Positions 1-64,000 of a stretch of DNA of 64,000 bases are shown piece after piece. The stretch spans positions 62,001 to 126,000 of the forward strand of contig VFKA01000005.1 in assembly GCA_009885795.1 (NCBI GenBank). The letters run 5' to 3'. The notes below the pieces were generated by a model. It had not been told where the DNA came from, made no database searches, and saw nothing but the letters and a program-made list of their open reading frames with translations. This DNA comes from Rhodospirillales bacterium (lineage in GTDB: Bacteria; Pseudomonadota; Alphaproteobacteria; Dongiales; Dongiaceae). How positions within the stretch are numbered: position 1 is the stretch's first letter; each line of letters begins with the position of its first letter. A program made the translations under genes and the position numbers.

Positions 1-371
1 AGTTCGACCTTGGCGATGCCGCGCTCGTTGAAGTAGATCGACAGCGGCACCAGGGTCATGCCTTCGCGCTGTATGGCGCCCCGGAGCCGATTGGCCTCGC
101 GCTTGTGCAGCAGCAGCTTGCGCGGCCGAAGCGGCGCGTGGTTGAAACGGTTGGCGGATTCGTAAACCGGGATATGGGCATTCATCAGAAACAGCTCGCC
201 ATCGCGATCGGTGGCATGGGCCTCGACGATGCTGGCGCGCCCGAGGCGGAGCGACTTCACTTCCGACCCTGTCAGCATCAGGCCGGCCTCGACCGTATCC
301 TCGATGAAAAAATCGTGGCGCACCTTGCGGTTCTGCGCCGCCAGGCGACGAGCCGTTTCTCGGCTCCCCAT
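1..371 (-). CDS. smpB: SsrA-binding protein SmpB (3' end outside window)
   Basis: SmpB binds tmRNA and delivers it to stalled ribosomes for trans-translation. The reverse strand reads from an ATG at 371 through [59 protein letters not shown] and [18 protein letters not shown]. All of these are hallmark SmpB segments of the beta-barrel core. The C-terminal basic tail, about 30 residues, lies beyond the left edge. Thirteen bases separate this start from the stop of dapA upstream on the same strand, so the two are probably co-transcribed; dapA-smpB is a common pair in alphaproteobacteria. Recognition is by sequence motif and very secure. Only the C-terminus is unseen. Confidence 0.95.
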
Positions 372-384
372 GAAATTTCGCGGC

Positions 385-1260
385 TCAGCCGGTAAGGCCG
401 AGCCCCTCCAATGCCTTCTCGACCATTTGCTTGGCGCTGTCGCCGATCTCGCACAACGGCAAGCGCGTATCGGCCGTGCATTTGCCGAGCAGGCTCGCGG
501 CATACTTGACCGGTCCGGGGCTCGTCTCCGAGAACAAGGCGCGGTGGAGCGGCAGCAGACGCTCGTTGATCGCCATGGCCCCGGCGAGATCGCCTTTTTG
601 CCAGGCATCGTGCATGTCGGCGCAAAGCCGCGGCGCCACGTTGGCGGTCACCGAGATGCAGCCATGGCCGCCTTGGGCGAGGAATGGCAACGCCGTCCCG
701 TCTTCGCCCGAGAGCTGACAGAATTGCGCACCCAGCTCGAGTTTCGTCCGCAGCGGGCGAACCAGATCCTGGGTGGCATCCTTGACGCCGACGATCCTTG
801 GCAACGCCGCGAGCCGCGCCATGGTTTCAACCGACATATCGACGACCGATCGGGGGGGGATGTTGTAGATGACGATCGGCAGATCGACCGCGTCATGGAT
901 CGCCTTGTAGTGGCGATACTGCCCCTCCGCGGTGGGCTTGTTGTAATAGGGCATGACGACGAGGGCCGCCGTTGCTCCCGCGGCCTGGGCATGACGGGTA
1001 AGGTCGATGGCCTCGGCGGTCGAGTTCGAGCCGGTGCCGGCCACGACCGGCACGCGCCCGCCGGCCGCCTCGACACATAATTCGACGATCCGCTTGTGCT
1101 CGTCATGGCTCAAGGTCGGCGATTCGCCCGTCGTGCCGCAAGGCACGAGCCCGTCCGTGCCCTGCGCTATCTGCCAGTGCACGAATTCGCTAAACGCCTT
1201 CCCGTCGATCGCGCCGTTCCGGAACGGCGTGATGAGGGCGACGAACGACCCCTTGAACAT
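385..1260 (-). CDS. dapA: 4-hydroxy-tetrahydrodipicolinate synthase
   Basis: DapA condenses pyruvate with aspartate semialdehyde, the committed step of lysine and diaminopimelate synthesis in the cytosol. The 291-residue protein opens [13 protein letters not shown] and carries GTTGESPTL (the phosphate/pyruvate-binding GTTGE motif), MPYYNKPT, the catalytic tyrosine in VIYNIPPR and the Schiff-base lysine in IVGVKDAT. Length is normal for the family. I chose the ATG at 1260 over an in-frame upstream start because family members begin here and a GGGAG ribosome site lies just before it. It is divergent from the lytic transglycosylase at 1398 and followed by smpB. Confidence 0.97.
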
Positions 1261-1397
1261 GGTTGGCTCCCGAGCGGCGGCCGGCTTCCGGCCGGCACGA
1301 CCGAGGGCACCATAGCCAGCGGAACCGGGGGCGGCAAGACGTTGACCGTGATATAAGACTCGGCGGTTCATTCGAGCGAGGAATGGGGAGAGGTCGC

Positions 1398-3377
1398 ATG
1401 GCCTGGAGCGCGCGGGGATTTGTTCTGGCCGCGATCGGGGTTTCGTTGCTGAGCCTCGCCCTGTCGGCGCCGGCGGCGGCCCACGGCCTCGCCGCGCGCG
1501 ACAAGCAGTTCTACAAGTCCGCCTTCGCGGCGGTGGAGAAGGATCGCTGGACCGAGGCCGCGCGGTTGGCTGGGAAAGCCAAGAACCGGCTTCCGGCCAA
1601 GATCATCCACTGGCTTGACCTGACGCGCCCAGGGCCGGGACGGTCGTTCGAGGATTATCGACGGTTCATCGAAGCCAATCCGCACTGGCCGAAACAAGCC
1701 GAGCTGCTGGCGCAGGCCGAGCGGGCGATGTCGGATGGATTGCCGGGTGCGGCCGTGATCGCCTGGTTCGGCGCGCGCGAGCCGGCCACGCTGGAAGGCA
1801 GCATGCGCCTGGCGCGGGCGCTGATGGATGCCAAGGATAAGGCGCGCGCGGAAGCCCTGTTGCGCCGCGGCTGGGTCGAGTTCGACGGCCTTGAGGCGAC
1901 CGAAAAGGCTTTTCTCCGACGCCATGCCGCGCTGCTCCAACCCGAGCACCATGTCCGGCGCCTGGACCGCCTGCTTTGGGAGGAAGAAACCGAGGCGGCG
2001 GCGCGGATGATGCCGCTCGTCGATAGCGGCCGGCGTGCCGTTGCCCTGCTGAGAATCAGGCTCATGACGCAATCGCCCGGTGTCGACGCGGCGCTGGCGC
2101 AAGTTCCGGCGCCCCTGCTGAAGGACCCCGGCCTGCTGTTCGACCGCGCGCGCTGGCACCGCCGCAAGGGCGACGTCGACAAGGCCGTCGCCCTGCTCGA
2201 TCCGCCGCCGGTGGCGCCGGGTCATGTCGAAGCGCTGTGGCCGGAGCTCGAGAAAGCGGCGCGGCGCGCGCTGGAACGCGGCGACGCGAAGACGGCTTAC
2301 CGAATCGCCAAGGGCCATGGCGCCACCGGCGCCATCGTCTTCGCCGAGGGCGAATGGCTGGCGGGCTGGATCGCCCTTCGCTTCTTGTTGCAGCCCGAGA
2401 CGGCGCTTGTGCATTTCGTGCGCCTGTTCAAAGGCGTCGATTCGGCGTTGAGCCAGGCGCGGGGGGCCTATTGGGCAGGGCGCGCATCCGAGATCGTGGG
2501 CGACAAGACGGCATCGATGGAATGGTATCGCGCCGCCGGTGCCAACCTGACCTACTTCTATGGCCAGCTTGCGGCACAAAAGCTGGGCCGGAACGGGGCG
2601 ATGCGGTTTTCCGAGCCGCCGCGGTCGACCAAGGCGCAAAAGACGGACTTCGAGCAAAAGGAACTGGTCCAAGTCGTCCATCTCCTTGCGGAACTGGAGG
2701 AAAGCGACCACGCGCGGCCATTCCTGCTGCGCCTGGGCGAGCAGGCCGTGTCGCCCGCCGACCACCGTCTCGTGGCCGACCTGGCCAAGGGCATCGGGCG
2801 CGACGATTTCATGGTCGTGGTCAGCAAGCTGTCGCGCCACCAGGGCGTTGAGCTTGTGGACCAGCTGTTTCCCTTGCGCCAACTCCCGAAAGGCGCCGGC
2901 ACGGAAGACGCCCTCGTACTCGGGACCTTACGGCAGGAGAGCGCCTTTGCCGTCGCCGCCGTGAGTTCGGCCGGCGCGCTCGGCCTCATGCAGCTCATGC
3001 CCGCGACCGCCAAGCACGTCGCCAAGTCGCTCAAGGTGAAATACAGCAAGAAAAGGCTCACCAGCGACCCGGACTACAACATGACGCTCGGCCGCGCGTA
3101 CCTGGCGGAAATGCTCGGCGAGTTCGGCGGCTCCTATGTCCTGGCCGTGGCGGCCTACAACGCGGGTCCGACCCGCGTCAAGGAATGGATCGCACGCAAC
3201 GGCGACCCGCGGAGCGCGGGCGTGGACGTTATAGACTGGATAGAAATGATTCCTATATACGAAACGCGCAATTACGTTCAACGCGTACTCGAAAATCTTC
3301 AGGTTTACCGGCACCGCCTGGGTAAGACGCAGGTCGCGCTACGGCTTGAGCAGGATCTCGGGCGCAAGGCGGAGTAG
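1398..3377 (+). CDS. Soluble lytic murein transglycosylase (Slt family)
   Basis: This 659-residue periplasmic enzyme should cleave the MurNAc-GlcNAc bond of peptidoglycan, releasing anhydro-muropeptides. An N-terminal signal peptide (hydrophobic run ending PAAAHG) is followed by a long alpha-helical superhelical region. The C-terminal SLT domain has the catalytic glutamate in LRQESAF, then GALGLMQLMPATA, NMTLGRAYL and AAYNAGPTRV, and ends with YETRNYVQRVLENL. The ATG at 1398 is preceded by a GGGGAGAGG ribosome site; further upstream in-frame starts are shadowed by the divergent dapA promoter region. It resembles the Slt70 architecture typical of alphaproteobacteria. The specific in vivo role (recycling versus division) cannot be told from sequence. 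Confidence 0.93.
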   Translation: MAWSARGFVLAAIGVSLLSLALSAPAAAHGLAARDKQFYKSAFAAVEKDRWTEAARLAGKAKNRLPAKIIHWLDLTRPGPGRSFEDYRRFIEANPHWPKQAELLAQAERAMSDGLPGAAVIAWFGAREPATLEGSMRLARALMDAKDKARAEALLRRGWVEFDGLEATEKAFLRRHAALLQPEHHVRRLDRLLWEEETEAAARMMPLVDSGRRAVALLRIRLMTQSPGVDAALAQVPAPLLKDPGLLFDRARWHRRKGDVDKAVALLDPPPVAPGHVEALWPELEKAARRALERGDAKTAYRIAKGHGATGAIVFAEGEWLAGWIALRFLLQPETALVHFVRLFKGVDSALSQARGAYWAGRASEIVGDKTASMEWYRAAGANLTYFYGQLAAQKLGRNGAMRFSEPPRSTKAQKTDFEQKELVQVVHLLAELEESDHARPFLLRLGEQAVSPADHRLVADLAKGIGRDDFMVVVSKLSRHQGVELVDQLFPLRQLPKGAGTEDALVLGTLRQESAFAVAAVSSAGALGLMQLMPATAKHVAKSLKVKYSKKRLTSDPDYNMTLGRAYLAEMLGEFGGSYVLAVAAYNAGPTRVKEWIARNGDPRSAGVDVIDWIEMIPIYETRNYVQRVLENLQVYRHRLGKTQVALRLEQDLGRKAE

Positions 3378-3404
3378 CCCCATGGCACCGGATTGCACAG
3401 GGTA

Positions 3405-3444
3405 TTCCCCCTCTCCCCTTGCGCGAGAGGGTCGGGGTGAGAGG
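3405..3444. repeat. Short palindromic intergenic element
   Basis: Between the transglycosylase and the HAD gene, CCCTCTC (3409-3415) pairs with GAGAGGG (3425-3431), and the following GGGGTGAGAGG gives a second partial pairing with the left side. Such C-rich/G-rich imperfect palindromes are common extragenic repeats in GC-rich proteobacteria. It could act as a transcription end or mRNA-stabilising hairpin. There is no T-tract. Confidence 0.55.
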
Positions 3445-3494
3445 AAGCGCGTCGGCGCGTCGCATAAGTTGGCTCTTACGGCTGTTGGTATCGG

Positions 3495-4199
3495 ATGACC
3501 GCGGCAAGAATCGAACCGATCGACGCCTGCGTCTTCGACGCCTATGGAACGCTGTTCGATTTCGCCTCGGCCGCTTCCCGCTGCCAGGACGCGCTCGGCG
3601 ACAAGGCCGGCGCCTTGACCGCGTTGTGGCGCCAAAAACAGCTCGAATACACCTGGCTGCGAAGCCTGATGGGCAGTCATGTCGACTTCGCCCAGGTCAC
3701 GGCCGACGGTCTCGCCTTCGCCCTTGCCTCGCTTGGCCTCGACGACGGCGAAGGCGCGCGCGCGGGATTGGCTCAAAGGCTCCTCGATCTCTACGGCCGG
3801 CTCGATGCGTTTGCGGAAGTGCCCGCGGTGTTGCGCGCGATCAAGGAGTCCGGCCGCGCCACCGCGATTTTGTCCAATGGCAGTCCGGCGATGCTGGCAT
3901 CGGCGGTCGAGAGCGCCGGATTGTCGACTATGCTCGACCTCGTCCTCTCCGTTGAGCAGGTCCGCATCTACAAACCGCACCCTTCGGTCTATCGGCTGGC
4001 CGTCGCGCGCCTTGGCGTGCCGGCCGAGCGCATCTGCTTTGTCAGCGCCAATGGTTGGGATGCGGCGGGCGCGGCGCATTTCGGCTTCCGCGTCGTCTGG
4101 GTAAACCGTAGCGGGCAGTGCTACGAAAACCTGCCGGCCGGGCCGGAGGCGGTGTTGACATCGCTTGCCGGCCTACCGCGACTTCTGGGGATCGGGTGA
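3495..4199 (+). CDS. Haloacid dehalogenase, type II (HAD superfamily)
   Basis: The 234-residue protein belongs to the L-2-haloacid dehalogenase branch of HAD hydrolases, which hydrolyse 2-haloalkanoic acids to 2-hydroxy acids through an aspartyl-ester intermediate. The nucleophile Asp15 sits in FDAYGTLFDF, motif II is AILSNGSP, the lysine motif is VRIYKPHPSVYR, and the acidic C-terminal motif is SANGWDAAGAAHFGF followed by WVNR. SNG and the SxNxWD signature are characteristic of type II dehalogenases rather than generic phosphatases. The stop overlaps a GTG start of the next gene by 4 bp, so the two are translationally coupled. A physiological substrate cannot be inferred; many annotated members act on non-halogenated metabolites. 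Confidence 0.88.
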   Translation: MTAARIEPIDACVFDAYGTLFDFASAASRCQDALGDKAGALTALWRQKQLEYTWLRSLMGSHVDFAQVTADGLAFALASLGLDDGEGARAGLAQRLLDLYGRLDAFAEVPAVLRAIKESGRATAILSNGSPAMLASAVESAGLSTMLDLVLSVEQVRIYKPHPSVYRLAVARLGVPAERICFVSANGWDAAGAAHFGFRVVWVNRSGQCYENLPAGPEAVLTSLAGLPRLLGIG

Positions 4200-5257
4200 C
4201 CGACATGCCGGACGTGGAATCCGCGGCCCGCGCGCCGGTCCTTGCCGACATCGAAGCCGCGGCCGAGCGCATCAAGGATCGGGCGCTCCTGACACCGCTG
4301 ATCGAGAACCCGGCCCTGAACGAGGCCGTCGGCGGGCGCGTGTTCGTCAAGGCGGAAACACTGCAACGCACCGGTTCGTTCAAGTTTCGCGGCGCCTACA
4401 ACAAGATCAAGCTCCTGGCCGCGGCACACCCGCGGCCGCGCTCTATCGTCGCGTTCTCGTCGGGCAACCATGCCCAGGGCGTGGCGGCGGCGGCGAGCCT
4501 TCTAGGCTTGCCGTCGATCATCGTCATGCCGGCCGACGCACCGGCAATCAAGATCGCCAACACCAAGGCGCTCGGCGCCGAGATCCGCCTCTACGACCGC
4601 TATGGCGAGGACCGCGAAGCCGTGGCCGCCGCCGTCATGAATGAACGCGGCGGCGCGCTGGTGCGCCCGTTCGACGATTCCGGCGTCATCGCCGGACAGG
4701 GAACCGCCGGTTTGGAGCTCATCCGGCAGGCTCGGGCGGCCGGGGCCACGCTCGACGCCGTACTCGTCCCTTGCAGCGGCGGCGGGCTTGCCTCGGGCAT
4801 CGCGATCGCGGTCAACGCGCTCAGCCCCGCCACCGCGATCCATACCGTGGAGCCCGAGGGATTCGACGACACCGCGCGTTCGCTTAGGTCGGGGCGAATA
4901 GTCGCCAACGAGACGACGACCAAGCCGACGATCTGCGACGCGTTGATGTCGGCGTCGCCTGGCGTTCTGACGTTCTCCATCTTGCAACGGCTGGCCGAAG
5001 GCGGTCTTGCCGTCGGCGACGCGGAAGTGTTTGCCGCCATGGAGTTCGCGTTCCGCGTCCTGAAACTCGTGGTCGAGCCCGGCGGCGCGGTGGCACTGGC
5101 CGCGGTGCTGCACGGCAAGATCCCGTGCCAGGGCCGCACGCTCGCCGTGGTGTGTTCGGGCGGGAACGTGGACGAAACGACCTTCTGCCGCGCCCTCACC
5201 CCGAGGGGAGGCCGCGCTAGCGGCCGTCTCGAAGGGTGCGGTGCCGTTGCGGGCTAG
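4196..5257 (+). CDS. Threonine/serine dehydratase (PLP fold type II)
   Basis: This PLP enzyme deaminates threonine (or serine) to 2-oxobutyrate (or pyruvate). The PLP lysine is in RTGSFKFRGAYNK, the substrate loop is SSGNHAQGVAAAA and the phosphate-binding glycine loop is CSGGGLASG. At about 353 residues it lacks the C-terminal ACT-like regulatory domains of biosynthetic IlvA, so it fits the short, catabolic or racemase-like group. Start choice: a GTG at 4196 overlaps the upstream stop as GTGA and has GGGG five bases before it; an ATG at 4205 is in frame three codons later and is the alternative. GTGA couplings recur in this window, which favours 4196. Some close relatives are serine racemases or threo-3-hydroxyaspartate dehydratases. 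Confidence 0.87.
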   Translation: MTDMPDVESAARAPVLADIEAAAERIKDRALLTPLIENPALNEAVGGRVFVKAETLQRTGSFKFRGAYNKIKLLAAAHPRPRSIVAFSSGNHAQGVAAAASLLGLPSIIVMPADAPAIKIANTKALGAEIRLYDRYGEDREAVAAAVMNERGGALVRPFDDSGVIAGQGTAGLELIRQARAAGATLDAVLVPCSGGGLASGIAIAVNALSPATAIHTVEPEGFDDTARSLRSGRIVANETTTKPTICDALMSASPGVLTFSILQRLAEGGLAVGDAEVFAAMEFAFRVLKLVVEPGGAVALAAVLHGKIPCQGRTLAVVCSGGNVDETTFCRALTPRGGRASGRLEGCGAVAG

Positions 5258-5279
5258 GAAACCAGGCCCGCGCCGGATG

Positions 5280-5780
5280 CTATTTGCGCGCCACCGTTTG
5301 CATGCCCGGAATCTGCTGCAGTGTCGGCGCTGCCGCGGCCGACACCGAGGGAAACGGCATGGCGAAGCCCTTCTCGCTCACCACAGCCATCTTCGGATCG
5401 ACGCCTTCCATGCGCTTTATGTCGCCTTCGACATAGGCGCCGGATTCGATCGACAGGGTCTGGTGCAGGATGTTGGAAAGGATGCGCGCGGTCTTTGCCA
5501 CGGTCACCGTCGTCGCCTTGATCGTTCCGCCCGAGACCGTGCCATAGACGCGCACCGAATCGGCCGAAAGAGACCCGCGGATTTCGGCGCCCTCGCCGAC
5601 CGTGATACTCCGGGCGTGAACATCGCCTTCGATGATGCCATCGACCTGAACATCGCCGCTGCCGACGACGTCGCCGGTAATCCTCAAATCGCCGCTGATG
5701 ATCGTAGGCGCCATATTCTTGGCCGCCGGTTTCGTCTGTTCTGGTTGAGGTGCCATGGTTTTGCTAGCCTTTGAAAACAT
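5280..5780 (-). CDS. Bactofilin (polymer-forming cytoskeletal protein)
   Basis: Bactofilins polymerise without nucleotide into filaments that localise cell-wall enzymes. After a disordered N-terminus rich in P, K and T, the 166-residue protein shows the repeated right-handed beta-helix pattern: SGDLRITGDVVGSGDVQVDG, IEGDVHARSITVGEGAEIRG, SADSVRVYGTVSG and GAYVEGDIKRMEG. Length is typical. Its start overlaps the end of the M23 peptidase gene by 17 bp on the same strand. This bactofilin/LytM pairing is conserved in many proteobacteria, where the bactofilin is thought to recruit the peptidase to a cell-shape site. Confidence 0.94.
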   Translation of the reverse strand: MFSKASKTMAPQPEQTKPAAKNMAPTIISGDLRITGDVVGSGDVQVDGIIEGDVHARSITVGEGAEIRGSLSADSVRVYGTVSGGTIKATTVTVAKTARILSNILHQTLSIESGAYVEGDIKRMEGVDPKMAVVSEKGFAMPFPSVSAAAAPTLQQIPGMQTVARK

Positions 5781-7530
5781 AACGCCCAGCCTTCAGGAAG
5801 TTGACCGGATCGAGGGGAACGTCGTCGATCAGAATCTCATAGTGTACATGCGGCCCAGTACTCCGGCCCGAACTCCCGAGAAGGCCGATCTTCTGCCGAT
5901 AGTCAACTACATCGCCCTTCTCGACCGCAAGTGCCTTCATATGGGCGTAAAGCGTGTGGATGCCAAGGCCGTGGTCGATTTCCACCATGCGGCCGTAATT
6001 GCCGCGCCAACCGGCGAACACGACCTTACCAGGCGCCGTACTCATGATCGGCGTGCCGGCGGCGGCGGACAAATCCTGCCCCTCATGCATGGCCAGGCGG
6101 CCATTGAAAGGATCCTTGCGTTTACCAAAACGACTGCCCACGGAGTACTGGTCGATAGGCGCGCTCAGTGGCAACGACTTCAAGACCAGTTGGAGATGCT
6201 CCCATCGCTCGACCTCGTCGTCAAGGTTGGCGACGCTTGCCAACATCACCTCGCTCACGCCCTCGCCCCGCCCCATGACCGGGACGAAGGGACCGCCCTT
6301 GGCGACCGCCATTTCGCCTTTGGCCCGGCGCACCAGGCGGTCGACGCTGACACCGGTCATGGCAACGATTTTCTCGATGCCGTCGACACCATCGCGCGTG
6401 CGCTCCACGATCCGCTGGAACAGGCCGTCCTGATTAGCCTCGATCGTCGCCAGGTGCTCCTCGAGCTCCGTCACCCGGCCGGAAAGCTCCGCCCGGGCCG
6501 ACTGCAAGGCGTTGCGCTGGCCGATCGCCGAGGCCAGCGCCTCCTGCACCGAATCCATCTGCTGGGCAAACCGATCGCGCTCCTCGCGCACGGTCCCGAA
6601 CTCGGCGCGCAACGAAACCAATTCCTTCTCGAGCGCTTCCTTGTCGTTGCCGGTCGTGGAGAGTTGCTGCGACAGCGTGCTGACGCGCTCCTCGATCTGG
6701 GACCGTGCATCGCGCGTCGCATCGAGCTGGCGGGCGAGGCTGGCGATCTGCGCATTCAAACTGGCCTGATGGCGGGCAAACTCGCCCTCGTTTTTCTGCG
6801 CGTCACCGAGCCGCGAGCGCAAGACCCCGAGGGTAATCGACAGATTGCCGCTTTGATCGTTGGCCATGGCCAGCCGCCGCTGGCCTTCTTCGAGCTGACG
6901 CCCGATCCGCTCGCGCATCTCCTCGATGCGCGTTGCCTCTTCCTCCGACAGACGCAGGCGTTCCTTGAGCTCGGCGATATTGCCCGTCAGCGCCTGCTCG
7001 GACGTCTTCAGCCGCCGCTCCAGGTCGGCGGCGTTGCCGCTCATTTTCTTGTTGAGGTCGAGAACGCGGGTCAATCCGGCTTCGTAAGCGAGCATGTCGT
7101 CGCCACCCGGCGCCGCGGGATCGGCTTGGCCGACAAGGTCGCGCAGCGACCCAGCGGACGGGCGCTCGTCGCGCAACTGACCCACAAAATCGAACACGCC
7201 GGGATCCCGCTCGTCCAACTTGTCCGTAAGCGTCGCGAATTGGTCGTAATAATCCGCGAGGTCGTTCAGCATGTCGATGTAGGCGACCTTCGCTTTCTCG
7301 CGGTCGTCATCGAACGTCGCGAGGCGCAGCTCCTTGACGAGGACGCCGAACGAGGAAAAGCCGACCCAGCCGAGCATCAGCACCGAAAACAGCGTCGCGG
7401 TCAGCTGCAGGCGCGAACTCAGCGTGATGTAGCGGACCCGGCCGTCGGCGGCGCGGATAAGGATCTCGCGGGCCGCGAATGCACGACGCAAAAGGCCGCC
7501 TAACGCGGCGCCGGCTCTTCCAAATGCCAT
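5764..7530 (-). CDS. M23 (LytM) family metallopeptidase with coiled coil
   Basis: A probable cell-wall endopeptidase or amidase activator of 588 residues. An N-terminal segment with one membrane helix (LTATLFSVLMLGWVGF) is followed by a long periplasmic coiled coil, roughly residues 100-380, rich in E, R, L and Q. The C-terminal M23 domain shows HEGQDLSAAAGTPI, KVVFAGWRGNYGRMVEIDHG, HTLYAHM and a GPHVHYEI end. The metal motif is HEGQD where the usual form is HxGxD, and HVHYE supplies the second histidine pair, so catalysis looks possible. The ATG at 7530 has AAGGGGG upstream; an in-frame ATG at 7551 is an alternative. It is translated together with the bactofilin downstream, which likely positions it. 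Confidence 0.92.
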   Translation of the reverse strand: MAFGRAGAALGGLLRRAFAAREILIRAADGRVRYITLSSRLQLTATLFSVLMLGWVGFSSFGVLVKELRLATFDDDREKAKVAYIDMLNDLADYYDQFATLTDKLDERDPGVFDFVGQLRDERPSAGSLRDLVGQADPAAPGGDDMLAYEAGLTRVLDLNKKMSGNAADLERRLKTSEQALTGNIAELKERLRLSEEEATRIEEMRERIGRQLEEGQRRLAMANDQSGNLSITLGVLRSRLGDAQKNEGEFARHQASLNAQIASLARQLDATRDARSQIEERVSTLSQQLSTTGNDKEALEKELVSLRAEFGTVREERDRFAQQMDSVQEALASAIGQRNALQSARAELSGRVTELEEHLATIEANQDGLFQRIVERTRDGVDGIEKIVAMTGVSVDRLVRRAKGEMAVAKGGPFVPVMGRGEGVSEVMLASVANLDDEVERWEHLQLVLKSLPLSAPIDQYSVGSRFGKRKDPFNGRLAMHEGQDLSAAAGTPIMSTAPGKVVFAGWRGNYGRMVEIDHGLGIHTLYAHMKALAVEKGDVVDYRQKIGLLGSSGRSTGPHVHYEILIDDVPLDPVNFLKAGRYVFKG

Positions 7531-7796
7531 GCCGTTCCGCCCCCCTTCCATTTCGGCTGGCGCGGGCTAAAGCCGCGACACGGATCGATCTTCAAGCACG
7601 GGCTTCGTTAAGATCGTTCCCCCAGCCAGAACAAACACAAACACTGCCTCCGGCGGATCTTCTCGGCCCCCCGGGTCCACGGCATGCCAGCCATGATCCC
7701 AGGCTGCCTGGGGCATGCCCTACGCCGACCGCTAACGGTAGCCGCCAACCCCCGGATATGCAAGCATGAATCCAGGGTGGGCCGGTCGCCGATTTG

Positions 7797-9710
7797 TCAT
7801 GGTTTTTGAATGTCTTTGCCCTTGCCGGCGGCGAAATGCCGCTCGACGTAGGCGACGATCTCGCCGACGCAGTCATCCACCGCCTGGCGCTGGGTATCGA
7901 CCGTAAGCTCGGGCGAATCGGGGGCCTCGTAGGGCGCCGATACGCCCGTGAAATCGGCGATTTCGCCACTGCGGGCCTTCTTGTAGAGGCCCTTGGGGTC
8001 GCGTTCCTCGCAGGTCATCAAGTCGGCCTCGACATAGACCTCGTGGAAGAGTTCCCGCGCCGCTTCCCGGGCGCGCTGACGATCCGCGCGGTAGGGCGAG
8101 ATGAAGGCCGTGATGGCGATGAGGCCGGCTTGGGCGAACAGCGCCGCGACCTGGCCGACGCGCCGGATGTTCTCGGCCCGGTCGTCGGGCGAGAAGCCGA
8201 GATTGGCGTTCAGCCCCTGGCGCACGTTGTCGCCATCGAGTACATAGACGTGATAGCCGCGCCGAAACAGTTCCTGCTCCACCGCCATGGCGAGCGTCGA
8301 CTTGCCGGCGCCGGACAAGCCGGTGAACCACAGCACGCCGCCGCCATGGCCGTTGCGCACCGCCCTAGCCACGGCGCTCACGCGGTGTTCGACGCTATGG
8401 AGGTTGCTGGAACGCTTGGTGATGAGGTCGCGCTGGTCCGGGTAACCCTCCATGCTCACGAGGCCGCCGGCGACGATGTTATGGCCGTCGGTCAGAACGA
8501 ACCGGCCGGTGCGCGGCAGGAAGCGCGCCTCGTCGACGGCTAAGAGCGCCATCGTGCGCAAGATCACGTCCGCCACGCCGTGGCGCGGGACCGCGTCGCC
8601 CAGGCGCGCCGAAAGATCGTCGGGGTCGAACACGCGCTCGACTTGCTGCACGGTGACCGGGGTTTCGCGCGTGCCGATCTTGAGCTGGTACTGGCTGCCG
8701 GCGGTCAGCGGCGTGTGCCCAAGCCAGAACAGGCGGCCGCGGAACACGTTGCTCTCGATCGGCGCGTGGTCCTCGCGGCTCGCCACCTCGCCGCGCTCGA
8801 TGAACAGCTGGTGATCGAGGGTGATGCCGATCGACTGGCCGGCGTTGGCTTCGACCATCGGCCCCGGCCGGTTCCAGGTCTCGATCGTGGCGACGATTGC
8901 GGTCTTGTTGCTGGGCGAAAACAGCAGCCGGTCGCCGACGCCGATGCGCCCGGTCTCGATGCGCCCGGCCAGGATGCGGCGGTTGTCGAACTTATAGACG
9001 TCCTGGACCGGAAAACGCAGCGGCAGTTCGGTCGGCCGGGGCGCGGGGCGAAAACCGTCGAGCGCCTCGACGATGGTCGGCCCGCGATACCAGTTCATGG
9101 CGCGCGAGCGATGGACGATGTTGTCGCCGTCGCGCGCCGACACCGGGATGTATTGCTCGCCGGCCACGCCGATGCCGGCCAGGAACGCGGCGTAGGTGGC
9201 GCGAATGTTCTCGAACCGGTCGGCCGAGTAATCGACCATATCCATCTTGTTGACCACGACCGCGATCTGGCGGATGCCGAGCAGGTTCAACAGGAATCCG
9301 TGCAGGCGCGATTGTTGCTGAACGCCCTGGCCGGCATCGATCATGACCAGCGCCGCTTCGGCGCTGGCGGCGCCGGTGATCATGTTCTTCACGAATTCGC
9401 GGTGGCCGGGCGCGTCGATGACCACGTATTCGCGCTTGGGCGTGCGAAACCAGATCTGCGCGGTGTCGATGGTGATGCCCTGGTCGCGCTCGGCCTGGAA
9501 GGCATCCATGAGGAACGCCCATTCGAAGGGCATGCCGCGCCGCTCGCACATGGCGCGGATGGCTTCGAGCTTTCCATCGGGCAGCGAGCCCGTGTCATGG
9601 AAAAGCCGGCCGACCAGCGTCGACTTGCCGTGGTCCACATGGCCTACGATCACCAGCCGCAGCGCTTCGCGCAGCCGGTTGCCGCCTGGGACGTCGAGTC
9701 CGGCCTCCAT
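7797..9710 (-). CDS. cysNC: Bifunctional sulfate adenylyltransferase large subunit / APS kinase
   Basis: A CysN-CysC fusion of 637 residues that activates sulfate: the GTPase CysN drives APS synthesis by CysD, and the APS kinase domain makes PAPS. The N-terminal EF-Tu-like GTPase shows GHVDHGKST (residues 23-31), DAPGHREF and NKMD, followed by two beta-barrel domains. The C-terminal kinase has the P-loop GLSGAGKST near residue 465, DGDNVRQGLN, LGFSPDDRAENIRR and FISPYRADR. The start ATG at 9710 overlaps the cysD stop as TGATG, which argues for translational coupling and rules out the much longer open frame extending upstream through cysD. Such fusions are usual in rhizobia and related alphaproteobacteria. 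No cysH/cysI reductase genes are in the window. Confidence 0.96.
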   Translation of the reverse strand: MEAGLDVPGGNRLREALRLVIVGHVDHGKSTLVGRLFHDTGSLPDGKLEAIRAMCERRGMPFEWAFLMDAFQAERDQGITIDTAQIWFRTPKREYVVIDAPGHREFVKNMITGAASAEAALVMIDAGQGVQQQSRLHGFLLNLLGIRQIAVVVNKMDMVDYSADRFENIRATYAAFLAGIGVAGEQYIPVSARDGDNIVHRSRAMNWYRGPTIVEALDGFRPAPRPTELPLRFPVQDVYKFDNRRILAGRIETGRIGVGDRLLFSPSNKTAIVATIETWNRPGPMVEANAGQSIGITLDHQLFIERGEVASREDHAPIESNVFRGRLFWLGHTPLTAGSQYQLKIGTRETPVTVQQVERVFDPDDLSARLGDAVPRHGVADVILRTMALLAVDEARFLPRTGRFVLTDGHNIVAGGLVSMEGYPDQRDLITKRSSNLHSVEHRVSAVARAVRNGHGGGVLWFTGLSGAGKSTLAMAVEQELFRRGYHVYVLDGDNVRQGLNANLGFSPDDRAENIRRVGQVAALFAQAGLIAITAFISPYRADRQRAREAARELFHEVYVEADLMTCEERDPKGLYKKARSGEIADFTGVSAPYEAPDSPELTVDTQRQAVDDCVGEIVAYVERHFAAGKGKDIQKP

Positions 9711-10504
9711 CACATGTACCCGGCGGCCCGCAGGCGCTCGAAAGCGTCTTCGGTCTCGCGATCCATGGCGCGCCCGGCGCGTTCGGGCGTGCGCGTTCCC
9801 TCGAGTTCGGTAATGACCTCGTCCAGCGTCGCCGCCTGGCTCGGCACCGGAAAGGTAATGTCCTGGTCGCCCAAGGAACGATAGCGCATGCCGTTCTTGG
9901 CGAAATAGAGATCGACCACCGGAATGCCCTCGCGCCGCACATACCGCCAGATGTCGAGTTCGGTCCAATGCAGCAGCGGGTGGACCCGGAGGTGGGTCCC
10001 CGCCGGCAGGTCCGAATTGAAGTGGTCCCAGAATTCCGGCGGCTGGTCGCGAAAATCCCACTGCCCGGTGTCGCCGCGCGGGCTGAACACGCGCTCTTTC
10101 GCGCGGACACTCTCCTCGTCGCGCCGGATGCCGGCGATGATGCCGGTGAATTTGTGCTTGGCGATGGCGTCGCGCAAGCCCAGCGTCTTGCGCGCGGCCG
10201 AGCGCGCGTTGGTCGGCAGCGTCGGATCGACCGCCTCCACCCCCGGGCAGTCCTCGACGATCAGGTTGAGATCCCACGCCTTGGCGTAGCGCTCGCGGAA
10301 CGCATACATCGCGGGAAACTTCTTGCCGGTATCGATATGCATCACCGGAAAGGGCACGCGCCCGAAGAACGCCTTGCGGGCAAGCCAGACCATGACGTTG
10401 CTGTCCTTGCCCAAGGACCACAGCATGGCGAGCCGCTCGATGCGGTTGAACGCTTCGCGCAGGATGTACACGCTTTGGGATTCGAGTTGGTCGAGATGGT
10501 CCAT
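9710..10504 (-). CDS. cysD: Sulfate adenylyltransferase small subunit
   Basis: CysD is the catalytic ATP-sulfurylase subunit: ATP plus sulfate gives APS and pyrophosphate, coupled to GTP hydrolysis by CysN. The 264-residue protein belongs to the PAPS-reductase-like PP-loop family. It shows SLGKDSNVMVWLARKAF (modified PP-loop), PVMHIDTGKKFPAMYAFR, IIAGIRRDEESVRAKER, the RGDTGQWDFRDQPPEFW block and LLHWTELDIWRYV. Length and motifs fit the family fully. It is the first gene of a two-gene cysD-cysNC operon. A small 5-bp-stem inverted repeat (10546-10560) lies upstream, but its role is unknown. Confidence 0.96.
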   Translation of the reverse strand: MDHLDQLESQSVYILREAFNRIERLAMLWSLGKDSNVMVWLARKAFFGRVPFPVMHIDTGKKFPAMYAFRERYAKAWDLNLIVEDCPGVEAVDPTLPTNARSAARKTLGLRDAIAKHKFTGIIAGIRRDEESVRAKERVFSPRGDTGQWDFRDQPPEFWDHFNSDLPAGTHLRVHPLLHWTELDIWRYVRREGIPVVDLYFAKNGMRYRSLGDQDITFPVPSQAATLDEVITELEGTRTPERAGRAMDRETEDAFERLRAAGYM

Positions 10505-10616
10505 GGTGGGAATGCCGCGTTTTGCGCCAGGGGTGCGGGCGTGTAGCGCCTTTAGGGCGCGAAATCAACCGCCTCGACGGGTCGCCCTCGGCAATCGGCG
10601 CGGCGGGCAGGCCCTT

Positions 10617-11663
10617 TCAGCGCGACCCGGCGAGCGCCTCGCGCTTGATCGTCTGGTCCACGACTTCGCCGCGCTGGCGGGCCATGGCGGCCATGATGCG
10701 GAGCACCGTGCAGACGGCAAGGCGCGCCGTGGTGCCGCTTACATCATAAATCGGGCAAAGTTCGGTCACGTCGATCACGCTGACGCCGCCCTGCCGCCCA
10801 ATGAGATCGGCGATGGCGATCATTTCGCGCGATTCGAGGCCGCCCGGCTCGGCCGCCGTCACGCCCGGCGCGGCCGAGGCGTCCATGACGTTGAAATTGA
10901 AGCTGAGATACTGGGCATCGGTGCCGGTCCACACCCGCTCGATGGCCTCGGCCGCGGTCGCCACAACACCGCGTTCGATCATCTCCAGCATCGGGGTGTA
11001 TTTGACGCCGCGGGCGCGGGCGAGGTCGATGAAGTCCTTGGGGTTCATCGAGTTCCTGACCCCCATCACGGCCACCTTGTCGGCCGGCAGGTTCGGCAGT
11101 TCGGTGATGCGCGCCATCGCACAGGGGCCGAGATGCTTCTCGCCGGCCCAGCTATCCGCCATGTCGAGATGGGCGCCGAAATGCAGGCAGCCCATCGTCT
11201 TGCCCGCGCCGAGGTGGTCGGAGAGCGCCTTCGCGGCCATGCCGGATATCGACCGGTCGCCGCCGACGACAATGGGAATGACGCCCGCCGCCAGCACCTC
11301 GCGAACGGCATTGTAGATGCGCTCGCGCGCCACCGGAGGGTTCACCTTCGGCATCTGCACATCGCCGCAATCGACGGCGCAACCCTGGAGGTCGACGTTG
11401 TACTCGAACCAATAGGGGAAATATTCCTGCGAGGCGATGCGGAATTCGCGCGGGCCTTCGTCGGACCCCGGCTTGCCGATGTTGCCTTCATCGAACGGGA
11501 CGCCCACGAAGGCGAAGCGAACCTTGGCCTGGGCGATCGCCGCCGTCTTCATCGGCACGTGCGCCGAACGCAGGAACGTGATTTGACCGGGCGCCCGGTA
11601 ATTGTCGGACTCATCGCCGCCCTGCGGCGAGAAAAGATGGGCATAGGCTTTCGCGGGATTCAT
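10617..11663 (-). CDS. Ureohydrolase-family protein with degenerate metal site (putative non-catalytic subunit)
   Basis: The 348-residue protein has the arginase/agmatinase fold but has lost most Mn/Ni ligands. The GGDHS motif is GGDRS (Arg137), DxHxD is GAHLD (Gly163, with His165 and Asp167 kept) and SxDxD is SFNFN (Asn256, Asn258). Four of six ligands are therefore replaced, so it should not bind the dinuclear centre by itself. It lies 29 bp downstream of an intact paralogue with matching features such as YFPYxFEY, MNPKDF and ISELCP/VTELCP, which points to a hetero-oligomer. Known precedent: in the nickel-dependent metformin hydrolase (MfmAB) one ureohydrolase subunit is catalytic and the other degenerate but required. 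The substrate here is not known. Confidence 0.88.
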   Translation of the reverse strand: MNPAKAYAHLFSPQGGDESDNYRAPGQITFLRSAHVPMKTAAIAQAKVRFAFVGVPFDEGNIGKPGSDEGPREFRIASQEYFPYWFEYNVDLQGCAVDCGDVQMPKVNPPVARERIYNAVREVLAAGVIPIVVGGDRSISGMAAKALSDHLGAGKTMGCLHFGAHLDMADSWAGEKHLGPCAMARITELPNLPADKVAVMGVRNSMNPKDFIDLARARGVKYTPMLEMIERGVVATAAEAIERVWTGTDAQYLSFNFNVMDASAAPGVTAAEPGGLESREMIAIADLIGRQGGVSVIDVTELCPIYDVSGTTARLAVCTVLRIMAAMARQRGEVVDQTIKREALAGSR

Positions 11664-11692
11664 CGTCGTCTCCAGGTTAGGTGTTCATGAAG

Positions 11693-12757
11693 TCAAGGGG
11701 TCCGCCCTTCGGCCATGAGGGTTCGCGCCCGGCTGCCGAGATAGTGATGGACGAGGCAGCAGGCGAGCTTGATCGAGATCTGGCTCACGTCGAATGTCGG
11801 GCACAGTTCCGAGATTTCGAAGATGTCCGCGCCGTAGCGGCCGGCGATGCGGGCGATTTCGATGGCCTCGCGCGGCTTGATGCCGAAGCATTCCGGCGCC
11901 GTGGTGCCCGGCATGCAGGCGGCGTCGAGCGAATCGGTGTCCCAGGAGCAATAGACCCCTTGCGTGCCGCGCCAGGCGATATCGAAGATCTCGCGAGTAC
12001 AGACATCCACGCCACGCTGCACGGCCTCCAGCATCGGGATCACGCGAACGTCGTTGTCGCGGAAGAAGTCCATCCAATCCTTCGGGTTGAGGCCGTTGCG
12101 CGAGCCCATATGGGCGATGTTCGAGCGGTCGCAATTGGGCAGTTCGAGCGCGCGCGAGGGGCCGGAGCAGTTGGTGTTGACGATGCCGGCCCAGTCCGGC
12201 GCCGTATCGAGATGGCAGTCGATGTGGAGATAGCCGATGCGCCCGTCGCGGTGGAAATCGGAGAGCGCGCGGGCCGCCGGAATCGGCACCGAATGATCGC
12301 CGCCGCAGAGGATCACCTTGGCGCCGGCGTGTAGGCATTCGCTCACATAATCGTAAATGTATTGATGCGTGCGGTCATTGTTACCGGGCACGATCGGAAC
12401 GTCGCCGCAATCGACGAGCTTGAAGAACGTCAAGACATCCACGTCGTACTCGAAGAGATAGGGAAAGTACTGCGTCGACGCCTCGCGCAAGCCCCCCGGT
12501 CCGGCGGAGGTTCCGGCGCGCACGACCTGCCCCTGGTCCCAGGGCACGCCGAGGAAGCAGATTTTCGCCCCCATGGCGCGGATGGCGTTGCGGTCCGGCG
12601 CGCAATAGGGCGCGCCCATGAAAGTGGCGATGCCCCCGGCCTTGAACCGGCCATTGTGCTGCCGGGGCGAGTAGATATGGTCGTCGGCGCCCGTCTGGCG
12701 CGCCGGGCCATCATGGCCGTGGGGAACGAGGGACCAAGGCGACGGTGGATTGTTCAT
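11693..12757 (-). CDS. Ureohydrolase (agmatinase/guanidine-hydrolase family), intact active site
   Basis: The 354-residue enzyme keeps every metal ligand of the ureohydrolase family: His155 in CGGDHS, Asp180/His182/Asp184 in DCHLD, and Asp273/Asp275 in SWDTDSLDAA. It should hydrolyse a guanidino compound to urea or a related product plus an amine or amino acid. The N-terminus is longer than in arginase, with YSPRQHNGRFKAGGIATFMG. It is paired with the degenerate paralogue directly downstream and preceded by importer and ligase genes on the same strand. Agmatinase, guanidine hydrolase (GdmH) and metformin-hydrolase-like functions are all possible. I infer the last two because of the pair and the importer, not from any substrate-specific residue. 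Confidence 0.92.
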   Translation of the reverse strand: MNNPPSPWSLVPHGHDGPARQTGADDHIYSPRQHNGRFKAGGIATFMGAPYCAPDRNAIRAMGAKICFLGVPWDQGQVVRAGTSAGPGGLREASTQYFPYLFEYDVDVLTFFKLVDCGDVPIVPGNNDRTHQYIYDYVSECLHAGAKVILCGGDHSVPIPAARALSDFHRDGRIGYLHIDCHLDTAPDWAGIVNTNCSGPSRALELPNCDRSNIAHMGSRNGLNPKDWMDFFRDNDVRVIPMLEAVQRGVDVCTREIFDIAWRGTQGVYCSWDTDSLDAACMPGTTAPECFGIKPREAIEIARIAGRYGADIFEISELCPTFDVSQISIKLACCLVHHYLGSRARTLMAEGRTP

Positions 12758-12785
12758 GATGTTCTTCCGAGATTGGGTTGACTGT

Positions 12786-13604
12786 TCATGACGGCCGGGA
12801 CGCGACGGCGTCGCGGCTTTCCTCGCGCATCATGCGCATGATGCGCGCTTCAAGCTCGATGTAACCAGGGGTCTTGATCAGGCTCTCCTTGTCCTTGATG
12901 CGCCGTCCGCCCTTGAACGCGACCCGGATATTTTCGCGCACACGGCCCGGATGCCGGCTCAAGAAGACGATCCGGTCGGCGAGGAAGATCGCCTCCTCGA
13001 TGTCGTGCGTGACCATCAGCACCGTGGTGCGCGAGGATTCCATGATGCCGAGCAGCAACTCCTGCATGCTCCAGCGGGTCTCGGCGTCGAGCGCGCCGAA
13101 CGGCTCGTCCATCAGCAGGATGGCGGGGTCGTTGGCGAGCGTGCGGGCGATGGCGACGCGCTGCTTCATGCCGCCGGACAATTGCTTCGGATAGGCGTCC
13201 TTGAATGCCGACAGATGCACCAGATCGATGAAATGGTCCGCCCGCCGGCGCCGCTCGGCGGTCGGCACGCCGTGAAGCCGCATGCCGTATTCGACGTTGC
13301 GGCGCACGGTGAGCCAGGGAAAGGACGTGTAGCTCTGAAAAACCATGCCGCGGTCGCGGCCAGGACCGACGATCCCCTTGCCGTCGAGCGCGATCGTGCC
13401 CTTGGACGGCTCCTCGAGCCCCGCCACCATGCGCAAGATCGTTGACTTGCCGCAGCCGGACGGGCCGAGCAGGACGCAAATCTCGTTCTCCGTCACGTTG
13501 AACGAAATATCGACCACCGCCTGAACGTAGTGTCCGCGGCGCAGCACGAAGTCCTTGCCGACGCCCTCTACGGCAAGCTTCATGCGACCTTCCGGATGCC
13601 CCAT
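12786..13604 (-). CDS. ABC transporter ATP-binding protein (nitrate/sulfonate/taurine type)
   Basis: The 272-residue ATPase energises the importer encoded by the same operon. Motifs in order: Walker A GPSGCGKST, Q-loop VFQSYTSFPW, signature QLSGGMKQR, Walker B ILLMDEPFGALD and switch histidine MVTHDIEEA. The VFQ(x)4PW Q-loop region and DEPFGALD are typical of the SsuB/TauB/NrtD group. An ATG at 13604 (GAGGGG upstream) is chosen; an in-frame ATG at 13583 with GGAAGG before it is an alternative. Unusually, the ATPase gene is separated from its permease by the binding protein and a glutamine-synthetase-like gene. That suggests all belong to one catabolic operon. Confidence 0.92.
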   Translation of the reverse strand: MGHPEGRMKLAVEGVGKDFVLRRGHYVQAVVDISFNVTENEICVLLGPSGCGKSTILRMVAGLEEPSKGTIALDGKGIVGPGRDRGMVFQSYTSFPWLTVRRNVEYGMRLHGVPTAERRRRADHFIDLVHLSAFKDAYPKQLSGGMKQRVAIARTLANDPAILLMDEPFGALDAETRWSMQELLLGIMESSRTTVLMVTHDIEEAIFLADRIVFLSRHPGRVRENIRVAFKGGRRIKDKESLIKTPGYIELEARIMRMMREESRDAVASRPS

Positions 13605-13617
13605 GCCGCGGCGCCCC

Positions 13618-15045
13618 TCAATAGAACCTGAGATATTCGTTGCGCTCCCATTCGGTCACGTGCTCATGGAACCGCGCCCATTCGCCATGCTTGTAGCGGC
13701 TGAAGGACGCGTGCATGACCGGACCCAGGGTCTCGCGCGCCAACTCGTCATCGTCGAACGCCGCGATAGCCTCCTTGAGGTTGCCGGGCAGGGCCTTCAC
13801 GCCCCTGGCGGCCAGCTTGTCCAGGTCGGCGTCGTACAGCGACTCTTCCATCGGCGGACCGGGATCGAGGTGCCGCGTCATGCCCTCCAGCGATGCCGCC
13901 GAGGTCATCGCCAAGGCCAGGTAGGGATTAAGGCACATGTCGGCGGCGCGATTCTCGATCGCATGGCGGGTTTGCGGCAGGCGCAGCATCGCCGAGCGGT
14001 TGTTGACGCCGTAGCACATATGGGTCGGCGCCCAGGTGATGGTGCCGCCTTCGAATCCGCTGACGCGCCCAAGCAAGCCCTTGTAGGAATTGACGGTCGA
14101 GCAGGCGATGGCGGTCAGCGCCGCGCCATGGCCGAGGAGGCCGGCCAGCGCCTGGCGGGACATCTCGCTCCAGCCGCCCTTCTCGCCTTCGAATAGATTG
14201 ACACCGGGGCGGGCGAGCGCTTGTACGCTGTGATTGATGTGGGCGCCGTTGCGCCAATCGCCCTGGGTCGGCTTGGGCATATAGGTGATGAAATAGCCGT
14301 GCTTCTTGGCGACCTCCTTGAGCATGATCCGAAGGAACGTGAACCGGTCGGCCATTGCCACCAGGTCGGTGAATCCGAAATCGAGCTCGAACTGCGAATA
14401 GGCGCCTTCGCACACGACGTCCTTCATGCCCCAGCCCAGGCCGTCGATGATGTCGATGAGCTCGCCCAGGAACGGCATGGCATCGAGCGAGAATTCAACG
14501 TCGTAGCCGAAGGCTTGCCGTCGCGGCCGCAGGCCGCCGCTTCCAGGCAATGGATCGGTATCGAAGGCCTTTTGCGGCTGGCCGTTCTCGTCATAGCGCA
14601 TGACGATGAACTCCGGCTCGAAGCCGGCGAAGAACCGGTAACCCAGATCGGCGGCCGCTTTCACCTGCCGCTTCAGGGCCAGTCGCGGACAAACCGCGTA
14701 AGGCGCGCCGAGAAAATAGAGATCGGCGAAGACGATCGCCACCGTGGTGTCCCACGGGCAAATATAAAGGGCGTCGAGGTCGGGAATCGGGATCTGATCC
14801 GGATCGGCCGGACCGAGTTCGGGCACCATCGAGACCGAGTGGACCGCGAATTGCGGGCCCTTGCCGGCGCATAGCGCCTCCAGTTCCGACAGCGGCACCG
14901 GCTTGGTCTTGGGCACGCCCAGAAGGTCGATCCAGCACGACATCACATATTTGACACCGGCCTTTTCCAGCCGCGAGCGCGCTTCTTCGATGCGCTCCCT
15001 GCTTGGCATCGCCGCGGTCATGGTCGTCGGGTAGAGCGTCGTCAT
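13618..15045 (-). CDS. Glutamine synthetase family ligase (GlnT / GmaS type)
   Basis: The 475-residue protein is an ATP-dependent glutamate-amine ligase of the GlnT (type III-named) family, which includes gamma-glutamylmethylamide synthetase. The beta-grasp domain shows SCWIDLLGVPKTKPVP. The catalytic domain has FAGFEPEF, CEGAYSQFELDF, YMPKPTQGDWRNGAHINHS, NSYKGLLGR, NNRSAMLRLP and ENRAADMCLNPYLA. The tyrosine-adenylylation loop of classical GlnA is not evident. An ATG at 15045 has GGGG six bases upstream; 15057 is an alternative. Sitting between importer genes and beside two ureohydrolases, it may capture the amine or ammonia released from the imported compound as a gamma-glutamyl amide. That is inference; plain glutamine synthetase remains possible. 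Confidence 0.88.
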   Translation of the reverse strand: MTTLYPTTMTAAMPSRERIEEARSRLEKAGVKYVMSCWIDLLGVPKTKPVPLSELEALCAGKGPQFAVHSVSMVPELGPADPDQIPIPDLDALYICPWDTTVAIVFADLYFLGAPYAVCPRLALKRQVKAAADLGYRFFAGFEPEFIVMRYDENGQPQKAFDTDPLPGSGGLRPRRQAFGYDVEFSLDAMPFLGELIDIIDGLGWGMKDVVCEGAYSQFELDFGFTDLVAMADRFTFLRIMLKEVAKKHGYFITYMPKPTQGDWRNGAHINHSVQALARPGVNLFEGEKGGWSEMSRQALAGLLGHGAALTAIACSTVNSYKGLLGRVSGFEGGTITWAPTHMCYGVNNRSAMLRLPQTRHAIENRAADMCLNPYLALAMTSAASLEGMTRHLDPGPPMEESLYDADLDKLAARGVKALPGNLKEAIAAFDDDELARETLGPVMHASFSRYKHGEWARFHEHVTEWERNEYLRFY

Positions 15046-15116
15046 CTTGGTCCCCATTTCATTCGACAGAAGGGAGGCTTGCGACCGCGATCGCCCGCCT
15101 CCCTTCGTTCCTCGTT

Positions 15117-16223
15117 CTAGTAAAGCGGATCGGGCGTGCCGGCGAAGCCGGATTCGTACAGCTCGCGATGCAGACCGCACTCGACCCCGCGCGCCGCCGG
15201 TATCTCGGACGCAACCTGCTTGAACTTGATCCACCATTCGTTCACCAGGCGCCAGTGGGCGTAGATTTGACCGTTCTTCTGTCCGAAAGGCGGCTCGCCC
15301 GGCGCCGAGCCGCAGAAGCGCGCGGCCTCGGTGAAGGTGTAGGGATAGAGCCCCCCGTCGGTGCCGCTGCCATCCTTGCCCAAGACCATCTCGACGTCCT
15401 TCACGTCGAAGTTGAGGCCCTTGGCGATGATGGCGTTGATCTCGGCCGGGTTTTGTTTCCACAAATCGACCGCCTTGTAGAGCGCCCCCATCAGTTCGAC
15501 GGCGGCGGCGCGCTTGGCGTGGATGAAGTCGGCATTCATGTAGACGGCGTCGGCGAGCAGACCGGTGCTTGCCCATTCGGCGCTTCGCGAATCGGCGATC
15601 TTGATCGAGCCCGGAAGCCCGGACAGGACCTGGCTCGCATAGGGCTCCCACAACTCGCCGGCGGCGATGTCGCCGCCCATCATGGCCGCCGCGGCATCGT
15701 CCATGATCACGTTCACATACTCGACGCCATTGGGATCGACGCCGCCATCCTCCAGCCACTTGCCGACGAAGATCTGTTGCAATCCGCCGACCATCACCGC
15801 CACCTTCTTGCCCTCCACGTCCTTGGGCGAGGTGACGCCGGGCGCGGCGATGATCTGATCGGTGCCATAGGACAGATTGGCGAAGGCGACCAGCCGCACC
15901 GGCATGGCGCGCTCGATGGCGATCGGGCCGAACTCGCTGGTGCTGGACATGACATCGAGTTGGCCCGCCGTCACCATGCCGAAGCTTTGCAGCGGATCTT
16001 CGATGATTTGAATGTCGAGATTGAGATTGGGCGCCAGATTCTTTTCCTTGATCACGAACCAGAAGCCATAGCCCGGCCACGAAAACAGCGAAATCCTCAC
16101 TGTCTCCGCGGCCTGGACGCGCGTGCCGCCGGTAGCGGCGACAATCGCAACGACGCCCAAGGCAAGAACCGCCGCGAACGCGCCGCGACGAAACCAAGAA
16201 TGCTCCCGTTTAAGTTTTCGCAT
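15117..16223 (-). CDS. ABC transporter substrate-binding protein (NMT1/TauA-like)
   Basis: A 368-residue periplasmic receptor for the importer. The signal peptide (basic start, hydrophobic AAVLALGVVAIVAA, cleavage near VQAAE) is followed by a type II binding fold of the nitrate/taurine/thiamine-precursor class. Landmarks are SLFSWPGYGFWFVIKEKNL at the start of the mature part, GQLDVMSSTSEF, a helix-capping PKDVEGKKVAV and AAGELWEPYASQVL. A long C-terminal section (about residues 300-368) contains three cysteines' worth of extra sequence. The ligand cannot be read from sequence. Relatives of this class beside guanidine-metabolism genes are known to be annotated as nitrate/sulfonate/taurine receptors. 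AAGGAAGGGG precedes the ATG. Confidence 0.9.
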   Translation of the reverse strand: MRKLKREHSWFRRGAFAAVLALGVVAIVAATGGTRVQAAETVRISLFSWPGYGFWFVIKEKNLAPNLNLDIQIIEDPLQSFGMVTAGQLDVMSSTSEFGPIAIERAMPVRLVAFANLSYGTDQIIAAPGVTSPKDVEGKKVAVMVGGLQQIFVGKWLEDGGVDPNGVEYVNVIMDDAAAAMMGGDIAAGELWEPYASQVLSGLPGSIKIADSRSAEWASTGLLADAVYMNADFIHAKRAAAVELMGALYKAVDLWKQNPAEINAIIAKGLNFDVKDVEMVLGKDGSGTDGGLYPYTFTEAARFCGSAPGEPPFGQKNGQIYAHWRLVNEWWIKFKQVASEIPAARGVECGLHRELYESGFAGTPDPLY

Positions 16224-16305
16224 GATCCGTCCCCTTCCTTAGCTTGCCGCATGTCTTGGCCCGGGTGGCCGGCGACCGAGCGGCTTTGCGGCCGCCACCC
16301 GTTAC

Positions 16306-17142
16306 TCAGGCCCTTGTCTCTTCCAGATACGGAAATAGAAAGTCGTGCGCCAAACGGAACAGATAGTCGGCGACCAGGCCCAGAATGCCGATGACCAGAA
16401 TCCCGGCCATGATCTCGTCGGTGTGAACGAAGCGCTTGGCCCGCATCATCATCGCGCCGATGCCGGTGGTCGAGGTGATGATCTCGGCGATCACCAGATA
16501 GGTCCAACTCACCGCCAGCATCTGACGCATGGCGACCACGATGTCCGGCATGACCGCCGGCACGATGACGGTCCACAGCGTCTGCCGGCGCGTGGCGCCG
16601 AGTGTCACCGCCGTATCGATCAGCTCTTGGCGCACCGCCTTGGTGCGGTCCATGATGAGCGTGATGAGAAACCACAGCACGCCGATGAACAAAAGCGCCA
16701 GTTTCTGCAAGTCGCCTGTCCCGAACCACATCAGCAGCAGCGGGACGAAGGACGGCGCCGGCAGATAGCGCCAGGCCGAGACCAGCGGGTTGAAGAAGGC
16801 TTCCGCCGAGCGGAACGACCCCATCAGGATGCCGAGCGGCACGGCGACGGCGGCGGCGGCGGCGAAGCTTGCCAGGATACGGTAGATGCTGACCGCGACA
16901 TCGACCAGGAATCCTTCTTCGACGACTAGCCTGTCGAGCGCGACGACGACGGCCCAGGGCGCCGGCAGCAAGAGCGGCGGCGCCCATCCCACGCTCACGG
17001 CGATCTGCCACACTCCGAAAAACACGACCCAGACCGCGGCGCCGAGCCCCAGCACCTCGGGAAGACCCAGCGGCTTCCTCAACTCGAGCCAGTTGCGACG
17101 CCGCGCGAGCGAGGGCCTCGCGGCGCTCACGGCTGCCCCCAT
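16306..17142 (-). CDS. ABC transporter permease (nitrate/sulfonate/taurine type)
   Basis: The 278-residue inner-membrane permease has about six hydrophobic helices, beginning LGLGAAVWVVFFGVWQIAV. The EAA cytoplasmic loop is recognisable around TAVTLGATRRQTLWTVIVPAVMP. It forms the importer channel with the ATPase and receptor of this operon. The ATG at 17142 overlaps the Lrp-family gene by 16 bp, so the regulator and permease are translationally coupled. There is no clear Shine-Dalgarno site before this ATG, which fits coupling. Family: SsuC/TauC/NrtB. Confidence 0.91.
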   Translation of the reverse strand: MGAAVSAARPSLARRRNWLELRKPLGLPEVLGLGAAVWVVFFGVWQIAVSVGWAPPLLLPAPWAVVVALDRLVVEEGFLVDVAVSIYRILASFAAAAAVAVPLGILMGSFRSAEAFFNPLVSAWRYLPAPSFVPLLLMWFGTGDLQKLALLFIGVLWFLITLIMDRTKAVRQELIDTAVTLGATRRQTLWTVIVPAVMPDIVVAMRQMLAVSWTYLVIAEIITSTTGIGAMMMRAKRFVHTDEIMAGILVIGILGLVADYLFRLAHDFLFPYLEETRA

Positions 17143-17693
17143 TTTAGGAGGCTCTTGTACATGGCGAGCCCGATCATGGGCTCGGTCGCCGCGACCTCCG
17201 GCTGGCGGTAGCAGTGATCGAAGAGAAAATCGCGCAGCGCCGCTTGGGTCTCGCACACCGCTTCCACCAAAAGGTCGAAACGGCCGGCGACGAAGAGCAC
17301 ATAGGTGACTTCCGGGCGGTCGCGAAAACGCGCGGCCACTCGATCCGGATCGGCGCCGGGCGCCAGCTTCATGCCGATCATGGCATAGGCGGTGTAGCCC
17401 ATCGCCATGGGGTCGGCGACCGCGATGATGCGCACGACGCCCGACTGCTTCAACCGCGCGACGCGATTGCGCACCGTCCCTTCCGATACCTTGAGCGCGC
17501 GGGCGATGGTGGCGAAGGCGAGCCGCCCGTCTTCCTGCAATTGCCGGACGATGGCACGGTCGAGTTCATCGGACGGCTCTGGCGCCGCAAACGGCCGCGC
17601 GGCCGGCACGACCGTCAGCGTCGGACCAGGCTTCGCCGCCGCCTTGTCGGCCTTCCGGCGCCGATTCGCGATGCCCGTGCGAGCGCTGACCAT
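17127..17693 (-). CDS. Lrp/AsnC-family transcriptional regulator
   Basis: The 188-residue regulator has a basic, proline/alanine-rich N-terminal extension of about 40 residues, then the AsnC-type helix-turn-helix (ELDRAIVRQLQEDGRL, ATIARALKVSEGTVRNRV) and a RAM effector-binding domain (TYVLFVAGRFDLLVEAV). It is the first gene of the presumed operon with transporter, ligase and ureohydrolases, and it overlaps the permease. By analogy it likely senses a small nitrogenous or amino-acid-like ligand and controls its own operon. AGGGGGG lies before the start. The 132 bp between this gene and the cupin gene upstream is AT-richer than its surroundings and is the obvious place for the promoter and operator. 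Confidence 0.92.
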   Translation of the reverse strand: MVSARTGIANRRRKADKAAAKPGPTLTVVPAARPFAAPEPSDELDRAIVRQLQEDGRLAFATIARALKVSEGTVRNRVARLKQSGVVRIIAVADPMAMGYTAYAMIGMKLAPGADPDRVAARFRDRPEVTYVLFVAGRFDLLVEAVCETQAALRDFLFDHCYRQPEVAATEPMIGLAMYKSLLKWGQP

Positions 17694-17825
17694 GCCCCCC
17701 CTGCTTTGCGGATTCCGTCGTGTGAAACGCGGTTATCCCGCCGAACCGACAATGAAATCATCGGTTATTGCAGAAAAAGATACAACCTCACGCGCTCGCT
17801 GCGCAATACGAAAGAAAAAACGGCG

Positions 17826-18176
17826 TCAGCTTCGCGCCCGCCACTCGAAGACGGCAAGCACGCAGCCCGTTTCGGTCCGCGAATTGTGGCGGCTGCCGGG
17901 CGCGTAGCTGACGACGTCGCCGGCGCGGAAGACGGTGCCGTCATCGTCGATGAGCTCGCCCTCCAGCACCACGAAATCCTCGAACCCGGGATGATCGTGG
18001 ACGATGGTCTCGGCGCCGGGCTCCATGCGCATGAGGTAGCTGCCCTCGCCCGTCTTTCGATCGAAGCTGACGGGAAGCCAGCCCATGTCGGATTGAAGCG
18101 GGCCTTCGAGGTCGTAGGGCAGGAACGCTGTCGAATCGGCTCTCACCACCTTCCGCCCCGCCACTTTCCTCTCCAT
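17826..18176 (-). CDS. Cupin-domain protein (ChrR-like)
   Basis: A 116-residue single cupin barrel. The first metal motif is GAETIVHDHPGFEDFVVLEGEL, covering the G(x)5HxH(x)3-4E(x)6G pattern with His, His and Glu, and the second is VSYAPGSRHNSRTETGC with a histidine. It resembles the metal-binding cupin of anti-sigma factor ChrR and small stand-alone enzymes or sensors. It lies on the same strand upstream of the Lrp gene with a 132-bp gap, and is divergent from the first bufferin precursor. It could belong to either neighbourhood. No specific reaction can be assigned. Confidence 0.8.
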   Translation of the reverse strand: MERKVAGRKVVRADSTAFLPYDLEGPLQSDMGWLPVSFDRKTGEGSYLMRMEPGAETIVHDHPGFEDFVVLEGELIDDDGTVFRAGDVVSYAPGSRHNSRTETGCVLAVFEWRARS

Positions 18177-18302
18177 CCCATGTCCCCCCGTCGGCTGCCC
18201 AGGCTCACCCCATCATCACGCAGGAGTGATTATGCTCGCCTCGAAGATATGTCGAGTATGGCGCTGCGTGAACCAATGTCCCCCAACCAATGAGGCAATC
18301 AC

Positions 18303-18605
18303 ATGAATCGAATGCTTGTAAGCGCTGCGCTCGCCACGGCCGTCACCCTCACTATGGCGATGCCGAGCGGGCCGGCCCGCGCGGATGCCGCCATGGACGC
18401 GATGATGAAGCAAGGCGAGATGGACATGGCGGCCGGCAAGATCGAAAAATGTTACGGTGTCGCCGCGGCCGCCAAGAACGATTGCCAGACCGCGACGGCC
18501 TCCTGTGCCGGCTCCTCGACGAAGGACTTCGACAAGTCCGCGTTCATCATCTTGCCATCGGGTACCTGCGGGAAGATCGCCGGCGGCAGCCCGTCGCCGT
18601 CCTGA
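18303..18605 (+). CDS. Bufferin-type precursor, DUF2282 (copy 1)
   Basis: A 100-residue secreted peptide of the DUF2282 (BufA1) family. In known bufferins, cysteines are converted to thiooxazoles by an MNIO enzyme and the product binds copper in the periplasm. The signal peptide runs to about PARADA. Four cysteines (50, 61, 68, 89) have spacing C-x10-C-x6-C-x20-C, identical to copies 2 and 3, within [22 protein letters not shown] and SGTCGKIAGG. The mature N-terminus carries an extra methionine-rich stretch (AMDAMMKQGEMDMAAG) that copies 2 and 3 lack and that could add metal affinity. GAGG lies seven bases before the ATG. It is more than 2 kb from the modifying enzymes. Confidence 0.86.
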   Translation: MNRMLVSAALATAVTLTMAMPSGPARADAAMDAMMKQGEMDMAAGKIEKCYGVAAAAKNDCQTATASCAGSSTKDFDKSAFIILPSGTCGKIAGGSPSPS

Positions 18606-18623
18606 GCCAGCCTTTGGCCCTGC

Positions 18624-18658
18624 GTTTCGGCGAAGTTCGCCACGAACTTCGCCGAAAC
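18624..18658. terminator. Perfect 15-bp hairpin after bufferin precursor 1
   Basis: GTTTCGGCGAAGTTC (18624-18638) and GAACTTCGCCGAAAC (18644-18658) are exact reverse complements with a 5-base loop, starting 19 bases after the stop. There is no T-run afterwards, so this is a strong mRNA-end or attenuating hairpin rather than a textbook intrinsic terminator. Confidence 0.7.
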
Positions 18659-18880
18659 GGCTCGACCGTTGCCAATTAGAACGAGCGGTTAGAGACCCCT
18701 ATCCTGGTTGCTTCGGCGGTCACCGCGGTCCGTTTCCGTGGCGAGCGCCAATGCTCATGGCTACCAGTGACAACCGCAACGCGCCGCTCGGGTTCGGGCT
18801 CGGCCTGCGACCGAGTCGTGCTGAATAGCATCTGTATCTGCGGCTCAACCGCCGCCATGCTTCGACGAAAGGATAAAACG

Positions 18881-19393
18881 ATGCCCATCAGGCCACGCAC
18901 CAAGGTTCCCGATCTCGATCTCCCGACCGTTGGCGGCGAGCGCTTTGACTTGGCGGCGCAGCGTTCGCGATCCTTCACGATGCTCGTGTTCTATCGCGGG
19001 CTGCACTGCCCCATATGCAAGACATATCTGCGCGACCTCGACCGCAAACTGGACTCCTTCGCCCAACGCGGTGTCGGCGTAGCCGCGATTAGCACCGACA
19101 CCAAAGAACGGGCCGAGCAGTCAAAGAAGGATTGGGGCGTCGAACGTCTGGCCATTGCATATGAACTGAGCATCGAGCACGCACGGCAGTGGGGTCTCTA
19201 TATCTCGGCGTCCATTAAGGAAGGCGAGCCGCCCCTCTTCGCCGAGCCAGGGCTTTTCCTGATCCGCCCGGATGGTGCGCTGTACTGCGCTTCGATACAG
19301 ACGATGCCATTCGCCCGGCCATCATTTGCCGATGTGCTGCAAGCAGTCGTGTTCGTCACCGAAAAGAATTACCCGGCACGCGGCGAAGCATGA
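18881..19393 (+). CDS. AhpC/TSA-family peroxiredoxin-like protein
   Basis: A 170-residue thioredoxin-fold protein of the peroxiredoxin-like group. The active-site loop is FYRGLHCPICKTYLRDL with Cys43 and Cys46, a CxxC in place of the usual TxxC peroxidatic motif. A strand VGVAAISTDTKE follows, and a late GLFLIRPDGALYCASIQT. It is expected to reduce peroxides or act as a thiol-disulfide protein in the cytosol, since no signal peptide is seen. AAAGGA lies before the ATG at 18881; in-frame upstream starts at 18767 and 18857 lack such a site. It sits between bufferin precursors 1 and 2, consistent with oxidative or metal stress, although a co-transcript is not shown. Confidence 0.85.
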   Translation: MPIRPRTKVPDLDLPTVGGERFDLAAQRSRSFTMLVFYRGLHCPICKTYLRDLDRKLDSFAQRGVGVAAISTDTKERAEQSKKDWGVERLAIAYELSIEHARQWGLYISASIKEGEPPLFAEPGLFLIRPDGALYCASIQTMPFARPSFADVLQAVVFVTEKNYPARGEA

Positions 19394-19515
19394 GAAGGTA
19401 TTGCCGAGAAAGGTTGACGCACGTCTGGAGGGTGGATTTGCCCTCGATCGAGTCGCGGTCGAGCGCGGGACGATCTCGTTGCGTCAGCTGTATCTGAAGT
19501 ATTTTCGGCTCGCCC

Positions 19516-20301
19516 ATGAATAGAGTAACCGCGGCGCTAGGCGGTCTTCTGGCACACTATCTGACCCGGCCCATTAGGCATTACGAGCCGTTCGCGATCA
19601 GCCATCCTGAACGTCTCGCGTCCGTGCTGGAGCCGGGTGATGTCTTATTGGTCGAGGGAAATCAACGGATCAGTACGGCCATCAAATATCTCACGCAGTC
19701 AACTTGGTCGCACGCAGCCATTTACGTCGGCGATTTTCAGACCAGTGGTCGCGGCCTCGGTTCCCACGTCTTGATTGAGGCTGACTTGCGAAATGGTGTA
19801 GTCGCGGTGCCGTTGACGAGATATGCAGATTTGAATACGCGTGTTTGCCGGCCTGTGGGGCTTACCGCGAAGGATTGCCGGCGTGTTTGTGAGTATGCAA
19901 TCGGCCGCTTGGGAAGCACCTATGATCTGAATCACGTGGTTGACCTCGCGCGTTATCTGCTACCCGTTCCACCGGTTCCCGTATACTGGCGCCGCCGGAT
20001 GCTAGCGCTGGGCAGTGGCGACCCTACTCGCGCGATCTGTTCGACGCTGATCGCCCAAGCCTTTCAATCAGTACGATATCCTATTCTTCCGCACATCGAA
20101 ATGCAGGAGGCCGCGCGCGACAATCGTCTCGGATATATGGTGCGAGAGACTCTGCACATTCGTCACTATGGTCTGTTCACACCCCGCGACTTCGACATTT
20201 CACCCTACTTCCGCATAATCAAACCCGAGGTCGAGGCGGGATTTGATTACCTGAGCGTGCGATGGGCCGAAGAGAGCGTGCCAGGTGGCGCTTTGTCATG
20301 A
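19516..20301 (+). CDS. YiiX/NlpC-P60-like permuted papain-fold hydrolase
   Basis: The 261-residue protein matches the permuted NlpC/P60 (lipo-like) cysteine hydrolases. The catalytic histidine comes first, in STWSHAAIYVGD (His66), and the cysteine later, in RAICSTLIAQAF (Cys175). The segment before His66, LEPGDVLLVEGNQRISTAIKYLTQ, is the typical opening of this family. No signal peptide is evident, but a short hydrophobic start is present. Members act on amide or ester bonds of lipids or peptides, and most are uncharacterised. Codon usage is somewhat more relaxed in GC than the neighbours. An open stretch just upstream (to 19523, ending in an overlapping TAG) is not convincing as a gene. Confidence 0.8.
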   Translation: MNRVTAALGGLLAHYLTRPIRHYEPFAISHPERLASVLEPGDVLLVEGNQRISTAIKYLTQSTWSHAAIYVGDFQTSGRGLGSHVLIEADLRNGVVAVPLTRYADLNTRVCRPVGLTAKDCRRVCEYAIGRLGSTYDLNHVVDLARYLLPVPPVPVYWRRRMLALGSGDPTRAICSTLIAQAFQSVRYPILPHIEMQEAARDNRLGYMVRETLHIRHYGLFTPRDFDISPYFRIIKPEVEAGFDYLSVRWAEESVPGGALS

Positions 20302-20333
20302 GTCTGGGGGATCCTAGTGTTGCGACTCTATGA

Positions 20334-20537
20334 GTGGGCGGACGGACCCTGTGCGACCTTGCGGCGGGCCATCTCGACCGAGTGGAGACGTGCGACCACG
20401 ACGATCTATGGCGCCGGCTGGGGTTGGAAGCGGGCGTCTCCGGCGCGGTGGTGTTCGTCGAAGCGCCACTCCTAGCTGCCATACGGCGCGCCATCATGGA
20501 TGGCCCGCCGCGCGGGACGGGACCGGTAATCCGGTAA
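20334..20537 (+). CDS. Small hypothetical protein or gene remnant
   Basis: A 67-codon frame from a GTG at 20334 to TAA at 20537. Its third codon positions are strongly GC, as in real genes here, and the translation looks protein-like (CDLAAGHLDRVETCDHDD, SGAVVFVEAPLLAAIRRAI). I do not recognise a family. There is no good ribosome site and no conserved partner, so it may be the tail of a decayed gene. Low confidence. Confidence 0.25.
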   Translation: MGGRTLCDLAAGHLDRVETCDHDDLWRRLGLEAGVSGAVVFVEAPLLAAIRRAIMDGPPRGTGPVIR

Positions 20538-20629
20538 AATCTTCGTGAGGTCAGTTAGTTGTCGCCAGCGAGCGACCATATGCCGTGTTAGCCTCGGCGG
20601 GTTCGCCTAGGCATAGCGCTGAGCTATCG

Positions 20630-20689
20630 CATCGATAGACAATCGGCAGTTCACGGCCGGGACCGAATCTCGCAGATTGTCTGTCGATG
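20630..20689. promoter_or_regulatory. Long inverted repeat upstream of bufferin genes (possible operator)
   Basis: CATCGATAGACAATC at 20630-20644 and GATTGTCTGTCGATG at 20675-20689 are reverse complements with one mismatch over 15 bp, separated by 30 bases. It lies 57 bp before the start of precursor 2. The arms are AT-richer than the surroundings. This could be a repressor or activator site, or a 5'-leader hairpin, controlling the bufA2-bufA3-bufB-bufC-doxX unit. Confidence 0.5.
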
Positions 20690-20746
20690 AAGAGGTCGAG
20701 GTTCGCTAACGCGCCGTTGGGGCGCCCAACGTCAACAAAGGAGACC

Positions 20747-21019
20747 ATGATGAAGACCACCGCGCTTGTTGCTTCCGCTCTCGCCGCCGCCATCGCCACC
20801 GCCGCCATCGCCAGCGCCCAGGCCGGCCCTGCCGCGGTGCCGGGGTACGAAAACGAGAAGTGTTTCGGCATCGCCTTTGCCGGCAAGAACGATTGCCAGA
20901 CCGCCAATAGCTCGTGCGCCGGCACATCGACGAAAGACCAGCAGGCGGACGCCTGGATCTACATTCCAAAGGGCACCTGCGAAAAAATCGTCGGCGGCAG
21001 TATGATGCCGAAGGCGTAA
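20747..21019 (+). CDS. Bufferin-type precursor, DUF2282 (copy 2)
   Basis: A 90-residue DUF2282 precursor. The signal peptide ([21 protein letters not shown]) is nearly the same as in copy 3. The mature part has four cysteines (39, 50, 57, 78) in [22 protein letters not shown] and [10 protein letters not shown], spaced C-x10-C-x6-C-x20-C. By family it is a substrate of the MNIO enzyme BufB, giving a copper-binding periplasmic peptide. AAAGGAG is close before two tandem ATG codons (20747 and 20750); 20750 has the better spacing, so the protein may start one residue later. Copy 3 follows after 104 bp containing an imperfect hairpin. Confidence 0.9.
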
Positions 21020-21123
21020 TTCGAGCGTACGGCTTTGCTCACGGCCATTCTCCGCCCGAATCCGGCGACTTCGGAATCGGGTGGAGATGGCGAGCCACGG
21101 TAGAACCACCCACGACAGGAAGA

Positions 21124-21381
21124 ATGACTGTGAAGACCCCGATTTTCGTTGCTTCCGCTCTCGCCGCCGCTATCGCCACCGCCGGCATCGTCGGCGTTGC
21201 CCAGGCAGCCGAGAACGAGAAATGCTATGGTGTCGTCAAGGCCGGCAAGAACGACTGCCAGACCGCGTCGACTTCTTGCGCCGGCACGGCGACCTCCGAC
21301 GCCAAGCCCGACGCCTGGTTCTATGTTCCGGTCGGAACCTGCGAGAAGATCGTGGGCGCCAGCTTGACGCCCAAGGCCTAA
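21124..21381 (+). CDS. Bufferin-type precursor, DUF2282 (copy 3, next to bufB)
   Basis: An 85-residue precursor with a signal peptide ending near AQAAE and cysteines 34, 45, 52 and 73, in [26 protein letters not shown] and [10 protein letters not shown]. Its spacing is identical to the other two copies, and the mature protein is very close to copy 2, so the two probably arose by tandem duplication. It starts 27 bp before bufB, the standard bufA-bufB arrangement. Expected fate: export, cysteine modification, copper binding. GGAAGA precedes the ATG. An imperfect hairpin between copies 2 and 3 (21045-21064 with 21072-21090) could set their relative mRNA levels. Confidence 0.92.
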
Positions 21382-21408
21382 CGGCGTCTCGTCGCGGGAG
21401 CGGCCGAC

Positions 21409-22296
21409 ATGTCCCTCTCGACCGCTACCGCGGCGGCCACCCCGGACTCGGTCCCGGCGCAAGCCGGGATCGGACTCCGCCACGTCCATCATCGCGACGT
21501 CCTCGACGGCAAACCCAAGGTCGGGTTTCTCGAGGTGCATGCCGAGAACTATTTCGGCGGCGGCGCCCCGGTTCATATCCTCGCCCGGCTTGCCGAGGAT
21601 TATCCGATCAGCCTGCATGCCGTCGGCGTATCGCTGGGCACGGACGGGCCGTTGGACCGGAGCCATCTCGCGTGCATCAAGGCGCTGGCCAAACGCGTCG
21701 AGGCGTCCCTGGTCTCCGACCACCTCTCCTGGTGCATGGTCGATGGCGTCTATCTCAACGACCTGCTGCCGTTGCCCTACACCGAGGAATCGCTTTCCGT
21801 CGTCACCGCCCACGTCGACGAGATGCAGATGGCGCTGGGGCGCGAGGTGCTGATCGAGAACCCGTCCTCCTATCTGCAATTCACCCACTCCACCATGCCC
21901 GAGTGGGAATTCCTGAACGAAGTGGCGCGCGCGACCGGCTGCGGCTTGCTGCTCGATGTCAACAACATCTATGTCAGCGCCATGAATCACGGGCTGGACG
22001 CCGGCCTCTATCTCGATGCCGTGAATGCCGGCGCCGTTCGCGAAATCCACCTCGCGGGCCATCACGTGAAGGAGGTCGCCGGCACGACTCTACGCATCGA
22101 CGACCATGGATCGGCGGTCGCCCCGGCGGTCTGGGCGCTGTTCGAGCGCGCCGCGCGGCGCCTTGGACCGATCCCGACTCTCGTCGAATGGGACAGCAAC
22201 ATTCCGAGCCTGCCGGACCTCGTGGACGAAGCCGGGAAGGCGGACCGAATCCTCGCCGCCGTCGTCAAGGAGCACGACCGTGTCGTCGTTGCTTGA
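21409..22296 (+). CDS. bufB: MNIO (DUF692) bufferin-maturation oxidase BufB
   Basis: The 295-residue TIM-barrel multinuclear non-haem iron oxidase is expected to oxidise cysteines of the DUF2282 precursors to thiooxazole-type groups. Landmarks of DUF692 are AGIGLRHVHHRDVL, VGFLEVHAENYFGGGAP, SLHAVGVSLGTD, LVSDHLSWC, EVLIENPSSYL, LLLDVNNIYVSA, EIHLAGH and a late PTLVEWDSNIP. These supply the expected His/Glu/Asp iron ligands. GGGAG precedes the start. It is followed with a 17-bp overlap by bufC. The cytosolic location matches modification before export. Family identity is secure; the exact chemistry is inferred from characterised relatives. Confidence 0.95.
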   Translation: MSLSTATAAATPDSVPAQAGIGLRHVHHRDVLDGKPKVGFLEVHAENYFGGGAPVHILARLAEDYPISLHAVGVSLGTDGPLDRSHLACIKALAKRVEASLVSDHLSWCMVDGVYLNDLLPLPYTEESLSVVTAHVDEMQMALGREVLIENPSSYLQFTHSTMPEWEFLNEVARATGCGLLLDVNNIYVSAMNHGLDAGLYLDAVNAGAVREIHLAGHHVKEVAGTTLRIDDHGSAVAPAVWALFERAARRLGPIPTLVEWDSNIPSLPDLVDEAGKADRILAAVVKEHDRVVVA

Positions 22297-23074
22297 CCTG
22301 CAGCGCGCCATGAGCGCCGGCATCCTCGACGGCGCTCCGCCGGCGTCGCTCCTGTCGCTCGTGCGCGCCGATGCGATTCCGGCGGATGGCCGGGTGCGTG
22401 TCTATCGCAACAACACCTTCATCAGCCTGACCGAGGCGCTGAAGGCCACCTTCCCCGTCGTACTGCGCCTGGTCGGGGATGGCTTCTTCCAGTTCGCCGC
22501 CGATGCTTTCATCCGCCACAACCCGCCGACCTCGCCGCGCGTCGCCCTTTACGGCGCCGCGTTCGCGGATTTCCTTTCGGCCTTCGACCCGGCGAGGCAC
22601 CTGCCCTACCTGCCCGACGTGGCGCGGTTGGAATGGGCCATCAACGAATCCTATCACGCGGTGGACGCAAGCATGTTGGACCCCCGCGCGATCGCCGCGG
22701 TTCCGATCGCGCGTTACGCCGACCTGATGTTCATCCCGCACCCCTCGTGCCGGCTGATCGCCTCGCCCTATCCGATCGAGGCCATCTGGCGGGCCAATCG
22801 GCCGGACCGCGACGGCGCCGCATCGCTCGATGCGCCGAGCAGTCACCTGCTCGTTCATCGCTACGATCTGGACGTGCGATTGGCCGAGATCGGCCGCGCC
22901 GGCCACGCGTTTCTTGCCGCCATCGTCGCCGGAAGCTTTCTCGGCCGGGCCTACGAGGATGCCGCCCGCATCGATCCCGATTTCGAACTCGCTTCGGCCC
23001 TGAGCGGCCACTTGGCGCGCGGAATCTTCACGACCTTCGTCAACCCACTTCAATCCCATGGAGACGGATCATGA
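22280..23074 (+). CDS. bufC: DUF2063-type bufferin partner BufC (HvfC-like)
   Basis: A 264-residue protein of the DUF2063 family that pairs with MNIO enzymes and presents the precursor to BufB. It opens SLLDLQRAMSAGILDG and shows the typical RVYRNNTFISLTEALKATFPVV, FFQFAADAFIRHNPPTSPRV, YGAAFADFL, LPYLPDVARLEWA and SYHAVDA. The start is a GTG at 22280 with AAGGAG eight bases upstream, inside the end of bufB; the open frame continues further upstream only out of phase with bufB, and no homologous residues lie there. It overlaps doxX as ATGA. Gene order bufA-bufB-bufC-doxX is the conserved bufferin operon. Confidence 0.92.
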   Translation: MSSLLDLQRAMSAGILDGAPPASLLSLVRADAIPADGRVRVYRNNTFISLTEALKATFPVVLRLVGDGFFQFAADAFIRHNPPTSPRVALYGAAFADFLSAFDPARHLPYLPDVARLEWAINESYHAVDASMLDPRAIAAVPIARYADLMFIPHPSCRLIASPYPIEAIWRANRPDRDGAASLDAPSSHLLVHRYDLDVRLAEIGRAGHAFLAAIVAGSFLGRAYEDAARIDPDFELASALSGHLARGIFTTFVNPLQSHGDGS

Positions 23075-23535
23075 GTCCCACCTTTTCGCGCGACGCCGGT
23101 GCATCGGGGGTCGGGGGTCTTGCAATGCGGATCGTTCGCGCGGCCGAGCGCGTCCCCGTCGCCTTGCCGGCCTTGGTCTTGCGCCTTGGCGTGGTTTTGG
23201 TCTTCTGGCGCGCCGGGCAATCGAAGCTCGCGAGCTGGGATACCACCCTCTTGTTGTTCGCCGAGGAATACAAAGTCCCGGTCATCCCCCCGGAGATCGC
23301 CGCCTATCTTGCCACCGCGCTCGAACATGCCGGACCGGTCATGCTGGTGCTGGGGTTGGGCGCGAGACTCGGGGCCGCGGCGATGCTGGGCATGACGCTC
23401 GTCATTCAGATTTTCGTCTATCCGACCAGCTATCCCGATCATCTGTTGTGGGCGGGGCCGCTTCTGTACCTGGTGCTGCGCGGGCCGGGCGCCATTTCGA
23501 TCGACCACGCCATCCGCCGGCGCTTCGAAGCTTGA
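23071..23535 (+). CDS. DoxX-family membrane protein of the bufferin operon
   Basis: A 154-residue membrane protein with about four hydrophobic segments (VALPALVLRLGVVLVFW, MLVLGLGARLGAAAMLGM and others). It has the DoxX family hallmarks RAGQSKLASWD, a mid-protein YLATALEHAGPVMLVLGL and IQIFVYP. DoxX proteins often accompany bufferin genes and may link to quinones, respiration or export; the role is unproven. ATGA overlap with bufC and GGAG before the ATG indicate translational coupling. It is the last gene of the cluster before an unrelated tiny cytochrome-oxidase-type gene. Confidence 0.9.
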   Translation: MSPTFSRDAGASGVGGLAMRIVRAAERVPVALPALVLRLGVVLVFWRAGQSKLASWDTTLLLFAEEYKVPVIPPEIAAYLATALEHAGPVMLVLGLGARLGAAAMLGMTLVIQIFVYPTSYPDHLLWAGPLLYLVLRGPGAISIDHAIRRRFEA

Positions 23536-23618
23536 ATCGACGCATCGGCCGGTTGCGCGCGGCGTGGCGGTTGGGCTATGAGAAAGCCCTGACCGAGCAG
23601 CCATGAAAGGCATGCCAG

Positions 23619-23744
23619 ATGGCGTCCGATGACCCGATGCTCGACGATCGCGTCAAGATGTGGTCGGTGTTCGTCAAAGGGACGGTGGCGGTGACCGCCG
23701 CGGCGATCCTGATCGTGGCGGCGATGGCGATTTTCCTGCTTTAA
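23619..23744 (+). CDS. aa3-type cytochrome c oxidase subunit IV-like peptide
   Basis: A 41-residue open frame from ATG 23619 to TAA 23744, missed by length filters. The translation has an acidic soluble start (DDPMLDDRVKMWSVFVKG) and one C-terminal helix (AAAILIVAAMAIFLL). This is the pattern of the small bacterial aa3-oxidase subunit IV (COX4_pro_2), including the tryptophan before the helix and the MAIFLL end. AAAGG lies upstream. Its stop is 4 bp from the stop of the convergent ndk gene. The other oxidase subunits are not in the window, but these peptides are frequently encoded alone. Confidence 0.7.
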   Translation: MASDDPMLDDRVKMWSVFVKGTVAVTAAAILIVAAMAIFLL

Positions 23745-23748
23745 CCCC

Positions 23749-24171
23749 TCAACCGACGATTTCGAGCGCGCTGAAGAAGAAGGCGATTTCCTGGGCCGCC
23801 GTTTCCGGGCTGTCGGAGCCGTGAGCGGAGTTCGCCTCGATCGATTCGGCGAAGTCGGCCCGGATGGTGCCTTTCTCGGCCTTCGCCGGGTCGGTCGCGC
23901 CCATGATGGCGCGATTGCGGGCGATGGCATCCTCGCCTTCCAGAACCTGAACCACCACCGGGCCGCTGCTCATGAAGGCGCAGAGCGGCGCGAAGAACGG
24001 CCGGCCGGCATGCACCCGGTAGAATTGCTCGGCCGCGGCGCGGGTCAGGGAAAGCCGCTTCTGCGCGACGAGTCGAAGGCCCGCCGCCTCGAACCGGGCG
24101 TTGATCCGGCCCGTCAGGTTGCGCCGCGTGGCGTCCGGCTTGATGATCGACAACGTGCGTTCGACGGGCAT
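23749..24171 (-). CDS. ndk: Nucleoside diphosphate kinase
   Basis: NDK transfers the gamma phosphate of ATP to NDPs through a phosphohistidine. The 140-residue protein opens [19 protein letters not shown]. It carries [44 protein letters not shown] and the catalytic motif [13 protein letters not shown], whose histidine is the active-site residue (NxxHGSDS). Length and motifs fit the family completely. The ATG at 24171 has AAGGAG upstream; the open frame extending further upstream is not family-like. It is divergent from the ABC-F gene. Confidence 0.97.
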
Positions 24172-24267
24172 TCTCGTCTCCTTCGGGTCAAGTGAGTGGC
24201 CGGCCTTATAGACGGCTCGCCGAAATGGTTCAACCGCGGCCTCGTCCCGTGCTATCACGCCGGCCCC

Positions 24268-26139
24268 ATGCTGAAGATCGCCAATCTCGTCTACCGGATC
24301 GCCGGGCGGACCCTCTTCGAGGACGCGAACCTGACGCTATCGCGCGGCGACCGCGCCGGTTTCGTCGGCCGGAACGGAACCGGCAAGTCGACGCTGCTGC
24401 GCCTGATCGCCGGCGAACTCCAGCCCGATTCAGGGTCGGTCGAGGTGTCCAAGCGCTGGCGCATCGGCATGGTGGCCCAGGAAGCGCCCGACGGGCCGCA
24501 AAGCTTGCTCGACACCGTACTCGCCGCCGATGCGGAGCGCGCCCGGCTGCTGTCGGCGGCCGAGGCAGCCGCGGATGAATCGACCGGAGAGATCCACGCC
24601 CGCCTGGCCGATATCGGCGCCTATGGCGCGCCGGCCCGCGCCGCCGGCATCCTCGCCGGCCTCGGCTTCGACGCCGCGCAACAGGCCCGCCCCTGCGGCG
24701 ATTTTTCCGGCGGTTGGCGCATGCGCGTCGCCCTCGCCGCCATCCTGTTCGCCGAGCCCGACCTTCTGCTGCTGGACGAGCCCACCAATCACCTCGATCT
24801 CGAATCGACGTTGTGGCTCGAGCGCTATCTTCAATCCTTCCGCGGCGCGATGCTGGTCGTCAGCCATGACCGCGACCTGCTGAACAGCGTCGTCGAAAGG
24901 ATCGTGCACCTGGACGAACGCAAGCTCGCGGTCTACAGCGGCGGCTACGACGTGTTCGAGACCACGCGGGCCATGACGCTCGATCATCGCGAAAAGCGGC
25001 GCGTCAAGCAGATCGCCGAGCGCCGCCACATGCAGGCCTTCGTCGATCGGTTCCGCTACAAGGCAAGCAAGGCGCGCCAGGCGCAGTCGCGGTTGAAGGC
25101 AATCGAGCGGCTGGAGCCGATCGCCGCCGCCGCCCTCGACCGCACGGTCAGGTTTGGATTTCCGGAACCCGAGGCGCTGGCCCCGCCCATTCTGGCGCTC
25201 GACGAGGTCGCCGTCGGCTATGCGCCGGGCGCGCCGGTCCTTAGCCGCCTCACCCTCAGGCTCGACCGCGACGACCGCGTCGCCCTCGTCGGCGCCAATG
25301 GCAACGGCAAGTCGACGCTGGTGCGCCTGCTGGCCGGGCGCCTCGCGCCCCTCTCGGGCGAGATCACGCGGTCCTCCAAGCTGCGGGTCGGGTATTTCGC
25401 CCAGCACCAGACCGAAGAGCTCGACGTGAACGCGACGCCGGTGCTGCTCATGGAGCGCCTGGCGCCCCGAATGAGCGCCGAGAAGCGGCGCGCCCATCTC
25501 GGCCGGTTCGCCATTGGCGCCGAGCTCGCCATGACCGAGGTCGGGTCGCTGTCGGGCGGCGAGAAATCGCGCCTTCTCATCGCCCTCATGAGCCACGCCG
25601 CGCCCCATCTCCTGCTCTTGGACGAACCGACCAACCATCTCGACGTCGATTCGCGCGAGGCTCTGATCCGGGCGATGAACGAGTTCGAGGGCGCGATCAT
25701 CCTCATCACCCACGACCCGCACCTCATCCGGCTGGCCGCCGACCGGCTATGGCTGGTGGCGGATGGGACCTGCCGGCCCTTCGACGGCGATCTCGACGAG
25801 TACCGGCGGTTGGTGCTGGAGGCGTCGCGGGAGCAAGGCGATCGCGACGCCTCGCCCGCGAATTCGCAACGGCGCGCGGCGCGCAAGGCCGCCGCGAAGG
25901 CGCGCAAGGCCGGGGCGCCCTTGAAAAAAGCCGCCGCCGATGCGGAGCGCCGCATGGCCGAGATTCAAGAGCAAGTCGCCAAGCTCGAAACGCATTTGGC
26001 CGACCCCGCGCTTTATCGCGATGGCGGCGAGGAGGTGGCGAGACTCACCATCGCCCTCGACATGGCGCGGAAGAACCTGGCGGCGGCGGAAAGTAAGTGG
26101 CTCTCGGCGCAACAGGCGCTGGAGCAGGCCGAGGCCTGA
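24268..26139 (+). CDS. ABC-F family ATPase
   Basis: A 623-residue tandem ATPase without membrane helices, of the ABC-F class that acts on ribosomes (EttA/Uup/YheS-like). Domain 1: Walker [10 protein letters not shown], signature DFSGGWRMR and Walker [17 protein letters not shown] basic linker of about 80 residues (P-site tRNA interaction motif region, [19 protein letters not shown]) follows. Domain 2: [17 protein letters not shown] and [12 protein letters not shown]. The C-terminal tail (about residues 520-623) is a coiled coil rich in A, K and E, typical of Uup/YheS types. The ATG at 24268 matches the family start MLKIANL. The exact subtype (Uup, YheS or other) is unresolved. Confidence 0.92.
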
Positions 26140-26181
26140 TTGGAAATTGGGGTCGGAGTCGATTTCGGCTCTTCGGCAGGA

Positions 26182-26240
26182 ACCACAGAGGCACGGAGAC
26201 GATTTCGGTCCTGACTCTTTCGTCTCTGTGCCTCTGTGGT
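26182..26240. terminator. 20-bp inverted repeat between ABC-F and hspQ
   Basis: ACCACAGAGGCACGGAGACG (26182-26201) pairs with CGTCTCTGTGCCTCTGTGGT (26221-26240) with a single mismatch, and a 19-base loop. It lies between two convergent genes, 42 bp after the ABC-F stop, and can serve as a two-way end for both transcripts. The CCTCTGTGG core also looks like a widespread extragenic palindrome. Confidence 0.75.
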
Positions 26241-26285
26241 AAATCCTTGCTCGGAGAATATGAGTGATTTCATGGAATCGGTACG

Positions 26286-26609
26286 CTAGTTCGCCGCCCG
26301 CGGTTTCGGGACGTAGCGGGCACCTTCGAAGCGGTCGAAGAATTGCCGCACCGCCGGATGGGAAACCGGCTTGCCGGTGCCGTCCACCAACAGATTCTGT
26401 TCCGATACGTAGGCGACGTAGGTCGTGTCGGCGTTCTCGGCCAGCAGATGATAGAAGGGCTGATCCTTGCTCGGCCGGACCTCCTGCGGGATCGACCGAT
26501 ACCATTCCTCGGTATTGTTGAACACGGGATCGACGTCGAAGATGACGCCGCGAAAGGGATAGACGCGGTGGCGAACGACCTCGCCGATCCGGAACTTGGC
26601 CTGCCGCAT
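26286..26609 (-). CDS. hspQ: Heat shock protein HspQ
   Basis: HspQ is a small heat-induced hemimethylated-DNA-binding-fold protein; in enterobacteria it enhances Lon and affects DnaA. The 107-residue protein shows KFRIGEVVRHRVYPFRGVIF, DVDPVFNNTEEWYRSIP, QPFYHLLAENADTTYVAYVS and EQNLLVDGTGKPVSHP. These are the diagnostic HspQ/YccV blocks. Length is normal. It is monocistronic and convergent with the ABC-F gene across the strong inverted repeat. No heat-shock promoter element is clearly visible. Confidence 0.94.
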   Translation of the reverse strand: MRQAKFRIGEVVRHRVYPFRGVIFDVDPVFNNTEEWYRSIPQEVRPSKDQPFYHLLAENADTTYVAYVSEQNLLVDGTGKPVSHPAVRQFFDRFEGARYVPKPRAAN

Positions 26610-26738
26610 GGTGCCTCACGACTGCACGGTCGCTAACGCCCCGTATATATCTGGATTCCCCCGTTGGCGTCACGAATCGATGAACGCGCGATCGGGTTCG
26701 GCGACCCGCCGAAACGCGACGATCCTTCGCGCCATGAA

Positions 26739-26776
26739 CTCGATGGGCCCCGGCAACTCGCCGGGGCGACATCGAG
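26739..26776. terminator. Stepped GC-rich hairpin between hypothetical gene and hspQ
   Basis: An outer stem CTCGATG/CATCGAG (26739-26745 with 26770-26776) encloses an inner stem CCCCGGC/GCCGGGG (26748-26754 with 26760-26766) with a 5-base loop. It lies 30 bp past the stop of the minus-strand gene at 26806 and should stop or protect that transcript before hspQ. There is no T-run. Confidence 0.65.
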
Positions 26777-26805
26777 TAGGGGTGCGCGGGTCGTTGCCGG
26801 TCAGC

Positions 26806-27147
26806 CTACGACGTGCTGCTGACCTTCAATAGATCCGCGCAGGCGTTGATAACGCCGGAATCCGCGGTTTCCTCGCCCGGCAGGATCACGGTATAGGCCT
26901 TGGCCAGCGTCTCGCGGGCCTCGCGCGCCGCATAGTTCGACAGATCGGCGACATCGCCGATGGAGGCGCGATGCGCCTGAGCCAGCGTCACGCAGGCCGA
27001 GGCTTGGCCATCGACCCAGGCCGTGCGCACCAGCCGGTCATTGGCGCCACCGGTCACGACCCAACCGGCGCTGAAGCCGACGATGGCAAGAGCCGCCGAG
27101 CCCAGCACGACGCCCCAGATGAAGGGTTTCAGAGATTCGCGATTCAT
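26806..27147 (-). CDS. Membrane-anchored hypothetical protein
   Basis: A 113-residue protein not assigned to a named family. After a short N-terminal tail (MNRESLKPF) comes one membrane helix, IWGVVLGSAALAIVGFSAGWVV. A periplasmic domain of about 75 residues follows, with two cysteines (in SACVTL and NACADL), likely a disulfide, and alpha-helical content. The pattern of an anchored helical domain with two far-apart cysteines is common in alphaproteobacterial proteins of unknown role. A GTG one codon upstream (27150) is an alternative start; GGGAG lies before both. The upstream 130 bp is strikingly AT-rich and probably holds its promoter. Confidence 0.7.
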   Translation of the reverse strand: MNRESLKPFIWGVVLGSAALAIVGFSAGWVVTGGANDRLVRTAWVDGQASACVTLAQAHRASIGDVADLSNYAAREARETLAKAYTVILPGEETADSGVINACADLLKVSSTS

Positions 27148-27346
27148 CACAGTGATCTCCCTGTTATCGTTGAATTATTGATGCGCAAAATACTTGGAAA
27201 TTGTTGAGAGCGCGATCAATAAATATACACGATTATTGATTATACGGAAATATTTCAAAACATACCATTAAATAATTTCGTGCGTCATTACCGTCCCGCC
27301 TCGTCGTTGGCGCCATGGCCTTGAATTGCCCACCGCCCGCTCCGTC

Positions 27347-27802
27347 TCAAACCTCGGCCTTTTGCTCCCAGCTTCCGCCATCGCCCTGCTGGAAATAAGC
27401 CAGGCCATGGCCGGCGGCCTTGTGCGCCGCCCAGCGTTCGCGCGCCGCCGCCAGCGCCGCGGCGTCATTGCCGTCGAAGAGTATGACGCAGAGCTCGAAA
27501 TCCGCGATCCGCTCCGACATCGCGCCGTCGGTCAGGAACAACGTCGTGGCGCCATTGGGATTCTCATCCTCGATGGTAAGCCAGATCGGCTGGCCCGCCG
27601 CGTGGCCGTCGGCGGCGCTGCCGTGGGGAAGAAAACTCCCGTCGTCATAAGTCCATAGATGCGCGGTCAACGCCTCGACCCGCTCCGGCGAGCCGGCCAT
27701 CACCACGGCCCGCTGGCCTCGCGCCAACGTCTTTGCCAACATCCCCGGCAGCGCCGCTTCGAGCCGGGTGCGTTGCAGGTGATAGTAACGAATCTCGGTC
27801 AC
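27347..27802 (-). CDS. holC: DNA polymerase III chi subunit
   Basis: Chi links the clamp loader to single-strand binding protein through its partner psi. The 151-residue protein matches HolC: an opening EIRYYHLQRTRLEAALPGML, then RAVVMAGSPERVEALTAHLW, the conserved DDGSFLPHG, QPIWLTIEDENPNGATTLF, and FELCVILFDGNDAAALAAAR near the end. The start is a GTG at 27802 overlapping the pepA stop as GTGA; the open frame upstream runs into pepA and is not homologous. pepA-holC is a widely conserved pair in proteobacteria. Confidence 0.94.
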   Translation of the reverse strand: MTEIRYYHLQRTRLEAALPGMLAKTLARGQRAVVMAGSPERVEALTAHLWTYDDGSFLPHGSAADGHAAGQPIWLTIEDENPNGATTLFLTDGAMSERIADFELCVILFDGNDAAALAAARERWAAHKAAGHGLAYFQQGDGGSWEQKAEV

Positions 27803-29304
27803 GCCGCGCTTTCGTAATTGTCGGCGACCAGGCGATCGAGCAGCCGCACGCCGAAGGCCGATCCGCCCTTGGGCACCGTCGGCCTGTCCTTCTCCGACCA
27901 TGCCATGCCGGCGATGTCGAGATGCGCCCAGGGCGTGTCCTTGACGAAGCGCTTCAGGAACTGCGCCGCGGTGATGCTGCCGCCGTAACGGTTGCCGGTG
28001 TTCTTCATGTCGGCGATGTCGGAATTGATCTCCTTGTCATAGGCCTCGCCCAGCGGCATCCGCCACAGGCGCTCGCCTTCCGCCTTGCCGGCGGCGAGCA
28101 GCCGGTCGGCCAACTCGTCATTGTTGCTGAAGAGGCCCGCATGCTCCCGCCCGAGCGCCACCATGATGGCGCCGGTCAACGTCGCGAGGTCGATCATGAT
28201 CCGAGGCTTGAAGCGTTCGCGCGTGTACCAAAGCGCGTCGGCCAGCACCAGCCGCCCTTCCGCGTCGGTATTGATGACTTCGATGGTCTGCCCGGACATC
28301 GAGCGCACGACGTCGCCCGGCCGCTGGGCGGTGCCCGAGGGCATGTTTTCGACCAGCCCGATGACGCCCACCGCGTTCACCTTGGCGTTGCGGGCGGCCA
28401 GCGCCTTCATGAGGCCGATCACCGCCGCCGACCCCGCCATGTCCCATTTCATCTCCTCCATGCCGCCGGCGGGCTTGATCGAGATGCCGCCGCTATCGAA
28501 GGTGACGCCCTTGCCGACGAAGGCGACCGGCTGTTCGCCCTTGGCTCCAGGCCGGCCCTGCCATCGCATTACCACCAGATGCGATTCCTTGGCGCTGCCA
28601 TGGCCGACGCCGAGGAGCGCGTTCATGCCGAGCTTGCGCATCTTCTCCTCGCCCAGCAGCTCCACGTCGACACCGAGCGCCGACAGCGATTGCGCTTCGT
28701 GGGCGAGGCTTTCCGGGTGGATGACGTTGGCCGGCTCCGAAACCAGGTCTCTTGCGAAGAAGACGCCGTCGGCGACCTTGTCCAGGCGCTGGAATTCGGC
28801 CTTGGCGCGCGCCGGATCGTCCACCATCACGACCAGCCGCTTCAAGCTCGGCTTCTGCTCCGGCTTCTCCGTCGTGCGGTACTTGTCGAACCGGTAGCTC
28901 CGCAGGCGCGCGCCATAGGCGATCCGCGCCGCGGCCGTTGCCGGCGACAAGCCCTTGGCCGCCTCGATCTCGACGACGACCGCGAGATCGTCTTCACCCG
29001 TCTGGGCGAGATGAGCGACGAGCGCCCCGCCGATCGCCTCGGCGCCGAGCGCATCGAGCGCGCCCGGCTTGCCGAACCCGTAGAGGACCAGGCGGCCAAG
29101 CCGCGAGCCGGACGGCGCCAGCACCGCCAGCAGATCTCTTTTCTTGCCCTTGAAACGGCTGGCGCCGATCGCGCGCGTTACCGCGCCGCGGCTTTTCCGG
29201 TCATACGCCGCCGCCGATTTCGTCAACTTCCGATTGTCGAACACGCCCATGGCCACGGCCCCGATCTTGGGCAGCGCCGGTTTGGCGAAACTGATCTTCA
29301 ACAT
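27799..29304 (-). CDS. pepA: Leucyl aminopeptidase (M17 cytosol aminopeptidase)
   Basis: PepA removes N-terminal residues from peptides using two metal ions, and in some bacteria binds DNA. The 501-residue protein has a poorly conserved N-terminal domain and the M17 catalytic domain: LVSEPANVIHPESLA, VGKGVTFDSGGISIKP, MKWDMAGSAAVIG, the signature NTDAEGRLVLADALWY with metal ligands, ATLTGAIMVALG and a C-terminal WAHLDIAGMAW. Length is normal for the family. GAAGGAAAG lies before the ATG at 29304; in-frame upstream sequence belongs to the divergent lptD promoter region. It is coupled to holC downstream. Confidence 0.96.
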   Translation of the reverse strand: MLKISFAKPALPKIGAVAMGVFDNRKLTKSAAAYDRKSRGAVTRAIGASRFKGKKRDLLAVLAPSGSRLGRLVLYGFGKPGALDALGAEAIGGALVAHLAQTGEDDLAVVVEIEAAKGLSPATAAARIAYGARLRSYRFDKYRTTEKPEQKPSLKRLVVMVDDPARAKAEFQRLDKVADGVFFARDLVSEPANVIHPESLAHEAQSLSALGVDVELLGEEKMRKLGMNALLGVGHGSAKESHLVVMRWQGRPGAKGEQPVAFVGKGVTFDSGGISIKPAGGMEEMKWDMAGSAAVIGLMKALAARNAKVNAVGVIGLVENMPSGTAQRPGDVVRSMSGQTIEVINTDAEGRLVLADALWYTRERFKPRIMIDLATLTGAIMVALGREHAGLFSNNDELADRLLAAGKAEGERLWRMPLGEAYDKEINSDIADMKNTGNRYGGSITAAQFLKRFVKDTPWAHLDIAGMAWSEKDRPTVPKGGSAFGVRLLDRLVADNYESAA

Positions 29305-29551
29305 GGTTCTTTCCTTCACGCGATGTCGGCGCGACGTCCGGTAGGAAATGCACCGGCATTGTCGCTCGCCGTCATGGTCATGTAGCACAGGATGCCGGCC
29401 CGAAGAAGCGGCCGATATCCGACCACGCCGGCCGGAACGCCGTGGGCCCGCCCCCGCCCCAAGGCCGTCGTTCCGGCCGGGAAGACCCCCCTTGCCGGGG
29501 CTAGCACAGGGGCCGGATTCCTGCTTTACTGCCGGCAGTCTGGGGGACGGG

Positions 29552-31768
29552 ATGGGGATTCCGGCGATCATCGAGAGGCTGCTGAGGCATGGTGCCACTT
29601 GCGCGCTCGCCGCGATGATTCCAGCCTTCTTGTGCGCTCCATCGCAAGCGGCCGAGGCGCCGGACACGAAATCTTCCGTGGTGTTGTCGGCCGATGAAGT
29701 CACCTACGACGCCGAGTTGGGACTGGTCGTGGCCAGCGGCAATGTGGAGATCTGGCAAAACGACAACATCCTGCTTGCCGACACCCTTACCTACAACGAG
29801 CGTACCCGCATCGTCACCGCGGCCGGCGACGTGAGCCTGCTCGACCCCAACGGCAACGTCCTCTTCGCGAATTACATGGAACTCTCGGACGACCTTCAGG
29901 AAGGCGTCATCGAGGACGTGAAACTCCTTCTCTCCGATCGTTCGCGCGCCGCGGCGACCAGCGGCAAGCGCACCGGCGGCAATCGCACCGAGCTCAACCA
30001 TGTCGTGTATTCGCCCTGCGATCTTTGCGCCGAGGATCCGACCCGTCCGCCGCTGTGGCAGCTGAAGGCGGTGAAAGTCGTGCATGACCAGGGCGAGCAG
30101 ATCATCGAGTATGAAGATGTATGGCTTGAAATCTACGGTGTGCCCGTCGCCTACTCGCCGTACCTGTCGCATGCGGATCCCTTCGTCAAGCGTAAGACTG
30201 GATTCTTGACTCCGAAAGTCGTGATCTCGAACAAGCTCGGCTTCGGGGCCCGCATTCCTTACTATTGGAGCCTCGGCCCGGACAAGGACATCACCTTCCG
30301 GCCCCTGGTTACGACCGAGCAGGGCATCGTGCTCGACGCGGAATATCGCCAGCGCATCGTCGATGGGCGTTTCCGCATGCGCGGCAGCGCCACGATCGCC
30401 GACCGGACCGAGCGGGACGGCGGCGTCAAGACGACCGACCAGAACATATTCCGCGGCCATCTCGACGGCGATGGCCGCTTCGACATCGACGAACATTGGC
30501 GCGCCGGCTTCAACGTCGATATCGCCTCCGACAAGACCTACCTGCGCGTCTACGATCTGTCGGATGAGCGCTTCCTCACCACCAGGCTGTTCGCCGAGGG
30601 CTTCCACGGCCGAAATTTCACCTCCCTCCAGGCCATCGGCTTCCAGGGCCTGCGCGACGCCGATGACAACGAGGAATCGCCGATCGTCGCGCCCTGGTTC
30701 CAGTACGATTACTCGGGCGAGCCGGGAGCCTATGGCGGCTACTACAATTTCGATGTCGATGTTCTATCGCTCAATCGCCTCGATGGCCGGGAGAGCCGCC
30801 GGCTGTCCTTGGCCGGGGGTTGGACGCTGCCCTACACGGCGCCCGCCGGCGACATCTACACGCTGAGCGCGAGCCTGCGCGGCGACCTCTATTTCTACGA
30901 AGGCGTCGATCCGGCTTCGGACGATCCCGATCCGGCCGCGGGGTTGACCGAAAGCGGCACCAAGGCCCGCCTCTACCCGCAGCTGGCGTTCGAGTGGCGC
31001 TACCCCTTCGTGCGCGATCACGCCACCATGCAGCAAGTGATCGAGCCCATCGCCGGAATCATCGTGTCGCCCAGCGGCGGCAATTCCGGCAAGTTCCCGA
31101 ATGAGGACAGCCAAGAAGTCGAGTTCGACGACACCAACCTGTTCAGCACGAACCGCTATGGCGGGCTCGACCGCATCGATAGCGGCCAGCGCGTCAATTA
31201 CGGCCTCAAGTGGAGCCTGATCGGCAACGACGGCGGTCACATCGGCGCATTCCTGGGGCAGAGCTTTCAGCTGAACGACGACAACAGGTTCATGCGCGAT
31301 TCCGGCATCGAGGACAATCTGACGGATGTCGTCGGCCGCTTCGAGGTGTCCCCGAACCAGTATCTCGATCTGCTCTATCGTTTCCGCTTCGACCTCCAAT
31401 CCGGCGAGGTCGATCGCAACGAAATCAATCTCCGCGCCGGCGGCAAGGCGCTGAATGCCGATCTGTCCTATTTCTTCCTGCGCGGCGACCCGGACGCGGG
31501 CTCCGAGTTCGGGAACCGGCACGAAGTGGCCGGTCGGATATCGTCTCATTTCACCGACAACTGGTCCGCCTTCACCGCCGCGCGCTACGATATCGAGGAC
31601 AGCCGCGCGCTCTCCTATGGCGGCGGCCTCGCCTACGAGGATGAGTGCTTCGAGATCCGCTCGTCGGTGACCCGTCGCGACTTCCACGACGAAGAATTGC
31701 GCCCCGACACGCGTATCGAACTCGAAATCGCTTTCCGCAACCTCGGCAGCATCGAAGCCGGCCTCTAG
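29552..31768 (+). CDS. lptD: LPS-assembly protein LptD
   Basis: LptD is the outer-membrane barrel that inserts lipopolysaccharide with LptE. The 738-residue protein has a signal peptide ending near PSQAAEA and an OstA-like periplasmic beta-jellyroll (VLSADEVTYDAELGLVVASG, NILLADTLTYNERTRIVTAAG). An extended barrel with many alternating aromatic strands runs to a terminal RIELEIAFRNLGSIEAGL. A cysteine pair CDLC (about residue 156) and a late cysteine (about 699) are the candidates for the inter-domain disulfide. Only one C-terminal cysteine is present where enterobacterial LptD has two. GGGGGAC precedes the start. surA follows as expected. Confidence 0.95.
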   Translation: MGIPAIIERLLRHGATCALAAMIPAFLCAPSQAAEAPDTKSSVVLSADEVTYDAELGLVVASGNVEIWQNDNILLADTLTYNERTRIVTAAGDVSLLDPNGNVLFANYMELSDDLQEGVIEDVKLLLSDRSRAAATSGKRTGGNRTELNHVVYSPCDLCAEDPTRPPLWQLKAVKVVHDQGEQIIEYEDVWLEIYGVPVAYSPYLSHADPFVKRKTGFLTPKVVISNKLGFGARIPYYWSLGPDKDITFRPLVTTEQGIVLDAEYRQRIVDGRFRMRGSATIADRTERDGGVKTTDQNIFRGHLDGDGRFDIDEHWRAGFNVDIASDKTYLRVYDLSDERFLTTRLFAEGFHGRNFTSLQAIGFQGLRDADDNEESPIVAPWFQYDYSGEPGAYGGYYNFDVDVLSLNRLDGRESRRLSLAGGWTLPYTAPAGDIYTLSASLRGDLYFYEGVDPASDDPDPAAGLTESGTKARLYPQLAFEWRYPFVRDHATMQQVIEPIAGIIVSPSGGNSGKFPNEDSQEVEFDDTNLFSTNRYGGLDRIDSGQRVNYGLKWSLIGNDGGHIGAFLGQSFQLNDDNRFMRDSGIEDNLTDVVGRFEVSPNQYLDLLYRFRFDLQSGEVDRNEINLRAGGKALNADLSYFFLRGDPDAGSEFGNRHEVAGRISSHFTDNWSAFTAARYDIEDSRALSYGGGLAYEDECFEIRSSVTRRDFHDEELRPDTRIELEIAFRNLGSIEAGL

Positions 31769-31904
31769 GCGACGGGCCCGGGGCGGGCGCGGGCCAGCGG
31801 GCCCAATCCCCGCCCAACCCGATACCGATCTTGCTCTGGCCCGCCTCTTGCCTATAGTGCTTGGCAAGAATCAACCCCTTGCCCCCAGAGGGCCAACAAT
31901 CCCG

Positions 31905-33179
31905 ATGTCAATGATCGCATCGCTGTCGCGCATGGCGTTTGCCGTCGCCATCGTCCTTAGCGCCGCATCCTCGCCGGCGCCGGCCCAGGACAGCCTTGGC
32001 ATCGCCGCCACGGTCAACGAAGACGTCGTGACCATGCTCGACCTCGCGGCCCGGATTCAGCTCGTCGCGCTCGCCTCCCGTCTTCCCGACACGCCCGAGA
32101 CGCGCGAACGGATCGCCCCGCAGGTCTTGCGGGCGCTGATCGAGGACCGGCTGAAGCTGCAAGAGGCCAAGCGCCTTGGCATCAATGTCGGCGACAAGGA
32201 CGTGGACAATCGGCTGTCCGCCCTCGCCCAGCAAAGCGGGACCGGCAGCATCGAGGAGTTCGCCGACATGATCGGTCGCAATGGCGTTCCATTCGAGACC
32301 GTGCGAAACCAGGTTCGCGCCGATGTGTCGTGGACGCGCGTCGTTCGCCGCGTCCTTGGCCCGACGGTCGCGATCTCCGAGGAGCAGGTGGACGAGGCTC
32401 TCGCCCGCATCGAAAGCGAGGCGGCCCAGCCCGCCTATCTCGTTTCCGAGATTTTTCTTGCCGTCGATGGACAGAACGGCGAAGCCGAGGTCGAATCAAG
32501 CGCCCGGCGTCTGGTGGCGCAATTGCGCGAAGGCGCCGATTTCGCCGCGGTTGCCCGGCAGTTTTCGCAAGCATCCAGCGCCGCCAATGGCGGCGATATC
32601 GGCTGGGTCAGTCCGAGCGAGGTCGAGAGCGCGCTCCGCGGCGCTCTGGAGACGCTATCGCCCGGCATGATCGGCGATCCCGTGCGCGGTACGAGCGGGG
32701 TCCACATTCTCCTCTTGCGCGACCGGCGCGAGAGCCGCGGCGCCGCCGAGGACGCCAAGGCGACGCTCGCCCAGGTCTTCTTCGCGTTAGCCGAGGACGC
32801 GACCGCCGAGCAAATCGATGAGACCAGCGCCGATGCGCTCTCCCGCACGCAACCCTTGACTTCTTGCGAGCAGATGGCGGCGCTGGCGGCCGAGGTAAGT
32901 CCGCCCGGCGCCCAGCCCCTGCTCGCGGATATCGCGTTCTCGGATATGCCGCCGGAACTCCTTGCTATAGCCAGCGGCACGCCGATCGGCACCCCGGCGG
33001 CGCCGATCCTGGCGCCCGGCGGCGTCGTCGTGCTGATGGTCTGCGACCGGCAAGGGGCGAGCGGCGTCCCCGGCCGCGATGAGATCCGCGACCGGCTTGG
33101 GCGCGAACGGATCGAGGTGCTGGCGCGCGGGTATCTGCGCGACCTCCGGCGCGTCGCCATCATCGACGTCCGGCTCTGA
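31905..33179 (+). CDS. surA: Periplasmic chaperone / peptidyl-prolyl isomerase SurA
   Basis: SurA escorts unfolded outer-membrane proteins, including LptD encoded just upstream. The 424-residue protein has a signal peptide ending around PAPAQDS and a SurA N-terminal helical domain (LDLAARIQLVALAS, RPQVLRALIEDRLKLQEAK type). One clear parvulin domain follows (YLVSEIFLAVDGQNGEAE, FAAVARQFSQASSAANGGDIGWV, GVHILLLRDRR). A second parvulin-like region is more degenerate. The C-terminal helix (GLRERIEVLARGYLRDLRR type) completes the chaperone module. The ATG at 31905 is chosen; 31911 is a close alternative. It is 6 bp from rsmA. Confidence 0.92.
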   Translation: MSMIASLSRMAFAVAIVLSAASSPAPAQDSLGIAATVNEDVVTMLDLAARIQLVALASRLPDTPETRERIAPQVLRALIEDRLKLQEAKRLGINVGDKDVDNRLSALAQQSGTGSIEEFADMIGRNGVPFETVRNQVRADVSWTRVVRRVLGPTVAISEEQVDEALARIESEAAQPAYLVSEIFLAVDGQNGEAEVESSARRLVAQLREGADFAAVARQFSQASSAANGGDIGWVSPSEVESALRGALETLSPGMIGDPVRGTSGVHILLLRDRRESRGAAEDAKATLAQVFFALAEDATAEQIDETSADALSRTQPLTSCEQMAALAAEVSPPGAQPLLADIAFSDMPPELLAIASGTPIGTPAAPILAPGGVVVLMVCDRQGASGVPGRDEIRDRLGRERIEVLARGYLRDLRRVAIIDVRL

Positions 33180-33185
33180 GGCGGA

Positions 33186-34034
33186 TTGCCGGGCGGCTCC
33201 GGAGATCGGCCCGACCTGCCGCCCTTGCGCGAGCTGGCCTCGCGCCACGGCCTGGCCGCCCGCAAGGGCCTCGGCCAGCATTTCCTCTTCGACCTCAATC
33301 TCACCGCCAAGATCGCGCGCGCGGCCGGCGACCTTACCAACGCCACCGTGATCGAGATCGGCCCCGGTCCCGGCGGGCTCACGCGGGCGCTCCTTGGCGC
33401 CGACGCTCGGCGGGTCGTCGCGATCGAGCGCGACCCGCGCTGCGCCGCTATTCTCGCCGAACTCCAGGCCGTCTTTCCCGATCGCCTCGAGATCGTCATG
33501 GCCGACGCCATGGAGATCGATCTCGCGGGGCTTGTCCCGGCGCCGCGCAAGGTCGTCGCCAACCTTCCCTACAACATCGCCACCGCCCTGCTGCTGAGCT
33601 GGCTGCCGACCCTCGATGCGTTCGAAAGCCTGACACTCCTTTTCCAGCGCGAAGTGGCCCTGCGTCTGGCGGCGCGTCCGCGTAGCAAGGCGTATGGACG
33701 CCTCAGCGTCATCGTCCAATGGCTGGCCGAGGTGCATTGCCTGTTCGACATCCCGCCCCGCGCCTTCGTGCCGCCGCCCAAGGTGACCTCGACGCTCGTC
33801 GCCATCGTGCCGCGGGCTCGACCGCTTCATGCCGCCGACCGCCGGACGCTGGAGCGCGTCACCGCCGCCGCGTTCGGCCAGCGCCGCAAGATGCTGCGCC
33901 AGAGCCTCAAGAGCCTGACGCCCGATCCCCTCGGCCTGATCGAGGCCGCGGGCGTCAAGGAGACGGCGCGCGCCGAGGATCTCGATATCGGCGAGTTCTG
34001 CGCGCTCGCGCGGGCTTTCGCCGAATCTCGATAG
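33186..34034 (+). CDS. rsmA: 16S rRNA dimethyladenosine transferase RsmA (KsgA)
   Basis: RsmA dimethylates two adjacent adenosines near the 3' end of 16S rRNA. The 282-residue protein contains [14 protein letters not shown], the SAM loop [31 protein letters not shown], the NLPYN catalytic motif in [15 protein letters not shown] and [12 protein letters not shown]. The start appears to be TTG at 33186, six bases after the surA stop, with GAGG overlapping that stop; no ATG or GTG precedes the conserved LPPLREL. The pdxA gene often found between surA and rsmA is absent. The last codons and the stop lie inside a direct repeat (34029-34049). Confidence 0.95.
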
Positions 34035-34386
34035 CCTAAGTCCTATGACCCATCTTTCAAAACCTTACCCAGTCGCGGACGTCGCGGGGTCACACGCGTC
34101 GCGGGGTCAGGTCTTGCCTTTTGCCTGATAGCAATAGTCTGACCCCGACACGCGATAGCCTAAGTCCTATGACTCATCCTTCGAGACGCGTTCTTCGAAC
34201 GCTCCTCAGGATGAGGAATGTTACCTCATGCTGAGGAGCCGCGAAGCGGCGTCTCGAAGCATGCAAGCTTGCGGAAGCTTGGAAGCTTGGGGGTCAGGTC
34301 TTGCCTTTTGCCTGATAGCAATAGTCAAGACCTGACCCCGACACGCGTGACCCCGACACCGGAGGCAAAAGGCAAGACCTGACCCC
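34029..34386. repeat. Dense cluster of direct and inverted repeats after rsmA
   Basis: This 358-bp stretch has no gene. It holds a 21-bp direct repeat (34029-34049 and 34153-34173) and an exact 37-bp direct repeat starting GGGGTCAGGTCTTGCC (34103-34139 and 34290-34326). The reverse complement of the first 24 bases of that unit follows (34363-34386). A pair of inverted REP-like elements lies in the middle (34175-34263), beside three AAGCTT sites. GACCCCGACACGCG also recurs. The first repeat covers the rsmA stop codon. Both main repeat units occur in direct and inverse forms, as if a mobile or REP-type module has been duplicated here. Confidence 0.85.
34175..34263. repeat. Two inverted REP-like elements (copies 1 and 2)
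   Basis: Copy 1 (34175-34216) reads CATCCTTCGAGACGC, a small hairpin, then GCTCCTCAGGATGAGG. Copy 2 (34224-34263) is the reverse complement form, CCTCATGCTGAGGAGC, hairpin, GTCTCGAAGCATG. Each is an imperfect palindrome; together they form a larger one. The same core (CTTCGAGACG ... CTCCTCAG or its complement) recurs at 36841, 36916, 40451, 44461 and 52411. Confidence 0.85.
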
Positions 34387-34394
34387 TCACCCCA

Positions 34395-35051
34395 TCAACC
34401 CCCGGCGCGCAGCCTCGCCACCAGATCGTGCAGGCCGATCTGGCGCTCGCGCCGCAGCCGCTCCACCGTCAGGATCGCGCGCACCAGCGCCACGCTCTCC
34501 TCGAGGTCGCGGTTGACGATGACGTAGTCGTATTCGGCCCAATGGCTCATCTCGTCGGCGGCCTTGGCCATGCGCTCGGCCACCACCGCGCCGCTGTCCT
34601 GGCCGCGCATGCGCAAGCGCCGGTCGAGCTCGGCCATCGAGGGCGGCAGGATGAAGACGGCGACCAGATCGGCACGCGCCCGCTCGACCAGCTGCTGGGT
34701 CCCCTGCCAATCGATATCGAACACGACATCGCGCCCGGCGCCGAGCGCGGCCTCGACCGGCGCGCGCGGCGTGCCGTAGCCGTGCCGGAAGATGCGGGCA
34801 TGCTCCAAGAGCTCGCCCGCCGCCACCTGGCGATCGAACTCGCCGGCGCCGACGAACCGGTAGTGGACCCCGTCCGTCTCGGCGGGGCGGCGGGGCCGGG
34901 TGGTGACCGAGACCGACATCGTCAGGTCGGGCTCCACCTCCAACAGCCGGCGCGAGATCGTCGTCTTGCCGGCACCCGAGGGCGACGACAGCACGAACAT
35001 GACGCCGCGCCGCCCAATGCCCTCGCTTCCTCTCCCGGTTCCCGCACCCAT
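34395..35051 (-). CDS. gmk: Guanylate kinase
   Basis: Gmk phosphorylates GMP to GDP. The 218-residue protein has the P-loop in FVLSSPSGAGKTTISRRLL, TTRPRRPAETDGVHYRF, GELLEHARIFRHGYGTP, VVFDIDWQGTQQL and the lid/arginine region MSHWAEYDYVIVNRDLEESV. All are diagnostic. The ATG at 35051 gives the N-terminal GRRGVM context usual in alphaproteobacteria; an internal ATG at 35000 directly before the P-loop strand is less likely. It starts 8 bp after the yicC stop; yicC-gmk is a conserved pair. Confidence 0.95.
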   Translation of the reverse strand: MGAGTGRGSEGIGRRGVMFVLSSPSGAGKTTISRRLLEVEPDLTMSVSVTTRPRRPAETDGVHYRFVGAGEFDRQVAAGELLEHARIFRHGYGTPRAPVEAALGAGRDVVFDIDWQGTQQLVERARADLVAVFILPPSMAELDRRLRMRGQDSGAVVAERMAKAADEMSHWAEYDYVIVNRDLEESVALVRAILTVERLRRERQIGLHDLVARLRAGG

Positions 35052-35059
35052 CGGCCGCC

Positions 35060-35932
35060 CTATTCGATGTTCTGAATTTGCTCGCGCAGCTGATCGATGG
35101 CCGCCTTCAGACCCAGTCCCAGATTGGTCAGCTCCACGTCGCTGGACTTCGAGCAAAGCGTGTTGGCCTCGCGATTGAACTCCTGGCACAAAAAATCGAG
35201 CTTTCGCCCGACCGCGCCGCCGGCGGCGATGAGCGAGCGCGCCTCCCCCTGATGGGCGGCGAGGCGATCCAATTCCTCGCGCACGTCGCCGCGCGCGACG
35301 ATGATCGCCGCTTCTTGCGCCAATCGCTCCTCCGACACACCGGGCAGACCTTCCGTCAGCGCTTGTATCTGCTTCAGCAGGCGCGCCTTCAGCGCCTCCG
35401 GCCGCGCCGCCGCGCATGAGGCCGCCGCGCCGCGCAACCGCTCGATCTCGTCGAGATGGCCCAGCGCCAGCGCCACGAGCTTGGCGCCTTCACGCCGCCG
35501 CATGGCGGCCAGCTCGTCCAGCATGACCGCGAGCTCGGCCAGCAATCGGGTCCGGCGGCGCTCCCGCATCGCCTCGTCCAGCGGTTCCTCGACCAATTCG
35601 ATCACGCCGCGCACGGCCAGAAGCCCATCCAGACGCGGCGGCGCCGCGCCCTTCACCTTCCCCTCGAGCTCGCCCACGAGCCCGATCACGCGGTCGAGGA
35701 TGTCGCGATTGATACGCACGCCGGTCGACGGCGCCCCCGACACGGTCAACGTGATCGAGACGTTGCCGCGCCGGCAGCGTTCGGAAGCCGCCTGGCGCAC
35801 CTCGGTTTCGAGCGATTCCATTCCGCCCGGCAGCCGGCAGCGCAATTCGAGGCCGCGGCCGTTGACGCTGCGCGCCTCCCAGATCCATCGAGTCTCGCCT
35901 TCGCCGCCTTCGACGCGCGCGAAGCCGGTCAT
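35060..35932 (-). CDS. yicC: YicC-family endoribonuclease-like protein
   Basis: YicC is a conserved stress-related protein; recent work on the family points to endoribonuclease activity. The 290-residue protein opens MTGFARVEGGEGETRWIWEA and SVNGRGLELRCRLPGGMESLE. It ends with GRKLDFLCQEFNREANTLCSKS and LGLGLKAAIDQLREQIQNIE, the two conserved ends (DUF1732 at the C-terminus). A GTG 12 codons upstream (in PIPVTQSAIAS) is a possible alternative start. Neither has an obvious ribosome site. It is divergent from the SDR gene and 8 bp upstream of gmk. Confidence 0.93.
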   Translation of the reverse strand: MTGFARVEGGEGETRWIWEARSVNGRGLELRCRLPGGMESLETEVRQAASERCRRGNVSITLTVSGAPSTGVRINRDILDRVIGLVGELEGKVKGAAPPRLDGLLAVRGVIELVEEPLDEAMRERRRTRLLAELAVMLDELAAMRRREGAKLVALALGHLDEIERLRGAAASCAAARPEALKARLLKQIQALTEGLPGVSEERLAQEAAIIVARGDVREELDRLAAHQGEARSLIAAGGAVGRKLDFLCQEFNREANTLCSKSSDVELTNLGLGLKAAIDQLREQIQNIE

Positions 35933-36055
35933 GCTGGCGATCGCTGATTGGGTCACGGGGATTGGCACTCGACGGTCATGGTTGAAGCGGGTGGTCGCCA
36001 CTCTATACTTCGCCCGGAGGAGTCTGCAAAGCGAGGCTGAACGGGAAGGCCATCC

Positions 36056-36817
36056 ATGCGCGATCCGCGATCGATCCTGATTACCGGCGCCAGCAGCGGC
36101 ATCGGCCGGGCGCTGGCGCTTGCCTACGCCTCCCCCGGCAGCACCTTGGCATTGGGCGGCCGCGATCCGGCCCGGTTGGCCGAGGTCGCGCGCCTCGCCC
36201 GCGAACGAGGCGCCGCCGTCGGCGAGGCCGCGATCGACGTGACCGACCGCGCCGCCATGGCCGCTTGGATCGCGGACTCGGAGGCACGCCAGCCCCTCGA
36301 CCTCGTCATCGCCAATGCCGGCGTCTCGGCCGGCACCGGCGGGGGCGAGGAGACCGAGGCGCAAGCAAAGCGCATCTTCGACATCAACGTCACCGGCGTG
36401 CTGAACACGGTCTTGCCGGCAATCCCAATGCTATCGCAGCGCCGCCGCGGCCAGATCGCGTTGATGAGCTCGCTCGCCGGGTTTCGCGGATTTCCCGGCG
36501 CGCCGGCCTATTGCGCCAGCAAGGCGGCGGTGCGCGTCTGGGGCGAATCCCTGCGCACCGACCTCGGCGCCAAGGGTGTTTCGGTTTCGGTCATCTGTCC
36601 CGGCTATATCGCCACCGCGATGACGGCCAAGAACGCGTTTCCGATGCCGCTGCTGATGCCGGCCGACCGGTGCGCCGCGATCGTCATGCGCGGGCTTGCC
36701 GCCAACCGCGCGCGCATCGCCTTTCCCTGGCCGTTTTATGTGCTGATCCGATTGGTCAACGCGCTGCCGCTAGCCTGGACCGATCCGCTGCTGGCCCGAT
36801 TGCCGCGGAAGGTCTGA
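36056..36817 (+). CDS. SDR-family oxidoreductase
   Basis: A 253-residue classical short-chain dehydrogenase. It has the NAD(P) loop TGASSGIGRA, NAG motif (IANAGVS), catalytic serine (MSSLAGF) and YxxxK (YCASKAAV), followed by CPGYIATAMT. The C-terminal 40 residues contain an amphipathic-to-hydrophobic stretch (FPWPFYVLIRLVNALPLAW) that could associate with membrane, as in lipid-active SDRs. The substrate is unknown. GGGAAGG precedes the ATG. It is divergent from yicC with a 123-bp gap. Confidence 0.88.
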   Translation: MRDPRSILITGASSGIGRALALAYASPGSTLALGGRDPARLAEVARLARERGAAVGEAAIDVTDRAAMAAWIADSEARQPLDLVIANAGVSAGTGGGEETEAQAKRIFDINVTGVLNTVLPAIPMLSQRRRGQIALMSSLAGFRGFPGAPAYCASKAAVRVWGESLRTDLGAKGVSVSVICPGYIATAMTAKNAFPMPLLMPADRCAAIVMRGLAANRARIAFPWPFYVLIRLVNALPLAWTDPLLARLPRKV

Positions 36818-36840
36818 CACGAGGGGCCGATGATGGCGAC

Positions 36841-36897
36841 CCTTTGCCTCGTGCTTCGAGACGCCGGCTTCGCCGGCTCCTCAGCATGAGGCAAGGG
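36841..36897. repeat. REP-like palindrome (copy 3)
   Basis: A near-perfect palindrome after the SDR gene: outer CCTTTGCCTC/GAGGCAAGG arms, the REP core GCTTCGAGACGCC and CTCCTCAGC, and an inner GCCGGCTTCGCCGGC hairpin. It may end the SDR transcript. Confidence 0.8.
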
Positions 36898-36915
36898 GTT
36901 GATATGCGAACAAAC

Positions 36916-36956
36916 CCTCGTCCTGAGGAGCGCCCGAAGGGCGCGTCTCGAAGGAC
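36916..36956. repeat. REP-like palindrome (copy 4)
   Basis: The element is in the opposite orientation to copy 3: CCTCGTCCTGAGGAGCGCCC, then GGGCGCGTCTCGAAGGACG. It lies just past the mltG stop, so copies 3 and 4 flank the junction of the convergent SDR and mltG transcripts. Confidence 0.8.
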
Positions 36957-36991
36957 GGATTACGAGTCGATCTCAGAGGCACTTGGCTTGA

Positions 36992-37975
36992 CTACTGCGC
37001 CTGCAGCTTGCGCCACTTGGCGACGTTGCGGTTATGCTCGTCGAGCGTCGCCGCGAAGGCGTGCCCGCCGGTTCCATCGGCGACGAAGTAGAGGTCGTTG
37101 CCTGTCCCCGGATGCAGGACGGCCTCCAGCGCCGCCCGTCCCGGATTGGCGATCGGGCCCGGCGGCAAGCCGGTCACCTTGTAGGTATTGTAGGGACTGT
37201 CGATACCGAGATCGGCGCGGGTCAGCGCCCGGCCAAGCTCCGACTTGCCGAGCGTCAACGCGAAGATCACCGTCGGATCCGATTGCAGCGCCATGCCGCG
37301 CTCGAGCCGGTTCAGGAAAACCCGCGCGACGCGCGCCCGCTCGGACCCGACCCCGGTCTCCTTCTCGACGATCGAGGCCAGGACGATGGCGCTTTCGGGC
37401 GAATCGAGTGGCAACCCTTCCGCGCGCGCCGCCCATTGCTCCGCCACGGTCTTGCCCATGGCGTCTCGCATGCGTTCGACGATGTCGGCGCGCCCGTCGC
37501 CCCAAGAGTAGAAATAGGTCTCCGGCAACAGCGAGCCCTCGGGCAACGCCATCGCGTCCGCCGGAACCTCGCCGGTGAGCCCTTCGCCCTTCGTCACCAG
37601 CGCCAACGCTTCCGCCACGCTCAGCCCTTCCGCGATGGTGAGCCGTCGCGCCACCGCCAGCCCTTCGATCATGATCCCCATGACCTCGGCGGCGCTGGCG
37701 CGGGCCGGAAACCTGTACTCGCCCGCCTTCAGCGTCCGCCCGGCCGAGAGCACCCGCGTCCCGATGAGAAAGAGCCTGGCATTGCCGACGACGCCCGCGC
37801 GTTCCAGATGTTGGGCGATGGCCCCGAGCCCCGTGCCGCGCTCGACGATCACCGTCGTTTCCGCTGCGGCCGGGCCGGGGCGGTGAAACCAATCATAGCC
37901 CCAGAGCGCCGCGCCGCCGGCAAGCAGCACGGCCGCCGCCAGCGTCGCCAACAATCCGGCAATGGTTCGCGTCAT
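36992..37975 (-). CDS. mltG: Endolytic murein transglycosylase MltG
   Basis: MltG cuts nascent peptidoglycan strands and sets glycan chain length, working with elongation synthases. The 327-residue protein has an N-terminal membrane helix (TIAGLLATLAAAVLLAGGAALW), a LysM-like region (GAIAQHLERAGVV) and the YceG catalytic domain with EGLSVAEALALV, LLPETYFY, IVLASIVEKETGV (catalytic glutamate) and SPYNTYKVTGLPPGPI. A terminal HAFAATLDEHNRNVAKWRK is typical. It follows fabF by 27 bp in the conserved fab-mltG order. Confidence 0.96.
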   Translation of the reverse strand: MTRTIAGLLATLAAAVLLAGGAALWGYDWFHRPGPAAAETTVIVERGTGLGAIAQHLERAGVVGNARLFLIGTRVLSAGRTLKAGEYRFPARASAAEVMGIMIEGLAVARRLTIAEGLSVAEALALVTKGEGLTGEVPADAMALPEGSLLPETYFYSWGDGRADIVERMRDAMGKTVAEQWAARAEGLPLDSPESAIVLASIVEKETGVGSERARVARVFLNRLERGMALQSDPTVIFALTLGKSELGRALTRADLGIDSPYNTYKVTGLPPGPIANPGRAALEAVLHPGTGNDLYFVADGTGGHAFAATLDEHNRNVAKWRKLQAQ

Positions 37976-38002
37976 GAGAGAACGCCCGGAGAATTCAAAC
38001 GA

Positions 38003-39265
38003 TCAAGGCGGCCCGGCGAAGACCAGGCTGGCGTTGGTGCCGCCGAAGCCGAAGGAATTGGAGAGGACGTAGCGCACCTTCCGCTTCTTGGTTTGCTTGG
38101 CCACGAGATCGATGTCGCAGCCCGGCGATGGATTGTCGAGATTGAGCGTCGGCGGACAGGCGCCGTCGCGGATCGCCAGCAGCGAAAAGATCGCCTCGAC
38201 GCTGCCGGCGGCGCCCAGCAGATGGCCGACCGAGGATTTGGTCGACGACATGGACACCGTGTCGGCCGCCGGCCCGAACAGGCGCTTCACGGCGTTCAAC
38301 TCGATTTCGTCGCCCAGCGGCGTCGAGGTGCCATGGGCGTTGATGTAGTCGATATCCCCGGGCGCGAGATTGGCGCGCTTCAAGGCCGCGCGCATGGCGC
38401 GAAACGCGCCGCCGCCATCCTCCGCCGGCGCGGTGATGTGATAGGCGTCGCCCGACATGCCATAGCCGATGACCTCGCCATGAATGCGCGCGCCGCGTTT
38501 CCTGGCGTGTTCCAATTCCTCCAGCACCACGATTCCGGAACCCTCGCCCATGACGAAGCCGTCGCGATCCTTGTCCCATGGCCGCGACGCGCGCTCCGGC
38601 GTGTCGTTGAATCCCGTGGAGAGCGCGCGGGCCGCGGCGAATCCCGCGACGCCGATGCGGCTCACCGTCGCCTCGGTGCCCCCGGCGACCATCACGTCGG
38701 CATCCTCGAGCGCGATCAGGCGCGCGGCGTCGCCGATGGCGTGGGCGCCGGTGGCGCAGGCCGTCACCACCGCGTGGTTCGGCCCCTTGAAGCCGAAGCG
38801 GATCGAGACATGGCCGGAGGCGAGATTGATGAGACAGGCCGGGATGAAGAACGGCGTGACCCGGCGCGGACCCCGTTCCTTCAGCGTAATCGCCGTGTCC
38901 TCGATCCCTTGCAAGCCGCCGATGCCCGACCCGATCATCACCCCGGTGCGCTCGAGGTCCTCGGACTCCTTCGGTGCCCAGCCCGAATCCCTGACCGCCT
39001 CCACCGCGGCCGCGATCGCATAGAGGATGAAGGTATCCATCTTGCGCTGGTCCTTGGGCGGCAAGTACTCGTTGGCATTGAAGCCGCCGCTGGCGCTCTC
39101 GCCCGGCGGCACCTGGCCCGCGATCTTGCACGGCAGGTCCGACACGTCGAAACTCTGGATGCCGCGTATCCCGGACTCGCCGGCCAGCAGCCGCCGCCAC
39201 ACATGCTCGACGCCCACGCCCAGCGGCGTGACCAGGCCCATGCCGGTGATGACGACGCGTCTCAT
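38003..39265 (-). CDS. fabF: 3-oxoacyl-[acyl-carrier-protein] synthase II
   Basis: FabF elongates acyl-ACP with malonyl-ACP in type II fatty-acid synthesis. The 420-residue thiolase-fold enzyme opens RRVVITGMGLVTPLG. It has the active-site cysteine in VTACATGAHAIGDA and the two histidines in NAHGTSTPLGDEIE and SSTKSSVGHLLGAAGSVEA. The late glycine block NSFGFGGTNASLVF is intact. The ATG at 39265 fits the family start; the longer in-frame GTG at 39295 has no ribosome site. It is 61 bp after acpP in the fabD-fabG-acpP-fabF-mltG run. Confidence 0.97.
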   Translation of the reverse strand: MRRVVITGMGLVTPLGVGVEHVWRRLLAGESGIRGIQSFDVSDLPCKIAGQVPPGESASGGFNANEYLPPKDQRKMDTFILYAIAAAVEAVRDSGWAPKESEDLERTGVMIGSGIGGLQGIEDTAITLKERGPRRVTPFFIPACLINLASGHVSIRFGFKGPNHAVVTACATGAHAIGDAARLIALEDADVMVAGGTEATVSRIGVAGFAAARALSTGFNDTPERASRPWDKDRDGFVMGEGSGIVVLEELEHARKRGARIHGEVIGYGMSGDAYHITAPAEDGGGAFRAMRAALKRANLAPGDIDYINAHGTSTPLGDEIELNAVKRLFGPAADTVSMSSTKSSVGHLLGAAGSVEAIFSLLAIRDGACPPTLNLDNPSPGCDIDLVAKQTKKRKVRYVLSNSFGFGGTNASLVFAGPP

Positions 39266-39326
39266 GGCGAAAGTCGGATCGGATGGTCGCGGCACGGCAT
39301 ACGGAATCGGGCGGCCGCCACGATGA

Positions 39327-39560
39327 TCAGGTCTTCGATTCGATGAACGCGATCGCGTCCTTGACGGTTTGGATCTTCTCGGCGGCGTCGTCTGGAATCT
39401 CGCAGCCGAACTCTTCCTCGAACGCCATCACCAGCTCGACCGTGTCGAGGCTGTCGGCGCCCAAATCGTCGATGAAGCTCGCGCTCTCGGTCACCTTCGA
39501 TTCGTCGACGCCGAGATGCTCGACGACGATTTTCTTCACACGAACGGCGATGTCACTCAT
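39327..39560 (-). CDS. acpP: Acyl carrier protein
   Basis: The 77-residue acidic carrier of fatty-acid chains. The phosphopantetheine serine is Ser37 in [18 protein letters not shown], the universal DSLD motif. The opening [18 protein letters not shown] and the end [12 protein letters not shown] are typical. It lies between fabG and fabF on the same strand, with 130 bp upstream of it that could hold its own strong promoter. High expression is expected. Confidence 0.98.
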
Positions 39561-39690
39561 TGGTCCAATTCCTTAACTGCGACGACGGACAAAGGCTGCA
39601 AGGCGCCACTTTAGGCCCCACGGGGCGGCGCGGTGCTTAACACGATTTTCCCGTGCTGACCAGCGCCACGCCCGCGACCGCCCAAGGCGC

Positions 39691-40428
39691 TCATATCATG
39701 GCCATTCCGCCATTCACATGCAAGGTCTGGCCGGTCACGTAAGCCGCCTCCGGGCTGGCGAGAAAGGCGACGCAGGCCGCGACGTCGCCGGGCGAGCCCA
39801 TCCGGCCCATCGGGATGGCCTGGGTCAGCCGCTCGCGCTGTTCGGGTTTCAGGGCATCGGTCATCGGCGTCTCGATAAACCCCGGCGCGACGCAGTTCAC
39901 CGTGATCGAGCGCGAGGCGACTTCCGCCGCCAGCGCCTTCGACATGCCGATAAGCCCGGCCTTCGCCGCGGCATAGTTGACCTGGCCGGCGTTGCCGGTC
40001 ACGCCCACCACCGACGTGATAGCGATGATCCGGCCCCAGCGCTGTTTCATCATGCCCCGCAGGCAAGCCCGCGCCAGTCGAAACGCGGCGGTCAGGTTCA
40101 GGTTGAGTACCGCCTCCCAGTCCTCGTCCTTCATGCGGATCGCCAGCATGTCGCGGGTGATGCCGGCGTTGTTGACGAGAACATCGACCCGCCCCATGGC
40201 GGCCTCGGCGGCCTTGGCCAGCGCATCGGGCGCATCGGCCCGCGCCAGGTCGGCCGGCAGGACGTGGCAACGTGGCCCAAGCTCCGAGCTAAGCGCCTCC
40301 AGGGCGGCAAGGCGCGTCCCGCTCAAGCCCAGCACCGCGCCCTGGCCGTGCAGCCCGCGCGCGATCGCCGCGCCGATGGCCCCCGAAGCGCCCGTCACCA
40401 GGGCCGTCTTGCCAGCGAGATCGAACAT
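39691..40428 (-). CDS. fabG: 3-oxoacyl-[acyl-carrier-protein] reductase
   Basis: FabG reduces 3-ketoacyl-ACP with NADPH. The 245-residue SDR has TGASGAIGAAIARGLH (cofactor loop), NNAGITRD, the catalytic serine in AITSVVGV, YAAAKAGL, and the FabG-typical NCVAPGFIETPMTD and TGQTLHVNGGMAM at the end. Context between fabD and acpP makes the assignment firm. A REP-like palindrome (40451-40503) separates it from fabD upstream and might lower read-through. Confidence 0.96.
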   Translation of the reverse strand: MFDLAGKTALVTGASGAIGAAIARGLHGQGAVLGLSGTRLAALEALSSELGPRCHVLPADLARADAPDALAKAAEAAMGRVDVLVNNAGITRDMLAIRMKDEDWEAVLNLNLTAAFRLARACLRGMMKQRWGRIIAITSVVGVTGNAGQVNYAAAKAGLIGMSKALAAEVASRSITVNCVAPGFIETPMTDALKPEQRERLTQAIPMGRMGSPGDVAACVAFLASPEAAYVTGQTLHVNGGMAMI

Positions 40429-40450
40429 CGCCTTCCTCCGCGTATTGACT

Positions 40451-40503
40451 GCAAACGACCTCGTCCTGAGGAGCCAAGCGTCTCGAAGGACGAGGTCGTT
40501 TGC
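40451..40503. repeat. REP-like palindrome (copy 5) between fabD and fabG
   Basis: Perfect 17-bp arms GCAAACGACCTCGTCCT (40451-40467) and AGGACGAGGTCGTTTGC (40487-40503) enclose GAGGAGCC/GCGTCTCG core bases. It is the most symmetrical copy of the family and lies inside the fab operon, between fabD and fabG. Confidence 0.85.
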
Positions 40504-40527
40504 CGGAATCCCCTATCGGCAATCCAT

Positions 40528-41472
40528 TTACAACAACTTCAGCACGGCCTCGATGTCGGCCGGCGCGCCGACAGCCGCCGCCTCCAGATCGCGGTCGATG
40601 CGGCGCGCGAGCGAGGTCAGCACCTTGCCGGCGCCGAGCTCGACCAGCCTGGTGACGCCTTCGTCCTTCATGAAGAGGACGCTCTCGCGCCAGCGCACCC
40701 GCGACGTCACCTGCTGCACCAGCAGCGCGCGGATCGTGTCCGGGATCGACACCGCGCGCGCGGTCACATTGGCGACCAGCGGCACGGACGGCGGCGCGAC
40801 ATGGGTTTCTGCCAGCGCCGCCTCCATGACCTTGGCGGCCGGCGCCATCAGGGCGCAGTGGAAGGGCGCGCTCACCGGCAGCATGACGCAGCGCTTGGCG
40901 CCCTTTTCGGTCGCCAGCGCCATCGCCCTCTCGACCGCCGCGAGGTGGCCGCTGACGACGACCTGCCCCGGCGCATTGTCGTTGGCCGCCTCGCACACGG
41001 AGCCCTCGACCGCCGCAGCCACCGCGATCGCCTCGACGTCGGCGAGATCGAGCCCCAGCAATGCCGCCATGGCCCCCTCGCCCACCGGCACGGCCTCCTG
41101 CATGGCCTGACCCCGCCGCTTCAGCAGCCGGGCCGCGTCGCCCAAGGTAAAGGCGCCCGCCGCGGCAAGCGCCGAATATTCGCCGAGCGAATGACCGGCG
41201 ACGAAACTCGCCTTGTCGGCGAGCCTGATGCCGCCCTCCGCGGCCAGCACCCGCGCCACGGCCAGGCTGACCGCCATCAGCGCCGGTTGCGCGTTCTCGG
41301 TCAGAGTCAACTCGTCCTGCGGCCCCTCGAACATGAGCCGCGTCAACCGCTGCTCAAGGGAATGGTCGACCTCCTCGAACACCTCGCGCGCCGCCGGGAA
41401 TGCGTCGGCGAGCGCCTGTCCCATGCCGACCGCCTGGGAGCCCTGTCCGGGGAATACGAACGCGACCGACAT
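40528..41472 (-). CDS. fabD: Malonyl-CoA:ACP transacylase
   Basis: FabD loads malonyl groups onto ACP. The 314-residue protein opens AFVFPGQGSQAVGMGQALA. The nucleophile serine lies in FVAGHSLGEYSALAAAGAF and the catalytic histidine in LPVSAPFHCALM. The rest follows the MCAT pattern (RGQAMQEAVPVGEGAMAALLG, VVSGHLAAVERA). It is the first gene of the fabD-fabG-acpP-fabF cluster and is divergent from rpsF. Confidence 0.96.
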   Translation of the reverse strand: MSVAFVFPGQGSQAVGMGQALADAFPAAREVFEEVDHSLEQRLTRLMFEGPQDELTLTENAQPALMAVSLAVARVLAAEGGIRLADKASFVAGHSLGEYSALAAAGAFTLGDAARLLKRRGQAMQEAVPVGEGAMAALLGLDLADVEAIAVAAAVEGSVCEAANDNAPGQVVVSGHLAAVERAMALATEKGAKRCVMLPVSAPFHCALMAPAAKVMEAALAETHVAPPSVPLVANVTARAVSIPDTIRALLVQQVTSRVRWRESVLFMKDEGVTRLVELGAGKVLTSLARRIDRDLEAAAVGAPADIEAVLKLL

Positions 41473-41606
41473 GTTGTTGCGTCCTTGATGGACTTTAGTC
41501 TTGGGCCCAGGGTCGGGGCACCGCGAAGGCCGGCATTGAGGACAGGCCGCTAAGGTATGTCAAGGCGGCTAGGCCCGGGGCTGGCGATCAGCCACCCCTA
41601 ACATCC

Positions 41607-41634
41607 TTGCGGCGCCAATGCTTATGTGTATAGT
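41607..41634 (+). promoter_or_regulatory. Candidate sigma-70-type promoter for rpsF-rpsR-rplI
   Basis: TTGCGG (41607-41612) and TATAGT (41629-41634) are spaced by 16 bases, in the 285-bp gap between divergent fabD and rpsF. The -10 is good and the -35 partial. The start of rpsF lies about 120 bases downstream, leaving a sizeable leader where autoregulation by S6-S18 is known in other bacteria; I did not identify that structure. Confidence 0.45.
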
Positions 41635-41757
41635 GCACCGCCTTACATAACTCCTTGCCGGCGTCCTTCGTGGCGTCGGCTGATGGTCCGGGCGGCTGAT
41701 GCGGCAAGTTCTGTTTGCCCCAGCGCCGGGCCGCTTTAAGCCGAAGGGAGCGTCTTT

Positions 41758-42219
41758 ATGCCGTTCTACGAGAACATTTTCATTGCGCGCCAGGACGTCT
41801 CGTCCGCCCAGGTCGAGGCGCTCGCCGACATCTTCGCCAACATCGTCGGCGAGCAGGGCGGCAAGGTCACCAAACGCGAGCACTGGGGCCTCAAGAATCT
41901 CGCCTACCGCATCAACAAGAATCGCAAGGGCCACTACGTGCTCTTCAACATCGACGCGCCTTCGGCGGCGGTGAAGGAGATGGAGCGCAACATGGGTATC
42001 AACGAGGATGTCCTGCGCTTTCTCACCGTTCGCGTGGAGGAATTGGAGGAGATCCCATCGGCCATGCTCCAGTCGCGCCAGCGCGACCGTGATGGGGCCC
42101 CGCGCGAAGGCGGTCGCGGCGGCGGGCGCGACGATCGCGATCGCTTCCGGCGCGACCGCCCCGATCGGGGCAGCGAACCGGTTGTGGACGCCGAGCCGAA
42201 ACCCGCGGGAGAAGCGTGA
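41758..42219 (+). CDS. rpsF: 30S ribosomal protein S6
   Basis: The 153-residue S6 shows [39 protein letters not shown] and [11 protein letters not shown]. The C-terminal tail after about residue 108 is long, charged and low-complexity ([20 protein letters not shown] and on), as often seen in alphaproteobacterial S6. It binds S18 on the 30S platform. GAAGGGAG lies before the ATG, and the stop overlaps rpsR as TGATG. Confidence 0.97.
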
Positions 42220-42485
42220 TGGAAGACATCGATGGCGGCCGCGGCGGTGACAAGCCGGCGGGGCGTCGGCCCTTCTTTCGCCGGCGCAAGACCTGCCCCT
42301 TCAGCGGCGCGCAGGCCCCGAAGATCGACTACAAGGACGTGAAGCTGCTTCAGCGCTTCATCTCCGAGCGCGGCAAGATGGTGCCAAGCCGCATCACCGC
42401 GGTTTCGGCCGGCAAGCAGCGCCTGCTTTCCCAGGCGATCAAGCGGGCGCGCTTTCTCGCCCTGCTGCCCTACCTGATCAAGTAG
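42219..42485 (+). CDS. rpsR: 30S ribosomal protein S18
   Basis: The 88-residue S18 has [55 protein letters not shown] and [10 protein letters not shown], the complete family pattern. The ATG at 42219 overlaps the rpsF stop; a GTG one codon upstream (42216) is also possible. It forms a heterodimer with S6. rplI starts 11 bp later. Confidence 0.97.
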
Positions 42486-42496
42486 GAGGCCCTCCC

Positions 42497-43093
42497 ATGC
42501 AAATCATCCTGCTCGAGCGCATCGAAAAACTCGGCCAGATGGGCGACGTGGTCAACGTCAAGCCCGGCTACGCCCGCAACTTTCTGCTGCCCCGGCGCAA
42601 GGCGCTGCGCGCCACCGAGGACAACATCAAGCGCTTCGCCGAGCAGCGCTCCCATCTCGAGGCCGCGAACCTCGAGCGCCGCCAGGAGGCCGAGGCCATT
42701 TCCGGGCGCGTCAATGGGCTTAGCGTGGTGCTGGTGCGCCAGGCCGGCGAAACCGGCCAGCTCTACGGCTCGGTCAGTCCCCGCGACATCGCCGATGCCG
42801 TCACCGCGGCCGGCGTCACCATCACCCGCCAGCAGGTGCTGCTCGACCGGCCGATCAAAGTGCTGGGGCTTCACGGCGTGCGGGTGGCGCTTCACCCCGA
42901 GGTCATCGTCTCGGTCACGGCCAATGTCGCCAAGTCGCCGGAAGAGGCCGAATTGCAGGCCAAGGCCGGCGGCTATGTTCCGGAGGCGCCCGCCGCCGCG
43001 GCGAACCTCGACGAGCTGCTGAAGGAAGCCGACGCCAAGCTGGCGGAATCGGACGTGGCGCCGGCCGAGGAAAGCCCGCCGCCCCAGGCCTAG
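42497..43093 (+). CDS. rplI: 50S ribosomal protein L9
   Basis: The 198-residue L9 opens [32 protein letters not shown], the N-terminal signature, followed by the long helix ([21 protein letters not shown] region) and a C-terminal domain ([23 protein letters not shown]). About 45 residues of extra acidic and alanine-rich tail follow. L9 binds 23S rRNA near the L1 stalk base and restrains frameshifting. It is the last gene of the S6-S18-L9 operon. Confidence 0.96.
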
Positions 43094-43191
43094 CGCGGTA
43101 GCCACGCTTCGGCCGGTAGACATCGGCGCCGGTTTTGCTAGTGTCGCGGCGGATTTCGGCATTCATTCGGCTCACCCCTCGGCTGTCCGGC

Positions 43192-44421
43192 ATGCTCGCT
43201 TCTTACCTGTTTCGGAGTCTGATAAAGGAAGGCGCCCTCGTCATCATCGATGCCGACGGCAAGCGCCACGTGTTCGAAGGCGCGCCCGGGCCGCGGGTCA
43301 CACTGCGCCTGCATGACCGGTCCCTGCACCACCGCCTGCTGCTCAATCCGAAGCTGGCCGTGGGCGAGGGCTACATGGAGGGCACGCTCACCGTCGAGGA
43401 TGGCGCCGACATCTACACGTTCCTCGAACTGGCGGCGCGCAATATCACGGCCTTCGAGCGGCATCCCTATCAGAAGCTGCAGAACGCGCTCGCGCACACA
43501 CTAAAGGCGATCCACACCTATAACCCGGTACACCGGGCACGAAAGAACGTCGCCCATCACTACGACCTGTCCGGCGCGCTCTATGACCTCTTCCTCGACC
43601 GCGACCGGCAGTATTCCTGCGCGTATTTCAACGAAGCGGGCGAGAGCCTCGAAGCCGCTCAAGGAAACAAGAAGCTGCACCTGGCGGCCAAGCTGTTGCT
43701 GGATCCCGGCCAGAAAGTACTCGATATCGGCAGCGGCTGGGGCGGGCTGGCGCTCTATCTGGCCCGGCTTGCCGGGGTCGATGTCACCGGCATCACGCTG
43801 TCGACCGAACAGCAGAAGGTGTCGGCCGAGCGCGCCGGCGAGGCCGGCCTTGGCGAACGGGTCCGCTTCCACCTGCGCGATTATCGCCAGCAGACCGGCC
43901 GTTTCGACCGCATCGTGTCGGTCGGCATGTTCGAGCATGTCGGCACCGGCCACTATCGCGAGTTTTTCGCCAAGGTCAGGGAGCTGCTCACCGAGGATGG
44001 CGTGATGCTGCTGCATTCCATCGGCCGCATGGACCCGCCGGGCGGCACCAATCCATGGCTGCGCAAGTACATCTTTCCCGGCGGCTACACGCCGGCGCTC
44101 TCGGAGGTTCTGGCCGCGGTCGAGGACGAGGGGCTGTGGGTCACCGACATCGAGATTTTGCGCCTGCACTATGCCGAGACCTTGCGCGAATGGCGCCGGC
44201 GTTTTAACGCCAATCGCCTCGCCATCAAGGAAATCTATGACGAGCGGTTCTGCCGCATGTGGGAGTTCTATCTCGCCGGCTCCGAGGTGGCGTTCCGCCA
44301 CATGGGGCAGATGGTGTTCCAGATGCAACTCGCGCGCCGGCAAGACGCCGTGCCGCTGACGCGCGATTACATGATCGACTTCGAACGCGCCCACCGGCAA
44401 CGCGCCATCCTGGCGGCCTAG
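43192..44421 (+). CDS. cfa: Cyclopropane-fatty-acyl-phospholipid synthase
   Basis: The enzyme adds a methylene group from SAM to double bonds of membrane phospholipids, often in stationary phase or under acid stress. The 409-residue protein has a lipid-binding N-terminal part and the CFA core: NVAHHYDLSGALYDLFLD, YSCAYF, KLLLDPGQKVLDIGSGWGG (SAM loop), VTGITLSTEQQ, FDRIVSVGMFEHVG and a late MVFQMQLARRQDAVPLTRDY. An upstream in-frame TTG/GTG region (43135-43191) is possible, but the ATG at 43192 fits family lengths. It stands alone, followed by a REP element. Confidence 0.93.
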   Translation: MLASYLFRSLIKEGALVIIDADGKRHVFEGAPGPRVTLRLHDRSLHHRLLLNPKLAVGEGYMEGTLTVEDGADIYTFLELAARNITAFERHPYQKLQNALAHTLKAIHTYNPVHRARKNVAHHYDLSGALYDLFLDRDRQYSCAYFNEAGESLEAAQGNKKLHLAAKLLLDPGQKVLDIGSGWGGLALYLARLAGVDVTGITLSTEQQKVSAERAGEAGLGERVRFHLRDYRQQTGRFDRIVSVGMFEHVGTGHYREFFAKVRELLTEDGVMLLHSIGRMDPPGGTNPWLRKYIFPGGYTPALSEVLAAVEDEGLWVTDIEILRLHYAETLREWRRRFNANRLAIKEIYDERFCRMWEFYLAGSEVAFRHMGQMVFQMQLARRQDAVPLTRDYMIDFERAHRQRAILAA

Positions 44422-44460
44422 CAATCGGACGGTGCGCTCTCATGCTTCGAAAAAAGAACA

Positions 44461-44503
44461 CCTCGCCCTGAGGAGCGAGCGAAGCGAGCGTCTCGAAGGG
44501 CGG
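44461..44503. repeat. REP-like palindrome (copy 6) between cfa and dnaB
   Basis: CCTCGCCCTGAGGAGCGAGCG ends with the mirrored CGAGCGTCTCGAAGGGCGG. The core matches the other copies. It sits 39 bp past the cfa stop and may end that transcript. The rest of the 217-bp gap (to 44638) shows no gene. Confidence 0.8.
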
Positions 44504-44638
44504 CTTGCGTGGTACGCATTCGCGATTCCGAGAACTAGACCGCGATTTGCGGCCGCGCGGGCGACTTGTCCCCGCGATTCTACTTTCCCCCACTATGAAG
44601 CGCTTGTGGCGTGGCCGGGCAATGCTACGGTTTCGGGC

Positions 44639-46147
44639 ATGGAACCGATTCGAACCACCGGCAATGTCACGCCCTTGCGTCCCGGCGAAGCGCCCGGCCC
44701 GCGCATCCCGCCGCACAATTACGAAGTCGAGCAGGCGCTGCTTGGCGCGGTCCTCGCCAACAACCTCGTCTTCGACAAGGTTGGCGAGTTCCTTCGCCCC
44801 GAGCATTTCGCCGATGCGCTGCACGGCCGCATCTTCGAGGCCGCGGGCAAATTGATTCAGCGCGGCCAGATCGCCAACTTCCTGACGCTGAAGAATCTGT
44901 TCGACCAGGATCCGGCGTTGGCCGAAGTCGGGGGCGCCCAGTACCTGGCGCGGCTCGCCTCCTCGCTCGTCAGCCTCATCAACGCCGAGGATTACGGCCA
45001 CGCGGTGCATGACCTGCACCTGCGCCGCCACCTCATCGGGCTCGGCGAGGACATCGTCAACAAGGCCTTCGATCACGACGTCGATCAACCGGCCCGCGAC
45101 CAGATCGAAGTGGCCGAGCAGCGCCTTTACCAGCTTGCCGAAACCGGCTTGAGCGAAGCCGTGCTGATGCCGCTGTCGGGCGCGCTCGCCAAGGCCATCG
45201 CCATGGCGGAAGCCGCGCACAAGCGCTCCAGTCACATCACCGGCGTCACCACCGGACTCATCGACCTCGACAAGAAGCTGGGCGGGCTGCACCCCTCGGA
45301 CCTCGTCATCATCGCCGGCCGGCCGGGCATGGGCAAGACGGCGCTTGCCACCAACATCGCCTTCAGCGCCGCCAATGCCTATAAAGAGGACCGTGACGAG
45401 GGCGGCGCCAAGGTCGCCTTTTTCTCGCTCGAAATGTCATCCGAACAGCTGGCGACCCGCATTCTCGCCGAGCGCACCGGGGTTTCCTCGGACCGCATCC
45501 GGCGCGGCGAGGTCCGCGACGAGGATTTCGTCAAGTTCGTCTCGGCGGCGCAGGATTTAGAACGCCTGCCGCTCTTCATCGACGATACGCCGGCGCTGAG
45601 CGTGCCGGCGCTGCGCACCCGGGCGCGGCGCCTCAAGCGCCAGCACGGGCTCGGGCTCATCGTCATCGACTACCTTCAGCTCATGCGCACGGCCGGCGAA
45701 AACCGCTTCGACAACCGTGTGCAGGAGGTGAGCGAGATTACCCGCGGCCTCAAGGCCATCGCCAAGGAGCTTAGCGTGCCGGTGCTGGCGCTCTCGCAGC
45801 TTTCGCGCGCGGTCGAGCAGCGCGACGACAAGCGCCCGCAACTGTCGGACTTACGCGAATCCGGCTCCATCGAGCAGGACGCCGACGTGGTGATGTTCAT
45901 CTTCCGCGAGGAGTACTACCACACCCGCAAGGAGCCCAAGCAGCACGAGGACGAGACCGAAGACAAATTCCGCCAGCGTTACGACCGCTGGCAGGCGAAG
46001 GGCGAAGACGTCCACAACATGGCCGATCTCGACATCGCCAAGCAGCGCCACGGGCCGACCGGCACGGTCCCGCTCTTCTTCGACGCCCAGGTGACCCGGT
46101 TCGGCAATCTGGATCGCGACCGCCGGAACGACGGCCGAGCGGATTGA
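44639..46147 (+). CDS. dnaB: Replicative DNA helicase DnaB
   Basis: DnaB is the hexameric 5'-3' helicase of the replication fork. The 502-residue protein opens MEPIRTTGNVTPLRPG, then PPHNYEVEQALLGAVL of the N-terminal domain. The RecA-like domain has GVTTGLIDLDKKLGGLHPSDL, Walker A AGRPGMGKTALA (about residues 226-234), SLEMSSEQLATRILAE, Walker B IDYLQLM, and ALSQLSRAVEQRDDKRPQLSDLRESG with the arginine finger region. A late insert-like acidic stretch (KEPKQHEDETEDKF) is common. The ATG at 44639 is clear; upstream in-frame sequence covers a REP element. No intein is seen. Confidence 0.97.
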   Translation: MEPIRTTGNVTPLRPGEAPGPRIPPHNYEVEQALLGAVLANNLVFDKVGEFLRPEHFADALHGRIFEAAGKLIQRGQIANFLTLKNLFDQDPALAEVGGAQYLARLASSLVSLINAEDYGHAVHDLHLRRHLIGLGEDIVNKAFDHDVDQPARDQIEVAEQRLYQLAETGLSEAVLMPLSGALAKAIAMAEAAHKRSSHITGVTTGLIDLDKKLGGLHPSDLVIIAGRPGMGKTALATNIAFSAANAYKEDRDEGGAKVAFFSLEMSSEQLATRILAERTGVSSDRIRRGEVRDEDFVKFVSAAQDLERLPLFIDDTPALSVPALRTRARRLKRQHGLGLIVIDYLQLMRTAGENRFDNRVQEVSEITRGLKAIAKELSVPVLALSQLSRAVEQRDDKRPQLSDLRESGSIEQDADVVMFIFREEYYHTRKEPKQHEDETEDKFRQRYDRWQAKGEDVHNMADLDIAKQRHGPTGTVPLFFDAQVTRFGNLDRDRRNDGRAD

Positions 46148-46245
46148 CCGGCGGCCCGGACGCCCCTCGTTGACGCCCTGGGGGGCGTTCGCTATACGGT
46201 CTCAAATCCCCTCACGATGGCCGCCGGCACCCTGGCACCCCCCCT

Positions 46246-47022
46246 ATGATTCATTTTCCGCAGCTCATCGGCCGCACGGTCCTCGCCGGTTTGACGACGG
46301 CCGGGCGCCTCTCGATTTTCACCGTGGTCGCGCTTATCCACTGTGTGCGACCGCCCTTCTACCCGCGCCTGATCTTACGCCAAATGATCGAGATCGGTTA
46401 CTACTCGCTCCCGGTAGTAGGGCTGACCGCGATTTTCACCGGCATGGTGCTGGCGCTTCAGAGCCATACCGGCTTCTCGCGGTTCGAGGCCGAAGCGGCG
46501 ATCCCGAACGTCGTCGTCATTTCGATCACGCGCGAACTGGGGCCGGTGCTGGCCGCCCTCATGGTCGCGGGGCGCGTCGGCGCCGCCATGGCGGCCGAGA
46601 TCGGCACCATGCGTGTCACCGAGCAGATCGACGCGCTCACGACGCTTTCCACCAACCCGATGAAATATCTCGTGGCGCCGCGGCTTATCGCCGCCCTCGT
46701 CATGCTCCCCTGCCTCGTCTTGGTCGCCGATATCATCGGGGTCTTGGGCGGTTATCTCGTCTCCACCTACAAGCTGGGGCTGAACCCCGGCAACTACTTG
46801 CGCAACACTTGGGAATTCCTCGAACCCATCGATGTCACGTCCGGCCTGGTCAAGGCGGCGGTGTTCGGCTTCATCGTGGCGCTGCTTGGCTGCTACAATG
46901 GCTACTATTCTAAGGGCGGCGCGCAGGGCGTGGGCGCCGCCACGACCAGCGCCGTCGTGGGGGCCTCGATCCTCATCCTCGCTTCCGACTACATCGTCAC
47001 CGAGCTGTTCTTCTCGCGATGA
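46246..47022 (+). CDS. mlaE: MlaE-family ABC lipid-transport permease
   Basis: MlaE forms, with MlaF, the inner-membrane core that moves phospholipids between membranes. The 258-residue protein has about five to six helices and the DUF140 blocks: SLPVVGLTAIFTGMVLALQS, RELGPVLAALMVAGRVGAAMAAEIGTM, VTEQIDAL and NPMKYLVAPR. It is translationally coupled to mlaF (ATGA overlap). mlaD, mlaC and mlaB do not follow in this window, unlike in enterobacteria. Confidence 0.92.
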   Translation: MIHFPQLIGRTVLAGLTTAGRLSIFTVVALIHCVRPPFYPRLILRQMIEIGYYSLPVVGLTAIFTGMVLALQSHTGFSRFEAEAAIPNVVVISITRELGPVLAALMVAGRVGAAMAAEIGTMRVTEQIDALTTLSTNPMKYLVAPRLIAALVMLPCLVLVADIIGVLGGYLVSTYKLGLNPGNYLRNTWEFLEPIDVTSGLVKAAVFGFIVALLGCYNGYYSKGGAQGVGAATTSAVVGASILILASDYIVTELFFSR

Positions 47023-47798
47023 CCGAGGCCGCGCCCAAGATCGCCATCCGCGATCTCCATAAGGCCTTCGGCGACAAGAAAGTGCTGAACGGCATCGACC
47101 TCGACGTCGGAATCGGCGAATCGCTGGTCGTCATCGGCGGTTCGGGCACGGGCAAGTCGGTCATGATCAAATGCGTGCTTGGCATCGTCGAACCGGACAG
47201 CGGCTCGATCAAGGTCGACGGCGAGGAAGTGGTCGGCATGCCGGCGCGCGAGCGCGAGCGGGTGTTGAGCAAGTTCGGCATGCTGTTCCAAGGCGGCGCT
47301 CTCTTCGACAGCTTGTCCGTCTGGGAAAACGTCGCCTTCGGCCTCGTCGCCGGCAAGGGCATGGGCCGGATCGAGGCCAAGGAGATCGCGCTCAGGAAAT
47401 TGGGCGCCGTCGGCCTCGGCCCGGAGGTGGGCGAGCTGTCGCCGGCCGAGCTTTCCGGCGGCATGCAGAAGCGCGTGGCGCTGGCCCGCGCCATCGCCAC
47501 CGAGCCGGAGATCATCTTCTTCGACGAGCCGACCACCGGCCTCGATCCGATCATGGGCGATGTCATCAACGATCTCGTCAAGAAATGCGTGCAGGCGCTG
47601 GGCGCGACCGCGCTTTCAATCACGCATGACATGGCGAGCGTGCGGCGCATCGCCGATCGCGTCGCCATGATCTACAACGGCCGAATCATCTGGAACGGCT
47701 CGGTGAAGGACATCGACCGCTCCGGCAACGATCACGTCGACCAGTTCATCCACGGCCGCGCCGAGGGACCGATCAAGATGCCGATCAGGCCCCTGTGA
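47019..47798 (+). CDS. mlaF: MlaF-type ABC lipid-transport ATPase
   Basis: A 259-residue ATPase paired with the upstream MlaE permease. Walker A GGSGTGKSV, Q-loop FGMLFQGGALFDSLSVWENV, signature LSGGMQKRVALAR, Walker B IIFFDEPTTGLDPI and ITHDMASVRR. FQ(GGAL)FDS and DEPTTGLDPI are characteristic of the Mkl/MlaF group. The stop overlaps radA as GTGA. Confidence 0.93.
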   Translation: MTEAAPKIAIRDLHKAFGDKKVLNGIDLDVGIGESLVVIGGSGTGKSVMIKCVLGIVEPDSGSIKVDGEEVVGMPARERERVLSKFGMLFQGGALFDSLSVWENVAFGLVAGKGMGRIEAKEIALRKLGAVGLGPEVGELSPAELSGGMQKRVALARAIATEPEIIFFDEPTTGLDPIMGDVINDLVKKCVQALGATALSITHDMASVRRIADRVAMIYNGRIIWNGSVKDIDRSGNDHVDQFIHGRAEGPIKMPIRPL

Positions 47799-49219
47799 CC
47801 GCCTTGGCCCGCCAGCCATCCTATGTCTGCCAGTCATGCGGCGCGTCCCATGCGCGCTGGGGCGGCCGTTGCGAGGCGTGCGGCGCGTGGAACAGCATCA
47901 CCGAGGAGGCGCCCCGCGAGGCGGTGCCGCGCGGGATCGGCGGCGGCGGCAAGCGCCTCGCCTTCGAGAGCCTCGTCGGCCCGGTATCCGACACGGAACT
48001 CCGCCTGCCGACCGGCATCGGCGAATTCGATCGCGTGCTCGGCGGCGGGCTGGTGCGCGGTTCGGCCGTGCTCGTGGGCGGCGACCCCGGCATCGGCAAG
48101 TCGACCCTGTTGTTGCAGGTCGTGGCGGCGGCCGCGCGCGCCGGCCGGCGCTGCGTCTATATTTCCGGCGAGGAGGCGGTGGCGCAAGTGCGCCTGCGCG
48201 CGCGCCGTCTCGACGCCGCGGTTCCCGCCGTCGACCTCGCCAGCGCCACCAGCGTGCGCGACATCCTCGCCAGCCTCGAGACCGGCGACGCGCCCCTTCT
48301 CGCCATCATCGACTCGATCCAGACCATGTACGTGGACAGCCTCGATTCCGCGCCGGGCACCGTGGCCCAGGTGCGCGCCAGCGCCGGCGAGCTCATCCGC
48401 ATGGCCAAGCGCCGCGACATCGCCCTCGTCCTCGTCGGGCACGTGACCAAGGAAGGGCTGATCGCCGGCCCCAGGGTTCTGGAACATATGGTCGACACGG
48501 TGATCTATTTCGAAGGCGAGCGCGGCCACCATTTTCGCATCCTGCGCGCGGTCAAGAACCGCTACGGCCCGACCGACGAGATCGGCGTTTTCGACATGAC
48601 CGAAGCCGGGCTGATCGAGGTGACCAACCCCTCGGCGCTGTTCCTGGCCGAGCGCCGCGGCAGCGTCAGCGGGTCTTGCGTCTTTGCCGGCATCGAGGGC
48701 ACGAGGCCCGTCCTTGTCGAGGTCCAGGCGCTTCTCGCGCCCTCGACGCTGGCCGCGCCGCGCCGCGCGGTGGTGGGATGGGACAGCGCGCGCCTGGCCA
48801 TGGTCATGGCGGTGCTCGAATCGCGCTGCGGCCTGGCGCTCGGCGGCTACGACGTCTACCTGAACGTCGCCGGGGGCCTGCGCATCCTCGAGCCGGCGGC
48901 CGATCTCGCGGTCGCGGCGGCGCTCGTCTCCTCGCTTGCCGACGTGCCCGTGCCCAGCGAAGCGGTGGCATTCGGCGAAGTCGGGCTCGGCGGCGAGGTG
49001 CGCGCCGTGGCCCAACCCGGCCAGCGGCTGAAGGAAGCGGCGAAACTCGGATTCACGCAAGGTTTCGTGCCGCCGAAACGCGCCAACGCGCCGTCCCTGC
49101 CCCAAGGAATGGCGGTGCAAGAGATCGCCCATCTCCGCGACCTCGTCGCCCGGATCGCCGGCAAGAGCCTCGCCGGCCGGCGCGGCGCAAGACGCGTACA
49201 ATCCTCCGACCCCGATTGA
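47795..49219 (+). CDS. radA: DNA repair protein RadA
   Basis: RadA (Sms) is a RecA-like ATPase and branch-migration helicase used in recombinational repair. The 474-residue protein has an N-terminal zinc finger CQSCGASHARWGGRCEACG, Walker A GGDPGIGKSTLLLQ, the RadA-specific KNRYGPTDEIGVF and a Lon-like C-terminal domain (GYDVYLNVAGGLRILEPAADLAVAAAL). The start is GTG at 47795 overlapping mlaF. It is followed by cvpA and purF, an order shared across alphaproteobacteria. Confidence 0.96.
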   Translation: MTALARQPSYVCQSCGASHARWGGRCEACGAWNSITEEAPREAVPRGIGGGGKRLAFESLVGPVSDTELRLPTGIGEFDRVLGGGLVRGSAVLVGGDPGIGKSTLLLQVVAAAARAGRRCVYISGEEAVAQVRLRARRLDAAVPAVDLASATSVRDILASLETGDAPLLAIIDSIQTMYVDSLDSAPGTVAQVRASAGELIRMAKRRDIALVLVGHVTKEGLIAGPRVLEHMVDTVIYFEGERGHHFRILRAVKNRYGPTDEIGVFDMTEAGLIEVTNPSALFLAERRGSVSGSCVFAGIEGTRPVLVEVQALLAPSTLAAPRRAVVGWDSARLAMVMAVLESRCGLALGGYDVYLNVAGGLRILEPAADLAVAAALVSSLADVPVPSEAVAFGEVGLGGEVRAVAQPGQRLKEAAKLGFTQGFVPPKRANAPSLPQGMAVQEIAHLRDLVARIAGKSLAGRRGARRVQSSDPD

Positions 49220-49227
49220 GGACCATC

Positions 49228-49920
49228 ATGTCCGACCTGCCCGTCAACATCGTCGATATCGCCGTTGCCGTCGTGCTGCTGATATCGGCGCTGCTCGCCT
49301 TCACGCGCGGTCTCGTGCGCGAGGTGCTGTCGATCGGAAGCTGGCTCGCCGCCGCGGCCGCCGCGCTCTATGGCTACAAGTCGGTGAGCCCCCTCGTGCT
49401 GGAGTTGATCGCCCCGCCGGCGCCGGCGGCCGGAACCACGGCCGTGCCCAGCGGCATCTTCGCCTACGTCTCGCCCGAGACCCTGGCGGACGCGGGCGCC
49501 GCCGGCGGCCTCTTCGTCCTGACCCTGATCGTCTGTTCGATCCTCAGCCACTACGTGTCGCGCCTGGTTCGCGGCATCGGCGCCTTGGGCGCGCTCGATC
49601 GCTCGCTCGGCCTTCTGTTCGGCGTTGCGCGGGGCGCGCTGCTCGTCTGCCTCGCGTTTCTCGCCTTCGTCTGGGTCTTGCCCAGGGTCGAGGACCTCCC
49701 GGCCTGGGTGGCCGAGGCCAGGAGCCTGCCCTTCATCGCCGAGGGCGCCGCGTGGCTGAGCCAGGCGATCCCCGAGGATCTGCTGCGCCGGGCCGGCGAG
49801 GCCGCCGGCATTTCCCCCGGCGCGCCGGCGCCGCCGAATCCCGCTGCATCCACCGACGCTTCGGGGTATAAGGATTCCGACCGCGAGGACATCGATCGAC
49901 TGATGAAGAGTTCGCAGTGA
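49228..49920 (+). CDS. cvpA: CvpA-family membrane protein
   Basis: A 230-residue membrane protein with four predicted helices (VDIAVAVVLLISALLAFTRG, SIGSWLAAAAAALYGY, GLFVLTLIVCSILSHYVS, LLFGVARGALLVCLAFLAFVW), the CvpA core. In enterobacteria the family is linked to colicin V production and cell-envelope integrity. A proline- and alanine-rich tail follows. GAGGA precedes the ATG. It is coupled to purF (GTGA), a classic neighbour. Confidence 0.93.
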   Translation: MSDLPVNIVDIAVAVVLLISALLAFTRGLVREVLSIGSWLAAAAAALYGYKSVSPLVLELIAPPAPAAGTTAVPSGIFAYVSPETLADAGAAGGLFVLTLIVCSILSHYVSRLVRGIGALGALDRSLGLLFGVARGALLVCLAFLAFVWVLPRVEDLPAWVAEARSLPFIAEGAAWLSQAIPEDLLRRAGEAAGISPGAPAPPNPAASTDASGYKDSDREDIDRLMKSSQ

Positions 49921-51389
49921 TTGATCCCCACAGCGCGCCTGCCGCTCACCCCTTCGACGGCGACCGGCTGCGCGAGGAGTGCGGCGTCTTCGGCATCTAC
50001 GGCCACGTCGAATCGACGGCGCTCACGGTTCTGGGCCTCCATGCCTTGCAGCATCGCGGCCAGGAGGCGGCCGGCATCGTCACCTTCGACGGCCGGCGGT
50101 TCCACGCCCACCGGGTTCTGGGCCAGGTGGCCGACGGCTTCGCGTCCGAAGCGGTGGTGGCGCGCCTGCCCGGCCACGCGGCGGTCGGGCACAACCGCTA
50201 TTCGACGACCGGCGACACCATCCTCCGGAACGTGCAGCCGCTGTTCGCCGATCTCGCCTTCGGCGGTTTCGCCATCGCCCACAATGGCAACCTGACCAAC
50301 GCCTATGCCTTGCGCCGCGAGTTGGTGCAGCGCGGATCGCTGTTCCAATCGACCACCGACACCGAGGTCATCACCCACTTGATGGCGACCGCCCCGCGCG
50401 GCACGGCGGTGGAGCGCCTCATTCACGCGCTGCGCCAGGTCGAAGGCGCCTATTCGCTGGTGGCCATGGCCGACGACATGGTGATCGGCGTGCGCGATCC
50501 CTTGGGTGTCCGGCCGCTGGTCTTGGGCAAGCTCGGCGACACCAACATCCTCGCCTCGGAGACCTGCGCGCTCGATATCATCGGCGCGAAATTCGTGCGC
50601 GACGTCGAGGCCGGCGAGATCGTCATCCTCGACGCCGACGGCGTGCGCTCCTTGAAGCCCTTCGGCAAGATGGCGCGGCGCTTCTGCGTCTTCGAGTTCA
50701 TCTATTTCGCCCGGCCCGACAGCGTCGTCGAGGGCACCAGCGTCTACGACGCCAGGAAGCGCATCGGCCGCGAATTGGCGCGCGAGGCGCCGGTGGACGC
50801 GGACGTGGTGATCCCGGTTCCCGATTCCGGCGTGCCCGCGGCCATGGGCTTCGCCGCCGAGGCCGGCCTGCCGTTCGAGTTGGGGCTGATCCGCAACCAC
50901 TATGTCGGGCGGACCTTCATCGAGCCCACCAACCACATCCGCAATTTCGGGGTGAAGCTGAAGCACAACGCCAACCGCTCCCAGATCGAGGGCCGCCGCG
51001 TCGTCCTCGTCGACGACAGCATCGTGCGCGGCACGACCTCGCGCAAGATCGTGGAGATGGTCAGGAACGCCGGAGCGAAAGAGGTGCACATGCGCATCTC
51101 GAGCCCGCCGGTGGCGCATTCCTGCTTCTACGGCATCGACACGCCGGAACGCTCGGAGCTGCTGGCCTCGCGCCGCGACGTGCCGGCGATCGGCGCGTTC
51201 ATCGGCGTCGACAGCCTGGCGTTCATCTCGCTCGACGGCCTCTACCGCGCCATGGGCCACCCTGCCCGCGACCCGGAGAAACCGCAATTCTGCGACGCCT
51301 GCTTCAGCGGCGACTATCCGACCCCGCTCACCGATTCGGGCGGCGAGGGCGTCCCGGCGCAGCTCTCGCTCCTCGCCGAACTCGGCTAG
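49917..51389 (+). CDS. purF: Amidophosphoribosyltransferase
   Basis: PurF makes phosphoribosylamine from PRPP and glutamine, the first committed step of purine synthesis. The 490-residue protein has a short propeptide before the glutaminase cysteine in REECGVFGIYGH. GLHALQHRGQEAAGIV, GHNRYSTTG, AHNGNLTN and the PRPP motif VVLVDDSIVRGTTSRKIVEM follow. FCVFEFIYFARPDS and the late cysteines (CFYG, CDACF) are placed where many PurF proteins hold an iron-sulfur cluster, though the full set is not certain. It starts with GTG at 49917 overlapping cvpA. Confidence 0.96.
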   Translation: MIDPHSAPAAHPFDGDRLREECGVFGIYGHVESTALTVLGLHALQHRGQEAAGIVTFDGRRFHAHRVLGQVADGFASEAVVARLPGHAAVGHNRYSTTGDTILRNVQPLFADLAFGGFAIAHNGNLTNAYALRRELVQRGSLFQSTTDTEVITHLMATAPRGTAVERLIHALRQVEGAYSLVAMADDMVIGVRDPLGVRPLVLGKLGDTNILASETCALDIIGAKFVRDVEAGEIVILDADGVRSLKPFGKMARRFCVFEFIYFARPDSVVEGTSVYDARKRIGRELAREAPVDADVVIPVPDSGVPAAMGFAAEAGLPFELGLIRNHYVGRTFIEPTNHIRNFGVKLKHNANRSQIEGRRVVLVDDSIVRGTTSRKIVEMVRNAGAKEVHMRISSPPVAHSCFYGIDTPERSELLASRRDVPAIGAFIGVDSLAFISLDGLYRAMGHPARDPEKPQFCDACFSGDYPTPLTDSGGEGVPAQLSLLAELG

Positions 51390-51690
51390 GAAAAGGGGTC
51401 GGGAGTCGATTATCTCGGATCTAAGGGCTAGTCAGGAGATAAGCGATGCAAGTCCCGTTCTTCTCGATTCTTGTTGTTCCGCGCCATTCCCCCTTTGTCA
51501 TCGCCGGGCTTGACCCGGCGATCCATCTGCGTCGCACGCGTGGTGTTGCGCCCGATCGGCGTGATTCTTCCGGCGATGTCGCCGGCCTCACCATGGATCG
51601 CCGGGTCAAGCCCGGCGATGACAACTTTACTTGGCGTCCCGCGGCTCGGATTGATTCGCCTATTTCCTGACAAACTCCAAAGGGCCCGCG
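51390..51690. other. 301-bp gap between purF and SDR with long inverted repeat
   Basis: There is no gene. Apart from the perfect 32-bp inverted repeat at 51495-51624 (listed separately), the first 100 bases hold no recognised signal. AAAGGG at about 51680 is the ribosome site of the next gene. Confidence 0.6.
51495..51624. repeat. Perfect 32-bp inverted repeat
   Basis: The arms at 51495-51526 (starting TTGTCATCGCCGGGCTTGA) and 51593-51624 are exact reverse complements. The 66-base spacer contains its own hairpin CCGGCGATGTCGCCGG. The arm, with GTCATCGCCGGG and CCGGCGATCCA, resembles an extragenic repeat common in alphaproteobacteria. It is 105 bp past the purF stop and 66 bp before the next gene. 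Confidence 0.85.
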
Positions 51691-52422
51691 ATGGCGCAAC
51701 GACGACTGGAAGGGCGCATCGCGTTGGTCACCGGCGCCTCGCGCGGGCTGGGCGCCGCTGTTGCCAGGGCCTACGCGCAGGAAGGCGCGCGGCTCGTCCT
51801 CGTCGCCCGCACCGTGGGCGGGCTCGAGGAAGTGGACGATCAATGCCGCGCTCGGGGCGCCGAACCGGCGACACTGGTGCCGCTCGACCTCGCCGATGGC
51901 GAGGCCATCGACCGCCTGGGCGCCGCGCTCCATGAGCGCCACGGCCGCCTCGACGTGCTGGCGGCCTGCGCCGGAGACCTCGGCCAGTTGGCGCCGCTCG
52001 CCCACACCAAGGCCGAGACCTGGAACCGGGTGATCGCCGTCAACCTCACGGCGAACTTCCGCTTGATCCGAAGCCTCGATCCGCTGCTGCGCGCCTCGCC
52101 ATCGGGCCGCGCGATCTTCGTCACCTCGGGCGCGGCCAAGAGCCCCCGCGCCTTCTGGGGCGCCTACGCGGTCAGTAAAGCGGCGCTCGAAATGATGGCC
52201 CGCATCTATGCCGAGGAAACTCAAGCGTCCAGTGTCCGCGTCAATATCGTCGATCCGGGGCGCCTACGCACCGCCATGCGTGCCGCCGCCTATCCGGGCG
52301 AGGACCAGGCGACGCTCCCCCACCCGGATGAGATCACCGAGGTGTTCGTGAACCTCGCCGCCGCGACCTCCATGCGCCATGGCGAGATCGTCCAGGCGAC
52401 AGTAAAGCCGACCTCATCCTGA
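51691..52422 (+). CDS. SDR-family oxidoreductase
   Basis: A 243-residue classical short-chain dehydrogenase: TGASRGLGAAVARAY, LAACAGDLG in place of the usual NNAG, the serine/tyrosine region VTSGAAKSPRAFWGAYAVSKAAL and RVNIVDPGRLRTAM. It is a common neighbour of purF in alphaproteobacteria; the substrate is unknown. AAAGGG precedes the ATG. Its last four codons (T-S-S and stop) lie within a REP-like element (52411-52454), so the C-terminus was shaped by the repeat. Confidence 0.88.
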   Translation: MAQRRLEGRIALVTGASRGLGAAVARAYAQEGARLVLVARTVGGLEEVDDQCRARGAEPATLVPLDLADGEAIDRLGAALHERHGRLDVLAACAGDLGQLAPLAHTKAETWNRVIAVNLTANFRLIRSLDPLLRASPSGRAIFVTSGAAKSPRAFWGAYAVSKAALEMMARIYAEETQASSVRVNIVDPGRLRTAMRAAAYPGEDQATLPHPDEITEVFVNLAAATSMRHGEIVQATVKPTSS

Positions 52423-52454
52423 GGAGGCCCGTAGGGCCGTCTCGAAGGAGAGGT
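52411..52454. repeat. REP-like palindrome (copy 7) overlapping the SDR stop
   Basis: ACCTCATCCTGAGGAGGCCC ends with GGGCCGTCTCGAAGGAGAGGT, the usual core of this family. The TGA of CCTGAGG at 52420-52422 is the stop codon of the preceding gene. Confidence 0.8.
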
Positions 52455-52572
52455 CAGTAAAGGAAAAGGGGACGCTTCCCTTTATGCCGAAGGAATCGTC
52501 TGCTAATATCGAAGAATGATATCACGCTCTCGAACCGACAGCGGCCGTCGGTGACCCGACAGGACCACACGC

Positions 52573-53484
52573 CTACTGCACCCGCTCCACCGCGAAGCCG
52601 CGCTTCTCCAAAAGGGCGATGACGCTGTCCTCGCCGACCAGATGGCCGGCGCCGACGGCGATGAAATAGCCACCCTTGCCGGCCATGACCGTCTCGATCA
52701 CCGCCGCCCAATTCCGGTTACGCGAAGCGATCAGGACCTCATACGAAATGGGCGAGGATTCGCGCATCTCCAAAATGAACCGAGCCTCGATCGCGGCGAG
52801 ATCGCCGTTCTGCCACGCCGTCAGCAAGGTTTGCATGTACCCCTCGAAGTCGCCGTATTTCTTCAAATCGGCTTCAAAACTCGCGAGAATCTCGTCCTCG
52901 TCGATGTCGGCCAGGATTCTAATCTGCTGTTCCATCTTTTCGAGAATGGCGAAACGGTCGCCTTCGCGCCGGGCGCGCAGGCGCACCACCTCTTCAACAC
53001 CGCTGGCCGGCTCGAAGCCGGCGCTCAGGTAGGCCTGGCTGGTAAGAGCAACCAGTGCGGCCCACGGTCGCAGGGGTTCGAGCGCCTCGTAGGGCACGCC
53101 GACCTCGTTGCCGAATCGGCGAAGCGCCGCCGCTCGCTCGGGGCCGAGGATCGAGGACAGCGTCACGCCTGGCGGGTTGGTGCCGTATTTCCGCAACAGC
53201 CAGACCTGCATCTCGTCGGCTCCGGCGAAGACCAGATCGGTTTCGGTGACCGTGGTCCCGGTCGCTTCCATCGCCGCGTCGAACGCGGGGGTCGTCCATT
53301 GGAGGTCCGGCGGCAGCAGATGCATGGTGCCGAAGAGATAGATCTCGGAATTGTCGTCCTTGAGCCGCCACATGGCCGGCGCGCCGCCGGCCTCCGCCGC
53401 CGAGAGCGCGCCGACGGCAAGGGCGGCAAAGCCGAAGGCAATGAACCCGGCGAGCGCTCTTGCAACCGCGCTTCCCGAAAGCAT
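52573..53484 (-). CDS. TraB/GumN-family protein
   Basis: A 303-residue secreted protein (signal peptide ending near AAEAGG) of the TraB/GumN (Tiki-like erythromycin-esterase-related) fold. The opening motif is MWRLKDDNSEIYLFGTMHLLP with the family histidine in GTMH; the closing motif is YFIAVGAGHLVGEDSVIALLEKRGF with GAGHL. These two end motifs are the core of the putative metalloprotease-like active site. The function in bacteria is unclear. AGGAG precedes the ATG. It is convergent with the upstream SDR and divergent from the DUF2283 gene. Confidence 0.87.
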   Translation of the reverse strand: MLSGSAVARALAGFIAFGFAALAVGALSAAEAGGAPAMWRLKDDNSEIYLFGTMHLLPPDLQWTTPAFDAAMEATGTTVTETDLVFAGADEMQVWLLRKYGTNPPGVTLSSILGPERAAALRRFGNEVGVPYEALEPLRPWAALVALTSQAYLSAGFEPASGVEEVVRLRARREGDRFAILEKMEQQIRILADIDEDEILASFEADLKKYGDFEGYMQTLLTAWQNGDLAAIEARFILEMRESSPISYEVLIASRNRNWAAVIETVMAGKGGYFIAVGAGHLVGEDSVIALLEKRGFAVERVQ

Positions 53485-53685
53485 GGTGCTCTCCTGATTT
53501 TCGTTGCGCCCGCCGGGAGTGTCGCCGCCGTATCGCTAAGGCCCAGTTAAAGATCGAATTGTATGGATCGGGCGGCGGGCTTCATGGGGCGCAGTACTAT
53601 GATCGAAATCGTGTGAGGGGCGTCGATCGCACGGCCAGTTTCCGAGCGGCCTACCTGACCGACAGGCCGAAGACGGAGAAGACCT

Positions 53686-53913
53686 ATGGTCGACAAGATA
53701 CAAGAAAAGGTATGGTTCGACGCCGAGGGCGATTTCCTGGAAGTACGCTTCTCCGACGCCGCCGGCTATCGAAAGGCGACCGCGCACGACGCGATCGTGG
53801 AACGGGTGGATGCCGAGGGCAACGTCATCGGCTTCGGCATCCTCGGCGTCAGCCGCTTCCGAAAGCAGAAGCCGCTCGACGCCGAACTGCCTGCGGCCTA
53901 CACTCAGTCATAG
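53686..53913 (+). CDS. DUF2283-family small protein
   Basis: A 75-residue protein with the DUF2283 pattern, KVWFDAEGDFLEVRFSDAAG followed by IVERVDAEGNVIGFGILGVSRF. These small beta-rich proteins often sit near toxin-antitoxin or mobile DNA, but no function is known. GGAGAAG precedes the ATG. The base composition is normal for the genome, and the AT-richer block begins just after its stop. It is 80 bp upstream of the SIR2 gene; whether they form a unit is unclear. Confidence 0.78.
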   Translation: MVDKIQEKVWFDAEGDFLEVRFSDAAGYRKATAHDAIVERVDAEGNVIGFGILGVSRFRKQKPLDAELPAAYTQS

Positions 53914-53993
53914 GATGGTCAATTGCACAACTGACATAACTAAGGGGCAAGCGCGCTTTCCGTATCGAATGAACGTCTGTTGGAGGGGCTACA

Positions 53994-56900
53994 ATGTCGG
54001 CAACGGCGTCAGTCTTACCTGCGGAATTAGTTCATGCAGTAGAGTCCCACAGTGCGGTTCTATTCTTAGGTGCGGCCGCTAGTTTTGGCGCACGCCACCC
54101 AAAAAATGAGAGAATCCCCAGCAGCCTCGAACTGCGCGATGCGATTTCGACTCGTTTTTTGGGTGGTGCGGAAAAAGATAAGAGCCTCTCTGTAGTCGCC
54201 GAACTAGCAATCAATGAAGCGAGCTTACCCCACTTTCAACTGTTCATACGACAACTTTTTCTTGAATTCCAACCTAGCGAGTTTCACTTCTTAATTGCCA
54301 AACTGCGATGGCACGGCATCGTTACGACAAACTACGATCTGATCATAGAGCGCGCCTATGATCCAGCGGGCAAACCATCGCAAACCTTGGTGCCCTTCGT
54401 AAAAGATGGACAACTCGTAGAAACACAACTGAAACAGGTTGTTGACGGGGTTCAATTTCTAAAATTGCACGGTTGCATCGACCACTATATGGATACTGAG
54501 ATTCCCTTACTATTGGCACGAGAACAATACGCTCGGCATTCTCGGAATCGGACTCGGTTGTTGGAGCGGCTTGAAGATTGGGGGCGAGAATTTCCTATAA
54601 TTTTCTGCGGATATTCGGCGTCTGATCCACATGTAATGGAAATATTCTTCCGCCTGAATGAACTCGGGCCGGCTCGCGCAATGTGCTACATCGTTGATCC
54701 CAATCTATCGCCTTTGGAAGAACGCTATTGGGCTGGTCGCCGGGTTACGCCGCTCCGTGATACATTTGAGGGCTTTATCCGCCGGTTGGAACGTACGGTT
54801 TCAGTGTCGTCCCTCACTCTTCCAAGAGCTGTTGGAGGAGGGACAACAACGCTGAGGATTCACTACAAAGTCGCGCATGCATCTGAGAGTAAGGCTCTTC
54901 TCTACTTTTTAACGGAAGACGTAGAACATGTTCGGAAGGGAATGCCAATTGCGCCGGCCGAGGCTAGAGAGTTTTATCGTGGTGCCGTTAGCGGTTGGGG
55001 ACCCATAGCTCAAGATCTCGACATCGCGAGAGCCGTTACAGACTCGCTTGTTGTAGACGCTGTTCTATCGACAGGTGAGGAGCACGTAGCGGCGGTAAAA
55101 CTGTTTGTTGTAAAGGGTGCCGCAGGCAACGGAAAAACAATTGTATTGAGACGATCGGCGTGGATGGCAGCCAATGACTATAACAAGATCGTTTTGTTCC
55201 TGAAAAATGGCGGAACAATCCGGAACGATGCAATAGAGGAAATCCACCGGCTTACGAATGAGCGTATATTCTTGTTCGTTGATAAAGCCGCGTTATTCGT
55301 TGATGAAATTCAGCGCCTTATGGATTTCGCGATCGCAAAGCAAATTCGACTGACATTAGTTCTCGCGGAGCGGGACGCAGAATGGAATGTGCGCTGCGAG
55401 CCCCTAGACAACTATAGTCCTCAAGATTTCCATGTACGATACTTGTCTGAGAAAGAAATACATTTGCTCCTGCGAAAGCTTGAGCAACACGATTCACTGG
55501 GTCTCCTAAAGGAGGTAGCCACTTTCGAAGGCCGTGTCCAAAGATTGCTCGGACCTGCGCAGCGTCAGCTGCTTGTTGCCTTACACGAAGCAACGCTGGG
55601 GAAGGCGTTCGAGGATATCGTATTCGAGGAATATCACCGGATTATTCCTAATGAAGCGCAGGCGCTGTACTTAGACATCTGTACACTTAACAGATTGGGT
55701 GTTGCGGTCCGTGCTGGCCTAGTGGCTCGCGTAAGTGGAATAAACTTTACCGACTTCGAAAAGCGTTTGTTCAAGCCGCTTGAACACATCGTTGAAGCTT
55801 ATATGGATAGATACATTGGTGACCACGTATTTACTGCACGACATCAACTGGTTGCAGAGATGGTCTTTGATCGCGCGCTAGCAGAGCCTGAAGCAAGGTA
55901 TGACCAACTCGTACGTATCATGGCTGGTATGAATTTGGACTTCAGTTCGGACCGCATGGCTTTTAGCCAGTTGGTCCGAGGACATACCGTGGCCGAAGCC
56001 TTCCGCTCGAAAGAGCTAGCACGGGCATTCTACGATGTTGCCATCAGGCTCGCTCCTCGTGAAGCATTCCTGCTTCAGCAACGGGGCATATTCGAAATGG
56101 ACGGCAATGGCGCGCTTGGTATCGCTGAAAGATACTTGAGCGAAGCACAATCACTGGAACCACACAATCGCTCAATCCAACATTCACTGGCCATTCTCGC
56201 TCGTAAGCAAGCGCTCGCGGCAACCAACCCGCTGTTGCGTCAACAGCTACGGAAACGCGCTAAGGCGATTGTGCGTCCCACATTGGGGGCAACACAAGAG
56301 TCTTCTTATGGCTACCATACCCTAGCACAGATTGCGCTTGATGAACTTCGCGACATTCTGGCTGATGTCGACAACGTGGAGCCTGACCGCATGCTTGAAA
56401 GAAGCATTGTTGATACGACCCGAGAAATTGAACGTTATGTTCAAGAAGGGTTGCAGAAGTTTCCGCTTAACGAACATCTGCTCGCGCTGGAGTCAGATTA
56501 TCGCACAACCGTCAATCAATCTGCGAAGGCTGAGGCGGCACTAAGAAAAGCCTTTAGCGCAAACCCTCGGCAGGATTGGATCGCAACCCGCCTCGCCAAG
56601 ATTCTCGACGCAACTGGCAAGCACGACGAAGCAAAGAGTGTGCTTGTTCGGTGCCTCCAGGACAACCCCACCAACAAGTCGGTGCATTTCAACCTTGCGT
56701 TACTTTACATGGGGGAGGAAGGAAGTAAGAGTAGCGAGCTTATTTTCGACCATCTGCGCCGGAGTTTCACGGCGGGCGATCAGAACTATGAGGCACAATT
56801 TTGGTACGCTCGTCTGGCTTTTCTCGCTGGAAAAACTGCCGAAGCGATGGGCGTCTTTCAGAATTTGCGAAAAGCGACTGTGCCGTCGAAATTACGCTAT

Positions 56901-57143
56901 CAGATTAGGGGTATCGTGGTAGAGCCGTCAGGCAGCAGTCGAGTCTATATCGGTAGTGTGGCGAAGATCGAGGATGCCTATATGTTCGTTCGTTGCCCTG
57001 ATTTCTCGCAGGATATATTCGTGCGTAGGGCTCGCGTTGTTGATAATCAGTGGGCGGAATTCGGTCGCGGTTGCAAAGTAGCGTTCACTCTTGGCTTCAA
57101 TATGCACGGGCCCGCTGCTGAATCGGTAAGTCTGGTGCAGTGA
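53994..57143 (+). CDS. SIR2-like / STAND NTPase / helical repeat / cold-shock-like protein (putative anti-phage)
   Basis: A 1049-residue multidomain protein. Residues about 15-270: SIR2-like NAD-binding domain with VLFLGAAASFG, TTNYDLIIERAY (Asn113), KLHGCIDHY (His159) and CGYSASDP. Residues about 365-640: P-loop NTPase with Walker A KGAAGNGKTIVL (Lys381) and a Walker-B-like IFLFVDKAAL. Residues about 660-970: TPR-like helical pairs. The last 80 residues resemble a cold-shock domain (GIVVEP, AYMFV, SQDIFVRRARV, FGRGCKVAF, GPAAESV). SIR2-STAND-TPR proteins (Avs5-like) kill infected cells by depleting NAD. The gene is visibly more AT-rich than its neighbours, suggesting transfer. GGAGGGG precedes the ATG. 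Defence is inferred, not shown. Confidence 0.86.
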   Translation: MSATASVLPAELVHAVESHSAVLFLGAAASFGARHPKNERIPSSLELRDAISTRFLGGAEKDKSLSVVAELAINEASLPHFQLFIRQLFLEFQPSEFHFLIAKLRWHGIVTTNYDLIIERAYDPAGKPSQTLVPFVKDGQLVETQLKQVVDGVQFLKLHGCIDHYMDTEIPLLLAREQYARHSRNRTRLLERLEDWGREFPIIFCGYSASDPHVMEIFFRLNELGPARAMCYIVDPNLSPLEERYWAGRRVTPLRDTFEGFIRRLERTVSVSSLTLPRAVGGGTTTLRIHYKVAHASESKALLYFLTEDVEHVRKGMPIAPAEAREFYRGAVSGWGPIAQDLDIARAVTDSLVVDAVLSTGEEHVAAVKLFVVKGAAGNGKTIVLRRSAWMAANDYNKIVLFLKNGGTIRNDAIEEIHRLTNERIFLFVDKAALFVDEIQRLMDFAIAKQIRLTLVLAERDAEWNVRCEPLDNYSPQDFHVRYLSEKEIHLLLRKLEQHDSLGLLKEVATFEGRVQRLLGPAQRQLLVALHEATLGKAFEDIVFEEYHRIIPNEAQALYLDICTLNRLGVAVRAGLVARVSGINFTDFEKRLFKPLEHIVEAYMDRYIGDHVFTARHQLVAEMVFDRALAEPEARYDQLVRIMAGMNLDFSSDRMAFSQLVRGHTVAEAFRSKELARAFYDVAIRLAPREAFLLQQRGIFEMDGNGALGIAERYLSEAQSLEPHNRSIQHSLAILARKQALAATNPLLRQQLRKRAKAIVRPTLGATQESSYGYHTLAQIALDELRDILADVDNVEPDRMLERSIVDTTREIERYVQEGLQKFPLNEHLLALESDYRTTVNQSAKAEAALRKAFSANPRQDWIATRLAKILDATGKHDEAKSVLVRCLQDNPTNKSVHFNLALLYMGEEGSKSSELIFDHLRRSFTAGDQNYEAQFWYARLAFLAGKTAEAMGVFQNLRKATVPSKLRYQIRGIVVEPSGSSRVYIGSVAKIEDAYMFVRCPDFSQDIFVRRARVVDNQWAEFGRGCKVAFTLGFNMHGPAAESVSLVQ

Positions 57144-57525
57144 AGCTAGGGCGTGTTGTTGCCTCCTAGTCCCCAATTTGATCGCAACCTCTCAACACAA
57201 AATTGGCCAGCGAATGAGCGTCCTCGGTAAATTTCTCGCTTGACTTTTTTTGTTTAGTTCCTGTAATGTTCTTTTGCTCCGCCCTGGTGGGGCCGTGGTT
57301 GTTCTTTGACATCGTGAATAGGGCTATTGGGAGAAGGGCGCCGCGCGGGGTCATGCGGCCGCCAAACCGGGAAAATGGCTATTTTCCACAACGGTTTAAC
57401 AGGAGAAAAGTCTTCATGGGGTTGTTCCTCGAGAAAATAGAATCGCGCGCGGGCGATTTAGGCCATAAATCCCATACCGGACAAGGGCTTGGCTCGAATT
57501 TTCGGCCGCAATGCGTAAATCCGGA
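57144..57525. other. 382-bp gap between SIR2-type gene and der
   Basis: No secure gene. It contains a boxA-like TTGTTCTTTGACA (57299-57311). A stepped hairpin follows: AAACCG/CGGTTT around GGAAAAT/ATTTTCC at 57364-57397. After it comes AGGAG and a 42-codon frame (57416-57544) that overlaps the end of der and is not recognisable as a protein. The hairpin may end transcription of either convergent gene. Confidence 0.55.
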
Positions 57526-58866
57526 TCACTTCTCCGGCGCGTAAGGGTTCTCCCCCTTCCTGAGTACGATGCGGATCGGCACGCCTGGCAGATCGAAGGT
57601 CTTGCGCAACCCGTTCGCAAGATAGCGCGCGTAAGATTCGGGCAGCCGGTCCGCCCGCCCGCCGAAGAGCGCGAAGGTGGGCGGCCTAGTCTTCACCTGG
57701 GTCATGTAGCGCAGCTTCAATCGTCGCCCGTCGAGCAGCGGCGGCGGGTGCGCCTCGATGGCGCCCTCGAGCCAGCGGTTGAGCGCGCCCGTGGCGACGC
57801 GCCGGTTCCAGCGCTCATACGTCTCCAGCACCGCGTCCATGAGCCGGTCGAGATGGCGCCCGGCCAGCGCCGATATCGTCGGCACCGCGACGCCCTTGGC
57901 CTGGGCGAGCGAAATCTCCAGCCGGTCCATGACCGTCTTGCGCACGGCTTGCCCGTCCTCGATCCGGTCCCACTTGTTGAGGGCGATGACGAGCGCGCGG
58001 CCCTCCTCCACCACGTCGCGGGCGATGGTGAGGTCCTGCTTGTCGAGGCCCTCCGTGGCGTCGACCACGAGTACGACCACGTCGGCGAACTGGATCGCCT
58101 TCGCGGTATCGCCGGCCGACAGCTTCTCGACCGAATCCGTGACCTTGGCGCGCCGGCGCAACCCCGCGGTATCGACCAGCCGCACCGCCTGCCCGCGATG
58201 GGACCAGTCGATGGCGATGGCGTCGCGGGTGATGCCGGGCTCCGGGCCGGTCAGCACGCGCTCCTCGCCGACGAGCCGGTTCACCAGCGTCGACTTGCCC
58301 ACGTTCGGCCGGCCGACGATGGCAAGCTGGATCGGGCGCTCGGCCTCGACGGCGGCCTCGTCCTCTTCCACGAAGGGCAGGCGCTCCTGGATCGCGCGGT
58401 AGAGATCGGCGAGGCCCTCGCCATGCTCGGCCGATACCGGCACCGCGTCGCCCAGGCCCAGCCCATGGGCTTCCGCCAGCGCCGCCTCGGTGCCCTTGCC
58501 CTCGCATTTGTTGGCGACGAGGACGACCTTCTTGCCCCGGCGCCGCAGCCAGGTAGCGAAGTGCTGGTCGAGCGCGGTGATGCCGGCCCGCGCGTCGATG
58601 AGGAAGAGCGTCAGGTCGGCCTCGGCCACGGCCGCCTCGGTCTGGGCCCGCATGCCGGCGAGCAGGCTTTCCTTCTTCGCCTCGTCGAGGCCCGCCGTGT
58701 CGATCGCGGTGAAGACGAAGTCGCCCAGCTTCGCCTTGGCGACGCGCCGGTCGCGCGTGACGCCCGGCCGGTCATGCACCAGCGCCATGCGCCTGCCCAC
58801 CAGGCGGTTGAAAAGCGTGGACTTGCCGACATTGGGCCGGCCGACGATGGCGATGGTTGGGGCCAT
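57526..58866 (-). CDS. der: Ribosome biogenesis GTPase Der (EngA)
   Basis: Der has tandem GTPase domains and is needed for 50S maturation. The 446-residue protein shows [14 protein letters not shown] (residue 9 on), DTAGLDE and NKCEG in domain 1. Domain 2 has [25 protein letters not shown] and NKWDRIED. The C-terminal KH-like domain ends in [15 protein letters not shown]. The spacing is typical. AGGAAGG precedes the ATG at 58866; the longer open frame upstream belongs to a shifted phase of the symporter. It follows the NSS gene by 8 bp. Confidence 0.97.
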
Positions 58867-58874
58867 GGGCCTTC

Positions 58875-60239
58875 CTAAAATAGCAGCGGTGCCAGCGCGG
58901 CCGCGGCGATGCCGGCCGGCGCCACGAACCGCAGGATGACGCGCAAAATCCAAAGCCCCAATGCCGACATCCGCAACTCCTCGCCAAGGAACCGGGCCGG
59001 CAACGCCCATCCGGCCAGGATGGAAAGGGCAAAGCCACTCAAGGGCAGCATGATGTTCGAGGTCAGCCCATCGAGCAAATCGAAGACGGTCGCCGTGGCC
59101 AAGCCCGGCCATGAAGCCAGTGGATGCCACTCGGCCCAGGCATTGAACGATAGCACGGTGGCAAGGCCGGCGACGAAGCACGCGGCCGCGATCATGGCGC
59201 TGGCCGGCCCGCGCCGCCAGCCGAAGCGGCGGATCATGACGGCGACCGCCAGTTCCAGCATCGAGATCGCCGAGGCCAGCGCCGCCACGAACAGCAGCGC
59301 GAAGAAGGCCACCGCCGCCACGCGCCCAAGCGGCAAATCGGCGAAGGCGAGCGGCAGGGTGACGAAGACGAGCCCGGCGCCGCCGGCGGGATCGAGGCCG
59401 TGCGCGAACACGATCGGGAAGACGGCGAACCCGGCCAGGAACGAAATCACGGTGTCGGCCGAGGCCGAGATGAGGGCGATCTGCCGGAGGTTGACGTCGA
59501 TGCCGGCGTAAGCCGCGTAGGTGATCATCACGCCGAGGCCGACGCCGATCGAAAAGAACCCCAGGCCAAGCGCCTCGATCGCAACCGCGGCGTTCACCCG
59601 TTCGAGATCGAACGAGAAGAGGAACCGCAACGTGGCCCGGAGGTCTCCCTCCACAACCGAATAGACGGCAAGCCCGAGCAGCAGCGCCGCCAAGACAGGC
59701 ATCAGCAGCTTCGAGGCCGCCTCGATGCCGCCGCCGACGCCCCTGGCGACGATTGCCGCGGCGGCGGCCATGAAGACACCGTGAAAGGCCGCCATCTCGA
59801 GCGGCGAGGCCAGCAGCGCATCGAACCGCTCTTGCGCCGAAGCGGCGGATGTTCCGGCCAGGCCTTCGACGGCGGTCTCGACCACGTAGGCGATGGTCCA
59901 GCCGCCGATCACCGAGTAGAAGCTTAGGATCAAAAACCCGGTGACGATTCCAAGCACGCCGACGAGCGCCCATGCCCTGGCCGACCCGGCGGCCTTGGCG
60001 ACGGCGGCGATGCTGGAGGCGGCGTCGCCACGCCCGCGCCGGCCGATCGCGAATTCGGCGAACATCAGCGGCACGACCACCGCGGCCAGCCCGATAAGGT
60101 AGAAGAAGACGAAGGCCGTGCCGCCGTTCGAGCCGACCTCGTAGGGAAACTTCCACACGCTGCCGAGCCCGACCGCCGAGCCGATGGTGGCCAGGATGAA
60201 GCCGGCGCGGCCCGACCAGAGTTCAGGGGTTCGTGTCAC
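58875..60239 (-). CDS. Neurotransmitter:sodium symporter family transporter
   Basis: A 454-residue NSS/SNF (LeuT-fold) sodium-coupled transporter, probably for amino acids. It opens [32 protein letters not shown], the family signature where Na+ and substrate bind. [28 protein letters not shown] and about 11-12 hydrophobic segments follow. The start is GTG at 60239; the upstream bamB stop is 21 bp away. Presence between bamB and der is unusual. Substrate not inferable. Confidence 0.9.
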
Positions 60240-60260
60240 CGATTGCGCGACGGAGGCGCC

Positions 60261-61595
60261 CTATCTCAGCGCCATGAGGTCGGCGCCGTTCGACAGGAAA
60301 TAAAGCGTCTCGCCGGCGACGACCGGTGGCAACTCGACCGCCGCGGGCAATTCGATCTGGCCCAAATACTCACCCGTGTAGGGCGAAACCGCGATGGCCG
60401 CGCCGTTCGAGCCGGTGACGATCAGCCGGTCGCCGGCCAGCACCGGCCCGTGCCACAGAATCGGGTCCTCCTGGTCTTCTTCGTCTTCATAGGCCGGCAG
60501 CGCGGCGATCCATCGGATGCGGCCGTCGCGCCGGGTCAGGCACACGATCTCGGCGTTGTTGCCGACCACATAGACGAAGTCGCCGGCCACCCATGGGCTC
60601 TGCGTGCCGCCAAGATCGCGCTCCCAGACGCGTTCGCCGCGCGCGATGTCGATGGCGGCGATGGTGCCGCTGTTCGATATGGCGATGACCAGGTCGCGGT
60701 CGATCGCCGGCCGGCCGCGGATGTCGGTGAGCGTCGCGACGCTGCCCGTGCGCGCCGCGCCGGCCAAATTGTCGTTCCACAGCACGCGGCCGGTTTCCGC
60801 CCGCAGCGCATAGAGATCGCCCGAGCTGTAGGCGACGATTGCCGTGCTGCCCAGCACCGCCGGCGCGGCGCCGCCCAATAGCCCGGCGGCCTCGGTGATC
60901 CCGGCATGCGACCACAGCCGCCGCCCGTCTTCCGCCGCCAGCACCAGCAGCTGATTGTCGATGGTGAGGACGAACACGCGCCCGTCGCTGACGGTCGGCG
61001 GCGTGCGGACCGGGGCCGTCAGTTTCGAGCGCCAGATTTCCACGCCGGTATCGGCGTCGAGCTTGAAGGCGAGCGCGAAGGGCGTGGTCGCGTAAATGGC
61101 GCCGTCGGCATAGGCAAGGCCGCCGCCGAAGAGGCCGTCGTCTTCCTCGTCGGGTGTCAGGTCCACGCTCCACACCCGGGCGCCCGATCCGGCGTCGTAG
61201 GCGCTGGCCGTGTTGGCGGCGTCGAGGGCATAGACCCGCCCGCCGGCCACCACCGGCTCGGCCAGCAGGCGCTCGCCACCCGAAGCCCCGTCGCCGATGT
61301 CGGAGCTCCAGACCACGCTTGGCGATTCGCCCAGCGCCAGGTGATGCATGGCATGGCTCGGATAGCCGCCGGCCTGCGGCCATTCCGGGTTGTCGACCGG
61401 CTGAGGCAGGCGCACGCGCAAATCCGCCACGTCGGCGTCGGCTTCAAGCGACCGGTTGAGGCGCAGGACCGAGATGCGCTCGCCCGGCAGCGGCGGCGCC
61501 TCGGGCGCGCCGAGGAATCCGAACATGTCGCAGCCGCCCGCGAACGCGAGGAGCCCCAGCGCCGCCAGCACGCCAACGGGTCGAAGGCCGATCAC
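60261..61595 (-). CDS. bamB: Outer-membrane assembly lipoprotein BamB
   Basis: BamB is the beta-propeller lipoprotein of the BAM complex that folds outer-membrane proteins. The 444-residue precursor has a lipobox LLAFAGGC (Cys22). PQQ-like repeats follow with the usual WSxD/GxxY rhythm: VYALDAANTASAYDAGSGARVW, YALRAETGRVLW, AIDIARGERVWERDLGGTQSPWV and AVSPYTGEYLGQIELP. The GTG at 61595 overlaps the yfgM stop (GTGA). yfgM-bamB-der is a conserved cluster, here with a symporter inserted between bamB and der. Confidence 0.93.
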   Translation of the reverse strand: MIGLRPVGVLAALGLLAFAGGCDMFGFLGAPEAPPLPGERISVLRLNRSLEADADVADLRVRLPQPVDNPEWPQAGGYPSHAMHHLALGESPSVVWSSDIGDGASGGERLLAEPVVAGGRVYALDAANTASAYDAGSGARVWSVDLTPDEEDDGLFGGGLAYADGAIYATTPFALAFKLDADTGVEIWRSKLTAPVRTPPTVSDGRVFVLTIDNQLLVLAAEDGRRLWSHAGITEAAGLLGGAAPAVLGSTAIVAYSSGDLYALRAETGRVLWNDNLAGAARTGSVATLTDIRGRPAIDRDLVIAISNSGTIAAIDIARGERVWERDLGGTQSPWVAGDFVYVVGNNAEIVCLTRRDGRIRWIAALPAYEDEEDQEDPILWHGPVLAGDRLIVTGSNGAAIAVSPYTGEYLGQIELPAAVELPPVVAGETLYFLSNGADLMALR

Positions 61596-62236
61596 GATGG
61601 CCCCGCCAGGCTGTCCAGAATCTCGGCCGCTCGCTGACGCATGGCGAGCGGCGCGCCCGCGTCGTCGGAGAGCGCCTTGAAGATGGTTTCGGCTTTCGTC
61701 GCGTCGCCTTGTCGCAACCGCAGCAGCGCCGTGATCTCCAGCGCGCTATAGCGCCACGCCTGGCCTTCCGCCGTCAGCGGTAGAAGCCGCGCAACAAGCG
61801 AGTCGGCATCGGCGCTCTCCAGGCTATGAAACCCGATGAGGATGACGGCGAGATCGCGCAACGCCGGGTCGGTGCCCGAATCGGCGGCCAAGCCCTCGTA
61901 TATCTCGATCGCGCCCGCCGCGTTGCCCTGCTTGGCCAAGAGGGCGGCGCGCTGAAGCTGGGCCAGCGCGGCATAGCCATCGCCATTGCCGGCGATTTCC
62001 GCCAGCGCCGCCTCGGCCCCTTCGCCGCCGCTTTCCATGAGACCGAGCGCCGCCGCATAGGCCTCGCCGCGTGCCTCGCGCCGCTGTTCCGAGTAGTACC
62101 GCCAGCCCACCTGCGCCGCCGTCAGAACCACGACCGCGACCGCGATGCCGGCCAGGTAGATGCCATAGCGGCGCCAAAGGTCCTGAAACCTGTCGCGGCG
62201 AAGGTCTTCTTCGACTTCGCGGAAAATGTCGGTCAA
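61592..62236 (-). CDS. YfgM-like tetratricopeptide protein (Sec-associated)
   Basis: A 214-residue inner-membrane protein: cytoplasmic start MTDIFREVEEDLRRDRFQDLWRRYG, one helix (YLAGIAVAVVVLTAAQVGW) and periplasmic TPR-like helices (ALAQLQRAALLAKQG, AGAIEIYEGLAADSG and others). Family members (DUF2133/YfgM) act beside SecYEG and the BAM pathway. It is the first gene of the yfgM-bamB-NSS-der run and is coupled to bamB. Confidence 0.88.
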   Translation of the reverse strand: MTDIFREVEEDLRRDRFQDLWRRYGIYLAGIAVAVVVLTAAQVGWRYYSEQRREARGEAYAAALGLMESGGEGAEAALAEIAGNGDGYAALAQLQRAALLAKQGNAAGAIEIYEGLAADSGTDPALRDLAVILIGFHSLESADADSLVARLLPLTAEGQAWRYSALEITALLRLRQGDATKAETIFKALSDDAGAPLAMRQRAAEILDSLAGPS

Positions 62237-62345
62237 ACCGAAGCCTCCTGGCGAGAGCGGGCGGCTACCATAGCGATGGCGGTTCGGCTTGGCAAACTTG
62301 CGCGGAACACTTAGGCTCCCATCTAGGAGAAGGACCCGCGCGCGT

Positions 62346-62681
62346 ATGAGCCACCCGAAGCACGTTCATTTCGTCGACGCAAGGCGGCCCATCACCTTCT
62401 TCGATCGCGGCGAAATGAATCGGCTTCTGTCGCTCTACAGCCGCCAAGTGTCCAAGGGAAGCTGGCGCGATTACGCCATCGATTGCCGGCCCGGCGCCGC
62501 CGAGTTCGCGATTTTCCGCCACAGTTTCGAAAGCCCGCTCTACCGCATCGTCAAGATCGCCGGCACCTCGGATCGGCCGGCCCGTTACGAATTGCTGTCC
62601 GGCGCGCGCCGGTTGCGCCACGCCGACACCCTTGCCGCCGTGCTGCCGTCTTTCGACGCCAATCTCAAGGTCGTCGTCTAA
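62346..62681 (+). CDS. DUF2794 protein
   Basis: A 111-residue protein of a family that is restricted mainly to alphaproteobacteria. Recognisable blocks are VDARRPITFFDRGEMNRLLSLYS, KGSWRDYAID, FAIFRHSFESPLYRIVKIAG and RYELLSGARRLRHADTLAAVL. The function is unknown. The ATG at 62346 fits the family start. GGAGAAGG lies 13 bases upstream, a longer spacing than usual. It stands alone. Confidence 0.88.
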   Translation: MSHPKHVHFVDARRPITFFDRGEMNRLLSLYSRQVSKGSWRDYAIDCRPGAAEFAIFRHSFESPLYRIVKIAGTSDRPARYELLSGARRLRHADTLAAVLPSFDANLKVVV

Positions 62682-62811
62682 CGCCAGGAATGCGGCGATT
62701 TAATCGAAATTCGGCCAGCCGCCCGCGAATCCAGGCTTGCAATGCCAGATATAGTGGTGTGTTATACCTTCAGCTACCATATGTCGGAGCTGTTGCAAGG
62801 GCAGGTGAGCC

Positions 62812-63183
62812 ATGGATTGGACCGAGGAACGGACCGAACTATTGAAGGGCCTCTGGTTGCAGGGGCTGACCGCTAGCCAGATCGCCGCCCGCATGGGCGG
62901 CATCACCAGGAACGCGGTGATCGGCAAGGCGCACCGGATGGGCTTGTCGTCCCGGCCGTCGCCGATCAAGCAGGCGGTGACGCCGCCGCCCTTGGTGGCC
63001 AAGCCCCGGCCGCCCGCGGCGAAGCCTGCCGCCCATGCCGCAGGCGGTCGCGCCTGTTCCTGGCCGGTCGGCGATCCCAAGGAGCCGGATTTCCACTTCT
63101 GCGGCGCCGGTATCGAGCCGGGCCGGCCCTATTGCGCCTATCACTGCGCCCAAGCCTACCAGCGCAAGGTCGAGGCCGCCTAA
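62812..63183 (+). CDS. gcrA: GcrA-family cell-cycle regulator
   Basis: GcrA binds sigma-70 at promoters marked by CcrM methylation and drives S-phase genes. The 123-residue protein opens MDWTEERTELLKGLWLQGLTASQIAARMG, then ITRNAVIGKAHRMGLSSRPSP (the winged helix-turn-helix). A proline/alanine-rich linker leads to a C-terminal cysteine/histidine section, RACSWPVGDPKEPDFHFCG, with YCAYHC. It is shorter than Caulobacter GcrA mainly in the linker. A GANTC site (GAATC at 62727-62731) lies about 85 bp upstream, consistent with CcrM/GcrA feedback. AAGGGCAGGTGAG precedes the ATG. Confidence 0.95.
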   Translation: MDWTEERTELLKGLWLQGLTASQIAARMGGITRNAVIGKAHRMGLSSRPSPIKQAVTPPPLVAKPRPPAAKPAAHAAGGRACSWPVGDPKEPDFHFCGAGIEPGRPYCAYHCAQAYQRKVEAA

Positions 63184-63188
63184 GGCCG

Positions 63189-63551
63189 TTATTGCTGGGG
63201 CGCCGAGCGTTGGCGCTGGGGTATGAGAGCCTGGGTGAGGGCCTCGGCCGCGACCGCGAACAGGCGGTCGGGGTTATTGCGGCAATAATCCTCGAGGCCC
63301 AGCATGATCTGGTCGCCGGTGACGGTGCCGGAGACACTGTAGGTGTCCGCCGATTTCTCGTTGATGGCGGTCAGATAGCCGGTGACCCAGGACGCATAGA
63401 GATGGTCGGTGCCCTTGGCCTTGGCGGCGATGAACTCGGCGCAGGGCGCCTTGCCGGGCCCCATGATGAAATAGCGGCCGGCCTCGTCGGTGGCCTGAGC
63501 CTGGGTGGTCAGCAGGGCCATGATCGTCGCGCCGATAAGCAAACGTCCCAT
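63189..63551 (-). CDS. Secreted HdeA/Rap1a-like protein
   Basis: A 120-residue precursor with a signal peptide (LLIGATIMALLTTQAQA). The mature domain shows a cysteine in KAPCAEF, WVTGYLTAINEKSADTY and LGLEDYCRNNPDRLFAVAAEAL. The pairing of two cysteines around WxxGYLTAxN and YCxxNP is seen in HdeA-like acid chaperones and Rap1a-type immunity proteins. Which applies is unclear. GGAGGG lies upstream of the ATG. It is convergent with gcrA, with 5 bp between the stops. Confidence 0.75.
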   Translation of the reverse strand: MGRLLIGATIMALLTTQAQATDEAGRYFIMGPGKAPCAEFIAAKAKGTDHLYASWVTGYLTAINEKSADTYSVSGTVTGDQIMLGLEDYCRNNPDRLFAVAAEALTQALIPQRQRSAPQQ

Positions 63552-63667
63552 GACGCCCTCCAGTGCGAGCCGGTGCCGAGTTCGACAGGGGCCATTCTCG
63601 CCCGGACATGGTTAAGGAGAAGTCAAGGACGCGCCGCCGCCCGTTGCGCTCAATGACCTTGAAAGCC

Positions 63668-63685
63668 TATCCTAGAAATAGGATA
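63668..63685. promoter_or_regulatory. Palindromic operator before toxin gene
   Basis: TATCCTA and TAGGATA (63668-63674 and 63679-63685) are exact reverse complements with a GAAA spacer, ending 7 bases before the ATG of the toxin gene. Its placement suits autorepression by a toxin-antitoxin complex and could also cover the ribosome site. Confidence 0.65.
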
Positions 63686-63692
63686 TTGAGTC

Positions 63693-64000
63693 ATGGCTCG
63701 CACTCCCGCGAAGGGCGAAAAGCCTCTCGACTGGTTGGGCTCGTCCAAGAAGGACTTCCTCGATTTTCCCGAGCCAGTGAAGGACGAAATGGGCAATGCC
63801 CTCGGCCTGGCCCAGTTCGGAGGCAGGCACCCGTCCGCCAAGCCTTGGAGGGGTCAGGGCTCAGGCGTGTTCGAAGTGGTTGAAGACCACCGCGGAGACA
63901 CCTACCGGGCGGTCTATACGGTGCGCTTCAAGGAGGTCGTGTATGTGCTGCACGCATTCCAGAAAAAGTCGCCGAAGGGGATCAGGACGGCGCGGATCGA
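63693..64000 (+). CDS. RelE/HigB-type toxin, phage-derived Gp49-like (cut by right edge)
   Basis: The frame from ATG 63693 runs open to the end of the window (102 codons seen). The translation includes WLGSSKKDFLDFPEPVKDE, LGLAQFGGRHPSAKPWRG, VFEVVEDHRGDTYRAVYTVR, FKEVVYVLHAFQKKSPKGI and a final RTARI. The RAVYTVRF and HAFQKKSPKG blocks are diagnostic for the HigB/Gp49-like branch, mRNA interferases that cleave on the ribosome. The C-terminal few residues and the expected antitoxin (HTH, HigA-like) lie beyond the window. A perfect palindrome sits just upstream. Confidence 0.9.
   Translation, partial: MARTPAKGEKPLDWLGSSKKDFLDFPEPVKDEMGNALGLAQFGGRHPSAKPWRGQGSGVFEVVEDHRGDTYRAVYTVRFKEVVYVLHAFQKKSPKGIRTARI

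Follow-up and report, generated by a model that had tools for sequence, protein, structure and literature searches.

The window, by which we mean the whole 64,000-nucleotide stretch of DNA analysed here, contains an intact and a degenerate ureohydrolase gene (alpha and beta; Table 1) that very probably encode the two subunits of a natural heteromer of the MefH/DmgH (MetCaCb, MfmAB) family, acting on an alkylguanidine. Because such pairs have been described by Li et al. 2024 (PMC11271267) and by Sinn et al. 2024 (PMC11399263), we regard it as a further member of an already known family. The former study listed 56 pairs of intact and degenerate genes from four phyla, and found that homologous pairs at 94, 71 and 62% identity to MetCa formed hexamers, their metformin activity being about 20,000-fold lower at 94% and 71% and absent at 62% (Li et al. 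2024, PMC11271267); the uncharacterised pairs of that list resemble the window pair in joining an intact to a degenerate partner. The pairs of Aminobacter niigataensis DSM 7050 and of Hyphomicrobium hydrolyse N,N-dimethylguanidine and not metformin, dimethylguanidine itself being not yet identified in biological systems (Sinn et al. 2024, PMC11399263).

Table 1. Genes of the alpha/beta locus and its flank (window positions)
Feature	Position	Strand	Remarks
cysD-like and cysN/cysC-like sulfate-activation genes	7797-10504	minus	directly downstream of beta; probably a separate operon
Beta, degenerate ureohydrolase	10617-11663	minus	348 aa; 29 bp from alpha
Alpha, catalytic ureohydrolase	11693-12757	minus	354 aa; six metal ligands intact
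ABC transporter ATPase, NitT/TauT type	12786-13604	minus	28 bp directly upstream of alpha
Glutamine-synthetase-like ligase	13618-15105	minus	start codon not fixed
Periplasmic substrate-binding protein, NMT1/SsuA type	15117-16223	minus	profile matches
ABC permease, BPD_transp_1	16306-17256	minus	listed start overlaps next gene
Lrp/AsnC-type regulator	17127-17693	minus	homologues in L021, L022, L024, L025

Placement of the gene pair

Both reading frames, reported in the first-pass annotation as ureohydrolases 29 bp apart, are open at the positions it gave and match the Pfam Arginase profile PF00491 (180 bits for alpha, 194 bits for beta), and a residue alignment bears out its reading of alpha as having all six metal ligands (H155, D180, H182, D184, D273 and D275). 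In a search of PDB sequences the best matches of alpha are the MefH alpha chains (8ryi, 8x3g, 8snf, 8snk; 556–559 bits), with MefH beta (227 bits) and the guanidinases (143–148 bits) well below; beta likewise matches MefH beta best (543 bits) and MefH alpha next (about 200 bits). Alpha is 63.3% identical to MefH alpha (8ryi) and beta 66.7% to MefH beta, the window pair sharing the architecture of MefH/MetCaCb/MfmAB (8ryi, 8x3g, 8snf).

A tree of 68 rows resolves the alphas of such pairs as one clade (99/98) and the betas as another (100/99), each together with the matching MefH subunit, and both apart from the remaining entries: GdmH, guanidinopropionase, proclavaminate amidinohydrolase and the genome's other ureohydrolases. 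This is the phylogeny that the first-pass annotation had proposed as a check, and the opposite case, in which beta would branch with unrelated decayed families, did not arise; its suggestion of an MfmAB-like layout in a natural relative agrees with the tree, the adjacency of the genes and the beta signature described below. GdmH (7esr, 9fek) was also considered as an identity for alpha and rejected, alpha not branching with it in the same tree; GdmH shares the ureohydrolase fold and ligands and is Ni2+-dependent, but is a single-gene enzyme to which alpha scores 143–148 bits against 558 for MefH alpha. At the level of single residues, alpha has Asn (N196), where His is usual, at the place of MetCa Asn199, a residue described as unique to the metformin-hydrolase family (Li et al. 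2024, PMC11271267), and W189 and E317 are kept as the equivalents of MetCa W192 and E320.

Alpha and beta stand side by side in all 26 untruncated related loci. Sampling of 385 and 398 other genomes from the class and phylum returned no relative at E<=1e-100 beyond the pair's own genome, and among 103 genomes of the family to which locus L023 belongs, the L023 pair was the only one present. The only plasmid-borne relatives found were on three Pseudomonas plasmids, which carry MefH-like genes.

The degenerate subunit

At four of the six ligand places beta has R137, G163, N256 and N258, as first annotated and as the residue alignment confirms, while H165 and D167 are retained. Across 28 other beta sequences the resulting R/G/./D/N/N pattern is broken in a few cases only, and never at N256 or N258; because R/G/N/N recurs across the beta family, the degeneration reflects shared ancestry, and neither chance nor recent or independent decay. 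Values of dN/dS against the nearest relatives are 0.16–0.28 for beta and 0.16–0.24 for alpha: purifying selection acts to a similar degree on beta and on alpha.

The earlier suggestion that beta keeps the fold is upheld by an AlphaFold model in which the ureohydrolase fold is retained (pTM 0.82), and whose first matches among PDB structures are MefH beta chains (TM about 0.84); the corresponding model of alpha was of low quality (pLDDT 58) and was set aside. The N-terminal ‘cap’ of beta is conserved and includes Y22, with F82 also present, and its first 23 residues are identical to MefH beta at 19 of 23 positions, against 211 of 322 in the remainder. In MetCb, the N-terminal 23 residues are needed for soluble MetCaCb (Li et al. 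2024, PMC11271267).

Automatic models label alpha agmatinase-like, and genome G759 has an orphan window-type alpha that lacks a beta, both of which would suit a reading in which the two genes are neighbours by chance, alpha being a lone agmatinase-type enzyme and beta a paralogue that is in decay or serves in regulation. We consider this very improbable: scores for agmatinase and formimidoylglutamase fall under the curated cut-offs, and the tree, the conserved adjacency, the beta signature and the purifying selection on beta all argue against it. The orphan itself (L064, 5032-6099, minus strand; 77% identical, with a TTA pocket and no adjacent beta) lies near a Rieske oxygenase gene in a genome that also holds a complete pair (L020), and either borrows a beta or acts alone.

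Pocket types and candidate substrates

For a heteromer of the MefH/DmgH family, which remains our preferred reading, the pocket residues of alpha are C181, N196, T285-T286-A287, F291 and E317. Residue alignment sorts the relatives into three pocket types: a DmgH type with Ser or Ala at 181, S285-T286-S287 and Y291 (clade 100/99); a type found at 13 loci, with T77, C181 and T285-S286-C287 (clade 100/100); and that of the window and loci L020–L025, with C181, T285-T286-A287 and F291, which forms a clade in 36% of bootstraps and may otherwise be a grade beside DmgH. This variety suggests that pockets diversified in the family before the drug-degrading branch arose, and comparison of the three types (STS, TTA, TSC) could trace the evolution of activity on metformin.

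The window pair lies outside the DmgH/MefH clade (100/99). At the positions where DmgH-clade members carry S/A184-S288-T289-S290 it has C-T-T-A, and of the MefH residues C184 and N288-S289-A290 it has the Cys and the Ala without the Asn and the Ser, and falls outside that branch as well. Two of four MefH-type residues (Cys at MefH 184, Ala at 290) might be taken to commend metformin as substrate; we hold it to be a highly unlikely one, given that the pair branches apart from the MefH/DmgH clade and shares no more than that Cys and Ala of the four. Set against metformin too are the Gly-Thr-Thr-Ala of the window in place of the Ala-Asn-Ser-Ala of MefH (A287, N288 and S289 being absent), the near or complete inactivity of natural homologues on metformin (Li et al. 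2024, PMC11271267), and the want of an NCS1 transporter at the window locus.

Where the first-pass annotation had committed to no substrate, the present evidence favours dimethylguanidine or some other small alkylguanidine over metformin. N,N-dimethylguanidine is the leading candidate, with roughly an even chance of being the main substrate: it is used by the two natural members that have been assayed, and the L023 pair, with its window-type pocket, has identities to DmgH alpha/beta (69.9/67.5%) that match those of the Hyphomicrobium enzyme (70/68%; Sinn et al. 2024, PMC11399263), a likeness that is no more than suggestive. DmgH of A. niigataensis DSM 7050 resembles the window pair in gene pairing, order and lengths, in the six alpha ligands, in the R/G-or-S/N/N signature of beta, in the Asn at the MetCa 199 place and in the equivalents of W192 and E320, but the two are 62.7/66.1% identical, and the DmgH pocket reads S-S-T-S-Y against C181-T285-T286-A287-F291 in the window. 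Since the pair stands outside the DmgH clade and differs at C181, T285, A287 and F291, the DmgH substrate need not carry over to it. Only seven alpha columns, including 181, 285, 287 and 291, fully separate the window set from the DmgH set; their enrichment close to the pocket does not reach significance (Fisher p 0.06–0.31) and so is not taken as proof of distinct specificity.

The operon and its ligase

The genetic context also differs from that of DmgH: the Aminobacter locus carries an NCS1 transporter, whereas the window locus has no NCS1 and instead an ABC transporter and a glutamine-synthetase-like ligase, with no HypA/HypB in the operon. A NitT/TauT-type ABC transporter is common to most loci of the window type—homologues of the ATPase lie beside L021, L024 and L025 (57–75% identical) and of the substrate-binding protein at L021, L023 and L024 (56–57%)—the exception being L020, on whose short contig no transporter is visible. 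In the 13-locus type the ABC transporter is of another kind and comes with an SBP_bac_8 protein, a system carried exceptionally also by the DmgH-type locus L027. The true start of the permease is probably further in than the listed one, and the Lrp/AsnC-type protein is the probable regulator of the operon. No Rfam riboswitch match, and thus no guanidine riboswitch, was found in the window or in four related loci. HypA and/or HypB lie upstream of the pair in 25 of the 26 untruncated related loci, L024 being the exception; like the window, it is without HypAB in the operon, and each of these two genomes has HypAB beside a second pair.

The ligase has homologues at L021, L022 and L024 (61–67% identical), and is thus present at four of the seven window-type loci, with a conserved VVCEGAYSQFE that replaces the GmaS motif. 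It resembles GmaS (7cql, 9qur) in fold, in having Ala for GS Asp50 and in keeping Trp300, Glu186 and Arg312, but is 35% identical to it and has Val231 where GmaS has Asp177, the Val being conserved in the relatives at L021, L022 and L024; in the reference enzyme RhGmaS the Asp50 place is ammonium-binding and Asp177 catalytic (PMC7948447). Because its score is under the type III ligase cut-off (362 against 469.6 bits) and Ala and Val stand at the Asp50 and Asp177 places, the window ligase is, judged by sequence, distinct both from standard glutamine synthetases and from GmaS; it is likely to gamma-glutamylate an amine, which may be the one that the hydrolase releases. A true GmaS is encoded elsewhere in the genome, on contig C100, together with sarcosine-oxidase-like and glutamate-synthase-like genes, a cluster consistent with an N-methylglutamate pathway.

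A second pair in the same genome

Eight arginase-family genes are found in the genome. Among its contigs, C52 carries, in order, HypB and HypA, a second alpha/beta pair and a GdmH-like gene; the alpha of this pair is 69–70% and the beta about 70% identical to the window counterparts, and in trees the pair groups with DmgH. Two pairs per genome are also present in G757 and G758. The GdmH-like ureohydrolase of C52 (L009 in G000, 8507-9736, minus strand) is intact and scores 426 bits to 7esr; homologues 76–78% identical to it occur near the pairs at L025 and L037.

Proposed function

We propose that alpha and beta assemble, most likely as an alpha2beta4 hexamer, in which alpha would carry a di-nickel centre and beta, itself metal-free, would cap and complete the alpha active site through its N-terminal segment. 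The NitT/TauT-type ABC transporter would import a small N-alkylated guanidine, for which N,N-dimethylguanidine or something close to it is the most probable choice; by homology, two Ni2+ ions would activate a water molecule for attack on the guanidinium carbon, yielding urea and an amine. The urea could pass to the genome's urease, of which the alpha subunit is encoded; the operon ligase may attach a gamma-glutamyl group to the amine, and HypA/HypB, whose genes adjoin the second pair, would insert the nickel. No homologue of a HODM-type (DmmA-like) dimethylamine monooxygenase was found in the genome, which leaves the fate of dimethylamine without explanation and counts against this scheme, as do the absence of HypAB from the window operon and the lack of a guanidine riboswitch match.

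A narrower form of the same scheme would give the window pair an alkylguanidine other than that of DmgH, with the amine caught by the operon ligase, and leave dimethylguanidine to the C52 pair. The coexistence of two pairs, here as in G757 and G758, speaks for such a division, as do the seven separating alpha columns, the transporter type particular to most of the window set, the ligase at four of its seven loci and the separate presence of a true GmaS with its N-methylglutamate-type cluster. Given on the other side a pocket enrichment short of significance, and identities to DmgH at the window-pocket locus L023 that match those of the dimethylguanidine-hydrolysing Hyphomicrobium enzyme, we regard it as a credible possibility, if one of less than even probability. 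More tentative still, and on balance rather unlikely, is that the operon forms a whole pathway, not described before, by which a second natural alkylguanidine is used alongside a distinct dimethylguanidine system of the same cell: ABC uptake, cleavage by a heteromeric nickel ureohydrolase with a specificity particular to it, and trapping of the freed amine by a glutamate-amine ligase of a new type. A wild pair that coexists with a DmgH-type pair and comes with a transporter of its own and a conserved ligase offers a concrete system in which to find a natural alkylguanidine.

Other observations

At a locus in Thermoleophilia (L048), two ureohydrolase genes (9947-10924, alpha-like with six ligands, and 6010-7371) are accompanied by two permease-like genes; this is perhaps the independent tandem arrangement mentioned for Limnocylindrales (Sinn et al. 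2024, PMC11399263). The window also holds a Bufferin-like RiPP operon on the plus strand (20687-23535), comprising a DUF2282 precursor (20687-21019), a similar second precursor ending at 21381, an MbnB/TglH/ChrH enzyme (21409-22296), a DUF2063 protein and a DoxX-like protein.
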